DNA of 37,972 nucleotides from an uncultured Eubacteriales bacterium. GTDB taxonomy: Bacteria; Bacillota; Clostridia; Christensenellales; CALVMC01. Below, piece by piece: positions 1 to 37,972 of the stretch. Position numbers and translations under genes: made by a program. The notes beneath the pieces are model-generated. The model was not told where the DNA came from. It saw nothing but the letters and a program-made list of their open reading frames with translations, and did not search any database. Every line of letters starts with the position of its first letter. Within the stretch, counting starts at the first letter, position 1. The stretch lies in the NCBI GenBank assembly GCA_949296455.1, contig CASFOZ010000009.1, positions 1 to 37,972 on the forward strand, read 5' to 3'.

Positions 1-422
1 CTTTCCTTCACTTTTCAAGTTACACGCTGCCTTTTTCGACAGCCTACTTATATTATCACACCACTTCCCTCCTTGTCAATACTTTTTTAATATTTTTTTT
101 AAAAATTTTTCGTTTAAAATTCAGAATATTTTTTAGCATTCAATGGTATTTTTCCTTTAAAATAAACCTTATTTTAATCGTATTTTTCAAACTTATATAA
201 TACCATTCTTATTGTAGAAATATGTTACGGGTATTTTTAATATTTAAGCCTTTTTTCACATGGTTTTCATATTAAATAATTAACACTGTGCAGGCGACTT
301 AACTTTAAGATTCTGTTAAAAAACTTTAATATTCAAAGATATAAACAATGATGTCGATAATAATATAATGATGATATAATTATTGATATAATATTGAATA
401 AATATTTAATATAATATATATA
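1..422. other. AT-rich gene-free left edge
   Basis: This stretch is very AT-rich and holds no open reading frame that I can support. Apart from a possible leftward promoter near its left end (separate entry), it shows only A/T tracts and short ATAATATA-like repeats just before the terminator at 423-450. Confidence 0.5.
50..79 (-). promoter_or_regulatory. Putative sigma-A promoter firing leftward out of the window
   Basis: On the minus strand a perfect TTGACA (74-79) is followed after 18 nt by TAATAT (50-55), which is preceded by TGA as in an extended -10. The transcript would run off the left edge, so the gene it serves cannot be seen. Confidence 0.4.
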
Positions 423-450
423 AAAAGCCGCATTTTTTAATGCGGCTTTT
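423..450 (-). terminator. Intrinsic terminator of the small lipoprotein gene
   Basis: An 11-bp stem (arms 423-433 and 440-450, core AGCCGCAT/ATGCGGCT) is followed on the minus strand by a T tract. It lies 30 nt beyond the stop codon of the lipoprotein gene at 480-881. Confidence 0.8.
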
Positions 451-479
451 AGTTTGATTATTAAATTGTTTAGTAACGA

Positions 480-881
480 TTATGCGTTTTTAAAGATTTC
501 AATCTGTTCTTCGGCTCTTAATATGCTCATAGGTATAAGCACGCAGTTTCCGTTGACGATATCGCTCTTTTGAAGGTCGCCGAGCAAGCCTTTAAGGGTT
601 TCGCTCTTTTCAAGCTGTTCTTCGAGTTCTTTATTTGACTTGAATTCGATTACCGCAGCCATTGAAAGGTCTTTCGTGAAAACATGCAAGTTGAAAACAA
701 TCTGTTCTTCTTCGAGTTCTTCTGTGAACTTTGAAATAAAATCTGCCGCATCTTGGCTGTAAGTATAACCTTCTCTTTCAAAAGCAGCCTTGATTTTAGG
801 CATAGAATTACAAGCGGCAAGAACGCCCACTAAAACTCCCACCAAAGCAAGCACCGCAACAATTTTTGCAAATTTTTTCAT
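480..881 (-). CDS. Small predicted lipoprotein, 133 aa, function unknown
   Basis: The protein starts with a lysine-bearing n-region and a hydrophobic stretch that ends in the lipobox LAAC (Cys about residue 24), so it should be exported, lipidated and held on the outer face of the membrane. The mature part is acidic and looks alpha/beta, with a Glu/Lys-rich segment near residues 80-95; I see no enzyme motif. An AGGAGG ribosome-binding site sits just before the ATG. The gene is a single-gene unit: a consensus promoter lies at 910-938 and a terminator at 423-450. Two further lipoprotein genes lie directly upstream on the same strand, but this one has its own promoter. It could be a locally expanded surface protein. 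Confidence 0.75.
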   Translation of the reverse strand: MKKFAKIVAVLALVGVLVGVLAACNSMPKIKAAFEREGYTYSQDAADFISKFTEELEEEQIVFNLHVFTKDLSMAAVIEFKSNKELEEQLEKSETLKGLLGDLQKSDIVNGNCVLIPMSILRAEEQIEIFKNA

Positions 882-909
882 AGTAAAATCCTCCTTGATT
901 TGTTTTATT

Positions 910-938
910 ATTATAAAACCTTAATTAATAAATGTCAA
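910..938 (-). promoter_or_regulatory. Consensus sigma-A promoter of the small lipoprotein gene
   Basis: The minus strand carries TTGACA (933-938), a 17-nt spacer and TATAAT (910-915), a full consensus match. It ends 28 nt before the start codon at 881, and an AGGAGG Shine-Dalgarno lies between. Confidence 0.85.
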
Positions 939-967
939 TAAGTATATAATACACTTTTTTACTGCCG

Positions 968-1744
968 TCAACCCGCATAACCTATTTCGGAAGCACACAG
1001 CGTAAGATTGATTACCTTGTTTTCATAGATTACCCTGTATTTTCCGTTATCGTCTTTTAAAAGAGTTAAAACAAAATAAGGCTCGCAATTTTCCGAGTGC
1101 CTTCCTATATAGACTGCTTGATAGGTTTCCCCCGTGAGTTCGGAAAGAAAATCTTTTAATTCATAAGTTTCGTTAAGCTGTGCGCCTAATCCTTCGGGAA
1201 TTACAAAATCTTCTGGTATTTTGCCCGTTTCTGTAATAGACCTTTGAAGTTTTACGATTTCGGGGTCATCGAAATCGATACCGGTTATAGTTATTCCGAA
1301 AGCTTTTTCGAACAATTCGGCAGAGCCTTTCAAATCATCGAGATTAAGACCGGGGAACACAGAATAGACAACTCCGTCCGCAAGCAAACTTTTTATATTA
1401 AGTCCTTGTATTTTTCCGTTGATATCTATACCGAAGGTGTTTGATAAAGCATATATCAGATTTTCTATAAGCTTTATGTTTATTGCAATTTCTCCGTTCT
1501 TTTTCATTTCAATATATGTTTTACTTGTGTCTGTTGCCATTATATAAGGTAAATTTCCGACAAAACATTTATCTGTATCGAAATGTAATACTACATCTCT
1601 TTCCAAGGTCTTTATGTCATTACCGTTATTGCAACCGCACAAGATAGCGGACAATAAAATAACCGAAACTACCGTTAAGCATAATAAAATTTTCGTTATA
1701 CTTTTTGATTTTTTATTAAACTTATCAATTCCGCCTGCGCTCAT
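968..1744 (-). CDS. Predicted lipoprotein, 258 aa, function unknown
   Basis: The N-terminus has several lysines, then a hydrophobic helix ending in the lipobox ILCGC, with the lipidated Cys near residue 38, so this is a membrane-anchored extracellular lipoprotein. The mature region has no motif I recognise. The start is set by a GAGGTGAA Shine-Dalgarno 5-6 nt before the ATG at 1744. It lies 10 nt downstream of the SGNH-hydrolase lipoprotein gene and is very probably cotranscribed with it from the promoter at 2775-2803. The pairing suggests that the two act on the same cell-surface substrate, but that is inference from position only. Confidence 0.75.
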   Translation of the reverse strand: MSAGGIDKFNKKSKSITKILLCLTVVSVILLSAILCGCNNGNDIKTLERDVVLHFDTDKCFVGNLPYIMATDTSKTYIEMKKNGEIAINIKLIENLIYALSNTFGIDINGKIQGLNIKSLLADGVVYSVFPGLNLDDLKGSAELFEKAFGITITGIDFDDPEIVKLQRSITETGKIPEDFVIPEGLGAQLNETYELKDFLSELTGETYQAVYIGRHSENCEPYFVLTLLKDDNGKYRVIYENKVINLTLCASEIGYAG

Positions 1745-1754
1745 TTATTTCACC

Positions 1755-2768
1755 TCAATAAGAAGGAACCTGATTTTTAGTCAGGCGAAAGAATATTTCA
1801 ACCACTTCGTCCATACTCTTTGCGTTGTTAATTTCTCTTTTCAATGTATCGTTGTCGTTTTCGGGATAAATTCTTTCCGCAAGCTCTATTTGCATTTTTT
1901 TGTAATTTTTGAGCGCCGAACCGCTGTCTGCAAGATTGTTTTTTTCAAGAATTTTCTGAGTACAGCAAGCGATAACGGCGTGCCCTTCGTTTGACGGATG
2001 AACATCGTCCGGGAAGAGTAAATTCAATCCCCTTTCCTTGTCGTTAATGTAAATATCGTTAAATGCCGTATAAACATCGGCTATTTCGTAAGCGCCGGGA
2101 TTTTCTTTAAGATAATTATAAACTATAGAATTAACGACTCCGACAATTTTACTCCCCGCTTCTCTTGCGGCGTCTTCATCGAGATTAAACCTTTCAATAT
2201 CGGATTGAGATATAAATTTACTCCCTAAATAAATCGGATTATAAAGGGTCTGAACGATTAATAAGGCATCAGGATTAAGCTCTTTCAATCTTTCAATTAC
2301 CGAGGCAAATGTTACGGTGGAATTTGCGGCTATTTCGTTAATATATTCATAATCGTTTTGCAGAGCCGAAAGGATAATCTCGGTAGTATTACTTTGAAGA
2401 AAATCGTTTCCTAAAATAGAAACCTGAATTACATCTGCTGTCATAAGATGAGTTATGGTCATTGTTGCGTCCTCTTCTTCTGCGCTGATAACTTCGAGAA
2501 GCTGTGCGGTTTTATGACCTGATACCGAACGGTTGTAACACTCATAGCCGTTAATCTTGCCGATTATCGCCCAATAACCGAAACTTTCCCTTTCCGTCAA
2601 AGGCGACGGCCCCACTATCGCTTCGGCTATAGAGTCGCCTATCGTAACGATTTTTAATTTTTTATTTTGAGAAGGATTGCACGCCGTAAATATCATACAT
2701 GAAATTACGACAACTAAAATAAGAACAACACATAATGGTTTTTTAACTCTATTGAATTTTAAAAACAT
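1755..2768 (-). CDS. SGNH/GDSL-family hydrolase lipoprotein
   Basis: An exported esterase or lipase-like enzyme of the SGNH superfamily. From the ATG at 2768 the protein has a basic n-region, a hydrophobic segment and the lipobox FTAC (Cys30). Family blocks follow in order: GDS at 44-46 with the nucleophile Ser46, the block II Gly in RSVSG, GND in block III, and DxxHP (DDVHPSN) with the catalytic Asp/His near the C-terminus. Possible substrates are acylated polysaccharides or acyl lipids at the surface. A TTG codon 15 nt upstream could extend the frame, but it abuts the -10 box of a strong promoter and would lie before the transcription start. There is no Shine-Dalgarno, so the mRNA may be leaderless. 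A second lipoprotein gene follows after 10 nt. Confidence 0.85.
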   Translation of the reverse strand: MFLKFNRVKKPLCVVLILVVVISCMIFTACNPSQNKKLKIVTIGDSIAEAIVGPSPLTERESFGYWAIIGKINGYECYNRSVSGHKTAQLLEVISAEEEDATMTITHLMTADVIQVSILGNDFLQSNTTEIILSALQNDYEYINEIAANSTVTFASVIERLKELNPDALLIVQTLYNPIYLGSKFISQSDIERFNLDEDAAREAGSKIVGVVNSIVYNYLKENPGAYEIADVYTAFNDIYINDKERGLNLLFPDDVHPSNEGHAVIACCTQKILEKNNLADSGSALKNYKKMQIELAERIYPENDNDTLKREINNAKSMDEVVEIFFRLTKNQVPSY

Positions 2769-2774
2769 AAAATA

Positions 2775-2803
2775 AATATACAACTTATCGTAAAATTTGT
2801 CAA
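2775..2803 (-). promoter_or_regulatory. Strong promoter 6 nt from the ATG of the SGNH lipoprotein gene
   Basis: The minus strand has TTGACA (2798-2803), a 17-nt spacer and TATATT (2775-2780). Only 6 nt separate the -10 box from the ATG at 2768, so the predicted transcription start is the A of the start codon or one base from it. No Shine-Dalgarno is present. Confidence 0.7.
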
Positions 2804-2918
2804 TATCTGTTTTTGTGACACGGCTGTTACTTTTATGTATATTTAAATAAAATTTAATTGCAATTTTAAGATTGCTGTTTTAAAAAATCAATCAAAAACT
2901 TTTTATTTATTATTTTTA

Positions 2919-2927
2919 TGATATAAT
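2919..2927 (+). promoter_or_regulatory. Extended -10 promoter 6 nt from the ATG of the MGMT-like gene
   Basis: TGA followed by TATAAT (2922-2927) is a perfect extended -10. The -35 region (CTTTTT) is poor, as is usual for extended -10 promoters. The ATG at 2934 begins 6 nt after the box and no Shine-Dalgarno exists, which again points to a leaderless transcript. Confidence 0.6.
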
Positions 2928-2933
2928 TGTTTT

Positions 2934-3245
2934 ATGGACGGATTTTTTAAAAGCGTTTATGCTCTCGTTAAAAAAATTCCTTCGGGAAAGGTTACGACAT
3001 ACGGAATAATAGCAAAAAATCTCGGACGACCCAAAGCAGGCCGATATGTGGGTTACGCTCTTCACGCAAATCCCGAATTCGGAAATATTCCATGCCACAG
3101 AGTAGTAGACAGAAAGGGCAATCTTTCAAACTCTTTCGTGTTCGGCGGAAAGGAAATGCAAAAAGCCCTTCTCGAAAAAGAAGGCGTGGAAGTTTCAAAA
3201 GATTTTAAAGTCGATCTTGAAAGGTTTTTGTTCGATGAATTTTAA
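2934..3245 (+). CDS. MGMT-family (O6-alkylguanine DNA alkyltransferase-like) protein
   Basis: At 103 aa this is only the DNA-binding/active-site domain of the Ada/Ogt/MGMT family. It opens directly with the family's IPSGKVTTYG helix and contains PCHRVV, where the Cys is the residue that accepts alkyl groups from O6-alkylguanine. Short alkyltransferase-like (ATL) proteins normally have Trp there, so retention of Cys means direct repair activity is possible despite the missing N-terminal domain. The start fits the family N-terminus exactly and no better upstream start exists; there is no Shine-Dalgarno. It diverges from the SGNH lipoprotein gene and is followed by a hairpin terminator shared with tRNA-Val on the other strand. 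Confidence 0.85.
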   Translation: MDGFFKSVYALVKKIPSGKVTTYGIIAKNLGRPKAGRYVGYALHANPEFGNIPCHRVVDRKGNLSNSFVFGGKEMQKALLEKEGVEVSKDFKVDLERFLFDEF

Positions 3246-3304
3246 ATTAACAGTTTAAATTGCTTAAATATATTTAAACTTAACGATACCGTAAAGATTA
3301 AAAT

Positions 3305-3335
3305 AAAAAACACAATAGAAACTATTGTGTTTTTT
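3305..3335. terminator. Bidirectional intrinsic terminator between MGMT-like gene and tRNA-Val
   Basis: A 14-bp stem (3305-3318 / 3322-3335, core CACAATAG/CTATTGTG) is flanked by A and T tracts on both sides. It can end both the plus-strand MGMT-like mRNA and the minus-strand tRNA-Val transcript. Confidence 0.85.
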
Positions 3336-3345
3336 GATTGAATTT

Positions 3346-3422
3346 TGGTGGAGACAACAAGACTTGAACTTGTGACCCCTTGCATGTCAAGCAAGTACTC
3401 TGACCAACTGAGCTATGCCTCC
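3346..3422 (-). tRNA. tRNA-Val (anticodon GAC)
   Basis: The minus strand folds as a cloverleaf: acceptor GGAGGCA with TGTCTCC, D arm GCTC/GAGT, anticodon stem CTTGC/GCAAG with loop TTGACAT, and T arm with TTCAAGT. The CCA end is encoded. A promoter lies at 3438-3466 and a terminator at 3305-3335. Confidence 0.95.
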
Positions 3423-3437
3423 CTGTTCAATATAAAT

Positions 3438-3466
3438 ATCCTAACATAATTAAAGAAATTTGTAAA
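3438..3466 (-). promoter_or_regulatory. Promoter of tRNA-Val
   Basis: TTTACA (3461-3466), a 17-nt spacer and TAGGAT (3438-3443) on the minus strand, 16 nt before the tRNA 5' end. Confidence 0.55.
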
Positions 3467-3563
3467 CCGATATAAAATAACGAATTAATTAATTTAAAAT
3501 TTTATTTGTTAGCTGTAAAACATTTAGAAATATAATTGATTTCAAATTAAATAAATTGTAGTT

Positions 3564-3782
3564 TTATAACTTTGTGCCTGTTTCATCTTCTAAGCCCAGA
3601 AGATAATCGGCGCTTACATCAAAAATCTTGCAAAGTTTTTTAATAGAATTAATATCAGGTTCTGTTCTGCCTTGTTCCCAACTTGCATACCCATTGGGAG
3701 AAATTTTCAGCAATTCGTACACATCTTTTTGCGTCATTCCTTTTTCTTTGCGTATAGCCTTTAAAATATCTTTAAATTCCAT
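3564..3782 (-). CDS. XRE/Cro-CI family transcriptional repressor
   Basis: This 72-aa protein is a bare lambda-repressor-type helix-turn-helix domain: RKEKGMTQKDVYELL is helices 1-2, SPNGYASWEQGRTEPD the recognition region, and DVSADYLLGL the typical last helix. It has no ligand or dimerisation domain beyond this. An AGGAG Shine-Dalgarno sets the start. The gene diverges from the Cys-rich gene at 3896, and the shared 110-bp gap holds two copies of the palindrome ACCCAA-A-TTGGGT, one inside the opposing promoter. It is therefore most likely a repressor of the divergent gene and of itself. Phage or mobile-element origin is plausible. Confidence 0.88.
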   Translation of the reverse strand: MEFKDILKAIRKEKGMTQKDVYELLKISPNGYASWEQGRTEPDINSIKKLCKIFDVSADYLLGLEDETGTKL

Positions 3783-3813
3783 AATTTCTCCTTTTTTACA
3801 TTATAACATTTAT

Positions 3814-3847
3814 ACCCAAATTGGGTTGACAATACCCAAATTGGGTA
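3814..3847. promoter_or_regulatory. Double palindromic operator for the XRE repressor
   Basis: ACCCAAATTGGGT occurs at 3814-3826 and again, extended to TACCCAAATTGGGTA, at 3833-3847. The two centres are 20 bp apart, about two helical turns, so two dimers would bind the same DNA face. The second copy fills the spacer of the plus-strand promoter and the first touches its -35 box. Confidence 0.8.
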
Positions 3848-3854
3848 GTATAAT
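3826..3854 (+). promoter_or_regulatory. Consensus promoter of the Cys-rich gene, overlapped by the operator
   Basis: TTGACA (3826-3831), a 17-nt spacer and TATAAT (3849-3854) match the sigma-A consensus fully. The palindromic operator occupies the spacer, so repressor binding would exclude RNA polymerase. Confidence 0.85.
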
Positions 3855-3864
3855 AATTATAATA

Positions 3865-3891
3865 ATGAAGGATTTGTTTAAGGAGATATGA
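3865..3891 (+). CDS. Possible 8-codon leader peptide before the Cys-rich gene
   Basis: ATG at 3865 opens a frame reading MKDLFKEI and ending TGA at 3889-3891, four nt before the next start. It begins about 11 nt after the -10 box, without a Shine-Dalgarno. Its last codons contain the AAGGAG that serves the gene at 3896. Translation of the leader could therefore control access to that site. It is a small frame and may be chance. Confidence 0.25.
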   Translation: MKDLFKEI

Positions 3892-3895
3892 AGAA

Positions 3896-4123
3896 ATGCA
3901 AGAAGATACAGAAAAGAAAAACAAAAACTGTTTGCGCTGCGGAAACTTTGAAAAATATTATACAAAAGGTTTATATAGTTTTGAAAGTACTAAACAAGGT
4001 ATTTGCAGACACTATAATGTTATAGTAAGCAATAACAATACTTGTGACTTTTGGAAAAACAACAGTCACAGAATCTATTTGAGTAAAAGAGCAATAATCA
4101 AATTTAATTTTTTAAATAAATAA
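3896..4123 (+). CDS. Small Cys-rich protein, possibly metal-binding
   Basis: A 75-aa protein with four cysteines arranged CxxC near residues 13-16, then GIC and TCDFW about 20 and 32 residues later, a spacing that would suit a zinc knuckle or ribbon. The C-terminal tail is basic. I do not recognise a named family. AAGGAG lies 10 nt before this ATG; an ATG only 2 nt from that site starts an out-of-frame basic 45-codon frame that looks less protein-like. The gene is driven by the operator-controlled promoter at 3826-3854, so it is the likely target of the divergent XRE repressor. The two-gene arrangement resembles small regulated modules on mobile elements, but a toxin role is not shown by the sequence. 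Confidence 0.6.
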   Translation: MQEDTEKKNKNCLRCGNFEKYYTKGLYSFESTKQGICRHYNVIVSNNNTCDFWKNNSHRIYLSKRAIIKFNFLNK

Positions 4124-4126
4124 TTG

Positions 4127-4169
4127 AATAAAAACCATTACGATAAATAACCGAATAATGATTTTTATT
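4127..4169 (+). terminator. Terminator of the Cys-rich gene
   Basis: Arms 4127-4140 and 4156-4169 pair over 14 positions with one C-A mismatch, followed by TAATAATTAA. It starts 4 nt after the stop codon. Confidence 0.6.
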
Positions 4170-4267
4170 TTAATAATTAATAAGAGCAAATTCCGAAATA
4201 AAACATGTTTAAATTATTCAGTCAATTTTCTAATGTATATCGTATTATCACAAAATCGAATAATATT

Positions 4268-4303
4268 AAAAAACCTTATCGCAAATTTTCGGATAAGGTT
4301 TTT
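4268..4303 (-). terminator. Intrinsic terminator with a tRNA-like 3' end beside it
   Basis: Arms 4269-4280 and 4292-4303 (core CCTTATC/GATAAGG) are flanked by A and T tracts. Read on the minus strand it follows the membrane-protein gene (stop at 4395) by about 90 nt. It is immediately preceded on that strand by TCCACCAAG, which matches the 3' end of the tRNA-Ala gene. Confidence 0.65.
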
Positions 4304-4312
4304 CTTGGTGGA
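4296..4312. repeat. 17-bp direct repeat, left copy (tRNA-Ala 3'-end sequence)
   Basis: AGGTTTTTCTTGGTGGA here is identical to 6586-6602. The right copy is the true 3' end of tRNA-Ala (TCCACCA on the minus strand) plus the start of its terminator. Here the same bases occur without a tRNA. It may be one end of an insertion or the stump of a lost tRNA. Confidence 0.5.
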
Positions 4313-4394
4313 CAAATCGTAACGTAAAGCGAATTTTATTCTCAAAAGCGAGTCTTTCAATAGTGTTTGACCTTCTCATAAAAATTACAAGACG

Positions 4395-5138
4395 TTAATC
4401 ATCATACTTATGCATTATGACTTGACCGTTATCCAAATATCCTATTTCTTTGTTTGTAGTAATATCAAACAATTTATTATCCTTTAATAGATATGTTTCG
4501 TTCCCGACGGTAATTGTTATATTGCCATTATTTGACTTGTTTTGCGTATATGTTTTATTGTCTTTGGCACTTGCATTTTTCGGCCCTCCCTTAGTAGCAG
4601 CCCCCAGAAAACCAATAAATAGAAAAATTGGTAAAATGAAAAGAAGAATTTCTATGAGAGTGTAGATAAAATATTTGTTTTCGGGTGATAAACCTGTTGC
4701 TTCTACATTAGGATTTTTGCAGGAGTAAACATATGACAGATATACGACTGTAATTCCTATAAATTGTAATGTGATTAAAACAAGAAGTAAGGTGCTGATA
4801 TCCCAGTATAGTATTATCAACCCAAATGTAAAAATGATATTGAGTATGCTAATTACTGTGCCGATATAGCCAAAAGGCAAAGTTTTTATTGTGTCTTTTT
4901 TTAATATTTTTATCACAGACAATGACAAATACAGCAAAAAATTAGCTATAAAAATAATAAAATAGATAAGTCCGCCAATAGGAAATAGTTCATTTTCGTC
5001 AAACGCAAAAAACAATGAGTAAAAGTTGTATTCATGAGTTTCAACCCCACATGGAATTGCAAACAGAATAAAAAGTATTAAAAACCCCAAAAACCCCAAA
5101 AAATGAGACAGATTTTTCAAATTAAGTTTTGATAGCAT
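4395..5138 (-). CDS. Multi-pass membrane protein with C-terminal soluble tail
   Basis: A 247-aa protein with about five hydrophobic segments (roughly residues 12-30, 55-77, 90-112, 115-136 and 158-180). A Gly/Lys/Asn-rich linker follows, then a short hydrophilic tail of about 45 residues reading like small beta strands (ITVGNETYLL..LFDITTNKEIG). GGAGG lies 9 nt before the ATG. It starts 20 nt downstream of the GIY-YIG gene on the same strand, so the two are almost certainly one transcript. I do not recognise the family. The pairing of a nuclease-domain protein with an integral membrane protein in an accessory patch is worth noting but gives no proven function. Confidence 0.7.
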   Translation of the reverse strand: MLSKLNLKNLSHFLGFLGFLILFILFAIPCGVETHEYNFYSLFFAFDENELFPIGGLIYFIIFIANFLLYLSLSVIKILKKDTIKTLPFGYIGTVISILNIIFTFGLIILYWDISTLLLVLITLQFIGITVVYLSYVYSCKNPNVEATGLSPENKYFIYTLIEILLFILPIFLFIGFLGAATKGGPKNASAKDNKTYTQNKSNNGNITITVGNETYLLKDNKLFDITTNKEIGYLDNGQVIMHKYDD

Positions 5139-5158
5139 TTTGCTTTTCCTCCGTTAAA

Positions 5159-6013
5159 TTAATTTTTATTATTCCCGAATGTGCGAGTGGCAAAAACTTC
5201 TTTCCAATAATTTTCACGGTGTCTTATGTATTCTGCATTTCCGTCGCGATTGAAAAAACTTTCTATTATCGTAAATACGAAATTATTCGCATAATCGGGA
5301 TTTTGTTCGATTAAAGCTTTTAACACAACGTCTCCTCCGTGTCCGTTTGTGTAAACATAGGCACTCCAACGTTGCCAAACTCCGTTGAAGCCGTATGTGC
5401 TGCCTATATAAACTTTGCCCGTCAGTTTGTCCGTAATGGCATAAATGCAATTTATATTTTCAAGTAATATGCGCCAATTATCCACTTTACTGCAAATAAT
5501 CGCTTTTAAGTCTTGAAAGGGCAAAGATATTTTATCGTATCCGTCAAACTGTTTATTTGTCTGCATATACTTCTTTTCCAATACCGAAACGACAGTTATC
5601 GTTTCAATATTTGAAATAATGATTTTTGCCTGTTTCGGTCCCTGTATCTTTTTATACAAAACAATCAGCCGTTCTATAAAATGAGAAAAACGATCGAGAG
5701 GTTTCAAGTTATATGTTTGGTGTCCGTCATTAAAAGAATTTACGCCGCAATTCTCATACGCACCCAAGAATAGCCATTTATCATACTTTCTGTCTTTATC
5801 TAACCGTATAAATTGCAAACAGTACTTTGTAGGAATGTTACGGAAACTTGTTGTAGAATTAGCGTGTTTTTTCCAAGAAATATGTTCGAGCAGGCGTTCA
5901 TAGTTATCATTAAAGGAATATACCTGTTCAGCATTTGCATTGTTCAAGCAAATGGTCCAATCGGCATATTCGTCTTTTGATAAATTTAGTATTTCGTTTA
6001 AGTAGATAGCCAT
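5159..6013 (-). CDS. GIY-YIG nuclease-domain protein
   Basis: A 284-aa protein. The C-terminal 95 residues are a GIY-YIG fold: CIYAITDKLTGKVYIGSTYG carries the two signature strands, then the Arg in WQRW, the GHGG turn, and the catalytic-type Glu in RENYWKEV followed by TR.FG.NKN. The first 190 residues form a separate alpha/beta domain with KWLFLGAYE and an FIERLIVLYKK helix, which I do not recognise. The start at 6013 follows GAGGG by 8 nt; a longer frame reaches 6073 but would begin beyond a terminator hairpin. GIY-YIG enzymes cut DNA in repair, restriction, homing and mobile-element contexts; which applies here is not shown. It leads a two-gene unit with the membrane protein. Confidence 0.85.
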   Translation of the reverse strand: MAIYLNEILNLSKDEYADWTICLNNANAEQVYSFNDNYERLLEHISWKKHANSTTSFRNIPTKYCLQFIRLDKDRKYDKWLFLGAYENCGVNSFNDGHQTYNLKPLDRFSHFIERLIVLYKKIQGPKQAKIIISNIETITVVSVLEKKYMQTNKQFDGYDKISLPFQDLKAIICSKVDNWRILLENINCIYAITDKLTGKVYIGSTYGFNGVWQRWSAYVYTNGHGGDVVLKALIEQNPDYANNFVFTIIESFFNRDGNAEYIRHRENYWKEVFATRTFGNNKN

Positions 6014-6032
6014 AGCAATTCCCTCTGTAAAA

Positions 6033-6062
6033 TAAAAAGTGCGCCTACCGAAGTAGACGCAC
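6033..6062 (-). terminator. Hairpin terminator or attenuator in the GIY-YIG leader
   Basis: On the minus strand GTGCGTCTAC and GTAGGCGCAC pair over 10 positions (one A-C mismatch) around a TTCG tetraloop and are followed by TTTTTATTTT. The structure (6039-6062) ends about 20 nt before the start codon at 6013, just ahead of the GAGGG. It could end upstream transcription or attenuate the GIY-YIG operon. Confidence 0.65.
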
Positions 6063-6085
6063 AAAAAACGCAAACTCCGATAGTC

Positions 6086-6230
6086 GCCAAACTAACTCGT
6101 TTATGGTAAGAACTTGTCTGTCCAATAACCGAATGGAATTTGCATTTTTATCAAATACACAGATTATTGGACAAAAGCACAAAATATGCCCTTTAAAAAA
6201 AGTCCTTACGAGCGATTCAGTTAGTTTGGC
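6086..6230. repeat. Nested inverted-repeat element, MITE-like
   Basis: GCCAAACTAACT (6086-6097) is exactly reversed at 6219-6230. Inside it GTAAG/CTTAC (6106-6110 / 6205-6209) and GTCCAATAA/TTATTGGAC (6120-6128 / 6164-6172) also pair, so the whole 145 bp can fold as one long interrupted hairpin. No reading frame lies within. I see no clear flanking target duplication. Confidence 0.65.
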
Positions 6231-6299
6231 ATAATGAGTATAGCATATTTGAATCCAAAAATCAATGCTTTTACAAAGCCATTTTCAACTTGTGGCACT

Positions 6300-6360
6300 G
6301 TGGCGGGGGCTTGAATAGACGAGCGACTCGGCTACGCCTCGCCGTTCAAGCACCTGCCAC
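6300..6360. repeat. GC-rich palindromic element
   Basis: Arms 6300-6315 and 6345-6360 are inverted copies matching at 14 of 16 positions (TTCAAGC core), enclosing a GC-rich 29-nt loop. A further short palindrome GGCGATCGCC sits at 6403-6412, and GATCGCC is reversed at 6425-6431. The block 6290-6431 is far richer in G+C than its surroundings and has no gene. It resembles a REP-type or mobile palindromic sequence. Confidence 0.55.
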
Positions 6361-6545
6361 AAACAAAACAACAAAAACGAAACTCAAAAGCGCACGGGAA
6401 CGGGCGATCGCCGCTGAACCGCTTGGCGATCCGTTATTATATTCCTTCTGCTTTTAAGCCTAATACATCTTTATATGTCGTCGATATTTATATATCATTA
6501 ACGGCTTATCGAAATTTAAATTTTAAAACGGAAAAATTTAAAAAG

Positions 6546-6593
6546 AAAAAACCTAAAACTGTTTTCACAAAAAGGAGTTCGTTTTAGGTTTTT
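6546..6593 (-). terminator. Terminator of tRNA-Ala
   Basis: Arms 6546-6559 and 6581-6593 (CCTAAAAC/GTTTTAGG plus A/T tracts) directly follow the tRNA CCA end on the minus strand. Confidence 0.75.
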
Positions 6594-6602
6594 CTTGGTG
6601 GA
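6586..6602. repeat. 17-bp direct repeat, right copy (tRNA-Ala 3' end)
   Basis: AGGTTTTTCTTGGTGGA, identical to 4296-4312. It comprises the last bases of tRNA-Ala and one arm of its terminator. Integrases of the tyrosine type often use exactly this part of tRNA genes. Confidence 0.5.
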
Positions 6603-6671
6603 GATAAGCGGGGTCGAACCGCTGGCCTCTTGAATGCCATTCAAGCGCTCTACCGACTGAGCTATACCCCC
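6596..6671 (-). tRNA. tRNA-Ala (anticodon GGC)
   Basis: Acceptor GGGGGTA/TATCTCC, D arm GCTC/GAGC, anticodon stem CTTGA/TCAAG with loop ATGGCAT, T arm with TTCGACC, and encoded CCA. The promoter is at 6707-6735. Confidence 0.95.
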
Positions 6672-6706
6672 GTAATTTGCGCCGCTAAGGCGCAATCTTT
6701 TTTGTA

Positions 6707-6735
6707 ATTATATAGTATTTTCCGCTTTATTGCAA
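6707..6735 (-). promoter_or_regulatory. Promoter of tRNA-Ala with a hairpin in the leader
   Basis: TTGCAA (6730-6735), a 17-nt spacer and TATAAT (6707-6712) on the minus strand, placed against the 3' end of the alcohol dehydrogenase gene. Between it and the tRNA a 7-bp hairpin TTGCGCC/GGCGCAA (6677-6695) would form in the precursor leader. Confidence 0.65.
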
Positions 6736-6738
6736 TTA

Positions 6739-7908
6739 TCAAAGACAATTTTTAAGTATCTTTTCTATATCTTCTGCGTAGAGTTTCTTAAATCCGTTTA
6801 TATGTTTTCCGCCGCAGGCTTTTTTTGCCATAATTTTTATGGTGTTTTCGTCTATATTCAAAGATTTAAAATCGGCTTCCAATTCTATCGTTTCAAACAA
6901 AAACTTTTCAAGCCTTCTTATGCTTTCTTCTGCTATCTCTTTTTTGGGAAGAGACTTGTCTATATCGAATACGTTTATTCCGAACTGACAGAATTTATCT
7001 TCGGTATTTTTATCGAGACAATATCTCATCCACCGTGGCGTTATTACCGCAAGTCCCAATCCGTGCGTTATATCGTAAATTGCAGATACTTCGTGCTCTA
7101 TCGGGTGACATGACCATTCTATATTTCTTCCGCCGTTAATAAAACCGTTGATTGCCCATGACGACGCCCACATAAGATTTGCCCTTGCCTCATAATTTTT
7201 AGGGTCTTTAAGCGCTATCGGGGTAAACTTTATAACAGTTTTCATTAAACCTTCCATAAAGCAATCTAACATATAGAAACCTTTGCTCATATCGAAATAC
7301 ACTTCGAAAAGGTGCGACAATATATCCGCAGCCCCGCAGGCAGTTTGATATTTGCTTACCGTAAAGGTGTTTTCAGGGTCGAGAAATGAAACGGAAGGAA
7401 GCATCGGTCTTTCCATTCTGCCTAGTTTATCCTTTGTTTCGGGATTGCTTATAACACCGCCGCAATCCATTTCGGAACCGGTTGCAGAAAGCGTAAGTAC
7501 GGTTACGATAGGAAGGCATTTTTTAATTTCCGCCTTTCTTGTAGATAAATCCCAAGCGTCGCCCTCGTAATATGCGGCTGCGCCCATAAATTTTGCTGCG
7601 TCTATAACCGAGCCGCCGCCTACGGCAAGTATTACATTGATATTTTTTTCTTTACATATTCTGCCGCCTTCTCTTACAGAATCGACTCTTGGATTAGGCG
7701 CAATACCGGAAAGTTCCGTAACCGAAAGTTTTTCTTTTTTCAGTTCTTTGATAACCTTATCGTAGAGACCGGTTTTTTTAATTGAACCGCCGCCGTAAAC
7801 CAAAAGCACATTTTTACCGAAAGAAGCAAGTTCTTTTCCTAAATTGTTTTCAATCTGATTTTTTCCGAAATAAACTTTAGTCGGAATGTCGTAAACAAAA
7901 TTATTCAT
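6739..7908 (-). CDS. Iron-containing alcohol dehydrogenase, YqhD/BdhA type
   Basis: This 389-aa enzyme of the group III metal-dependent alcohol dehydrogenases should reduce aldehydes (butyraldehyde and other short or reactive aldehydes) with NAD(P)H in the cytosol. The dinucleotide motif GGGS is at 97-100 followed by VIDAAK. The metal ligands are visible as D195 and H199 (ADILSH), H268 (CHPIEHE) and H282 (THGLGL), matching the YqhD pattern closely. Length is typical for the family. The start follows AAGGGG by 6 nt. It is a single-gene unit with an extended -10 at 7954-7962. Methylglyoxal synthase is encoded elsewhere in the window, so scavenging of methylglyoxal-type aldehydes is a possible role; fermentation is the other. 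Confidence 0.92.
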   Translation of the reverse strand: MNNFVYDIPTKVYFGKNQIENNLGKELASFGKNVLLVYGGGSIKKTGLYDKVIKELKKEKLSVTELSGIAPNPRVDSVREGGRICKEKNINVILAVGGGSVIDAAKFMGAAAYYEGDAWDLSTRKAEIKKCLPIVTVLTLSATGSEMDCGGVISNPETKDKLGRMERPMLPSVSFLDPENTFTVSKYQTACGAADILSHLFEVYFDMSKGFYMLDCFMEGLMKTVIKFTPIALKDPKNYEARANLMWASSWAINGFINGGRNIEWSCHPIEHEVSAIYDITHGLGLAVITPRWMRYCLDKNTEDKFCQFGINVFDIDKSLPKKEIAEESIRRLEKFLFETIELEADFKSLNIDENTIKIMAKKACGGKHINGFKKLYAEDIEKILKNCL

Positions 7909-7953
7909 AATGAACCCCTTTTGATTTTTTTTCGTATTAAACCGATTTATTTT

Positions 7954-7962
7954 ATTATATCA
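7954..7962 (-). promoter_or_regulatory. Extended -10 promoter of the alcohol dehydrogenase
   Basis: TGA plus TATAAT on the minus strand, 46 nt before the start codon at 7908. No convincing -35 box is present 17 nt upstream. Confidence 0.5.
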
Positions 7963-8157
7963 TAAATACTTTTCTTTGGCATTTTATTTAACCTTATTGT
8001 AATATGTAATATAAAATTTCGGCAAGTTAATTAACTGAAATTTTAAGCAAACAAATTTATCGAATAAAAAACTTTAATAATAAACTTTTTTATACGATTA
8101 AAACAAAGATTATTTACAGAAATACTGATTATACTGAAAATTTTTAATTTTGCCGAA

Positions 8158-8523
8158 TTATTTTGACGCAAAGTTTTTAATAATTTCAAAAAGCTCGTCT
8201 GAGATTACATGTTCTATTCTACATGCGTTTTCTTCCGCAGTTTTATTGTCTGCGCCGATTTTCTGTAAAGCCTTGGTTAAAATAAGGTGCCTTTCGTAAA
8301 TTTTCTTTGCTTTATTTTCCCCTTCTTTTGTAAAAGCAATATTACCGCTTGTTTTATCGAGCGTTATGTAACCTTTTTTAACAAGTAAATTCATTCCCCT
8401 TGAAACGCTTGACTTTGCATAATCGAGTTCTTCCACTATATCGACGGAGCGCAGCGAAGATTTTTTTTTCTTTAACAAATAAATGGTTTCAAGATACATT
8501 TCTTCCGATTCGTGAATTTTCAT
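8158..8523 (-). CDS. DtxR-family metal-dependent repressor, iron-type ligands
   Basis: At 121 aa this has the winged helix (residues 4-65) and the dimerisation/metal domain but no C-terminal SH3-like domain. Metal ligands of DtxR/IdeR are recognisable: M9 in EMYLETIY (the position that is Asp in MntR), H79 in ERHLIL, and C101, E104 and H105 in ACRIEHVIS. The Met/Cys pair is the iron-type set rather than the manganese-type set of MntR. It would repress iron-uptake or redox genes when Fe(II) is bound. No transporter gene lies beside it, so its targets are elsewhere. The ATG has no Shine-Dalgarno and lies 9 nt after a good -10 box, so the mRNA leader would be about 2-3 nt. Confidence 0.85.
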   Translation of the reverse strand: MKIHESEEMYLETIYLLKKKKSSLRSVDIVEELDYAKSSVSRGMNLLVKKGYITLDKTSGNIAFTKEGENKAKKIYERHLILTKALQKIGADNKTAEENACRIEHVISDELFEIIKNFASK

Positions 8524-8532
8524 ATTGACTTT

Positions 8533-8561
8533 ATTTTAACTTTTTTATGATTCTTTGTAAA
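8533..8561 (-). promoter_or_regulatory. Promoter 9 nt from the ATG of the DtxR-type gene
   Basis: TTTACA (8556-8561), a 17-nt spacer and TAAAAT (8533-8538), each one mismatch from consensus. With a start 7 nt downstream, the transcript would have about 2-3 nt before the ATG at 8523. Confidence 0.6.
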
Positions 8562-8777
8562 GTTTAAAAATAAAATTTTCTGAAAGTCGAAATAATTTAA
8601 AATCAATTTTTTAAAACTTACTAATTAATTTGGCGGAATTTTTTTGTTTATATGCGAAAATTTTATTTTCGATTTTATTCTGTAATTCTGTCCGTTTGTA
8701 AATAATCTATCCGTTTGTAAAATAATATGATTTTACCAAATACAACTTAACCGATATCAACCTGAAAGGGAAAATAA

Positions 8778-8799
8778 AAGCCGTACTTTTGTACGGCTT
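8778..8799 (-). terminator. Terminator of the ABC transporter gene
   Basis: A 9-bp stem AAGCCGTAC/GTACGGCTT with a 4-nt loop, followed on the minus strand by TTTTATTTT. It lies 6 nt after the ABC gene stop codon. Confidence 0.85.
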
Positions 8800-8804
8800 C
8801 GATT

Positions 8805-11672
8805 TTATAGAGATTTGATAGTATCGACAGGTTTCTTTTTCGAAAACATAAACACCGGAAGGAAAGTCGATACAAACGAAGTCAATATAGCTATTCCTAA
8901 AATCATTACTACCGGAATGAACCCGAAACTGAAAAGCTGAACGGGAACCATGTATTCGCTTGCAATGGCGTTATTGATTAAAAGGCAAGCGACAAATGTA
9001 AATATAATCGATAAAACGGAACAGATTATAACAATTATAAAAGACTCCGAAAAGAAAATCTTAAAGACATCCGAGCCCCTTGCTCCGACTGCTCTTAATA
9101 TACCGATTTCCCGTTTTTTATTGGAAATGGAAACAGAAATGAAGTTAAAAAGCAATAGCATTGAAAATACTGCAAGTACAACACCCACCCATAAAAACAC
9201 ATCGGATAAGATGCTTATCATACCGGTCATCATAGTAACAGAGGAAAGTACTGAGTTTTTAACTTGCAACTTTGTTGCTTCGTCACTTGAAGTCTTTTGG
9301 GAATTTAATATTTGCTTAATAAGACTTGCATCGGCGTTAGTAGGAATAATTACATTATAATAGTCGCTTGCAGAATAAACATAATCGGTAATGTATTCGT
9401 TGTAACCTGAAGTATTTTTTGAAAATTCAAGAACTCTTTTATAACTTGCCTCATCTACAATAATTTTTGATTTGTCGGAATCGGTAATGAAATTTATTCC
9501 TGCGATATTCAAACCGCTTACCATTATGCCGTTGCTGTTTTCTAAGGACAGAGTGAAATCGCAAATACCGTTCTGGTTAATAAAATAGAGTAAATCCTTA
9601 AAATATTGAATAGCGGTATTTTCATCATCTGTTTCGCCATATAAATATCTGTTCAGAAACTGTACTTTATAATCGAGACTTAAATTGTTTTCGTCTAAAT
9701 CTTCGTAAAATAATTTACTTAAATTTCCATTTTCATTTATTTTGGGCATACATATATAATCGAAAATATTTGAATACCAATCCGAAATATTCAAAATAAC
9801 ATAATTTGAAGTAAGCGAAATATTTTCACTGCCGTCCGTTCCTATAATTTTATCGCTGTCTGAAACAGAGGTGGAAATTTTATTTATATACATAAAATTT
9901 TCATCGGAATATGAAGTTTTAATAAATAAATCATAAATTTCGACAGACGAAGTTATTAAATTCATATGTAAAGGAATTATTGCTTTAAGCTTTTGGTAAC
10001 CGTTATCTGTAATTACTCCTGCTGTAAGAATATCGTCGGTAAATAAATTTTCACCGTATGCAACATTGAGATTTTCCGAAACATTCTGAACTTCATAGGT
10101 GCGGAAAACGCCGCAGACCTGAAAACTTTCCGTGCCGTCAAATTTGATTTTTATATCGCTGTAACTGCCGACCGTTTTTTGAATGTTGGTTTCCGGGTCA
10201 CGGTAAACGCCCTTTTTAATGACATCAAAAGTATAGTCCGATATTGCGATTTCATTTTCGTTTTCGGGCGCTCTTCCTTCGATATATTCAAGATTTGAAT
10301 CGGAATACAAAAAAGTTGAGATTTTTGTATAGTCGGTATATTCCTTAGACTCTATATTTTTAATTTCGCCGCTGCTTAGCGGATAGGAAATTAAAATATC
10401 GTTACCGAATTTTTCTTTTAACGATTGTATATCGTTTTGCGAAAAGAGTGTTTCGGCATAATTTTCGTTTTCGTATTTATAATCGCTGCTGTAATAAATT
10501 TCTTTGTAGTAATAGGAATTGCCGACTTTAAGATATTTGACATCGGAAGCAACTAAACTTTCCGCCGAAATATTTACTTCGTCAAAAAACATTACTGTGG
10601 AAAAAAGTCCGAACATTACAAAAGAAATTATAGTTAAAATTATAGTAAAAATAAGCCTTACAGGTTTTATTTTCAGACTGCTCGCCCCTATTTTTACGGC
10701 GTGTCTTAAAGGAAGACGGGAACGAATGAATTTACTTTCTTCTTCCGAATAGGTTTTTGTTTCGGGCTGTGATTTCGTTTCCTGAAAAACTTCCCGTGAA
10801 TTATCGTCGCATATTTTTGAAAAGACTTTATAATTTACTATTCCTTTTTCGTTTTTACTTAAAAGAATATCCCCTTTTGATTCTGAAATGAAGGCGTTTA
10901 TTTTTTCGAAATCTGTTTTATTGAGTTTACTTCCTTCCTTAACTATTATCGTATCGTTTCCGATAATAGAAAAATTGTCGTTTTGATTTTCCGATTCTAT
11001 TTTTGTTTTGGTAACATCGGAAATTATTTTTCCGTCTTTGAGCTCTATTATTCTGTCGCCGTAAGTTTCGGCAAAATCACGGTCGTGCGAAATTACGATT
11101 ACGAGTTTTCTTTCACTGAGTTTTTTAAGTGTTTCGAAAACCTGTTTTCCCGTATTTGAATCGAGAGCGCCCGTAGGCTCGTCCGCCATAATTATTTCAG
11201 GATTTTTAACAAGTGCCCTTGCGATTGCGACACGCTGTTTTTGTCCGCCCGAAAGGGTGTTAGGTTTGCGTTTTGCAAAATTAGTAAGTTCCACCTCTTC
11301 GAGAATTTTTTCTATTTCTGCCTTATCCTTGGGCTTTCCTTGAAGTTCGAGAGCAAGGGCTATATTGTCTTCTACGGAAAATTCGTTCAGTATATTGTAT
11401 TCCTGAAAGATAAAACCTACGCAAGTATTGCGGTAACTGTCAAAATCAGTCTGCGAAAAATCCTTGCTGCTTCTTCCCTTAATGATAATTTCACCGCTGT
11501 CGGGGTTATCGAGTCCGCCGCAAATATTAAGTAATGTAGACTTTCCGCTGCCGGATTTACCGAGAACGAAAATCATACCCCTATCGCCGAACTCAACGCT
11601 TAAATCGTCCAAAGCCTTGGTTTCGCCTGCTTTCGACCTGTAAATTTTTGTTATGTTTTTTAGTTGAAGCAT
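8805..11672 (-). CDS. MacB/FtsX-type ABC transporter, fused ATPase and permease
   Basis: A 955-aa fusion. Residues 1-220 are an ABC ATPase of the LolD/MacB class: Walker [10 protein letters not shown] (near 37-45), signature LSGGQKQ, Walker [13 protein letters not shown] and the switch His in VISHD. A linker follows to about 335, then one membrane helix, a large extracytoplasmic region of about 470 residues, and three more helices with the FtsX core ([18 protein letters not shown]). This type does not carry solutes across but moves peptides or lipids, or signals, from the outer membrane face; bacitracin-type resistance pumps are relatives. CAGGAG precedes the ATG. No two-component system is adjacent, so its inducer is unknown. 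Confidence 0.88.
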
Positions 11673-11940
11673 TTTATAAACTCCTGAAAATCATAAATAT
11701 TATAAATATATATTATCAAAAATTTTTTTCGTTTTCAATTAAAAACAACAAGATTACTAATAAAGTTCCGCCATTAATTAATTAATTAATTATTAAATTG
11801 TAAATGAAATTTGCTTTTTGTCGGTAGTAAAATTTTAGTTTCTTCTGAATTTTTTTATTTTATTTCAATTTTCTGTTTTATAAAAAGAGCAAGTGAAAAA
11901 ACAAGTATTCCCATCGCCGCTAAAAAATTAGGATAAAATA

Positions 11941-11965
11941 AAAAACCGAACTGTGCCGTTCGGTT
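11941..11965 (-). terminator. Terminator of the tRNA operon
   Basis: A 9-bp stem AAACCGAAC/GTTCGGTTT (11942-11950 / 11957-11965) begins right at the CCA end of tRNA-Val and is followed by TTTTTTATTTT on the minus strand. Confidence 0.8.
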
Positions 11966-12040
11966 TGGTGGGAGTTATAGGGCTCGAACCTATGACCCTC
12001 TGCTTGTAAGGCAGATGCTCTCCCAGCTGAGCTAAACTCC
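11965..12040 (-). tRNA. tRNA-Val (anticodon TAC)
   Basis: Acceptor GGGAGTT/AACTCCC, anticodon stem TCTGC/GCAGA with loop CTTACAA, T arm with TTCGAGC, and encoded CCA. Last gene of the four-tRNA transcript. Confidence 0.95.
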
Positions 12041-12047
12041 CTAATGT

Positions 12048-12123
12048 TTGGTGACTCCTAGGGGAATCGAACCCCTGTTACCGCCGTGAAAGGGCGATGT
12101 CTTAACCGCTTGACCAAGGAGCC
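12048..12123 (-). tRNA. tRNA-Glu (anticodon TTC)
   Basis: Acceptor GGCTCCT/AGGAGTC, anticodon stem with loop CTTTCAC, T arm with TTCGATT, and encoded CCA. Seven nt separate it from tRNA-Val. Confidence 0.95.
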
Positions 12124-12130
12124 ATATAAA

Positions 12131-12207
12131 TGGTAGCGGCGGTCGGACTCGAACCAACGACCTGCCGGGTATGAACCGGCCGCTATAACCAGCTAAGCTA
12201 CGCCGCC
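12131..12207 (-). tRNA. Elongator tRNA-Met (anticodon CAT)
   Basis: Acceptor GGCGGCG/CGCCGCT, anticodon stem GCCGG/CCGGC with loop TTCATAC. The paired first base and absence of the GGG/CCC anticodon-stem triplet mark it as the elongator form. A tRNA-Ile modified at C34 is less likely given the close match to elongator Met. Confidence 0.9.
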
Positions 12208-12219
12208 AAACTACTTAAA

Positions 12220-12297
<78 letters not shown>

Positions 12298-12324
12298 GCA
12301 ATGCATACACAACGATGCTTTAAT

Positions 12325-12353
12325 ATTCTATCTTTTATTAAAGGAAATGTCAA
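12325..12353 (-). promoter_or_regulatory. Promoter of the fMet-Met-Glu-Val tRNA operon
   Basis: TTGACA (12348-12353), a 17-nt spacer and TAGAAT (12325-12330) on the minus strand, 27 nt before the fMet 5' end. Confidence 0.8.
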
Positions 12354-12467
12354 TTGTTTTTTATAAGATTTACGAATAATTAATTAATATCGAAATACAA
12401 TCGTTTTATCGTTTTAGAACGCAATCTAATTTATTAATGAATAAATATATAATAATATAAAAAATTA

Positions 12468-13355
12468 TTATACGGCTTTTTCTTTTCTTTTAAGGGCTTT
12501 TTTTGCGCAAACTTTAAGATAACCTTCGAGGTTGTCTTTTTCGCTGACTTCGACAAAATCGATACCGAGCATATTCATGATATTTATAAGAAGTATTGCG
12601 CCGCCGCAAATGATATCGGCTCTGTTTTTTGTAAGACCTTTTATCTCTTCTCTTTTTTCAAGCGGCACGGAACATATTTTATTATATACTCTGAGTATGC
12701 CGAGTTTTGTAAGTTTGTAGCCGTGAACTATTGCGGGATTATAAACTTCCATTTCTTCGAGAACCGCAACTATTGTGCTGGCCGTTCCGCCTATTGCGTA
12801 AACCTTATCGGCTTTCGGAATATCGCCGTATTCCGTAATTACGCCCTGAGTGTAAGCGTCGAGCTGAACCATATCTTCGCCGCAAATATCCCTAAGTCTT
12901 ACAACGCCTATCGGAAGGCTTTTGGTGTAATAAAGTTTACTGCTGTCCCCTACCGCAATTTCCGTACTTGCCCCGCCTATGTCTATGGTGCAGCATATAC
13001 CGCAAGTATAAGCGCCGTAGAAACCCGCTTTGGCTTCGTTCTTCTGAGAGAGAACATCTATATCAATATTATATTTACTTTTAACGAATTTAACGAAATC
13101 TTCCCCGTTAGTTGCAGAGCGAACGGCTTCGGTAGCAAAAACGAATACTTCTTCGGCGCCGTCTTTTTTGGCTGTCTGATAAAATTCGTTCACCGCTTTT
13201 GCTGTATTGACCATTGCTTTTTTTTGTAAAAGCCCTGTAAACGCAAGCTGGTCTGCAATTTTTGTTGTTGCAATTTTTTTATACAAAGACTCATTGTTTT
13301 CGCTGAGCATCAGACGAACGGAATTGCTTCCTATATCGATAACACCGTATTTCAT
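12468..13355 (-). CDS. Ppx/GppA-family phosphatase
   Basis: A 295-aa actin-fold phosphatase of the exopolyphosphatase / guanosine pentaphosphatase family. The phosphate-1 loop is YGVIDIGSNSVRLML at the N-terminus, the second loop TIDIGGASTEIAV near residue 130, and YAIGGTAST the third. It is the short, two-subdomain form without the C-terminal HD extension of E. coli Ppx. Likely role: hydrolysis of polyphosphate or pppGpp in stress control. The start at 13355 follows AGAGGAAA and begins exactly at the family N-terminus; an 11-residue longer frame lacks a ribosome site. It is upstream of the tRNA operon, which has its own promoter. Confidence 0.88.
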   Translation of the reverse strand: MKYGVIDIGSNSVRLMLSENNESLYKKIATTKIADQLAFTGLLQKKAMVNTAKAVNEFYQTAKKDGAEEVFVFATEAVRSATNGEDFVKFVKSKYNIDIDVLSQKNEAKAGFYGAYTCGICCTIDIGGASTEIAVGDSSKLYYTKSLPIGVVRLRDICGEDMVQLDAYTQGVITEYGDIPKADKVYAIGGTASTIVAVLEEMEVYNPAIVHGYKLTKLGILRVYNKICSVPLEKREEIKGLTKNRADIICGGAILLINIMNMLGIDFVEVSEKDNLEGYLKVCAKKALKRKEKAV

Positions 13356-13402
13356 AATTTCCTCTGTTAAATTATAACAGAAGGGCAAACATATTTCAAC
13401 CG

Positions 13403-13443
13403 AAAAGAAAGCAATCGAAAAAAATATACGATTGCTTTTCTTT
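13403..13443 (-). terminator. Terminator between the helical-protein gene and ppx
   Basis: Arms centred on AAAGCAATCG (13408-13417) and CGATTGCTTT (13429-13438) with flanking A/T tracts. It lies 130 nt downstream of the gene at 13575-14021. Confidence 0.65.
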
Positions 13444-13574
13444 GTTTTTCGATACTTTAAATCAAATAATACTATGCCTTTAAAAATTTGAAATAATATC
13501 GGTTTTTATGGTTTTTAAAAAACCGAAACAAGCAAAGGAAAATATTATAAATTATTTAAGCGGTAACAAAAGCT

Positions 13575-14021
13575 TTACAGATAAACTTTTAACTGATTAA
13601 TATTGTCAGCCATCATATTTATCATATTCTGAGCGAGATTTTTTGTATCTTCCGAAACGGTGTTGTCAACATCGTTTATTTCCTTTTGAACATCTAAAAT
13701 TCCCATGTTCGTTCCCTGGATAAGCATATTGGAAATATTGCTCGAACTTTCGTCGGTTAAAGTTTTAAGTTTTATATTACTCCAAATCATTGCTTTCGAG
13801 ATAGAATTCATTCCTTTCGGTTCGCTGCCCATAGAATAAAGTTTACAAGCCGCCTGACTTTCGTAATCTTTGTAGTTTTGGAATTGTTCGTTCAGAATAT
13901 CTTTTAATTTATCGTCGTTTGTTTCGTTCTTTACCGCTTCTATACTTGCGGTTGCGGTTTTTGCACATTTAAAAATGCTGTTTAAAATTTGTTCTTCAAT
14001 ACTGACAAGTTCTTTTTCCAT
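13575..14021 (-). CDS. Predicted four-helix (ferritin-like) protein, unknown function
   Basis: A 148-aa protein that is almost wholly helical, with no signal peptide. The pattern of an N-terminal helix pair with Glu/Asp and Tyr (SIEEQIL..CAKTATASIEAVKN, then NEQFQNYKDYE) and two later helices resembles the ferritin-like/DUF2383 class, but I do not see a full set of metal-ligand ExxH motifs, so iron binding is doubtful. A GGAGG ribosome site lies 8 nt from the ATG. It diverges from yabP, with a 73-bp gap holding both ribosome sites. A sporulation link is possible from position only. Confidence 0.6.
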   Translation of the reverse strand: MEKELVSIEEQILNSIFKCAKTATASIEAVKNETNDDKLKDILNEQFQNYKDYESQAACKLYSMGSEPKGMNSISKAMIWSNIKLKTLTDESSSNISNMLIQGTNMGILDVQKEINDVDNTVSEDTKNLAQNMINMMADNINQLKVYL

Positions 14022-14094
14022 AAAAAATCCTCCGTTTTGTCAATATTGTTTCCTTTCGGGAATATATTATACAAAAAAAGTATAAGAGGTTGAA

Positions 14095-14361
14095 ATGGAA
14101 ACTAAAACGGAAAAGACTCATACCCTTAATATTTCGGGGAACACTATAACAATCAGCGCAGTAACGAATGTTGTTTCGTTTGACGAGAAACAAGTAATAT
14201 TAAATCTTGCACAAGGCAATATAACCCTTTGCGGAACGGATTTCGAAGTAGTTAAACTTTCCGTCGAGGAAGGGATAATTGTCCTTACGGGAACGGCGTC
14301 GCTTATTAAATATTCGTCGGCGCGCAAAAAAGAAAGTTTTATAAAAAGAATAATAAAATAA
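14095..14361 (+). CDS. Sporulation protein YabP
   Basis: At 88 aa it has the length and fold pattern of YabP: a short beta-rich protein with NTITISAVTNVVSFDEKQVIL, then LCGTDFEVVKLSVEEGIIVLTGT. Family members are made in the mother cell and needed for spore cortex or coat formation in Bacillus and Clostridium; the molecular role is not known. AGAGG precedes the ATG. The stop codon overlaps the next start (TAATG), coupling it to yabQ, as in many endospore formers. Confidence 0.88.
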   Translation: METKTEKTHTLNISGNTITISAVTNVVSFDEKQVILNLAQGNITLCGTDFEVVKLSVEEGIIVLTGTASLIKYSSARKKESFIKRIIK

Positions 14362-14720
14362 TGATTAACAATCCTTTAACGCAATTAAAAGAATTTTCTT
14401 TCTGTCTGCTTGCCGGTGCCATTGCCGCAGTAATGTTTGAAATGTTTTATATAATAAGATTTGTTTTCGGGTTTCACAGACTGATAGAATTTTTTCTCGA
14501 CATGGTGTACATAGTTTTTTCGGGATTAATATTCTTTTTTACGGTTTACCTTCTTAACGGCGGTAAAATCGAATATTATCATGCGGCGGGATTTTTATTT
14601 GCCCTGATTGCCGTAGATTTTCCGCTTCGTATAATTATGCGAAAAGCGGGCACGGCTACCCTTAAATTTTTAAAGAAGTTCAAGTTTTTCAACAAAATAA
14701 AAAAAATATTAAAGACATAA
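14361..14720 (+). CDS. Sporulation membrane protein YabQ-like
   Basis: A 119-aa membrane protein with about three hydrophobic segments (near residues 13-32, 38-62 and 70-92) and a strongly basic C-terminal tail. Its place directly after yabP, with a one-base start/stop overlap, and its size and topology fit YabQ, a mother-cell protein needed for spore cortex formation. The sequence alone is too variable to prove this, and DivIC, which often follows, is absent: a terminator lies downstream instead. Confidence 0.75.
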   Translation: MINNPLTQLKEFSFCLLAGAIAAVMFEMFYIIRFVFGFHRLIEFFLDMVYIVFSGLIFFFTVYLLNGGKIEYYHAAGFLFALIAVDFPLRIIMRKAGTATLKFLKKFKFFNKIKKILKT

Positions 14721-14772
14721 ATTTACTTAAATACAAAGCTTATCTTCCCATACAGTTTAAAATTAAATAATT

Positions 14773-14830
14773 AAAAAGCCGTATCTATCAACCTAAAAAC
14801 CTTCGTGTTTTTAATAAATACGGCTCTTTT
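14773..14830. terminator. Terminator between converging yabPQ and the phosphohexomutase gene
   Basis: Arms AGCCGTAT (14777-14784) and ATACGGCT (14818-14825) enclose a long loop containing a second hairpin. A and T tracts on both sides allow it to work in both directions. Confidence 0.65.
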
Positions 14831-14882
14831 ATATATTTTTTATAAGTTAAATAAACTTTTTAACTTTGAATCTGCTATAATA

Positions 14883-16625
14883 TCAGCATTTTTTTAAAGT
14901 TTCTTCTTTTAAAGCTTCGTTTATTTCTTTCGCATCTTTAAAAGACTTTGCGACGGCTGCGGTATAAATTTTTATTTTAGGCTCGGTCCCCGAAGGTCTT
15001 ACGGTTACCCATGAATTGTTTTCGAGATTGTATTCGAGAGCGTTTGTTTTGGGAAGAGAAATTATTTCTTTTTTCCCGTCCGAACATACCTTTTCGGAAT
15101 TAAGATAATCGACAACCGATAAAACCTTTAATCCGGCTATTTGCTCGGGCGGATTCTTACGCAGTTTATCCATAATTTTTTTCATTTTATCCATTCCGTC
15201 AAGTCCGTCATAGAAAATAGAGTTACTGCTTTCTCTGTAATAGCCGTATTTTTCGTAAAGTTCTATGAGTTTATTATAAACGCTTTGTCCGTGTGATTTA
15301 TAATAACAAACCATTTCCGAAAAGAGCATAGAGGCAACTACTGCGTCCTTGTCTCTTGCGTGAGTTCCGGCAAGGTACCCGTAACTTTCTTCGAAGCCGA
15401 AAAGAAAATTATACTTACCGTTTTCTTCCCACTCTTTAATCTTCTCGCCTATAAATTTAAATCCGGTAAGAACGGTAAAGGTATTTATTCCTGCGCTTTC
15501 GGCAATTTTTTCGGTAAGCCTTGTTGTAACTATGGACTTGACCACGGCATCGTTCGGTTTAAGTTTTCCCTCTTCTTGTTTTCTTTCGATAATATAATTC
15601 AAAAGTAAAACGCCAATCTGATTTCCCGTTAAAAGCACAAACTCTTTATCGTTTTTTAAAGCAATACCCATACGGTCGCAATCGGGGTCGGTGCCGATAA
15701 CTACTTCACCGCCGATTTTTTCGGCAAGGTTTATTCCCATTTTTAAAGCTTCGGGTTGTTCGGGATTGGGAACGGGAACGGTAGAAAAATCGGAATCGGG
15801 ATTCTTTTGTTCTTCGACGATATTGAAATTGATTTTCAATCTCTTTAAGATTTCCGTTACCGGTTTATATCCCGAACCGTGAATAGGGGTATAAACAAGT
15901 TTTAAATCGGCTCCGTCCTTTTTTACTTCCTTAGGCGACAGAGAAAGTTTTTCGATTTCGGCAAAGTATTTTTCGTCAAGGCTTTTTCCGATAATTTCTA
16001 TATAATCGTTTATTTTATATTTGTCTTTACCTGAAAAATCTTCTTTTTTGTAAAGTGAAATATCAGCCGAACATTTTTCGAAATAATCCGCCTTTTCAAT
16101 GAATTTAACCACTTCTGCCGTATCCTCGGGCGACATCTGTGCTCCGTCGGGTCCGTAAACCTTATAACCGTTATACTGTTTGGGGTTATGGCTTGCGGTT
16201 ATCATAACTCCGGCTGCGGCATTGTAATGGCGTACCGCAAAAGAACATATAGGAACCGGCCTGACGTCTTCGAAAATTTTTGCGTTAATCTTAAAAGAAG
16301 CAAGGGTTTTTGCAGTTTCGAGAGCGAACTCGAACGACATTCTTCTTGTGTCGTAGGATATGACTACGCCCCTTTTAACGGCGTCTTCACCGCACGACAG
16401 TATAAATTTTGCAAGTCCTATACTTGCTCTTCTTACGGTATAAACATTCATTCTTTGAGTGCCGAGTCCCAAAACTCCTCTCATACCCGCAGTGCCGAAT
16501 TCCAAGGGAAGAGAAAATCTTTCTCTTATTTCCTTATCGTCGGAACTTATCGAAATCAACTCTTGTTTTTCTTCTGACGAAACATTGTTAACCCACAATT
16601 TAAAATTTTCTTCGTAACTTTTCAT
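14883..16625 (-). CDS. Phosphoglucomutase/phosphomannomutase (alpha-D-phosphohexomutase)
   Basis: A 580-aa cytosolic enzyme that interconverts hexose 1- and 6-phosphates, feeding glycogen, cell-wall and sugar-nucleotide synthesis. The four family signatures are present: TASHNPKQYNG with phosphoserine S145, the Mg loop GTDPDCDRMG, the sugar loop GFEESYGY and the phosphate loop VRPSGTEPKIKIY. The length fits the PgcA-type group of Firmicutes rather than the shorter GlmM or ManB types. GGAG lies 7 nt before the ATG. Its upstream region, 120-230 bp away, is the DnaA-box cluster. The neighbouring GH3 glycosidase suggests glucose-release pathways nearby, though not in one operon. Confidence 0.93.
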   Translation of the reverse strand: MKSYEENFKLWVNNVSSEEKQELISISSDDKEIRERFSLPLEFGTAGMRGVLGLGTQRMNVYTVRRASIGLAKFILSCGEDAVKRGVVISYDTRRMSFEFALETAKTLASFKINAKIFEDVRPVPICSFAVRHYNAAAGVMITASHNPKQYNGYKVYGPDGAQMSPEDTAEVVKFIEKADYFEKCSADISLYKKEDFSGKDKYKINDYIEIIGKSLDEKYFAEIEKLSLSPKEVKKDGADLKLVYTPIHGSGYKPVTEILKRLKINFNIVEEQKNPDSDFSTVPVPNPEQPEALKMGINLAEKIGGEVVIGTDPDCDRMGIALKNDKEFVLLTGNQIGVLLLNYIIERKQEEGKLKPNDAVVKSIVTTRLTEKIAESAGINTFTVLTGFKFIGEKIKEWEENGKYNFLFGFEESYGYLAGTHARDKDAVVASMLFSEMVCYYKSHGQSVYNKLIELYEKYGYYRESSNSIFYDGLDGMDKMKKIMDKLRKNPPEQIAGLKVLSVVDYLNSEKVCSDGKKEIISLPKTNALEYNLENNSWVTVRPSGTEPKIKIYTAAVAKSFKDAKEINEALKEETLKKC

Positions 16626-16741
16626 AACATTCTCCGAAATTTTTTTACCGTATAATTTATGCTTTTGAAAAACAAATAAAACATAAAAATATATAATTTA
16701 ATTATATACCATATTAACTGTTAAGTAAATAGTCTACAGCA

Positions 16742-16852
16742 AATCCACCGAGTTATCCACAAAAAAAACCGTAAAAACCGACAGAAAAATACATTAGAAG
16801 GTTGTCCACTTAAAAAGGCAAGTTATCCACATTATCCACCGAGTTATCCACT
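16742..16852 (+). promoter_or_regulatory. Cluster of DnaA boxes
   Basis: Two exact TTATCCACA boxes (16753-16761, 16823-16831) and three near matches, TTGTCCACT (16802-16810), TTATCCACC (16832-16840) and TTATCCACT (16844-16852), all point the same way. Boxes three and four touch. A degenerate sixth lies at 16741-16749. The 18-mer ATCCACCGAGTTATCCAC occurs twice (16743-16760, 16834-16851), so part of the cluster arose by duplication. An AT-rich stretch follows. No dnaA or dnaN gene is in the window. Confidence 0.8.
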
Positions 16853-17068
16853 GATGCATACTTTTTTTGAAAATTTTGTCGAAAACGCTTGACAGCAGAA
16901 TTTTAATGTTTTTTTATTTTTAAATTAACGGTTTTAATTATTATTTTTCTGAAATATTTTAATTTTTGAATTTATTTTCCTAACATTAAAAAGACAAAAC
17001 AACCTTTTTAACGGTTATTGAAAACGCAATATAAAATTATATATTAAAACAAAAAATTTTATATCGAA
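16853..17068. other. AT-rich gene-free stretch beside the DnaA boxes
   Basis: About 215 bp of mostly A/T tracts with no reading frame. A TTGACA (16890-16895) lacks a good -10 box at the right distance. Next to DnaA boxes such DNA could act as an unwinding element, but nothing in the sequence proves it. Confidence 0.4.
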
Positions 17069-17740
17069 TTATAAATCGGACAATATCATTCTGTTGTTTT
17101 TGAGCCAATTTCTTCTTTCCTGATAATCGGGGATTATGTTTGCGACTTCGTTCCAGAATTCTTTTTTATGATTTTTATGTTTTATATGACAAAGTTCGTG
17201 TACTACTACATAATCGATAATTTTTTCGGGGCACATTAAAAGTTTAAAATTTAAATTGATACTGTTTTTAGAGCTGCAAGAACCCCATCTGCTCGTTGCG
17301 CCCGAAAGCGAAAGTTTGGAAAAAGTGAAGCCGGTGATTGCGGAAAAATAATCGGCCTTTTCAAAGAGAAATTTTTTGGCGTTTGATTTATACCATTTTA
17401 CTACTGCGCTTTTTGCGTCTTTTTTGAATTTGTCGGGAACGACAAGTTTATTTTCCGCTATACAGCACTTTTTCACAGGCTGAAAATCGAGAAGATAATA
17501 GAATCCTAAAACGAGAAATCTTTCTCCCTTTACAAATTTATGTACGGGATATGCGGCAAGCTGAGCTCTTATCTCTTGTTGTTTTTCAAGAATCCAATCT
17601 TTTTTAGAAAGAACAAGATTTTCTATCTTTTCTTTGCGTGCGTAAAGCGGAACTTTTACAATAAGTTCTGCTTTATCTCCGATAATTAAAGTATAACTTT
17701 TTCTTTTCGATTTGATTATTTTATCTATTTTAGGAACCAT
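17069..17740 (-). CDS. YgjP-like (DUF45) zinc metalloprotease
   Basis: A 223-aa cytosolic protein of the DUF45/YgjP family. The zinc site is HELCH (H181, E182, H185) with the third ligand H191 in NHKKEFW, and the family tag SRWGSCSS lies 30 residues before it. Substrates are unknown; family members are found alone or with restriction systems, and no restriction gene is nearby. The ATG at 17740 has only seven A residues between it and TATAAT and no Shine-Dalgarno, so the mRNA appears leaderless. The frame matches the family from its N-terminus, which supports this start. Confidence 0.88.
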   Translation of the reverse strand: MVPKIDKIIKSKRKSYTLIIGDKAELIVKVPLYARKEKIENLVLSKKDWILEKQQEIRAQLAAYPVHKFVKGERFLVLGFYYLLDFQPVKKCCIAENKLVVPDKFKKDAKSAVVKWYKSNAKKFLFEKADYFSAITGFTFSKLSLSGATSRWGSCSSKNSINLNFKLLMCPEKIIDYVVVHELCHIKHKNHKKEFWNEVANIIPDYQERRNWLKNNRMILSDL

Positions 17741-17747
17741 TTTTTTT

Positions 17748-17777
17748 ATTATAGCACAAATAAAAAATATTCTTCAA
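17748..17777 (-). promoter_or_regulatory. Extended -10 promoter 7 nt from the ATG of the DUF45 gene
   Basis: TTGAAG (17772-17777), an 18-nt spacer and TGC-TATAAT (-10 at 17748-17753) on the minus strand. The predicted start of transcription falls on the ATG. Confidence 0.65.
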
Positions 17778-17802
17778 TAATATATTCCGAAAAAAGGTTC
17801 GA

Positions 17803-17831
17803 TTGACTAAAAAAAACTTATTTGCTATAAT
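17803..17831 (+). promoter_or_regulatory. Promoter of methylglyoxal synthase
   Basis: TTGACT (17803-17808), a 17-nt spacer and TATAAT (17826-17831), 19 nt before the ATG with a GAGGTGG ribosome site between. Confidence 0.8.
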
Positions 17832-17850
17832 TTCATAAGCGAGGTGGAAT

Positions 17851-18234
17851 ATGAAAATAGCGCTTATAGCACACGACAAAAAGAAAGACGAAATGATTAA
17901 ACTTGCAATTAAATATAAAGAAGTTCTGAAAAATCATGAACTTTATGCAACGGGAACTACGGGAACTTTGGTTATGGGCGAAACGGCTCTTCCGATAAAA
18001 AGAATGAAAAGCGGTCCTTTGGGCGGCGACCAGCAGATAGGCTCTATGATAGCCGACGGGAAACTTAATCTCGTTATATTTTTAAGAGACCCCCTTACCG
18101 CTCAGCCGCACGAACCAGATGTATCCGCTCTTTTAAGGCTTTGCGATGTGCAGAACATACCTCTTGCAACTAACACGGCAAGCGCAGAGATAATGCTTCA
18201 ATATATCGAAGAGTGCGAAAAGTCTAAAAAATAA
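17851..18234 (+). CDS. mgsA: Methylglyoxal synthase
   Basis: A 127-aa cytosolic enzyme that turns dihydroxyacetone phosphate into methylglyoxal and phosphate, a bypass used when phosphate is scarce or sugar phosphates pile up. Residues known from the E. coli enzyme are all in place: H8-D9, D60 in [12 protein letters not shown]87 and D90 in [12 protein letters not shown], and the closing [10 protein letters not shown]. Length is typical for the short bacterial form. It has a good promoter, ribosome site and terminator, so it is a single-gene unit. It diverges from the DUF45 protease gene. Confidence 0.96.
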
Positions 18235-18251
18235 ATTTAATCTTTAAAAAG

Positions 18252-18278
18252 AAAAAACGGCGATAAACGCCGTTTTTT
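18252..18278 (+). terminator. Terminator of mgsA
   Basis: An 11-bp stem (AAAAAACGGCG/CGCCGTTTTTT) with a 5-nt loop and a T tract, 17 nt after the stop codon. Confidence 0.9.
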
Positions 18279-18398
18279 TATGTCAATCATAATAAGTTAT
18301 GAATTTAAAAAATTAAATTATATTAAATGAAATTATCGATAATTATAAATATAAACAATACCTTATTAGTTAAAGATAATTTTAAAACGGTAAACCGA

Positions 18399-20753
18399 TT
18401 AATCTTTTTCTTTTGCGCACATTTTTTTAATGCCTTTAAATATTCTTCCGTTCGAAAACTCTATAAGACCGTCTATAACCTTTGGCGGAAGCATATCTGC
18501 GCTCATAAGTTTCATGTTTTTGAAAGGTATATTTGCGGCAGACTCCATCATCATTTTAAACTGCGGATTGGAATAATCCTTGCCGCCGCATTTTTTAGCC
18601 ATTATGCTTTCGATAATCTTATATACCAATTTGATAATAAGAGAAGATTTTTTAACTTCGGCAAGGGTGCAAGTATCGTCGTAATTTCCTTTTTTATAAA
18701 CCTTCTGCTGAGGAATTTTTCCGTATACGCTTTCAAAGTCGCTATCGGACGGAATAGCGTTAGGTTCGAAATACCATTTTGAAACCTGCTGTTTTTCTGC
18801 ATATTCGTTACCTGAGACGACCTTGGTTTTAAGCGGCGTATCCGCACTCGAACCGCCTACGAAGAATGTATATTCTCCTTTTTCAGCTATAAACCTTTTT
18901 TCGGAAGGACAATATACTTCCAAAGAAGTTACGGGAACGGAAACGGAAACGGTTTTGCTTTCTCCAGCATCGAGCAGGGTTTTGGCAAATCCGACGAGTT
19001 CTTTTGAAGGATTATAGAAATTTTCAGAAGGCTTTTTGATATAAACCTGACTTATTTCTTCCCCTTGAACAGTACCCTTGTTTTTAACATTGAAAGATAC
19101 GATATAAACATCGCCTCTTCTTTCTACATTGATATCGGAATACTCGAAAGAAGTATAACTGAGACCGAACCCGAAAGGATATTTGACCTTAACTTTTGCG
19201 GTATCGTAATAACGGTATCCGACATATATGCTTTCTATATATTTTTCCTGACGCTGAAATGCGCCGTACTCTTCGGAACAAGGAAGGTCGCCGTATCTTA
19301 AAGGATATGTTTCGGCAAGTTTACCCGAGGGATTGACTTTACCGGTAAGAATATCGGCGCAAGCAAGTCCCCCTGCCTGACCTGCAAGATAGAGATTCAA
19401 TAATCCTTTTACATTTTGGTCGAAAGAAAGGTCAACGGGCGAACCTGCGACAAGAACGGTAATAATATTGGGATTGATTTCCGAAATTGCGTTTATAGCG
19501 TCGGTCTGTTCGGAAGGAAGATTAAAACTCTCTCTGTCGAAGCCTTCCGACTCCAAGGCTTCCGAAAGTCCCGCAACAAAAATAATTTTATCGTAATCGG
19601 ACGCCTTTTCGAGGAATTCTTTGAGGTCGGAGTCCTTTCCGTATCCTTTATAATAATCGAAATTAACTCCGCTTTCTTCGAGTCCCTGTTTTATGTTTGT
19701 AATTTTATAAGCATTGATAAGTGAAGAGCCTGCTCCCTGGAAACGGTATTTTTCGGAAAACTCGCCTACCAATGCAATTTTTTCGTCTTTTTTGATTGGA
19801 AGTATTTCGTCTTCGTTTTTAAGCAAAACTGCCGACTTTGCGGCTATTTCCCTTGCCAAGGCGTCGTGCCTTTCAAAATCGACTTCGGCATTTTCGTTTC
19901 TGTTGTACTTGTTGATAGCATAAAGCACTCTGTTTGCGCTGCTGTCAACCTTTAATTCGTTAAGTCTGCGTTCGGAAATATCTCTTAAAACCTGTTTGTC
20001 AAAATAACCTTTTGAAGACGGCATTTCAAGGTCGAGTCCTGCCGCAAAAGCAAATGTTCTGTTGTTGACTCCGCCCCAATCGGAAACGGTAAAGCCGGAA
20101 AAGCCCCATTCTTTTCTGAGTACATCGTTAAGAAGAAAGGCGTTGTCGCTGCAATAAATTCCGTTTAATAGATTATATGCACTCATAACGGAAGCCGGTT
20201 TTCCTTCTTTAATTGCTATTTCGAAACTTTTAAGATAAATTTCACGAAGGGCTCTTTCGTCGATAAGGCTGTCGCAGTTCATTCTGTTTTTTTCACGGTT
20301 GTTTCCTGCAAAGTGTTTGACGCAAGCTCCTACTCCTTTGCTTTGCACCCCTTTAACCCAAGCGGCGCCGAGTTTTCCGGAAAGTAAAGGGTCTTCGCTG
20401 AAATACTCGAAATTTCTTCCGCAATAAGGACTTCTTTTTATATTCACGCCGGGACCCAAAATAATCCCTACATTATAATGCAAACATTCCTGAGCTATAG
20501 CTTCGCCCATTTTAAAGAGTAAATTTTCGTCCCACGAGCAAGCGGAAAGACAAGCTGTGGGAAAACATGTAGAAATTTCGTTTTCGGAAATATCCATTTC
20601 CTCCCCGCCTTTTTGCTTTCTTACCCCGTGCGGACCGTCGGTAATACACATTGAAGATATTTGCTTATCGGGAAAATCTTTTGTATACCAAAAACTTTTA
20701 CCCGAACATAATTCTGTTTTTTCTTTTAAAGTAAGTTTTTCCGTTTCGTTCAT
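18399..20753 (-). CDS. Glycoside hydrolase family 3 beta-glucosidase-like enzyme
   Basis: A 784-aa protein without a signal peptide, so it works in the cytosol on imported oligosaccharides. The TIM-barrel domain comes first, with KHFAGNN (K146-H147) and the nucleophile Asp225 in TVSDWGG. The alpha/beta sandwich follows, with SEGFDRESFNLP, the usual site of the acid/base Glu. A fibronectin-III-like domain comes next (VKNKGTVQGEEISQVY). About 110 extra residues at the C-terminus are outside the usual three domains. Substrate could be beta-glucosides or beta-xylosides. The start at 20753 follows GGGGG by 7 nt; a frame extending to 20783 begins inside a terminator stem. That terminator ends the upstream gene, or attenuates this one. 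Confidence 0.9.
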   Translation of the reverse strand: MNETEKLTLKEKTELCSGKSFWYTKDFPDKQISSMCITDGPHGVRKQKGGEEMDISENEISTCFPTACLSACSWDENLLFKMGEAIAQECLHYNVGIILGPGVNIKRSPYCGRNFEYFSEDPLLSGKLGAAWVKGVQSKGVGACVKHFAGNNREKNRMNCDSLIDERALREIYLKSFEIAIKEGKPASVMSAYNLLNGIYCSDNAFLLNDVLRKEWGFSGFTVSDWGGVNNRTFAFAAGLDLEMPSSKGYFDKQVLRDISERRLNELKVDSSANRVLYAINKYNRNENAEVDFERHDALAREIAAKSAVLLKNEDEILPIKKDEKIALVGEFSEKYRFQGAGSSLINAYKITNIKQGLEESGVNFDYYKGYGKDSDLKEFLEKASDYDKIIFVAGLSEALESEGFDRESFNLPSEQTDAINAISEINPNIITVLVAGSPVDLSFDQNVKGLLNLYLAGQAGGLACADILTGKVNPSGKLAETYPLRYGDLPCSEEYGAFQRQEKYIESIYVGYRYYDTAKVKVKYPFGFGLSYTSFEYSDINVERRGDVYIVSFNVKNKGTVQGEEISQVYIKKPSENFYNPSKELVGFAKTLLDAGESKTVSVSVPVTSLEVYCPSEKRFIAEKGEYTFFVGGSSADTPLKTKVVSGNEYAEKQQVSKWYFEPNAIPSDSDFESVYGKIPQQKVYKKGNYDDTCTLAEVKKSSLIIKLVYKIIESIMAKKCGGKDYSNPQFKMMMESAANIPFKNMKLMSADMLPPKVIDGLIEFSNGRIFKGIKKMCAKEKD

Positions 20754-20772
20754 ACTTTTCCCCCATAAATAA

Positions 20773-20797
20773 AAAGCCCGCAAAATATGCGGACTTT
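20773..20797 (-). terminator. Terminator between the InlB-repeat gene and the GH3 gene
   Basis: Arms AAAGTCCGCA/TGCGGGCTTT on the minus strand pair with one mismatch around a 5-nt loop, then TTTTTATTT. It sits 5 nt after one stop codon and only 20 nt before the next start, so it can also act as an attenuator of the GH3 gene. Confidence 0.75.
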
Positions 20798-20802
20798 GTT
20801 TT

Positions 20803-22371
20803 TTAAAGTGTTTTTTCTATTTCTTTTTCGTCAATTTCCTGACTCTGTTCATTGCTTGCGATAACAAACTCACGGCAGGCTTCTATAATATCCCATACTT
20901 CCTGTTCTGTACTGAAAGTACCGTCAATTACCACATCGTACCAGTTTTTGCCTTTCGGGAATCTGCTTCTGCAAACCTCAACGTGAGTCAGCGAAAGATT
21001 GTCGGCATAGGCGTCGGAACATCTGCAAACCATTTTTACAACGCCTTTTTTCTCGTAAACCATAAGATAGGTTCTGTTGTTCCAGTTAAAGCTGTTAGGA
21101 AGAATTAAGCCGGTTTTTGTTTTTTCTCTTTCGATAATGGTACAGTACTCAGGTTGAGTTTCTTTGACATAATCGGTAATTTTCTGTTTGGACATACTGA
21201 ATTCGAGTTTAATACTGTCTTTAAAGGCTTTAACCGCAGCCGTAAAGATTTTAATTTTTTCGTCGAACAGTTCGTCTTTAGTCTTTTCGTTGGCTTTGAT
21301 ATCGCTTGCAATATCGTTTTCTTCTTTTATAGCGGCAGCCTCGTCCGTTTCGTAATCGTCTTTTGCGGTATTATATGTGTAATAAAGACCTAAAACAAAG
21401 AAATACCATTCTTCGAGATAGGAATAAACTTCCCTTTTACTGTCGAAAGAGGTATCGATAACGACATCGTACCAGTATTCGCCTTTGGGGAATAAGCTTC
21501 TTACAGCCTCGTGACCCGAAGCCCTCATGTGATTTGCCATTTCCTCATTCATTCTTGCAGTGATTTTAAGAACATCTTTCTTTTCTTTGAGTAAAGCGAA
21601 GGTCCATTTGCCGCACTTTAAACTGTCGAAACCTTTATCGTTGGTTCTCTCTCTTATATCGGTCATAACAGGGAATTTATATTCGTTTTTCTTTTTCTTG
21701 GCATTAGTCTGACTGTCGCTGATAAGTTCGTAGTTCATACTTTCAACGAAGTCAAGTATATCCTGTCTTGAAATTTTAAATTTATAAGCGGGCGCATCGA
21801 GAGCGATTCTGTTATGAGTGATAACCTTCTCGACAGTTGTTGTCGTAACCTTTCTTTTAACGGTGATTTTCTGAGGTTCGCCTTTTTTCCTTACTTCCCA
21901 TTTTGCATAGACTGTAATATCTTCTTCGGGCATATATTCGAGGTCAAAAGGTTCTGTAAGGTCTCTGTCCTTGAACCACCCTAAAAATTTATCGCCTTCG
22001 TTTGTCGCTTTCGGAAGTCTGATTTTATCGCCTGCTCTGACCTTAATGGCAAGGTATTCGGTTTGCCCGTCTTCGCTTTCGTCGTCAATACTTGTTACGA
22101 TACCTCCGTTGCTTTCAAGATAAATTATATAGTAAGCCGGTTTCCATTTAGCATATACGACAAAGTCCTGCCTTGGCATATAGCAAAAATCCAGAGGATG
22201 AGCGAAATCCTCGTCGAGATACCAGCCGTCGAATAATTCAAAATCCTTAACGGGGACACTCGGTATAACAAGCAATTCTCCCGGAAGAAATTTGCTTGAT
22301 TTTATCTCTCCGCTTTCATCGTAAAGTTTACCGCCGTTTGTCTCGTAAACTATTTCGTAAGTTTTTGCCAT
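20803..22371 (-). CDS. InlB B-repeat protein with two YjbR-like domains, no export signal
   Basis: A 522-aa protein. Residues 1-75 and 85-170 are two InlB B-type (Listeria-Bacteroides) repeats, each ending YAKW after a GWY or GWF turn and a D-P-FD-YMP-D-VYAKW pattern. After a Thr/Val-rich linker come two homologous domains (about 195-345 and 390-505). Each contains (R)S.FPKG..WYDVVID..F...EV and looks like the MmcQ/YjbR fold, a CyaY-like domain thought to bind DNA. The domains are joined by an acidic helix. InlB repeats are normally on surface proteins, yet no signal peptide, membrane helix or sorting signal is seen. The start at 22371 follows GGGAGG by 7 nt. Function unknown. Confidence 0.75.
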   Translation of the reverse strand: MAKTYEIVYETNGGKLYDESGEIKSSKFLPGELLVIPSVPVKDFELFDGWYLDEDFAHPLDFCYMPRQDFVVYAKWKPAYYIIYLESNGGIVTSIDDESEDGQTEYLAIKVRAGDKIRLPKATNEGDKFLGWFKDRDLTEPFDLEYMPEEDITVYAKWEVRKKGEPQKITVKRKVTTTTVEKVITHNRIALDAPAYKFKISRQDILDFVESMNYELISDSQTNAKKKKNEYKFPVMTDIRERTNDKGFDSLKCGKWTFALLKEKKDVLKITARMNEEMANHMRASGHEAVRSLFPKGEYWYDVVIDTSFDSKREVYSYLEEWYFFVLGLYYTYNTAKDDYETDEAAAIKEENDIASDIKANEKTKDELFDEKIKIFTAAVKAFKDSIKLEFSMSKQKITDYVKETQPEYCTIIEREKTKTGLILPNSFNWNNRTYLMVYEKKGVVKMVCRCSDAYADNLSLTHVEVCRSRFPKGKNWYDVVIDGTFSTEQEVWDIIEACREFVIASNEQSQEIDEKEIEKTL

Positions 22372-22546
22372 TATATACCTCCCAAGAAGCAACTGTTACA
22401 TTCTGAATTTTTATATCATTTAATAATATACTCATATATTAGCACAATTATAAATTTATTACAAATATTTTTTTATAATAAAATAATAGGAAAAAATCAG
22501 CATTTATTTAGATTTTTAACACATTTAAAAAAAGAATACGAAATTA

Positions 22547-22571
22547 AAAAAGAGTCTTTAGGACTCTTTTT
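22547..22571 (-). terminator. Terminator of nrdDG
   Basis: A 10-bp stem AAAAAGAGTC/GACTCTTTTT with a 5-nt loop, directly after the nrdG stop codon. Confidence 0.85.
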
Positions 22572-23096
22572 TTAACCGTATACGCTTGTATTTTTAAGGT
22601 CGTATAAAATTATTTTATTGTTTTCCCGTGTTTTTTTCAAGTCTATTACCCTTTGATTCGAACTTCCTCTATAAGTCAGTTCGTAATCTTTGAGTTTTTC
22701 GACAAACCTTCCGTCGGTCAGAATATCGCATATATTTAAAAGTTCGTCGATATTTTTATCTTTTTTTTCTCTGAGTTCTTCGTATGTATATCCCGAATAT
22801 ATCATAACGCTGAGATTATACTTTTCCTTGACCTTTTTGACAAGTTCGAGCACCTTATCCGCTTGAACAAAAGGTTCTCCGCCCGATACCGTAATTCCCG
22901 AAAGAAGGGGATTTTCCCCTATATCGGAAACAATTTTATCTATGCTCTCTAACCTGCCCTTTGTAAAATCGTGGGTTTCGGGATTATGACACCCCGGGCA
23001 GTGATGCGGGCAGCCTTGCGTGAAAACGGTATATCTTATACCCGGTCCGTCTACTATGGATTCTTCGACTATACCGGCAATTCTTATATCAGACAT
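22572..23096 (-). CDS. nrdG: Anaerobic ribonucleotide reductase activating protein (radical SAM)
   Basis: A 174-aa radical-SAM enzyme that uses S-adenosylmethionine and a 4Fe-4S cluster to put the glycyl radical on NrdD. The cluster motif CPHHCPGC (C29, C33, C36) and the glycine-rich SAM site TVSGGEPF are intact. The start overlaps the last 8 bp of nrdD on the same strand, so the two are translationally coupled. Both depend on the NrdR-controlled promoter upstream of nrdD. Confidence 0.96.
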   Translation of the reverse strand: MSDIRIAGIVEESIVDGPGIRYTVFTQGCPHHCPGCHNPETHDFTKGRLESIDKIVSDIGENPLLSGITVSGGEPFVQADKVLELVKKVKEKYNLSVMIYSGYTYEELREKKDKNIDELLNICDILTDGRFVEKLKDYELTYRGSSNQRVIDLKKTRENNKIILYDLKNTSVYG

Positions 23097-25404
23097 CGTG
23101 CTTTACTCTGTCTTCGACTTCGGCCTTTTTGGCGTTGTTGAATCTGTCGAGAGTTCCTACGAGATATCCCGTAATTCTGCGTATTCTTTCAAAGCCGACG
23201 CCGCCGTCGTTTTCTTCTCTTCCGCATTTAGGACATTTGTTGTTAATGATACCGTTGTATCCGCAGCAAGGGTCTCTGTCTACCGGGTGATTAATGGAAC
23301 CGTATCCTACTCCGTTTTCTTTCATACATCTTATTATTTTTTCGAAAGCTTCGAGGTTCTGTAAGGGGTCTCCGTCAAGCTCGACGTAACTTATATGCCC
23401 GGCGTTAGTAAGTTCGTGGAAAGGACCTTCCTTTCTTATCTTTTTGAATGCGTTTATCGGATAGTAAACGGGAATATGGAATGAGTTTGTGTAATATTCT
23501 CTGTCGGTAATTCCCGGTATTTTGCCGTATTTTTTTCTGTCTATTCTGACAAAGCGTCCCGAAAGTCCTTCTGCCGGAGTCGCAAGAAGGGTATAATTGA
23601 AGCCTGTCTCCTCGGTCTTTTTTTCTAAGTAGTCACGCATATATTTAACGATTTTGTACCCTAAATTCCAAGCTTCTTCGCTCTCGCCGTGGTGCTTGCC
23701 TATAAGAGCCACAAGGGTTTCGGCAAGACCTATAAAACCTACGCTGAGCGTTCCGTGCTTTAAAACTTCCCCTACTTCATCGTCTATGGAAAGTTTGTCG
23801 CTGTCTATCCATATACCCTGACCCATAAGGAAAGGATAATTTCTTACCTTTTTAGCAGCCTGAATTTTATATCTTGCCATAAGCTGGTCGCAGCATAAAG
23901 AAAGCATTTCGTCGAGACTTGCAAAGAATTTATCTATATCTTTATTTGCGTTTATACCGAGACGGGGAAGATTAATAGAGGTAAAACTCAGATTTCCTCT
24001 GCCCGTTACGATTTCTCTCGACTTGTCGTAATAATTTCCTATTACCCTCGTTCTGCAACCCATATAAGCTACTTCCGTATTGTAATCGCCCTCTTTATAA
24101 TATTTGAGATTGTAAGGTGCGTCGATAAAAGAATAATTCGGGAAAAGTCTTTTTGCCGAAACCCTAATGGACAATTTAAACAAATCGTAGTTGGGGTCTC
24201 CTTCGTTATAATTTATTCCTTCTTTTACTTTAAAGATATGTATAGGGAAAATTGCTGTTTCGCCGTTGCCTAAACCCTTTTCGGTTGCAAGAAGAATATT
24301 CTTTATAACCATTCTTCCTTCGGGGGAAGTATCGGTACCGTAATTTATAGAACTGAAAGGTATCTGTGCGCCCGCTCTCGAATGCATCGTGTTGAGATTG
24401 TGCACGAGGGCTTCCATTGCCTGATAAGTGGCTCTGTCCGTTTCGGATACCGCCTTTTCGGTAGCGAAATGCTGTGCCTTTCCTATTTCCTTTTCGTCGA
24501 ATTTTTCAGCAAGTTTTTTGCGTTCGGCCTCGAAATATTTGGGGGAAGTTTGTAATGCCGGCTCCAAGTTAAGTTCTTCTTTGATTTCTGCGCCGCACTT
24601 TTTGACAAAATCGAGACATTCCTTACCGGAAACGATTTCCAAATGTTTTGCTAAATTCTGAAAATATAATTTTTTATAAGTTTTCTTTACGCCGGGTGCC
24701 ATAGCATATTCGAAGTTAGGAATACTTTGACCGCCGTGCTGGTCGTTCTGATTAGACTGAATTGCGATAGCGGCAAGCGCCGAATACGAAGAGATATCGT
24801 TAGGCTCTCTTAAAAATCCGTGTCCTGTAGAAAATCCTCCGTTAAAGAGTTTAATAAGGTCTATCTGACAGCAAGTTGTGGTAAGGGTGTAAAAATCCAA
24901 ATCGTGTATATGTATATCTCCGTTTATATGAGCGTGAGAGTGTTTTGGGTCGAGGACATAAATTTCATTGAACTGCTTGGCGCCTTCCGAACCGTACCTG
25001 AGCATAGTACCCATTGCGGTATCGCCGTCTATGTTTGCGTTCTCTCTTTTAACATCGACTTCTTTTGAAGATTTAAAGGTAAGGTCTTCGTAAATCTTCA
25101 TAAGTTTACTGTTCATTTCTCTTATTCTGTTACGCTCTGCACGGTAAAGAATATAGCTTTTGGCAGTTTTTGCGTGACCTGTTTCTACGAGTATATATTC
25201 GACTGCGTCCTGCACCTGTTCGACGCTTGGAACACTTTTACCCATATCCCTTTCGATTTTATCGCAAACGAGATTTGCAATTTCCAAAGCTTCGTCGAAA
25301 TCGTTTCCGCCTACCGACTTTGCCGCTTTGAAAATAGCCTGCGCAATTTTTTCGACATTAAAAGGAACAACCCTTCCGTCTCTTTTTGTAATTTTCGTTA
25401 TCAT
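23089..25404 (-). CDS. nrdD: Anaerobic ribonucleoside-triphosphate reductase
   Basis: A 771-aa oxygen-sensitive class III reductase that makes deoxynucleotides from NTPs. Residues 1-90 are an ATP-cone (ITKRDGRVVPFNVEKI), the allosteric overall-activity site. The catalytic barrel follows, and the C-terminus carries a four-Cys zinc site (CCGYNG..NKCPKCG) and the glycyl-radical loop RRITGYLVG with Gly746. An AGGAGGG ribosome site lies 8 nt from the ATG. nrdG follows with an 8-bp overlap. Two NrdR boxes cover the promoter, so expression should be shut down by NrdR when dATP/ATP is high. No aerobic reductase is seen in the window. Confidence 0.97.
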   Translation of the reverse strand: MITKITKRDGRVVPFNVEKIAQAIFKAAKSVGGNDFDEALEIANLVCDKIERDMGKSVPSVEQVQDAVEYILVETGHAKTAKSYILYRAERNRIREMNSKLMKIYEDLTFKSSKEVDVKRENANIDGDTAMGTMLRYGSEGAKQFNEIYVLDPKHSHAHINGDIHIHDLDFYTLTTTCCQIDLIKLFNGGFSTGHGFLREPNDISSYSALAAIAIQSNQNDQHGGQSIPNFEYAMAPGVKKTYKKLYFQNLAKHLEIVSGKECLDFVKKCGAEIKEELNLEPALQTSPKYFEAERKKLAEKFDEKEIGKAQHFATEKAVSETDRATYQAMEALVHNLNTMHSRAGAQIPFSSINYGTDTSPEGRMVIKNILLATEKGLGNGETAIFPIHIFKVKEGINYNEGDPNYDLFKLSIRVSAKRLFPNYSFIDAPYNLKYYKEGDYNTEVAYMGCRTRVIGNYYDKSREIVTGRGNLSFTSINLPRLGINANKDIDKFFASLDEMLSLCCDQLMARYKIQAAKKVRNYPFLMGQGIWIDSDKLSIDDEVGEVLKHGTLSVGFIGLAETLVALIGKHHGESEEAWNLGYKIVKYMRDYLEKKTEETGFNYTLLATPAEGLSGRFVRIDRKKYGKIPGITDREYYTNSFHIPVYYPINAFKKIRKEGPFHELTNAGHISYVELDGDPLQNLEAFEKIIRCMKENGVGYGSINHPVDRDPCCGYNGIINNKCPKCGREENDGGVGFERIRRITGYLVGTLDRFNNAKKAEVEDRVKHDV

Positions 25405-25504
25405 AATACACCCTCCTTATTGCTCTAATGTTGTCCGGTCTTCTTCAGTAGAGAAATATTACAATATTTATATTACCTTTGTCAAGGAAAAAGAATAAAA
25501 AAAA

Positions 25505-25552
25505 TCGCAATATATTGTATAATTTTTTAAAAACGACCACAATATATTGTAT
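25505..25552. promoter_or_regulatory. Tandem NrdR boxes upstream of nrdDG
   Basis: The palindrome CAATATATTG occurs at 25508-25517 and 25540-25549, each inside a 16-bp NrdR-type box. The boxes are 32 bp apart, about three helical turns, which is the spacing expected for cooperative NrdR binding. Confidence 0.85.
25514..25542 (-). promoter_or_regulatory. nrdDG promoter covered by the NrdR boxes
   Basis: On the minus strand TTGTGG (25537-25542), a 17-nt spacer and TACAAT (25514-25519). The -35 lies in one NrdR box and the -10 in the other, so bound NrdR would block polymerase. Confidence 0.65.
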
Positions 25553-25706
25553 CGTATTTTTCTAACAATTATTTAAATATTTATATAATACAAGGCTTTA
25601 CTATTAGTCGTAACGACAGAATTTTTATAGTTTGAAAAACGCTGTTTTGAGTTAAAAATACAAAATCAAGTCTTTATAAAGCAGCGGAAACAATATAATG
25701 CTCTAT

Positions 25707-25739
25707 AAAAAAATCCGAAATTAAAATTCGGATTTTTTT
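25707..25739 (-). terminator. Terminator of the rubrerythrin gene
   Basis: A 13-bp stem AAAAAAATCCGAA/TTCGGATTTTTTT with a 7-nt loop, 46 nt after the rubrerythrin stop codon. Confidence 0.85.
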
Positions 25740-25784
25740 TGATATTTTATTTTAAAACCATAAATACCTTTTACGGTTTTTAAA

Positions 25785-26318
25785 TTAATAGTTTTCCTTT
25801 CTTAGTTCGAAGTATGCCTGCGGGTGGTCGCAAGTAGGACATACCGACGGTGCGGATTTACCTTTTGCTATATGGCCGCAGTTTCTGCAAACCCATACTT
25901 CTTCCTTTTCTTTTTCGAATACTCTTTTTTCTTTAACGCTTTTTGCCAACGCTCTGTATCTTTCCTCGTGTGCCTTTTCTATTTTTGCGACATTATCGAG
26001 CTTTACGGCTATTTCGATAAAGCCTTCTTCCCTTGCTATATCGGCAAATTCTTTATACATTTTTACCCATTCTTCGTGTTCTCCGGCTGCTGCGTCAAGA
26101 AGATTTTCTTCCGTTGTTCCTATTCCGTGGAATAATTTGAACCACATTTTTGCGTGTTCTTTTTCGTTGTCGGCGGTTTCTGAGAAGATTGCGCTTATCT
26201 GTTCGAATCCGTCTTTCTTTGCCTTGCTTGCATAATAACTGTACTTATTACGAGCCTGACTCTCTCCGGCAAATGCTTCCATAAGATTTTTTTCGGTTCT
26301 GCTTCCTTTAAATTCCAT
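25785..26318 (-). CDS. Rubrerythrin
   Basis: A 177-aa cytosolic non-heme iron protein that reduces hydrogen peroxide in anaerobes. Residues 1-135 are the diiron four-helix domain with the expected Glu and His residues (NLMEAFAGESQARNKY, ADNEKEHAKMWFK, AHEERYRAL). Residues 138-177 are a rubredoxin-like Fe(Cys)4 domain with CRNCGH and CPTCDHP, the domain order of classical rubrerythrin. AGGAG precedes the ATG. A short frame at 26308-26442 overlaps its start. Its single-gene unit ends at the terminator at 25707-25739. It is probably part of the oxidative-stress response; no PerR gene is in the window. Confidence 0.96.
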   Translation of the reverse strand: MEFKGSRTEKNLMEAFAGESQARNKYSYYASKAKKDGFEQISAIFSETADNEKEHAKMWFKLFHGIGTTEENLLDAAAGEHEEWVKMYKEFADIAREEGFIEIAVKLDNVAKIEKAHEERYRALAKSVKEKRVFEKEKEEVWVCRNCGHIAKGKSAPSVCPTCDHPQAYFELRKENY

Positions 26319-26442
26319 AATTTCTCTCCTTTGTTTGTTTTTTATTTATTTTAATTTTTCTGTATCTTTCTGCGATTTCATTTAAAGCTTCTCTTATTAT
26401 ACCGAAATTCATATTTGTAACCGTTCCCGTTTTACACCACAT
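26308..26442 (-). CDS. Possible 44-aa small protein overlapping the rubrerythrin start
   Basis: A 44-codon frame begins at ATG 26442, 6 nt after a weak AGGG, and ends at 26308 inside the first codons of rubrerythrin in another frame. Residues 11-35 form a plausible amphipathic helix (NFGIIREALNEIAERYRK). If translated it would bring ribosomes to the rubrerythrin start. No homologue is known to me, and the frame could be chance. Confidence 0.3.
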   Translation of the reverse strand: MWCKTGTVTNMNFGIIREALNEIAERYRKIKINKKQTKERNYGI

Positions 26443-26521
26443 TTAATACCCTGTCGGTTTTAGTCCTGCACTGTAAAAATTTAACTCAATTTACCTTTCG
26501 TCTGTTTTATCTGATTTCAAA

Positions 26522-27109
26522 TCAACCTATAAATAGACTTTTCCCTTCGCCTATCAGAAATACGGCTTTCCCGACAACGGCGCTCAGTCTTACCGCACCG
26601 TATACGCTGCTGTCAAGGCTCACTATCCTGTTATCGCCGAGAACATAAATTTCTCCTTCTCCTACAGTGTAATTTTCGGTATATTTAAATAAATCGATAT
26701 TTTCGTCGGCAACATAATCTTCTTCTATTGCTTCCCCGTTACGGTATAAAAGCCCCCCTTTTATCTGAATAGTGTCACCGGGAAGTCCTACCACTCTTTT
26801 TATTACCTGTTTCAGTTCTCCTTCGGCTTCTCTTTCAAATACCACTATATCTCCGTATTCGAGTTCGTATCCGTGTTTTAAAAGTATGACCCTGTCCTGT
26901 GTCGTGTCGCTTAAAAATGGTTCCATTGAATTGCCTTTTATCCATACAGGACTTGAAAAGAAATAAAAAAGAAAAAGAAAAAAAGCAAGCAACACAAGTA
27001 ATACTGAAATTACGGCTATACCGACCTTTCTGCTCTTTATTTCCTTTTTCTCCAACAATATTTCTTCGTTGCCTTTTTCAGGTTCTGCAAGATATTCTTT
27101 TTCTTCCAT
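26522..27109 (-). CDS. lepB: Signal peptidase I
   Basis: A 195-aa type I signal peptidase that cuts signal peptides from exported proteins. It has a charged cytoplasmic N-terminus, one membrane helix (residues 30-51) and an outer catalytic domain with Ser61 in GNSMEP and the general base Lys104 in KRVVGLPGD, followed by VLGDNR.VSLDSS.YG. This is the short one-helix Gram-positive form. No strong Shine-Dalgarno is seen before the ATG (only TGGAAT), and it follows the alpha/beta-hydrolase gene by 34 nt, so cotranscription is likely. Confidence 0.93.
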   Translation of the reverse strand: MEEKEYLAEPEKGNEEILLEKKEIKSRKVGIAVISVLLVLLAFFLFLFYFFSSPVWIKGNSMEPFLSDTTQDRVILLKHGYELEYGDIVVFEREAEGELKQVIKRVVGLPGDTIQIKGGLLYRNGEAIEEDYVADENIDLFKYTENYTVGEGEIYVLGDNRIVSLDSSVYGAVRLSAVVGKAVFLIGEGKSLFIG

Positions 27110-27143
27110 TATTCCATTTTATTTATATCCGAATATTATCCGA

Positions 27144-28799
27144 TTATATCCATAAAATATTGTTTATAATATAATCGGAAGCCTTCTCAAAAGAAATTCT
27201 CTTGACTTCTTTCCAATCTTTCAAAGATATCATTTCCGAATTTTTGAAATCGGACGGCATAAACGAAAGCTTTTCCCATTTATCGGAATTTACCGTTTCC
27301 GTTACCGAATAACAAATTTCACCGTCTTCTTCTTCGGCATAAAGTTTTACGGTAACCTCAACCGGCGTGTCTGCATAAATATCGAATTGAAGAATACTGT
27401 CATTAACGCCTCTGTATCTTATGTCGGAAAATATGCAGCTGACAAGATTTCCTTCAACAACGCTTATGCCTTCGATATCCATATAACCTTTTTTTAGTAC
27501 GACTTCGTCGTCTGATGCCACAAGCTTATTGCTTTCCGCTACAAACTCATCAAAATTATAATTTTTCGCATATATTTTTCTCATTCTTCTGTTTTCGTTT
27601 ATATCAGCTTTGCTGTCCGCAGTAATTATTAATTCCTTGCTCGAAACCTTTATTCCGTTATCGTATTCCACGCTGAAAAAGGTATACACCTTATCATTTT
27701 TACTGATAAACTCAATCTCGGAACTGAGATTTATTCCGTTTTCCTTTTCAAAAGAAGAACTTCTGTGCCATTGCCTTAAAGAAGAATTTTCTTCTCCGTA
27801 AGCATAATAAAATTCTGCATTCTTTACTCTCAATTCACTGACATCGCATTTAGCTTCAAGCATAAAAGTCTTTTCGTTTTTTCTGACATTTAACACCGGC
27901 AACGAAGGAAAGGATTTTCCCTCGAAACAATTTTTTAACCATATACCGATATTTTCGAAGCTTTTTCTGTCAATCTGATTTCTTCTGTTCGGAACCGCTA
28001 TTAAATTTACCTTGTTTTTTGAAGATACATAAGAAACATTTTCAAAAAGTTTTTCAAAATTTGTCACAACGGAATTAGTTGGAGCTATAACCATAACGGG
28101 ACAATGCACATAAGGCATATACGCCTGCGAAGCTATACCTACAAGCCACTTTGCAGACTCGTCGCCGCCGACTGATAAAAAATGCTCTCCGTACCCGTTC
28201 CACCCTGCACCGTTCACGGCAACCATGGCGCTGACCCTACCGTCCATTGTTCCTACCTGCCATAAAAGGTTAGTTGCATAACCCACGCCGATTAACGCTA
28301 TTCTTTTCTTATCGATAAAAGTCTGTTTACATAAAACGGAAATAGCTCTTCTTAAAACCTGAGCCCATATAAACCATGCGGATTCTTTTATGTTGTCGCC
28401 TGCCAGCCATATTCTTTGGTCGTTTTCTGCGACATTACAATAGGATAGACTTTTCGGATAACTTGTAAATCCGCTTTTCTTGCCTTTTCTTCCCGAATAA
28501 TCTATAACCACTCCGACAAAACCCATCTTGGCCGCATTAATTGCATTGTTCAAATCAGGGTCTCTGTCCAAATCGAAAATACTAACTGCCGCAGGAAAGG
28601 GTCCTTTTTCCCCTTCCGGAATAGCCATAGCCATATATCCTCTTATCTTTCCGTCGGCAAGGGTTTTTACTGTATAATAACATTCTCTTATTTTTATTCC
28701 GTCAATGCTGTATTGTTTTTTAAAAGTCAAATCAAAGTTCTCTTTTACAGGGTTGTAATAATCCCACAGCAGTAGCGGAGTCAATAATTTTTCATTCAT
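27144..28799 (-). CDS. Alpha/beta-hydrolase-fold protein lacking the catalytic triad
   Basis: A 551-aa protein related in layout to acetyl-xylan-esterase-like hydrolases. The fold is recognisable by AAVSIFDLDRDP, GFVGVVIDYSGRKG, and the long helix before KKRIALIGVGYA, where the nucleophile elbow GxSxG should be. The Ser is replaced by Gly173 (GVGYA). The later strands HCPVMVIAPTNS and NLIAVPNRRN also lack the usual Asp and His, so the enzyme is probably inactive. Residues from about 320 are a beta-rich domain that may bind carbohydrate. No signal peptide is seen. The start at 28799 is 9 nt after TATAAT, with no Shine-Dalgarno; the ATG three codons upstream abuts the -10 box and cannot be on this mRNA. 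lepB follows after 34 nt. Confidence 0.7.
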   Translation of the reverse strand: MNEKLLTPLLLWDYYNPVKENFDLTFKKQYSIDGIKIRECYYTVKTLADGKIRGYMAMAIPEGEKGPFPAAVSIFDLDRDPDLNNAINAAKMGFVGVVIDYSGRKGKKSGFTSYPKSLSYCNVAENDQRIWLAGDNIKESAWFIWAQVLRRAISVLCKQTFIDKKRIALIGVGYATNLLWQVGTMDGRVSAMVAVNGAGWNGYGEHFLSVGGDESAKWLVGIASQAYMPYVHCPVMVIAPTNSVVTNFEKLFENVSYVSSKNKVNLIAVPNRRNQIDRKSFENIGIWLKNCFEGKSFPSLPVLNVRKNEKTFMLEAKCDVSELRVKNAEFYYAYGEENSSLRQWHRSSSFEKENGINLSSEIEFISKNDKVYTFFSVEYDNGIKVSSKELIITADSKADINENRRMRKIYAKNYNFDEFVAESNKLVASDDEVVLKKGYMDIEGISVVEGNLVSCIFSDIRYRGVNDSILQFDIYADTPVEVTVKLYAEEEDGEICYSVTETVNSDKWEKLSFMPSDFKNSEMISLKDWKEVKRISFEKASDYIINNILWI

Positions 28800-28808
28800 A
28801 TATTCCAT

Positions 28809-28838
28809 ATTATAGCAGTTTGAAATTAAAAAAATCAA
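28809..28838 (-). promoter_or_regulatory. Extended -10 promoter 9 nt from the ATG of the hydrolase-fold gene
   Basis: TTGATT (28833-28838), an 18-nt spacer and TGC-TATAAT (-10 at 28809-28814) on the minus strand. A start 7 nt downstream leaves only about 2-3 nt of leader before the ATG at 28799. Confidence 0.65.
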
Positions 28839-29096
28839 GCATTAATATAATTTTTTCACCTTAAAGCAAAATATGTATTAGTTTTACGAGTTTCTTTACA
28901 GCAATTTTTTGCTGTTTTCTTGATTTTTATTGATTATTATAGCAGCTGTTGTTTATAATATATTCTTTTAATGAGATATATACATTTCATTCAATAATGT
29001 TTTTATCGGAAACCCGAACAGGCTTTTTTTAACCGATGCGATTAAATAATCGCTTTTACTTCAAATTACTAATATATCTTTTCTTATAACATCTTG
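28839..29096. other. Gene-free AT-rich stretch with two plus-strand hairpins
   Basis: No reading frame is supported here. A hairpin ACAGCAA/TTGCTGT followed by TTTCTT lies near 28900-28922 and another, GCGATT/AATCGC, at 29038-29053. Both would act on plus-strand transcripts, but no plus-strand gene precedes them, so an unannotated small RNA is conceivable but not shown. Confidence 0.3.
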
Positions 29097-29204
29097 CCTT
29101 ATATTATCACTGTATCTATCCTGCCTTATGCTATCGCTATATCTGTCTAACCTTATACTATCTCTATATCTGTCTTGCCTTATACTATCGCTATATCTGT
29201 CACT
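29097..29204. repeat. Four 27-bp tandem repeats
   Basis: Units begin at 29097, 29124, 29151 and 29178, each starting CCTTAT and containing CTATATCTGTC or a close variant. They differ at 1-6 positions per unit. The period is nine codons. On the minus strand one frame is open through all four copies and reads as repeats of DRYSDSIRQ, ending at a TGA about 40 bp further on; it has no ATG, GTG or TTG start after the preceding stop. The plus-strand frame has a stop in copy two. It may be a minisatellite or the end of a decayed gene. Confidence 0.8.
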
Positions 29205-29302
29205 TGGAATTTTCGAAATTTCAACTTTATAAAATTATGCAAAATAAATGTAACTTTTAGACAATAAGCAGAATAAACTATTAAAAAACCGAGGAGAATA
29301 TT

Positions 29303-30016
29303 ATGCGAAACTACGAACTTCTTCCATCCGAAAAGGCCATATTGAAAATGGCGGTAGATTACAATAATAAAATCAAAGAAGAAGGTTTTCAGTCTCAGTC
29401 CGACGAAAAAAGTTTTTCTCTGAAATACAAACTTCCCGACTGCAAGCCGCCTTGCTCCCCAAAACAGGCCGTTAAGCAAAAAGAAGAGGCCATGAAAGAC
29501 GAATTCTTCAATGACTTTTTCTTTAAAAAAACTCCGCCGTGTCCGCCCCATCCTTGTCCCGAACCTTCTCTTTATTGCGGACAGGACGACGGCTTTATGT
29601 GTCCGCACTGCCCGCCGGAAATTCCAGGTTCTTCAAGGCTCATAAGAAATCTTACGAGAGCTATAAACACGACTAAATCCGTAATAACTTCCATAGAATT
29701 TCTGAAAAGCTGTCACAGCGTAAACATATCGATAGCGGATTATATTTTGCGGGTTCAATGCTCGAATATGAAAATTTTAGAGGAACTTTATTTTACTGCA
29801 AATTGCGGCGCTTTTAACTGCATGTCTGTAAAACAGCAAACCTTCCTTCCTAAAAACAATATAGTTAAAGAAACGGCGTGCATGCTGTTCAAACTTCTTG
29901 ATTTGTTCTCTCTTTTGTCTTGCGAAAAAAATTTAAATCAGGATAAGATTAATATGCTCGAAAATAATACTTTGAAAAGCTTAATAGCATTGAATTACGC
30001 AGAAGTGTGTTGTTGA
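29303..30016 (+). CDS. Cys/Pro-rich hypothetical protein
   Basis: A 237-aa protein with no signal peptide. Residues 1-45 are helical and charged. Residues 45-112 are rich in Cys and Pro, with CKPPC, PPCPPHPCPEP and MCPHCPPE. The remainder is a helical domain with single cysteines and a C-terminal CC. I do not recognise the family. Cys/Pro-rich proteins of this kind in endospore formers are often spore-coat or exosporium parts, but this is only an analogy. GAGGAG lies 7 nt before the ATG and a strong terminator follows. The 27-bp tandem repeats end about 100 bp upstream. Confidence 0.65.
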   Translation: MRNYELLPSEKAILKMAVDYNNKIKEEGFQSQSDEKSFSLKYKLPDCKPPCSPKQAVKQKEEAMKDEFFNDFFFKKTPPCPPHPCPEPSLYCGQDDGFMCPHCPPEIPGSSRLIRNLTRAINTTKSVITSIEFLKSCHSVNISIADYILRVQCSNMKILEELYFTANCGAFNCMSVKQQTFLPKNNIVKETACMLFKLLDLFSLLSCEKNLNQDKINMLENNTLKSLIALNYAEVCC

Positions 30017-30089
30017 AGCAAATAAAGGTAAATTCATTTTTTAAAATTGTTAAAAGTCAATTTGTTCTGAAAAATCGAATTAGTACCGT

Positions 30090-30115
30090 AAAACGCAGGG
30101 TTTGCCTGCGTTTTT
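30090..30115 (+). terminator. Terminator of the Cys/Pro-rich gene
   Basis: A 10-bp stem AAAACGCAGG/CCTGCGTTTT with a 5-nt loop and a T tract. Confidence 0.9.
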
Positions 30116-30208
30116 GATAATCGTTTTAACTTTTATTTTTTAACCGTTTTTAATTTTACCCCCTTAAAACACAGGGTGTTTCTTTAAAAAATATTTTAAA
30201 ACATAAAT

Positions 30209-31546
30209 TTAACCATTGTTTTCTTCAATTGTCTCTTGCTGAGATTGATATATATAAATTATTCCTTTTGACGGGGGATAATAGTTTTTTCTTAAAAGTT
30301 TTCTTACTTTAAATTCTTCACCTTCATATATATCGGCATATAATTCGCATATATATCCTTCTCTGCTTTTTTCCAAAACGTATCCCTCTTTCTCTTGCGT
30401 TCCGTATTTGTTTTCCGTTCCGTAAATATATTCAGGCTCGGGCGCTTTGATTACCTTTATCACGACACCCGATAATTTTATCTCACGGTTTTTGTCGGCT
30501 GAATATATTTCAAACAAAAGTTCTTTCCCGTCCGCCTTTCCCGTTATAAATACCGGACTTCCCGTTTCGTTTTTCATTTTCAAATCGCTGAAAGAGGATA
30601 CCATTGCATCTCTTGCTATTCCGACATATGAAGGTGCGATACTGTGATTACTGCTTTCAATAATTGTAAAACCGGCTTTCAGTAAAGCATTGAAAAGGGT
30701 TGTTGCCACCTGACACACTCCGCCGCCGTAATCTTCAACATATCTCCCACCTACAATTGTTTTCGCTTTTTCATATCCTCGTTCTTTTGTGCGCTCTCCA
30801 ACCGTTTCGTTGAAAGAAAATATTTCTCCGTCGGCAATCTCTTTTCCGAATAAAGCACAAGACGCAACGGCGATATTGTTTTTTCTGCCGGATGGCGAAT
30901 TTGAATAATCTGTCTTTGCGCTCGCAACGCAATAAGAACATTTTTCAAGTTCGTTTCTTGTAATATCAGGCTGCGTTTCTTTTATCGAAAGTTCGACCGT
31001 CTTTTCCTCTCTTTCAAATAATTCTTTAAAAAGACTGTATCGGTCTGCCTCTTTGCCTTTAAGTTCATCGGTATAGGTAAAAGTTACTCCGCTTTCATTT
31101 CTTTTGATATAGGCTTTTGCGTCAACCGCTTCTTTTTCATAGGTTTTTATAACGGCTTCGATTTTATCAAACAATTCAGGATAAAGATAATTTACTATAT
31201 TTCTTAAATTTTCCCCGTTGTTTACAAGAGTTTCAAAAAGCGCTCCCGTGCCGCCCAGCATTTGCGCCTGCTTTAAGGCTATAGGGTTCTGCTCCGTTTG
31301 ACTTTCGTATATTGTATGGTCAAGATAAGTTATTTTTATATTTTGTTTATAACTTACCGTTTCGACTTTAAAGTTAAATTCCTTGCTATTGTTTGAAAAC
31401 CGTGCAGTACAATTATCGGACACGACAGAACTTTCTATTGTGCAAGTTGAATCAAACATTATTGCGTTATTAATATTGCTTATTACCAAATCGGAAACAC
31501 AACAGAGAATAAACAATAAAAATAAAGGTTTATAAAAAATATTCAT
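30209..31546 (-). CDS. VanW-family protein
   Basis: A 445-aa protein with an N-terminal signal anchor (residues 4-24), so it faces the outside. Residues 75-200 resemble the peptidoglycan-binding-type region that often precedes VanW. The VanW domain proper follows at about 220-360: GEIFSFNETVGERT, YGGGVCQVATTLFNALLKAGF, then ERSNH-like ESSNHSIAPSYV and the DLKMKN..G.PVFITG strand. The C-terminal 80 residues are a beta-type tail. VanW proteins occur in vancomycin-resistance clusters but also widely as wall-linked proteins of unknown action; no van genes are here. The ATG has no visible Shine-Dalgarno and no clear promoter. Confidence 0.88.
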   Translation of the reverse strand: MNIFYKPLFLLFILCCVSDLVISNINNAIMFDSTCTIESSVVSDNCTARFSNNSKEFNFKVETVSYKQNIKITYLDHTIYESQTEQNPIALKQAQMLGGTGALFETLVNNGENLRNIVNYLYPELFDKIEAVIKTYEKEAVDAKAYIKRNESGVTFTYTDELKGKEADRYSLFKELFEREEKTVELSIKETQPDITRNELEKCSYCVASAKTDYSNSPSGRKNNIAVASCALFGKEIADGEIFSFNETVGERTKERGYEKAKTIVGGRYVEDYGGGVCQVATTLFNALLKAGFTIIESSNHSIAPSYVGIARDAMVSSFSDLKMKNETGSPVFITGKADGKELLFEIYSADKNREIKLSGVVIKVIKAPEPEYIYGTENKYGTQEKEGYVLEKSREGYICELYADIYEGEEFKVRKLLRKNYYPPSKGIIYIYQSQQETIEENNG

Positions 31547-31607
31547 ATAATTATTTTGTGCTTTGCGGTAATAATTATTATTATTTTATAATATAACTAA
31601 TCTTTGT

Positions 31608-31635
31608 TTGACTTTTTTTAATAATGATTTATACT
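31608..31635 (+). promoter_or_regulatory. Possible promoter of the glycosyltransferase gene
   Basis: TTGACT (31608-31613) with TATACT (31630-31635) after a 16-nt spacer. A second TATAAT at 31641-31646 lacks a -35 partner. Confidence 0.4.
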
Positions 31636-31700
31636 TTAGTTATAATAAATTGATAAAATTATACGACTGAGTATATGTTGAATTTATTTACGGAGTTAAA

Positions 31701-33209
31701 ATGGACTTATTTTTAGATATTTTAAATATCTTTAATTGCATTTTTATAGTAATAGTAACGGTAGGATTTCTTCCGCAATTTTTTTATATAGTCTTTTCTT
31801 TTCTTAAACCTAAACAATATAAAAAAAGTTCAATCGACCACAGTTTCGGCATCATTATCTGCGCCCATAACGAAGAAGACTGTATTGCGGAAACTATTAA
31901 ATCCATTAAATCTCAAAATTATCCTCAGGAAAAAATTAAAATTTTCGTTGTCTGCGACAATTGCACCGATAACACTGCCGAAATAGCAAAAAGTCAAGGT
32001 GCAGAAGTAATAATTAAAAACAACCCGAACGAAGCAAGAAAAGGTTACGCTTTAAAATACGGTATAGATATATTAATGAAAAAAGAGGACGGAATCGAAT
32101 CTTATCTTATATTCGACGCCGATTCAATGCTTCACCCCGATTTCATAACCAAAATGAACGACGCTTTCGATTCCGGTTCGCAAATCGCCCGTGGATACTG
32201 TAACGCAAAAAACTATGACCAGAATATTTACAGCGGAATAACTTCCCTCTATTCTATAAGAGACAACAGATTTAATTGCAGAGTAAGAAGCGCTTTTAAT
32301 ATCCCTCAGCTTTTAATAGGAACGGGAATGATGATTTCACGAAAAGTTTTCGAAGAAACAGGGGGTTGGGATTGCACTTCACTCAGCGAAGACGCAGAAT
32401 TTACCCTTAAAAGAATTAACGAAAAAAGAATGATTGATTATGTGGACGACGCTATTTACTATGACGAAATGCAATCTTCGTTAAAAGAAACGTTTTTAAG
32501 ACACAAACGCATGGGCTACGGTCTTATGAGAGTGTTTTTTAAACAAGCTTTACCGATGGGCTTTAAATTCCTTTACACTTTTAAATACACTTATCTCGAT
32601 ATGTTTTTAACATTACTGTTTATTCCCGCCGCTTGCGTTGCATGCCTGTGGTTTCCGGCTTACTATATATTTTTATTCAGTTACTACCTTGCCGAAGGCT
32701 ACATGATACTTGTTTACGAAACAGGTATGCTAATGCTATATATAATCGTTTTTGCCTTCTTAATACCTTTTATGCTGCAAGGACTGCTTGCACTGCTTCT
32801 CGAACGGAAAAGAATACCGGTCAAAAAGTTTTCAAGGCTTCTTCCTTCGGTTTTCTGCTTTCCGTTTTTTATGATTATATATGCCATCTCTATAACTTGC
32901 GGAGCATTAAGTTTTAAATGTAAATGGGGCGATACAAAACACAACTCTACAGTAACTTCCGAAAACATAAGCCAAATGCTACATTCCGAAGCAGAAGAAC
33001 AAAACGCCCAGATTGACGAGCAAAATATTCACGCTGACAAGCAACATGCTCAAACTGACGAACATAATGCTAAGACCGACGGACATAATGCTCAGACTGA
33101 TTCAAAAAACTTCGAGTCCAATAAAAAGAAGAAAAAAATCAAAACCGATAAATCCTATATTGTCCCCGACTCGTCTCAGGACAAGGAACAAGACTCACCT
33201 TCTGACTGA
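31701..33209 (+). CDS. Membrane-bound family 2 glycosyltransferase
   Basis: A 502-aa enzyme. After one N-terminal membrane helix, the GT2 domain (about 48-280) shows IIICAHNEEDCI, VVCDNCTDNTAEIA, the metal-binding FDADS, LSEDAEF for the catalytic Asp, and RHKRMGYG in the place of QxxRW. Four or so membrane helices follow (about 290-400), as in processive synthases and in transferases that pass sugars to lipid carriers. The C-terminal tail of about 90 residues is hydrophilic and carries five to six 7-residue repeats of the type HNAQTDE, then a lysine-rich run. GGAG precedes the ATG. The product may be a surface polysaccharide or glycolipid. Confidence 0.9.
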   Translation: MDLFLDILNIFNCIFIVIVTVGFLPQFFYIVFSFLKPKQYKKSSIDHSFGIIICAHNEEDCIAETIKSIKSQNYPQEKIKIFVVCDNCTDNTAEIAKSQGAEVIIKNNPNEARKGYALKYGIDILMKKEDGIESYLIFDADSMLHPDFITKMNDAFDSGSQIARGYCNAKNYDQNIYSGITSLYSIRDNRFNCRVRSAFNIPQLLIGTGMMISRKVFEETGGWDCTSLSEDAEFTLKRINEKRMIDYVDDAIYYDEMQSSLKETFLRHKRMGYGLMRVFFKQALPMGFKFLYTFKYTYLDMFLTLLFIPAACVACLWFPAYYIFLFSYYLAEGYMILVYETGMLMLYIIVFAFLIPFMLQGLLALLLERKRIPVKKFSRLLPSVFCFPFFMIIYAISITCGALSFKCKWGDTKHNSTVTSENISQMLHSEAEEQNAQIDEQNIHADKQHAQTDEHNAKTDGHNAQTDSKNFESNKKKKKIKTDKSYIVPDSSQDKEQDSPSD

Positions 33210-33321
33210 GACTTGTTCTCTGTCTAAACTTGTTCTTTAATAGATTTACCCCTATGAAACATACGATTTTTAGCAAGTTAGACACTTTTCCACAAGTTAC
33301 TCCACAAATTAATTTAAAATT

Positions 33322-33370
33322 AACCCCGTCAAACATACGGTTTTCAATTGTTAGACGGGGTTTAACTTTT
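33322..33370 (+). terminator. Terminator between converging glycosyltransferase and spoIIE genes
   Basis: A 9-bp stem AACCCCGTC/GACGGGGTT (33322-33330 / 33354-33362) with a 23-nt loop and a following T tract. The loop and right arm resemble the sequence at 33256-33288, which looks like a decayed copy. Confidence 0.65.
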
Positions 33371-33396
33371 TAAAAATAAATTTAAATTTTTTACAT

Positions 33397-35697
33397 TCAA
33401 TATAAAGGTTTTCTTTGTCTTTCAAATATACGAAATGCAAGAACGGTCATATCGTCGGTAATACCTTTCTTTTTTGCAGCCTCTATAATCTTATCCGCAA
33501 GTAATTGAGGATTGACGGAATTATCCGCATCTATCATTCTTTCAAGTTCTTCTATGCCTAATCCGTCTATCACTCCGTCGCTGCACATTACGACTATATC
33601 TCCGCCTATAAGTCTTTTTTGTTCCGTTATCGGTTTTACGTTGTCTATTATTCCCACAGGCGCCGCCTTGCACTCCACTATTTCAAGTCCTTCTCTTTTT
33701 TTAATAACGGTTTCTCTCGACCCCATTTTTATGAAATCACATTCTCCGCTTGCAAGGTCTACCACCGCAAGGTCAAGCGCAGAATAATTTTCTTCGTTCC
33801 TTAAAGTCAGCATCTTGTTCGTCAAATCTATTACCAAATCGTTATCGAATCCTGCCTTGTAAAAATTTTCAATCAGACCTATCGCTCTTCCGCTTGTTTT
33901 TTCGGCACTCTCTCCGCTGCCCATACCGTCGCATAGGGCTACAAGTATTTTATCTTCAGAAAGTTTTATTATACTTCTGCTATCTCCCGATTTGTTACCT
34001 TCCTCTTTTTCAATTCCGCTTTCTCCGTACACTAAATTATACTTAGGCTCTTTTATTAAATGCACCGTTGCAAATCCTCGTTGTATAGTGGTTTTATTTT
34101 CCAATACTATCATCTTTGTCTTTAATACCGCCGACACGGTTGCCGCTATACTCTTCTTGTCCTTGTCACACTCTCTTACCACCAGCGTTGCCGACAGGTC
34201 TTCTCCTCTCGTTCCGTATATTATCACTTCGCTCACTATTACATTTCTTTGACAAAGCTTGTCTATTATAAGCCTTTCCGAAACGGTATCGAAAGAAACC
34301 GATTTCTTTATGTCTTTCGAAAGGTTATCAAGGATTTTACCTACTCCGTTCATCTGTTCCGATAACACTAACTTGTTAGTGTCGATTGCGTCTGCAAATA
34401 TCTTTTCTTCCTTATAACCCCTTATCGCTTCGTTAGCCGCACTAAGCAGCTGATTGGTTTTATTACATCTGCTGGTTATAAACGCACTTAAATCGAGAAG
34501 TGTCGCCTTTCCTCTTTCTATCGCTCCCGCCATCATATGCCCGAGTTCTTCTTTCGTACTTCCGTTTAACTGCGAATAACACCTTTGCTTTTTTTCGCAT
34601 TTTTCACATATCTTGTTTTGAACCGACTCGGTAAGCTGCCACTTTGCGTCTTTAACCGAAGGCAATGCCACCGCAGCACCTTTAAGTAAACCGTCAATAT
34701 TAAAGAAAACCTCCGATACTTCGTCTAATTTTTCAGATACATCTTTCCTGCTTCTGTTAACTATTGTTTTTGCAGCAAACCTTTCTTTTATATTAGACGA
34801 ATATGCAAGCAGTTTAACTCTGTGCTTTTTCGGTATAAGTAAAAACACTATAACTCCCGCCGAAAACATCGCAAGCTGTATGTATCCGTATCCGTCATAT
34901 ACATTGAAAAACATTCCTGCCAAAACATCGCATACCAGAAGACTTGCCCCCATTAAATATATGGAAGTATTCCTGAATACAACCGATACCAATGCCATAA
35001 GAGCAAAAGTTGCGGCAATTCTTAAATCTCCGCTTTCAAGTCCCGCTCCGAGCCCTATTAAAAAAGAAACGGCAAGTCCTTCCCCTCCGAAAGTATAAAC
35101 CGAGGCAAGTATAAAAAATCCCGCAAAAACATAAAACGGTCTTTCACCGAATATCTGAAAATTATAAAGCCCTAACGACAGCCCGATAAGAAGTAACGCC
35201 AGCGACACCAGTTCGTCTACCGAAAATCTGTATCTCAGTCCCCTTACAAGTATTGCATACAGTATAACTATCGCACAGAATATGAATATTTGAGAAGCAA
35301 CTACATTAAGTACCGCTATAATTACATTCCACTTGTAAAAAATATTTATACATAAATAAGGAATCTGCCCGATAAACCCATACAGACTTGCAAGAGTTAT
35401 ACTCATGGGCTTTTTAAGTTTAAAGTGTAAAAATCCCGCTCCTAAAAATATTATGGGCAATATTAAACTTGTAATTATCGTCTCCACGTTAAATGCCGAT
35501 ATCAATACAGCCGCTATATAACTTAATGTAACTATAATCGTATTTTGTCTGCAAAAACATAACGCAACAAAAAATCCTACATGAAACGGCCTTAATCCGC
35601 CCATCGTTTCCGCTCGTACTAATAAAATAAATGCCAAAAAAAACAAGGTGTATTTTATTATATCCTGCCTTCTTACTTTCAGTTGTATTTTTTTCAT
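33397..35697 (-). CDS. spoIIE: Stage II sporulation protein E
   Basis: A 766-aa protein-phosphatase of the PP2C type that activates sigma-F in the forespore by dephosphorylating SpoIIAA, and also acts at the polar septum. Residues 1-300 are about ten membrane helices, followed by a linker with four clustered cysteines (CEKCEKKQRC). The PP2C domain (about 540-760) shows LCDGMGSGESAEKTSG with the metal-binding Asp, LDLAVVDLASGECDFIKMG and MCSDGVIDGLG. Length and domain order match SpoIIE of other endospore formers. AGAGGG precedes the ATG. It marks the host as a spore former. Confidence 0.95.
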   Translation of the reverse strand: MKKIQLKVRRQDIIKYTLFFLAFILLVRAETMGGLRPFHVGFFVALCFCRQNTIIVTLSYIAAVLISAFNVETIITSLILPIIFLGAGFLHFKLKKPMSITLASLYGFIGQIPYLCINIFYKWNVIIAVLNVVASQIFIFCAIVILYAILVRGLRYRFSVDELVSLALLLIGLSLGLYNFQIFGERPFYVFAGFFILASVYTFGGEGLAVSFLIGLGAGLESGDLRIAATFALMALVSVVFRNTSIYLMGASLLVCDVLAGMFFNVYDGYGYIQLAMFSAGVIVFLLIPKKHRVKLLAYSSNIKERFAAKTIVNRSRKDVSEKLDEVSEVFFNIDGLLKGAAVALPSVKDAKWQLTESVQNKICEKCEKKQRCYSQLNGSTKEELGHMMAGAIERGKATLLDLSAFITSRCNKTNQLLSAANEAIRGYKEEKIFADAIDTNKLVLSEQMNGVGKILDNLSKDIKKSVSFDTVSERLIIDKLCQRNVIVSEVIIYGTRGEDLSATLVVRECDKDKKSIAATVSAVLKTKMIVLENKTTIQRGFATVHLIKEPKYNLVYGESGIEKEEGNKSGDSRSIIKLSEDKILVALCDGMGSGESAEKTSGRAIGLIENFYKAGFDNDLVIDLTNKMLTLRNEENYSALDLAVVDLASGECDFIKMGSRETVIKKREGLEIVECKAAPVGIIDNVKPITEQKRLIGGDIVVMCSDGVIDGLGIEELERMIDADNSVNPQLLADKIIEAAKKKGITDDMTVLAFRIFERQRKPLY

Positions 35698-36148
35698 ATT
35701 CCCTCTTTACTGTATTCTAAAACTTTTATTATATAAAAAATTTTGTTCTTTTGATTTATTTTCGCTTTTTTTGTCGCATTATAAATATAAATTTAAAATT
35801 ACATCTCCTATATTTAAATATATAAATATATATACAATATTACTTGTCTATTTTTAACAATTTCTAACAATACAAGTGCTAAACAATATAAGAAAAGCTG
35901 CAAAATATTGATTGTTTAAAACAAAATTTTAAATTAATATTCGGTTTTGCAAAATTGATTATAATTAAAATGATTTATATTAAATAATTTACAAAATAAT
36001 TTTAATTGAAATAAACTTTTAAATTAATGAATGTAAAATATAAAATTTAATACATTATAACAAAATTTTTATTGAAAAATTAATCTTATAAAAAATACTG
36101 TAAAAAGAGTATTTTGTTTACTTATATCCAATAATAATATATAAACTA
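35698..36148. other. AT-rich gene-free stretch upstream of tRNA-Ser
   Basis: About 450 bp of strongly AT-rich DNA with no supported reading frame, hairpin terminator or repeat that I can see. Confidence 0.5.
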
Positions 36149-36177
36149 TTGACAATTTTAACAATAATCTGTAAAAT
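36149..36177 (+). promoter_or_regulatory. Promoter of tRNA-Ser
   Basis: TTGACA (36149-36154), a 17-nt spacer and TAAAAT (36172-36177), about 70 nt before the tRNA. Confidence 0.6.
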
Positions 36178-36249
36178 AAAAAAGCGTAGGAAATTTATAT
36201 TTCATATAAATAAACTATATAAGTTTTACTTATAAAATTCGGCCTTTAT

Positions 36250-36340
36250 GGAGAAATACCCAAGTGGCTGAAGGGGCTCCCCTGCTAAGGGAGTAGTACG
36301 GGCAACCGTAGCGAGGGTTCAAATCCCTCTTTCTCCGCCA
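36250..36340 (+). tRNA. tRNA-Ser (anticodon GCT)
   Basis: A class II tRNA: acceptor GGAGAAA/TTTCTCC, anticodon stem CTCCC/GGGAG with loop CTGCTAA, a long variable arm (TACGGGCAACCGTA), T arm with TTCAAAT, and encoded CCA. Confidence 0.96.
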
Positions 36341-36341
36341 G

Positions 36342-36380
36342 ACAGAGTCGCGTTTGAACTTGCGGCTCTGTTATTTTTTT
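36342..36380 (+). terminator. Terminator of tRNA-Ser
   Basis: A 10-bp stem ACAGAGTCGC/GCGGCTCTGT (one G-T pair) with a 10-nt loop, followed by TATTTTTTT. Confidence 0.85.
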
Positions 36381-36479
36381 ATCAAAGGCGTTGCCGGCAT
36401 CATAATCGATACCGAAGTTTACGTCCAGCACCGGTCAGATTTCTTTTACACAGAAAACAGTTATACTCGGCAATCATAA
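36381..36479. pseudogene. Possible gene remnant between two terminators
   Basis: One plus-strand frame is open from before 36366 to a TAA at 36477-36479, right at the base of the next terminator, but has no ATG; one minus-strand frame is open apart from a single stop. Base composition is less AT-rich than the flanks. It may be the tail of a gene lost beside tRNA-Ser. I cannot name it. Confidence 0.2.
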
Positions 36480-36512
36480 AAAACAGACGGCTCGATGCCG
36501 TCTGTTTTGTTT
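36480..36512 (+). terminator. Strong terminator of an unidentified transcript
   Basis: A 12-bp stem AAAACAGACGGC/GCCGTCTGTTTT with a 5-nt loop and T-rich tail. No intact gene ends just before it. Confidence 0.8.
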
Positions 36513-36626
36513 TTGTGCAATGCAAATTTGAAATATGAATAAAGCTTTCAAGTGAGTAAAATTCTTTAATTCCCTTTAAACCTATTTTTTATTGAAATTA
36601 TTCTAATTGTAACCCGCTCAAATCGG

Positions 36627-36655
36627 TTGCAACACAAGAATCGCCATGCTATAAT
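36627..36655 (+). promoter_or_regulatory. Promoter of the MarR-nitroreductase operon
   Basis: TTGCAA (36627-36632), a 17-nt spacer and TGC-TATAAT (-10 at 36650-36655), 49 nt before the MarR start. Confidence 0.75.
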
Positions 36656-36704
36656 TAGTATGATATTAGACTTTATGAAAAAAGACTAATTCAAGGAGTT
36701 GAAA

Positions 36705-37154
36705 ATGGCAGTAAGTAAGGAGATCAATGAACTTGTAAACGCCTATTGCAGATTGCGTGACAGACAATATGCCGTATACAGTAAATACGCAAAGCAACAC
36801 GGTTTAACAACAAACGAACTGTTTGTTTTGGATATACTTTGGTTTACACCCGACGGTTGCACGCAAACTGAAATTTGCGAAAGGCTTTCTGCCAACAAAC
36901 AAACGATTGCGGCGATAGTTACCAGATTTTGGAAAAAGGGCTACATAACCTATAATGAAGTTATACAAGACAGGCGGAATAAGCGCATCCTTTTTACCGA
37001 AGCGGGAAGAGCATACGCAGCGGATATAATTCCGTGTGCTGCCGATGCGGAAAATCTCGCCATGGCAGAATTGGGATTGGATAAGCTTGCAGAACTCGTT
37101 GACCTTACGATGACGCTGACACAAGGCATGGAAAAAAACTTTTCCCGCATATAA
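36705..37154 (+). CDS. MarR-family transcriptional regulator
   Basis: A 149-aa winged-helix repressor. The centre shows GCTQTEICERLSANKQTIAAIVTRFWKKGYI (given here as the recognition region near residues 52-85) and the wing DRRNKRILFTEAGR with the family's DxR motif. It starts the operon and probably represses it until a phenolic, nitroaromatic or oxidising ligand binds. AAGGAG lies 6 nt before the ATG at 36705; a TTG two codons upstream is too close to that site. The nitroreductase gene follows after 28 nt. Confidence 0.88.
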   Translation: MAVSKEINELVNAYCRLRDRQYAVYSKYAKQHGLTTNELFVLDILWFTPDGCTQTEICERLSANKQTIAAIVTRFWKKGYITYNEVIQDRRNKRILFTEAGRAYAADIIPCAADAENLAMAELGLDKLAELVDLTMTLTQGMEKNFSRI

Positions 37155-37182
37155 TAAAACTTTTGAAATAGCGGAGGACAAA

Positions 37183-37809
37183 ATGGAATTTTATGATGTA
37201 ATCGACAAAAGAAGAACGACAAGGGAATTTCTGAAAAAGGAAGTTGATTTTGAAATTATCCGAAGGATTTTGGAAGCGGGCAACAAAGCGCCCACATGGG
37301 ACCACAACCGCAACTGGCAGTACATTATTCTGCGTACAGAGGAAGAAAAGGAATACGCCTTTGAAGAAGCAAGGAAGATTGCGGGTAAATTCGATGCCGA
37401 AAGATACCTGACTATGCCAAGGGCTTATCAGATTACGCTCGGACAGAAGATGTATGCTTACGCCATGCCCAAACAATTTTCTATGCTGAACGACGCGCCC
37501 TATGTAATTATCCCTTTGTTCAAAGCAAAAGAATTAAACGGCGAATATGTCTCCAAATTAAACCCGTTCGCTACAATTTGGTGCGTGATAGAGAATATCT
37601 TTTTAGCCGCTGCCGCCGAGGGGTTGTCCTGTTCAATGAGGATACCGCTCAATAAGGAACACGATATCGTCAAAGCCAAGCTGAAAGTGCCGCCCACCTA
37701 TATGATCCCCGTGTTTATAGGAATCGGCTATCCCGACCCGGACGAGCCGCAATTGGAGCAATATAAACCCGATCTCGACAAGCAAATACGTTTCGGAAGA
37801 TGGAAATGA
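37183..37809 (+). CDS. Nitroreductase-family flavoprotein
   Basis: A 208-aa FMN enzyme of the nitroreductase fold, which reduces nitro groups, quinones or flavins with NAD(P)H. The FMN-phosphate site RRTTREF is at residues 10-16 and the AGNKAPTWDHNRNWQYI segment follows. The C-terminal part has the conserved AAAAEGLSCSMRIP and FIGIGYPD motifs. A GGAGG ribosome site lies 6 nt before the ATG. It is between the MarR gene and the radical-SAM gene, with which it overlaps by 4 bp (ATGA), so all three form one operon, likely for xenobiotic or redox stress. Confidence 0.92.
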   Translation: MEFYDVIDKRRTTREFLKKEVDFEIIRRILEAGNKAPTWDHNRNWQYIILRTEEEKEYAFEEARKIAGKFDAERYLTMPRAYQITLGQKMYAYAMPKQFSMLNDAPYVIIPLFKAKELNGEYVSKLNPFATIWCVIENIFLAAAAEGLSCSMRIPLNKEHDIVKAKLKVPPTYMIPVFIGIGYPDPDEPQLEQYKPDLDKQIRFGRWK

Positions 37810-37972
37810 AAATACGAGAAATACGGGTCAAAGATATTATAACAAAATCAAACCTGCCCGTGTGCGATTATTCGTTAAACACGTATGTCGGGTGTGAACA
37901 CGGCTGTAAATATTGCTACGCCTGCTTTATGAAACGTTTTACCAATCATTTTGAGCCGTGGGGCGAATTTGT
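37806..37972 (+). CDS. SPL-like radical SAM protein, N-terminal part only
   Basis: Only the first 55 residues are present; the gene runs off the window. They include the 4Fe-4S motif CEHGCKYC and the sequence YSLNTYVGCEHGC typical of the spore-photoproduct-lyase-like radical SAM family, many members of which have no known substrate. It begins within the nitroreductase stop codon (4-bp overlap). True SplB repairs spore photoproduct in germinating spores; the operon partners here suggest a different, redox-related role. Confidence 0.85.
   Translation, partial: MKIREIRVKDIITKSNLPVCDYSLNTYVGCEHGCKYCYACFMKRFTNHFEPWGEF

Follow-up and report, generated by a model that had tools for sequence, protein, structure and literature searches.

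Giant surface proteins of Gram-positive bacteria are commonly imagined to terminate in either a cell-wall anchor or a short, inert tail. Regarding the YjbR/MmcQ family (PF04237), which includes E. coli YjbR (2fki), PSPTO_3016 from P. syringae (3h9x/2kfp) and DR2400 from D. radiodurans (2a1v), its function is, to our knowledge, unproven. In the part of the source drawn on here, fusions of YjbR with EVE, DUF1831, TerB, GNAT and nuclease domains are reported, DNA binding is favored on structural grounds, and no association with surface proteins is mentioned (PMC7641849). The InlB B-repeat, also known as the Listeria-Bacteroides repeat (PF09479, TIGR02543), is beta-grasp-like, and a ligand groove and a weak homodimer contact have been proposed for it (PMC8900821). 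In the locus described below, both kinds of domain can be found on a single polypeptide.

The window (the whole stretch of 37,972 nucleotides that was analyzed) carries on its reverse strand an ORF at 20803-22371, which starts with an ATG at 22371 preceded by a GGAGG Shine-Dalgarno motif. Its coding sequence (20806..22371, stop codon excluded) encodes a protein of 522 aa with two InlB repeats followed by two YjbR-like domains. A terminator-like hairpin (20773..20797, reverse strand) lies directly 3' of the stop codon and is kept in the sister species (G001). On the other side, a candidate promoter, TTGTAA-17-TAATAT (22436..22464, reverse strand), was picked out by eye in a block identical in the sister species; with 8 of 12 matches it is below the threshold of the promoter scan and can only be proposed. 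Another terminator-like hairpin (22546..22572, reverse strand), 3' of an nrdG-like gene, parts the latter from the gene considered here. The flanks harbor an anaerobic ribonucleotide reductase pair (nrdD/nrdG-like) and a beta-glucosidase (GH3-like). The gene stands alone, with no adjoining surface-protein gene and no linked partner at the locus, and no secretion gene was recognized among its neighbors when these were read by eye. In the genome collection, the GTDB family consists of the window genome and its sister, both of which have the gene. The two copies are 98% identical and differ by 127 synonymous and 12 amino-acid changes (dN 0.012, dS 0.64), i.e., a dN/dS of about 0.02 indicative of strong purifying selection, the same regime as that of the nrdD-like neighbor. 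Given this pattern of substitutions, the gene can be considered real and constrained, neither a chance frame nor a decaying one. No relative of the protein was found on viral contigs, plasmid matches are confined to the InlB part, and neither a PHROG family below E 0.05 nor a PADLOC/defense family was matched. Elsewhere in the window, a 304-aa ORF (5159-6073, reverse strand) has a C-terminal part (YAITDKLTGKVYIGST) that by eye is GIY-YIG nuclease-like.

The two InlB B-repeats that the initial annotation had read from the sequence are recovered by PF09479, which matches the protein over two stretches with 73.8 bits (cut-off 27, E 1e-20), and by TIGR02543, also over its curated cut-off. Their limits, set by a dedicated profile, are aa 4-77 for the first (22141..22362, reverse strand) and aa 79-159 for the second (21895..22137, reverse strand), and scored singly they reach 42.2 and 37.7 bits with PF09479. 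The InlB region, through its first repeat, also matches by phmmer the crystal structure of the InlB B-repeat (2y5p, E 2e-5). A basic linker rich in T, V, and K follows (aa 160-196; 21784..21894, reverse strand), as defined from sequence, charge, and hydropathy, with a pI of 10.5 over aa 166-195. Many family members carry a membrane helix at this position in front of the YjbR pair, whereas the segment is hydrophilic in the 522-aa protein. The top mean hydropathy over 19 residues is 0.92, and hydropathy and motif checks revealed no signal peptide, TM, or LPxTG motif, in agreement with the absence of signal peptide, anchor, and membrane helix claimed at the outset. The signal peptide or membrane anchor typical of exported InlB B-repeat proteins is therefore missing.

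The C-terminal part comprises two domains, 31% identical to each other and each bearing WYDVVID. Domain 1 (aa 198-329, YWYDVVID; 21385..21780, reverse strand) was assigned from the family profile and its placement in a tree, and domain 2 (aa 391-506, NWYDVVID; 20854..21201, reverse strand) from the family profile, an AF2 model, and PDB fold matches. The acidic connector between them (aa 330-390; 21202..21384, reverse strand), delimited by charge, is probably helical, the helix being seen in a low-confidence model only. On this protein alone, the Pfam YjbR model (PF04237) gives 25.7 bits, under the cut-off of 30.1, which is passed by relatives of the same order (37-51 bits; L038 37.6, L039 46.5, L090 51.4). 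A family profile (A1) made of eight YjbR-like domains from the 522-aa protein and three relatives finds in the PDB E. coli YjbR (2fki, E 1.7e-7) and DR2400 (2a1v, E 0.0075). The best four PDB fold matches of the AF2 model of domain 2, computed with both domains from both species as input (pLDDT 72, pTM 0.69), are 2a1v, 3h9x, 2fki, and 2kfp, all DUF419/PF04237 structures, with Z from 11.6 to 9.7. Since the family profile finds 2fki and the modeled fold of domain 2 matches PF04237 structures, the YjbR assignment is secured and the fold is that of YjbR. The MmcQ/YjbR likeness noticed by the initial annotation is thereby substantiated; domain search and structure prediction, which it had advised as a check, found no other fold for these C-terminal repeats. 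Several leads were abandoned: a full-length AF2 model from two near-identical sequences (pLDDT 33) was discarded, phmmer with the C-terminal part alone gave chance PDB matches only (VPS15), so that a family profile was required, domain 2 matches SPOR and DUF459 below cut-off and inside the YjbR region, and the matches to type III secretion chaperones (VIA-align) have Z values of 4-5, which common arrangements also reach. With regard to charge, both YjbR domains are about neutral and the whole protein is acidic (pI 5.1).

By profile search, YjbR-like domains can be found in 42 of the 396 genomes of the order, with the strongest matches concentrated in family f16 and the remainder scattered over several more families, and a profile of the pair run on 391 genomes of the class gave matches within the order only. 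Among the 46 distinct YjbR-family ORFs of which the architecture was read, some encode giant proteins, about 1150 to 3806 aa in length, that combine a signal peptide, a large ectodomain, one or two TMs close to the C-terminal end, and a YjbR tail (L089 with 2623 aa, L090, L091, L093 with 3806 aa, L095, and L092 and L098, the last two with open 5' ends). Others are shorter (about 410-650 aa) and display a single N-terminal TM, usually with a net-positive C-terminal flank, and the YjbR pair, separated by a stretch that is charged or forms a coiled coil. A third form has a TM followed by three to six YjbR repeats (L064, L070, L096), and the rest are single odd fusions. The membrane-anchored protein of L096:1855-5079 has six YjbR repeats and that of L070:1-2268 at least four, the copies within one such protein often being close relatives. 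Two TM-anchored YjbR proteins (L092:9738-13499 and L103:3411-4889, both reverse strand) end in a match to ribosomal uL15/L18e (PF00828) over cut-off, which is unusual at the end of a membrane protein.

As judged from hydropathy and flanking charge only, the YjbR domains, which in most cases come after a TM whose C-terminal flank is net-positive, are predicted to be cytosolic. Genes of the shorter, TM-anchored form often overlap, or start only a few bases from, a preceding gene that encodes a protein with a single TM at its C-terminal end. Such linkage concerns 14 of 22 YjbR genes vs. 7 of 104 control genes taken from these loci (Fisher p 1.6e-8, with naive ORF calling, hydropathy, and hence a rough control). 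Some of the ectodomains encoded upstream carry fn3 or MBG domains. Because fusion and gene adjacency agree, the YjbR pair is likely to work beneath surface proteins; a limited search of the open-access literature found no description of YjbR associated with surface proteins, nor of inner-side InlB repeats.

A tree of 87 YjbR domains, based on a short alignment and with SH-aLRT as its measure of support, places domain 1 of the 522-aa protein in one group with its counterparts, the first domains, from L093, L066, L094, and L097 (SH-aLRT 92); domain 2 is nearest to the second domains of the same four, with weak support. Since each domain goes with its respective counterparts, the duplication is old and inherited as a unit. 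The duplication reported initially is thus present but is not particular to this protein, which has inherited a pair found order-wide. While the 522-aa protein shares this trait with the tandem-YjbR surface-associated family, it has neither the TM anchor nor the linked surface-protein gene that also mark the family. The front parts of the five grouped proteins differ: two InlB repeats in the 522-aa protein, a TM with an InlB repeat, a divergent InlB repeat, a YjbR domain, and a coiled coil in L094, a giant ectodomain with two TMs in L093, a bare TM in L066/L104 (where the upstream surface gene is of 5xInlB/Big_3 type), and an OLD/AbiEii-like ATPase with a hemerythrin domain in L097. This last gene (L097:177-3515, G344) thus encodes an AAA ATPase, a hemerythrin domain, and a tandem YjbR in one chain, and its ATPase resembles several anti-phage ATPases.

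Elsewhere, InlB repeats are overwhelmingly carried by exported proteins, according to a survey of 79 distinct InlB ORFs, 59 of them with a complete 5' end. Among these 59, an N-terminal hydrophobic segment is lacking in the 522-aa protein, its sister orthologue, L027, and L148. L027 is a fragment beside masked bases (a run of X) and was set aside, the start of L148 is placed inside a longer frame, and L166, with an internal stop, was also left out. The survey of InlB proteins without export signals that had been called for thus singles out the 522-aa protein and its orthologue. In the same genome, L140 and L142 each encode a signal peptide, an ectodomain, one TM, an InlB repeat, and a lysine-rich tail, in that order. 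The L140 protein (1889 aa) has its repeat at 1102-1165 (PF09479, 49.6 bits), the L142 protein (1294 aa) at 1111-1174 (43.5 bits), and both are conserved in the sister species. Cleavage of the signal peptide and a single stop-transfer helix would place this repeat inside. The TM-InlB order is also present in L147, L148, and L174 (family f6) and in L167 (f14), all incomplete at the 5' end and hence of less certain topology, and in L094 (f24) InlB repeats come just behind an N-terminal TM. The search for a TM followed by InlB (A5) also catches ordinary InlB repeats, and the evidence for the inner side comes from the inspected ORFs only. These sequences show that InlB repeats predicted to face the cytosol recur beyond the 522-aa protein. 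A tree of InlB repeats is poorly resolved and does not group those of the 522-aa protein with the cytosolic-side ones.

Two further observations were made on these genes. In L147, L148, and L174 (G129, G179, and G264), the TM-proximal InlB repeat is split by a long low-complexity insertion, of EAPAE type in L147 and L148, after which the last InlB strand (LYAKW) resumes in all three. In G206, a gene row (L137:2-4534, L094) starts with a dockerin-TM protein, followed by a long surface protein that has an InlB repeat immediately N-terminal to its TM and is cohesin-like by eye at its N-terminus. Next come a small TM protein, whose gene overlaps the start of the following one, and then the TM-InlB-YjbR protein.

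The domains, the absent export signal, the family architectures, the operon linkage, and the selection observed here can tentatively be explained, with a probability of roughly 0.45, by the 522-aa protein being a soluble cytosolic adaptor or scaffold for surface-protein complexes, possibly via InlB-InlB contacts. Its cytosolic location, its partner, the docking through InlB repeats, and the nature of the YjbR ligand are what we infer, as follows. The tandem YjbR family would work at the inner membrane face with large surface proteins, where the pair would either be fused to them as a cytoplasmic tail or be supplied by the following gene as a TM-anchored partner. In the window genome, two InlB beta-grasp repeats would replace the membrane anchor of the pair and would probably dock on membrane partners, e.g., the TM-proximal inner repeat of the L140 and L142 proteins. 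The YjbR pair would then bind a cytoplasmic ligand, either a protein or possibly nucleic acid, and could fill the role of the tail or partner found in other genomes. Against such docking, the gene is unlinked to the L140 and L142 surface genes, and the tree of InlB repeats does not bring its repeats together with the inner-side ones. The intracellular use of both modules proposed by the initial annotation gains support from the predicted inner-side YjbR pairs and InlB repeats of relatives. That the order possesses an inside-face adaptor system for giant surface proteins, in which tandem YjbR and cytosolic InlB repeats occur in soluble (as here) and tethered forms that are held together under the membrane through InlB-InlB contacts, is a more doubtful proposition.

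The main rival to the adaptor is that the YjbR pair binds nucleic acid, the protein then being a cytosolic regulator with double-wing DNA binders and with InlB repeats as oligomerization or protein-contact modules. Paired YjbR domains could read two half-sites, and the domain 2 model aligns with DNA-bound MotA-C at Z 5.2; however, this value falls in the range of common arrangements, and DNA binding by YjbR is a structural inference in the part of PMC7641849 drawn on. The about neutral domains and the acidic protein give it little help, although charge neither requires nor excludes binding, and most family members are membrane-tethered beside surface proteins, which is odd for a repressor. Such a regulator is thus unlikely. 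Another cytosolic role would be that of a sensor or scaffold unconnected with surface proteins, the YjbR pair being a general ligand- or protein-binding module placed on varied parts. The architecture of L097, whose ATPase matches defense ATPases, is of this kind, and the gene has its own transcription signals and no adjoining surface gene. Yet the soluble ATPase form is represented by only 1 of the 46 family ORFs and the 522-aa protein matches no defense family, so that this option also seems improbable.

Export by a signal-peptide-independent route, with InlB repeats acting outside as usual, would conform to the overwhelming location of these repeats on exported proteins. It is nevertheless very unlikely: the protein has no signal, TM, or anchor, no secretion genes were recognized nearby by eye, the YjbR pair of relatives is on the predicted cytosolic side, and inspection of the sequence and its neighbors found no strong evidence of secretion. 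The order InlB - linker - YjbR pair also mirrors that of YjbR-tailed surface proteins minus signal peptide and TM, as in a remnant with little function left. Strong purifying selection (dN/dS of about 0.02) argues against a remnant, and with the gene intact in both species and its upstream block and terminator conserved, this can hardly be the case.

Returning to the adaptor, the presence of a conserved cytoplasmic module within the chain of giant surface proteins, or encoded alongside them, suggests that these proteins are linked to the cell interior for placement, assembly, or signaling. If true, the YjbR family would gain a testable role and the InlB repeat would no longer be an extracellular-only module.

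Compared with known systems, the parts are known and the arrangement is new, the wider inner-side YjbR/InlB pattern being of more interest than the single protein. Each C-terminal domain shares fold and sequence homology with YjbR/MmcQ, the solved members of which are single domains of about 120 residues, whereas here a fixed tandem pair is fused to InlB. The YjbR fusions in the part of PMC7641849 drawn on include no InlB or TM anchors, unlike those of this protein and its family. The repeat is the same as in InlB (2y5p), but PF09479/TIGR02543 members are typically secreted or surface proteins and this one has no export signal. The architecture that the initial annotation had considered new does remain a new arrangement of known domains, although the InlB-YjbR combination also exists in L094 (G206, 1264 aa). 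There, InlB, divergent InlB, and a YjbR pair grouping with that of the 522-aa protein are on one predicted inner-side chain, which differs by its N-terminal TM, its extra YjbR domain, its long coiled coil, and its position in a row of surface genes. Among those aligned, the closest full pair (37% identity) is that of the L104/L066 TM-YjbR2 protein (G067), in which a TM anchor replaces InlB and the InlB repeats belong instead to the surface protein of the gene 10 bp upstream.
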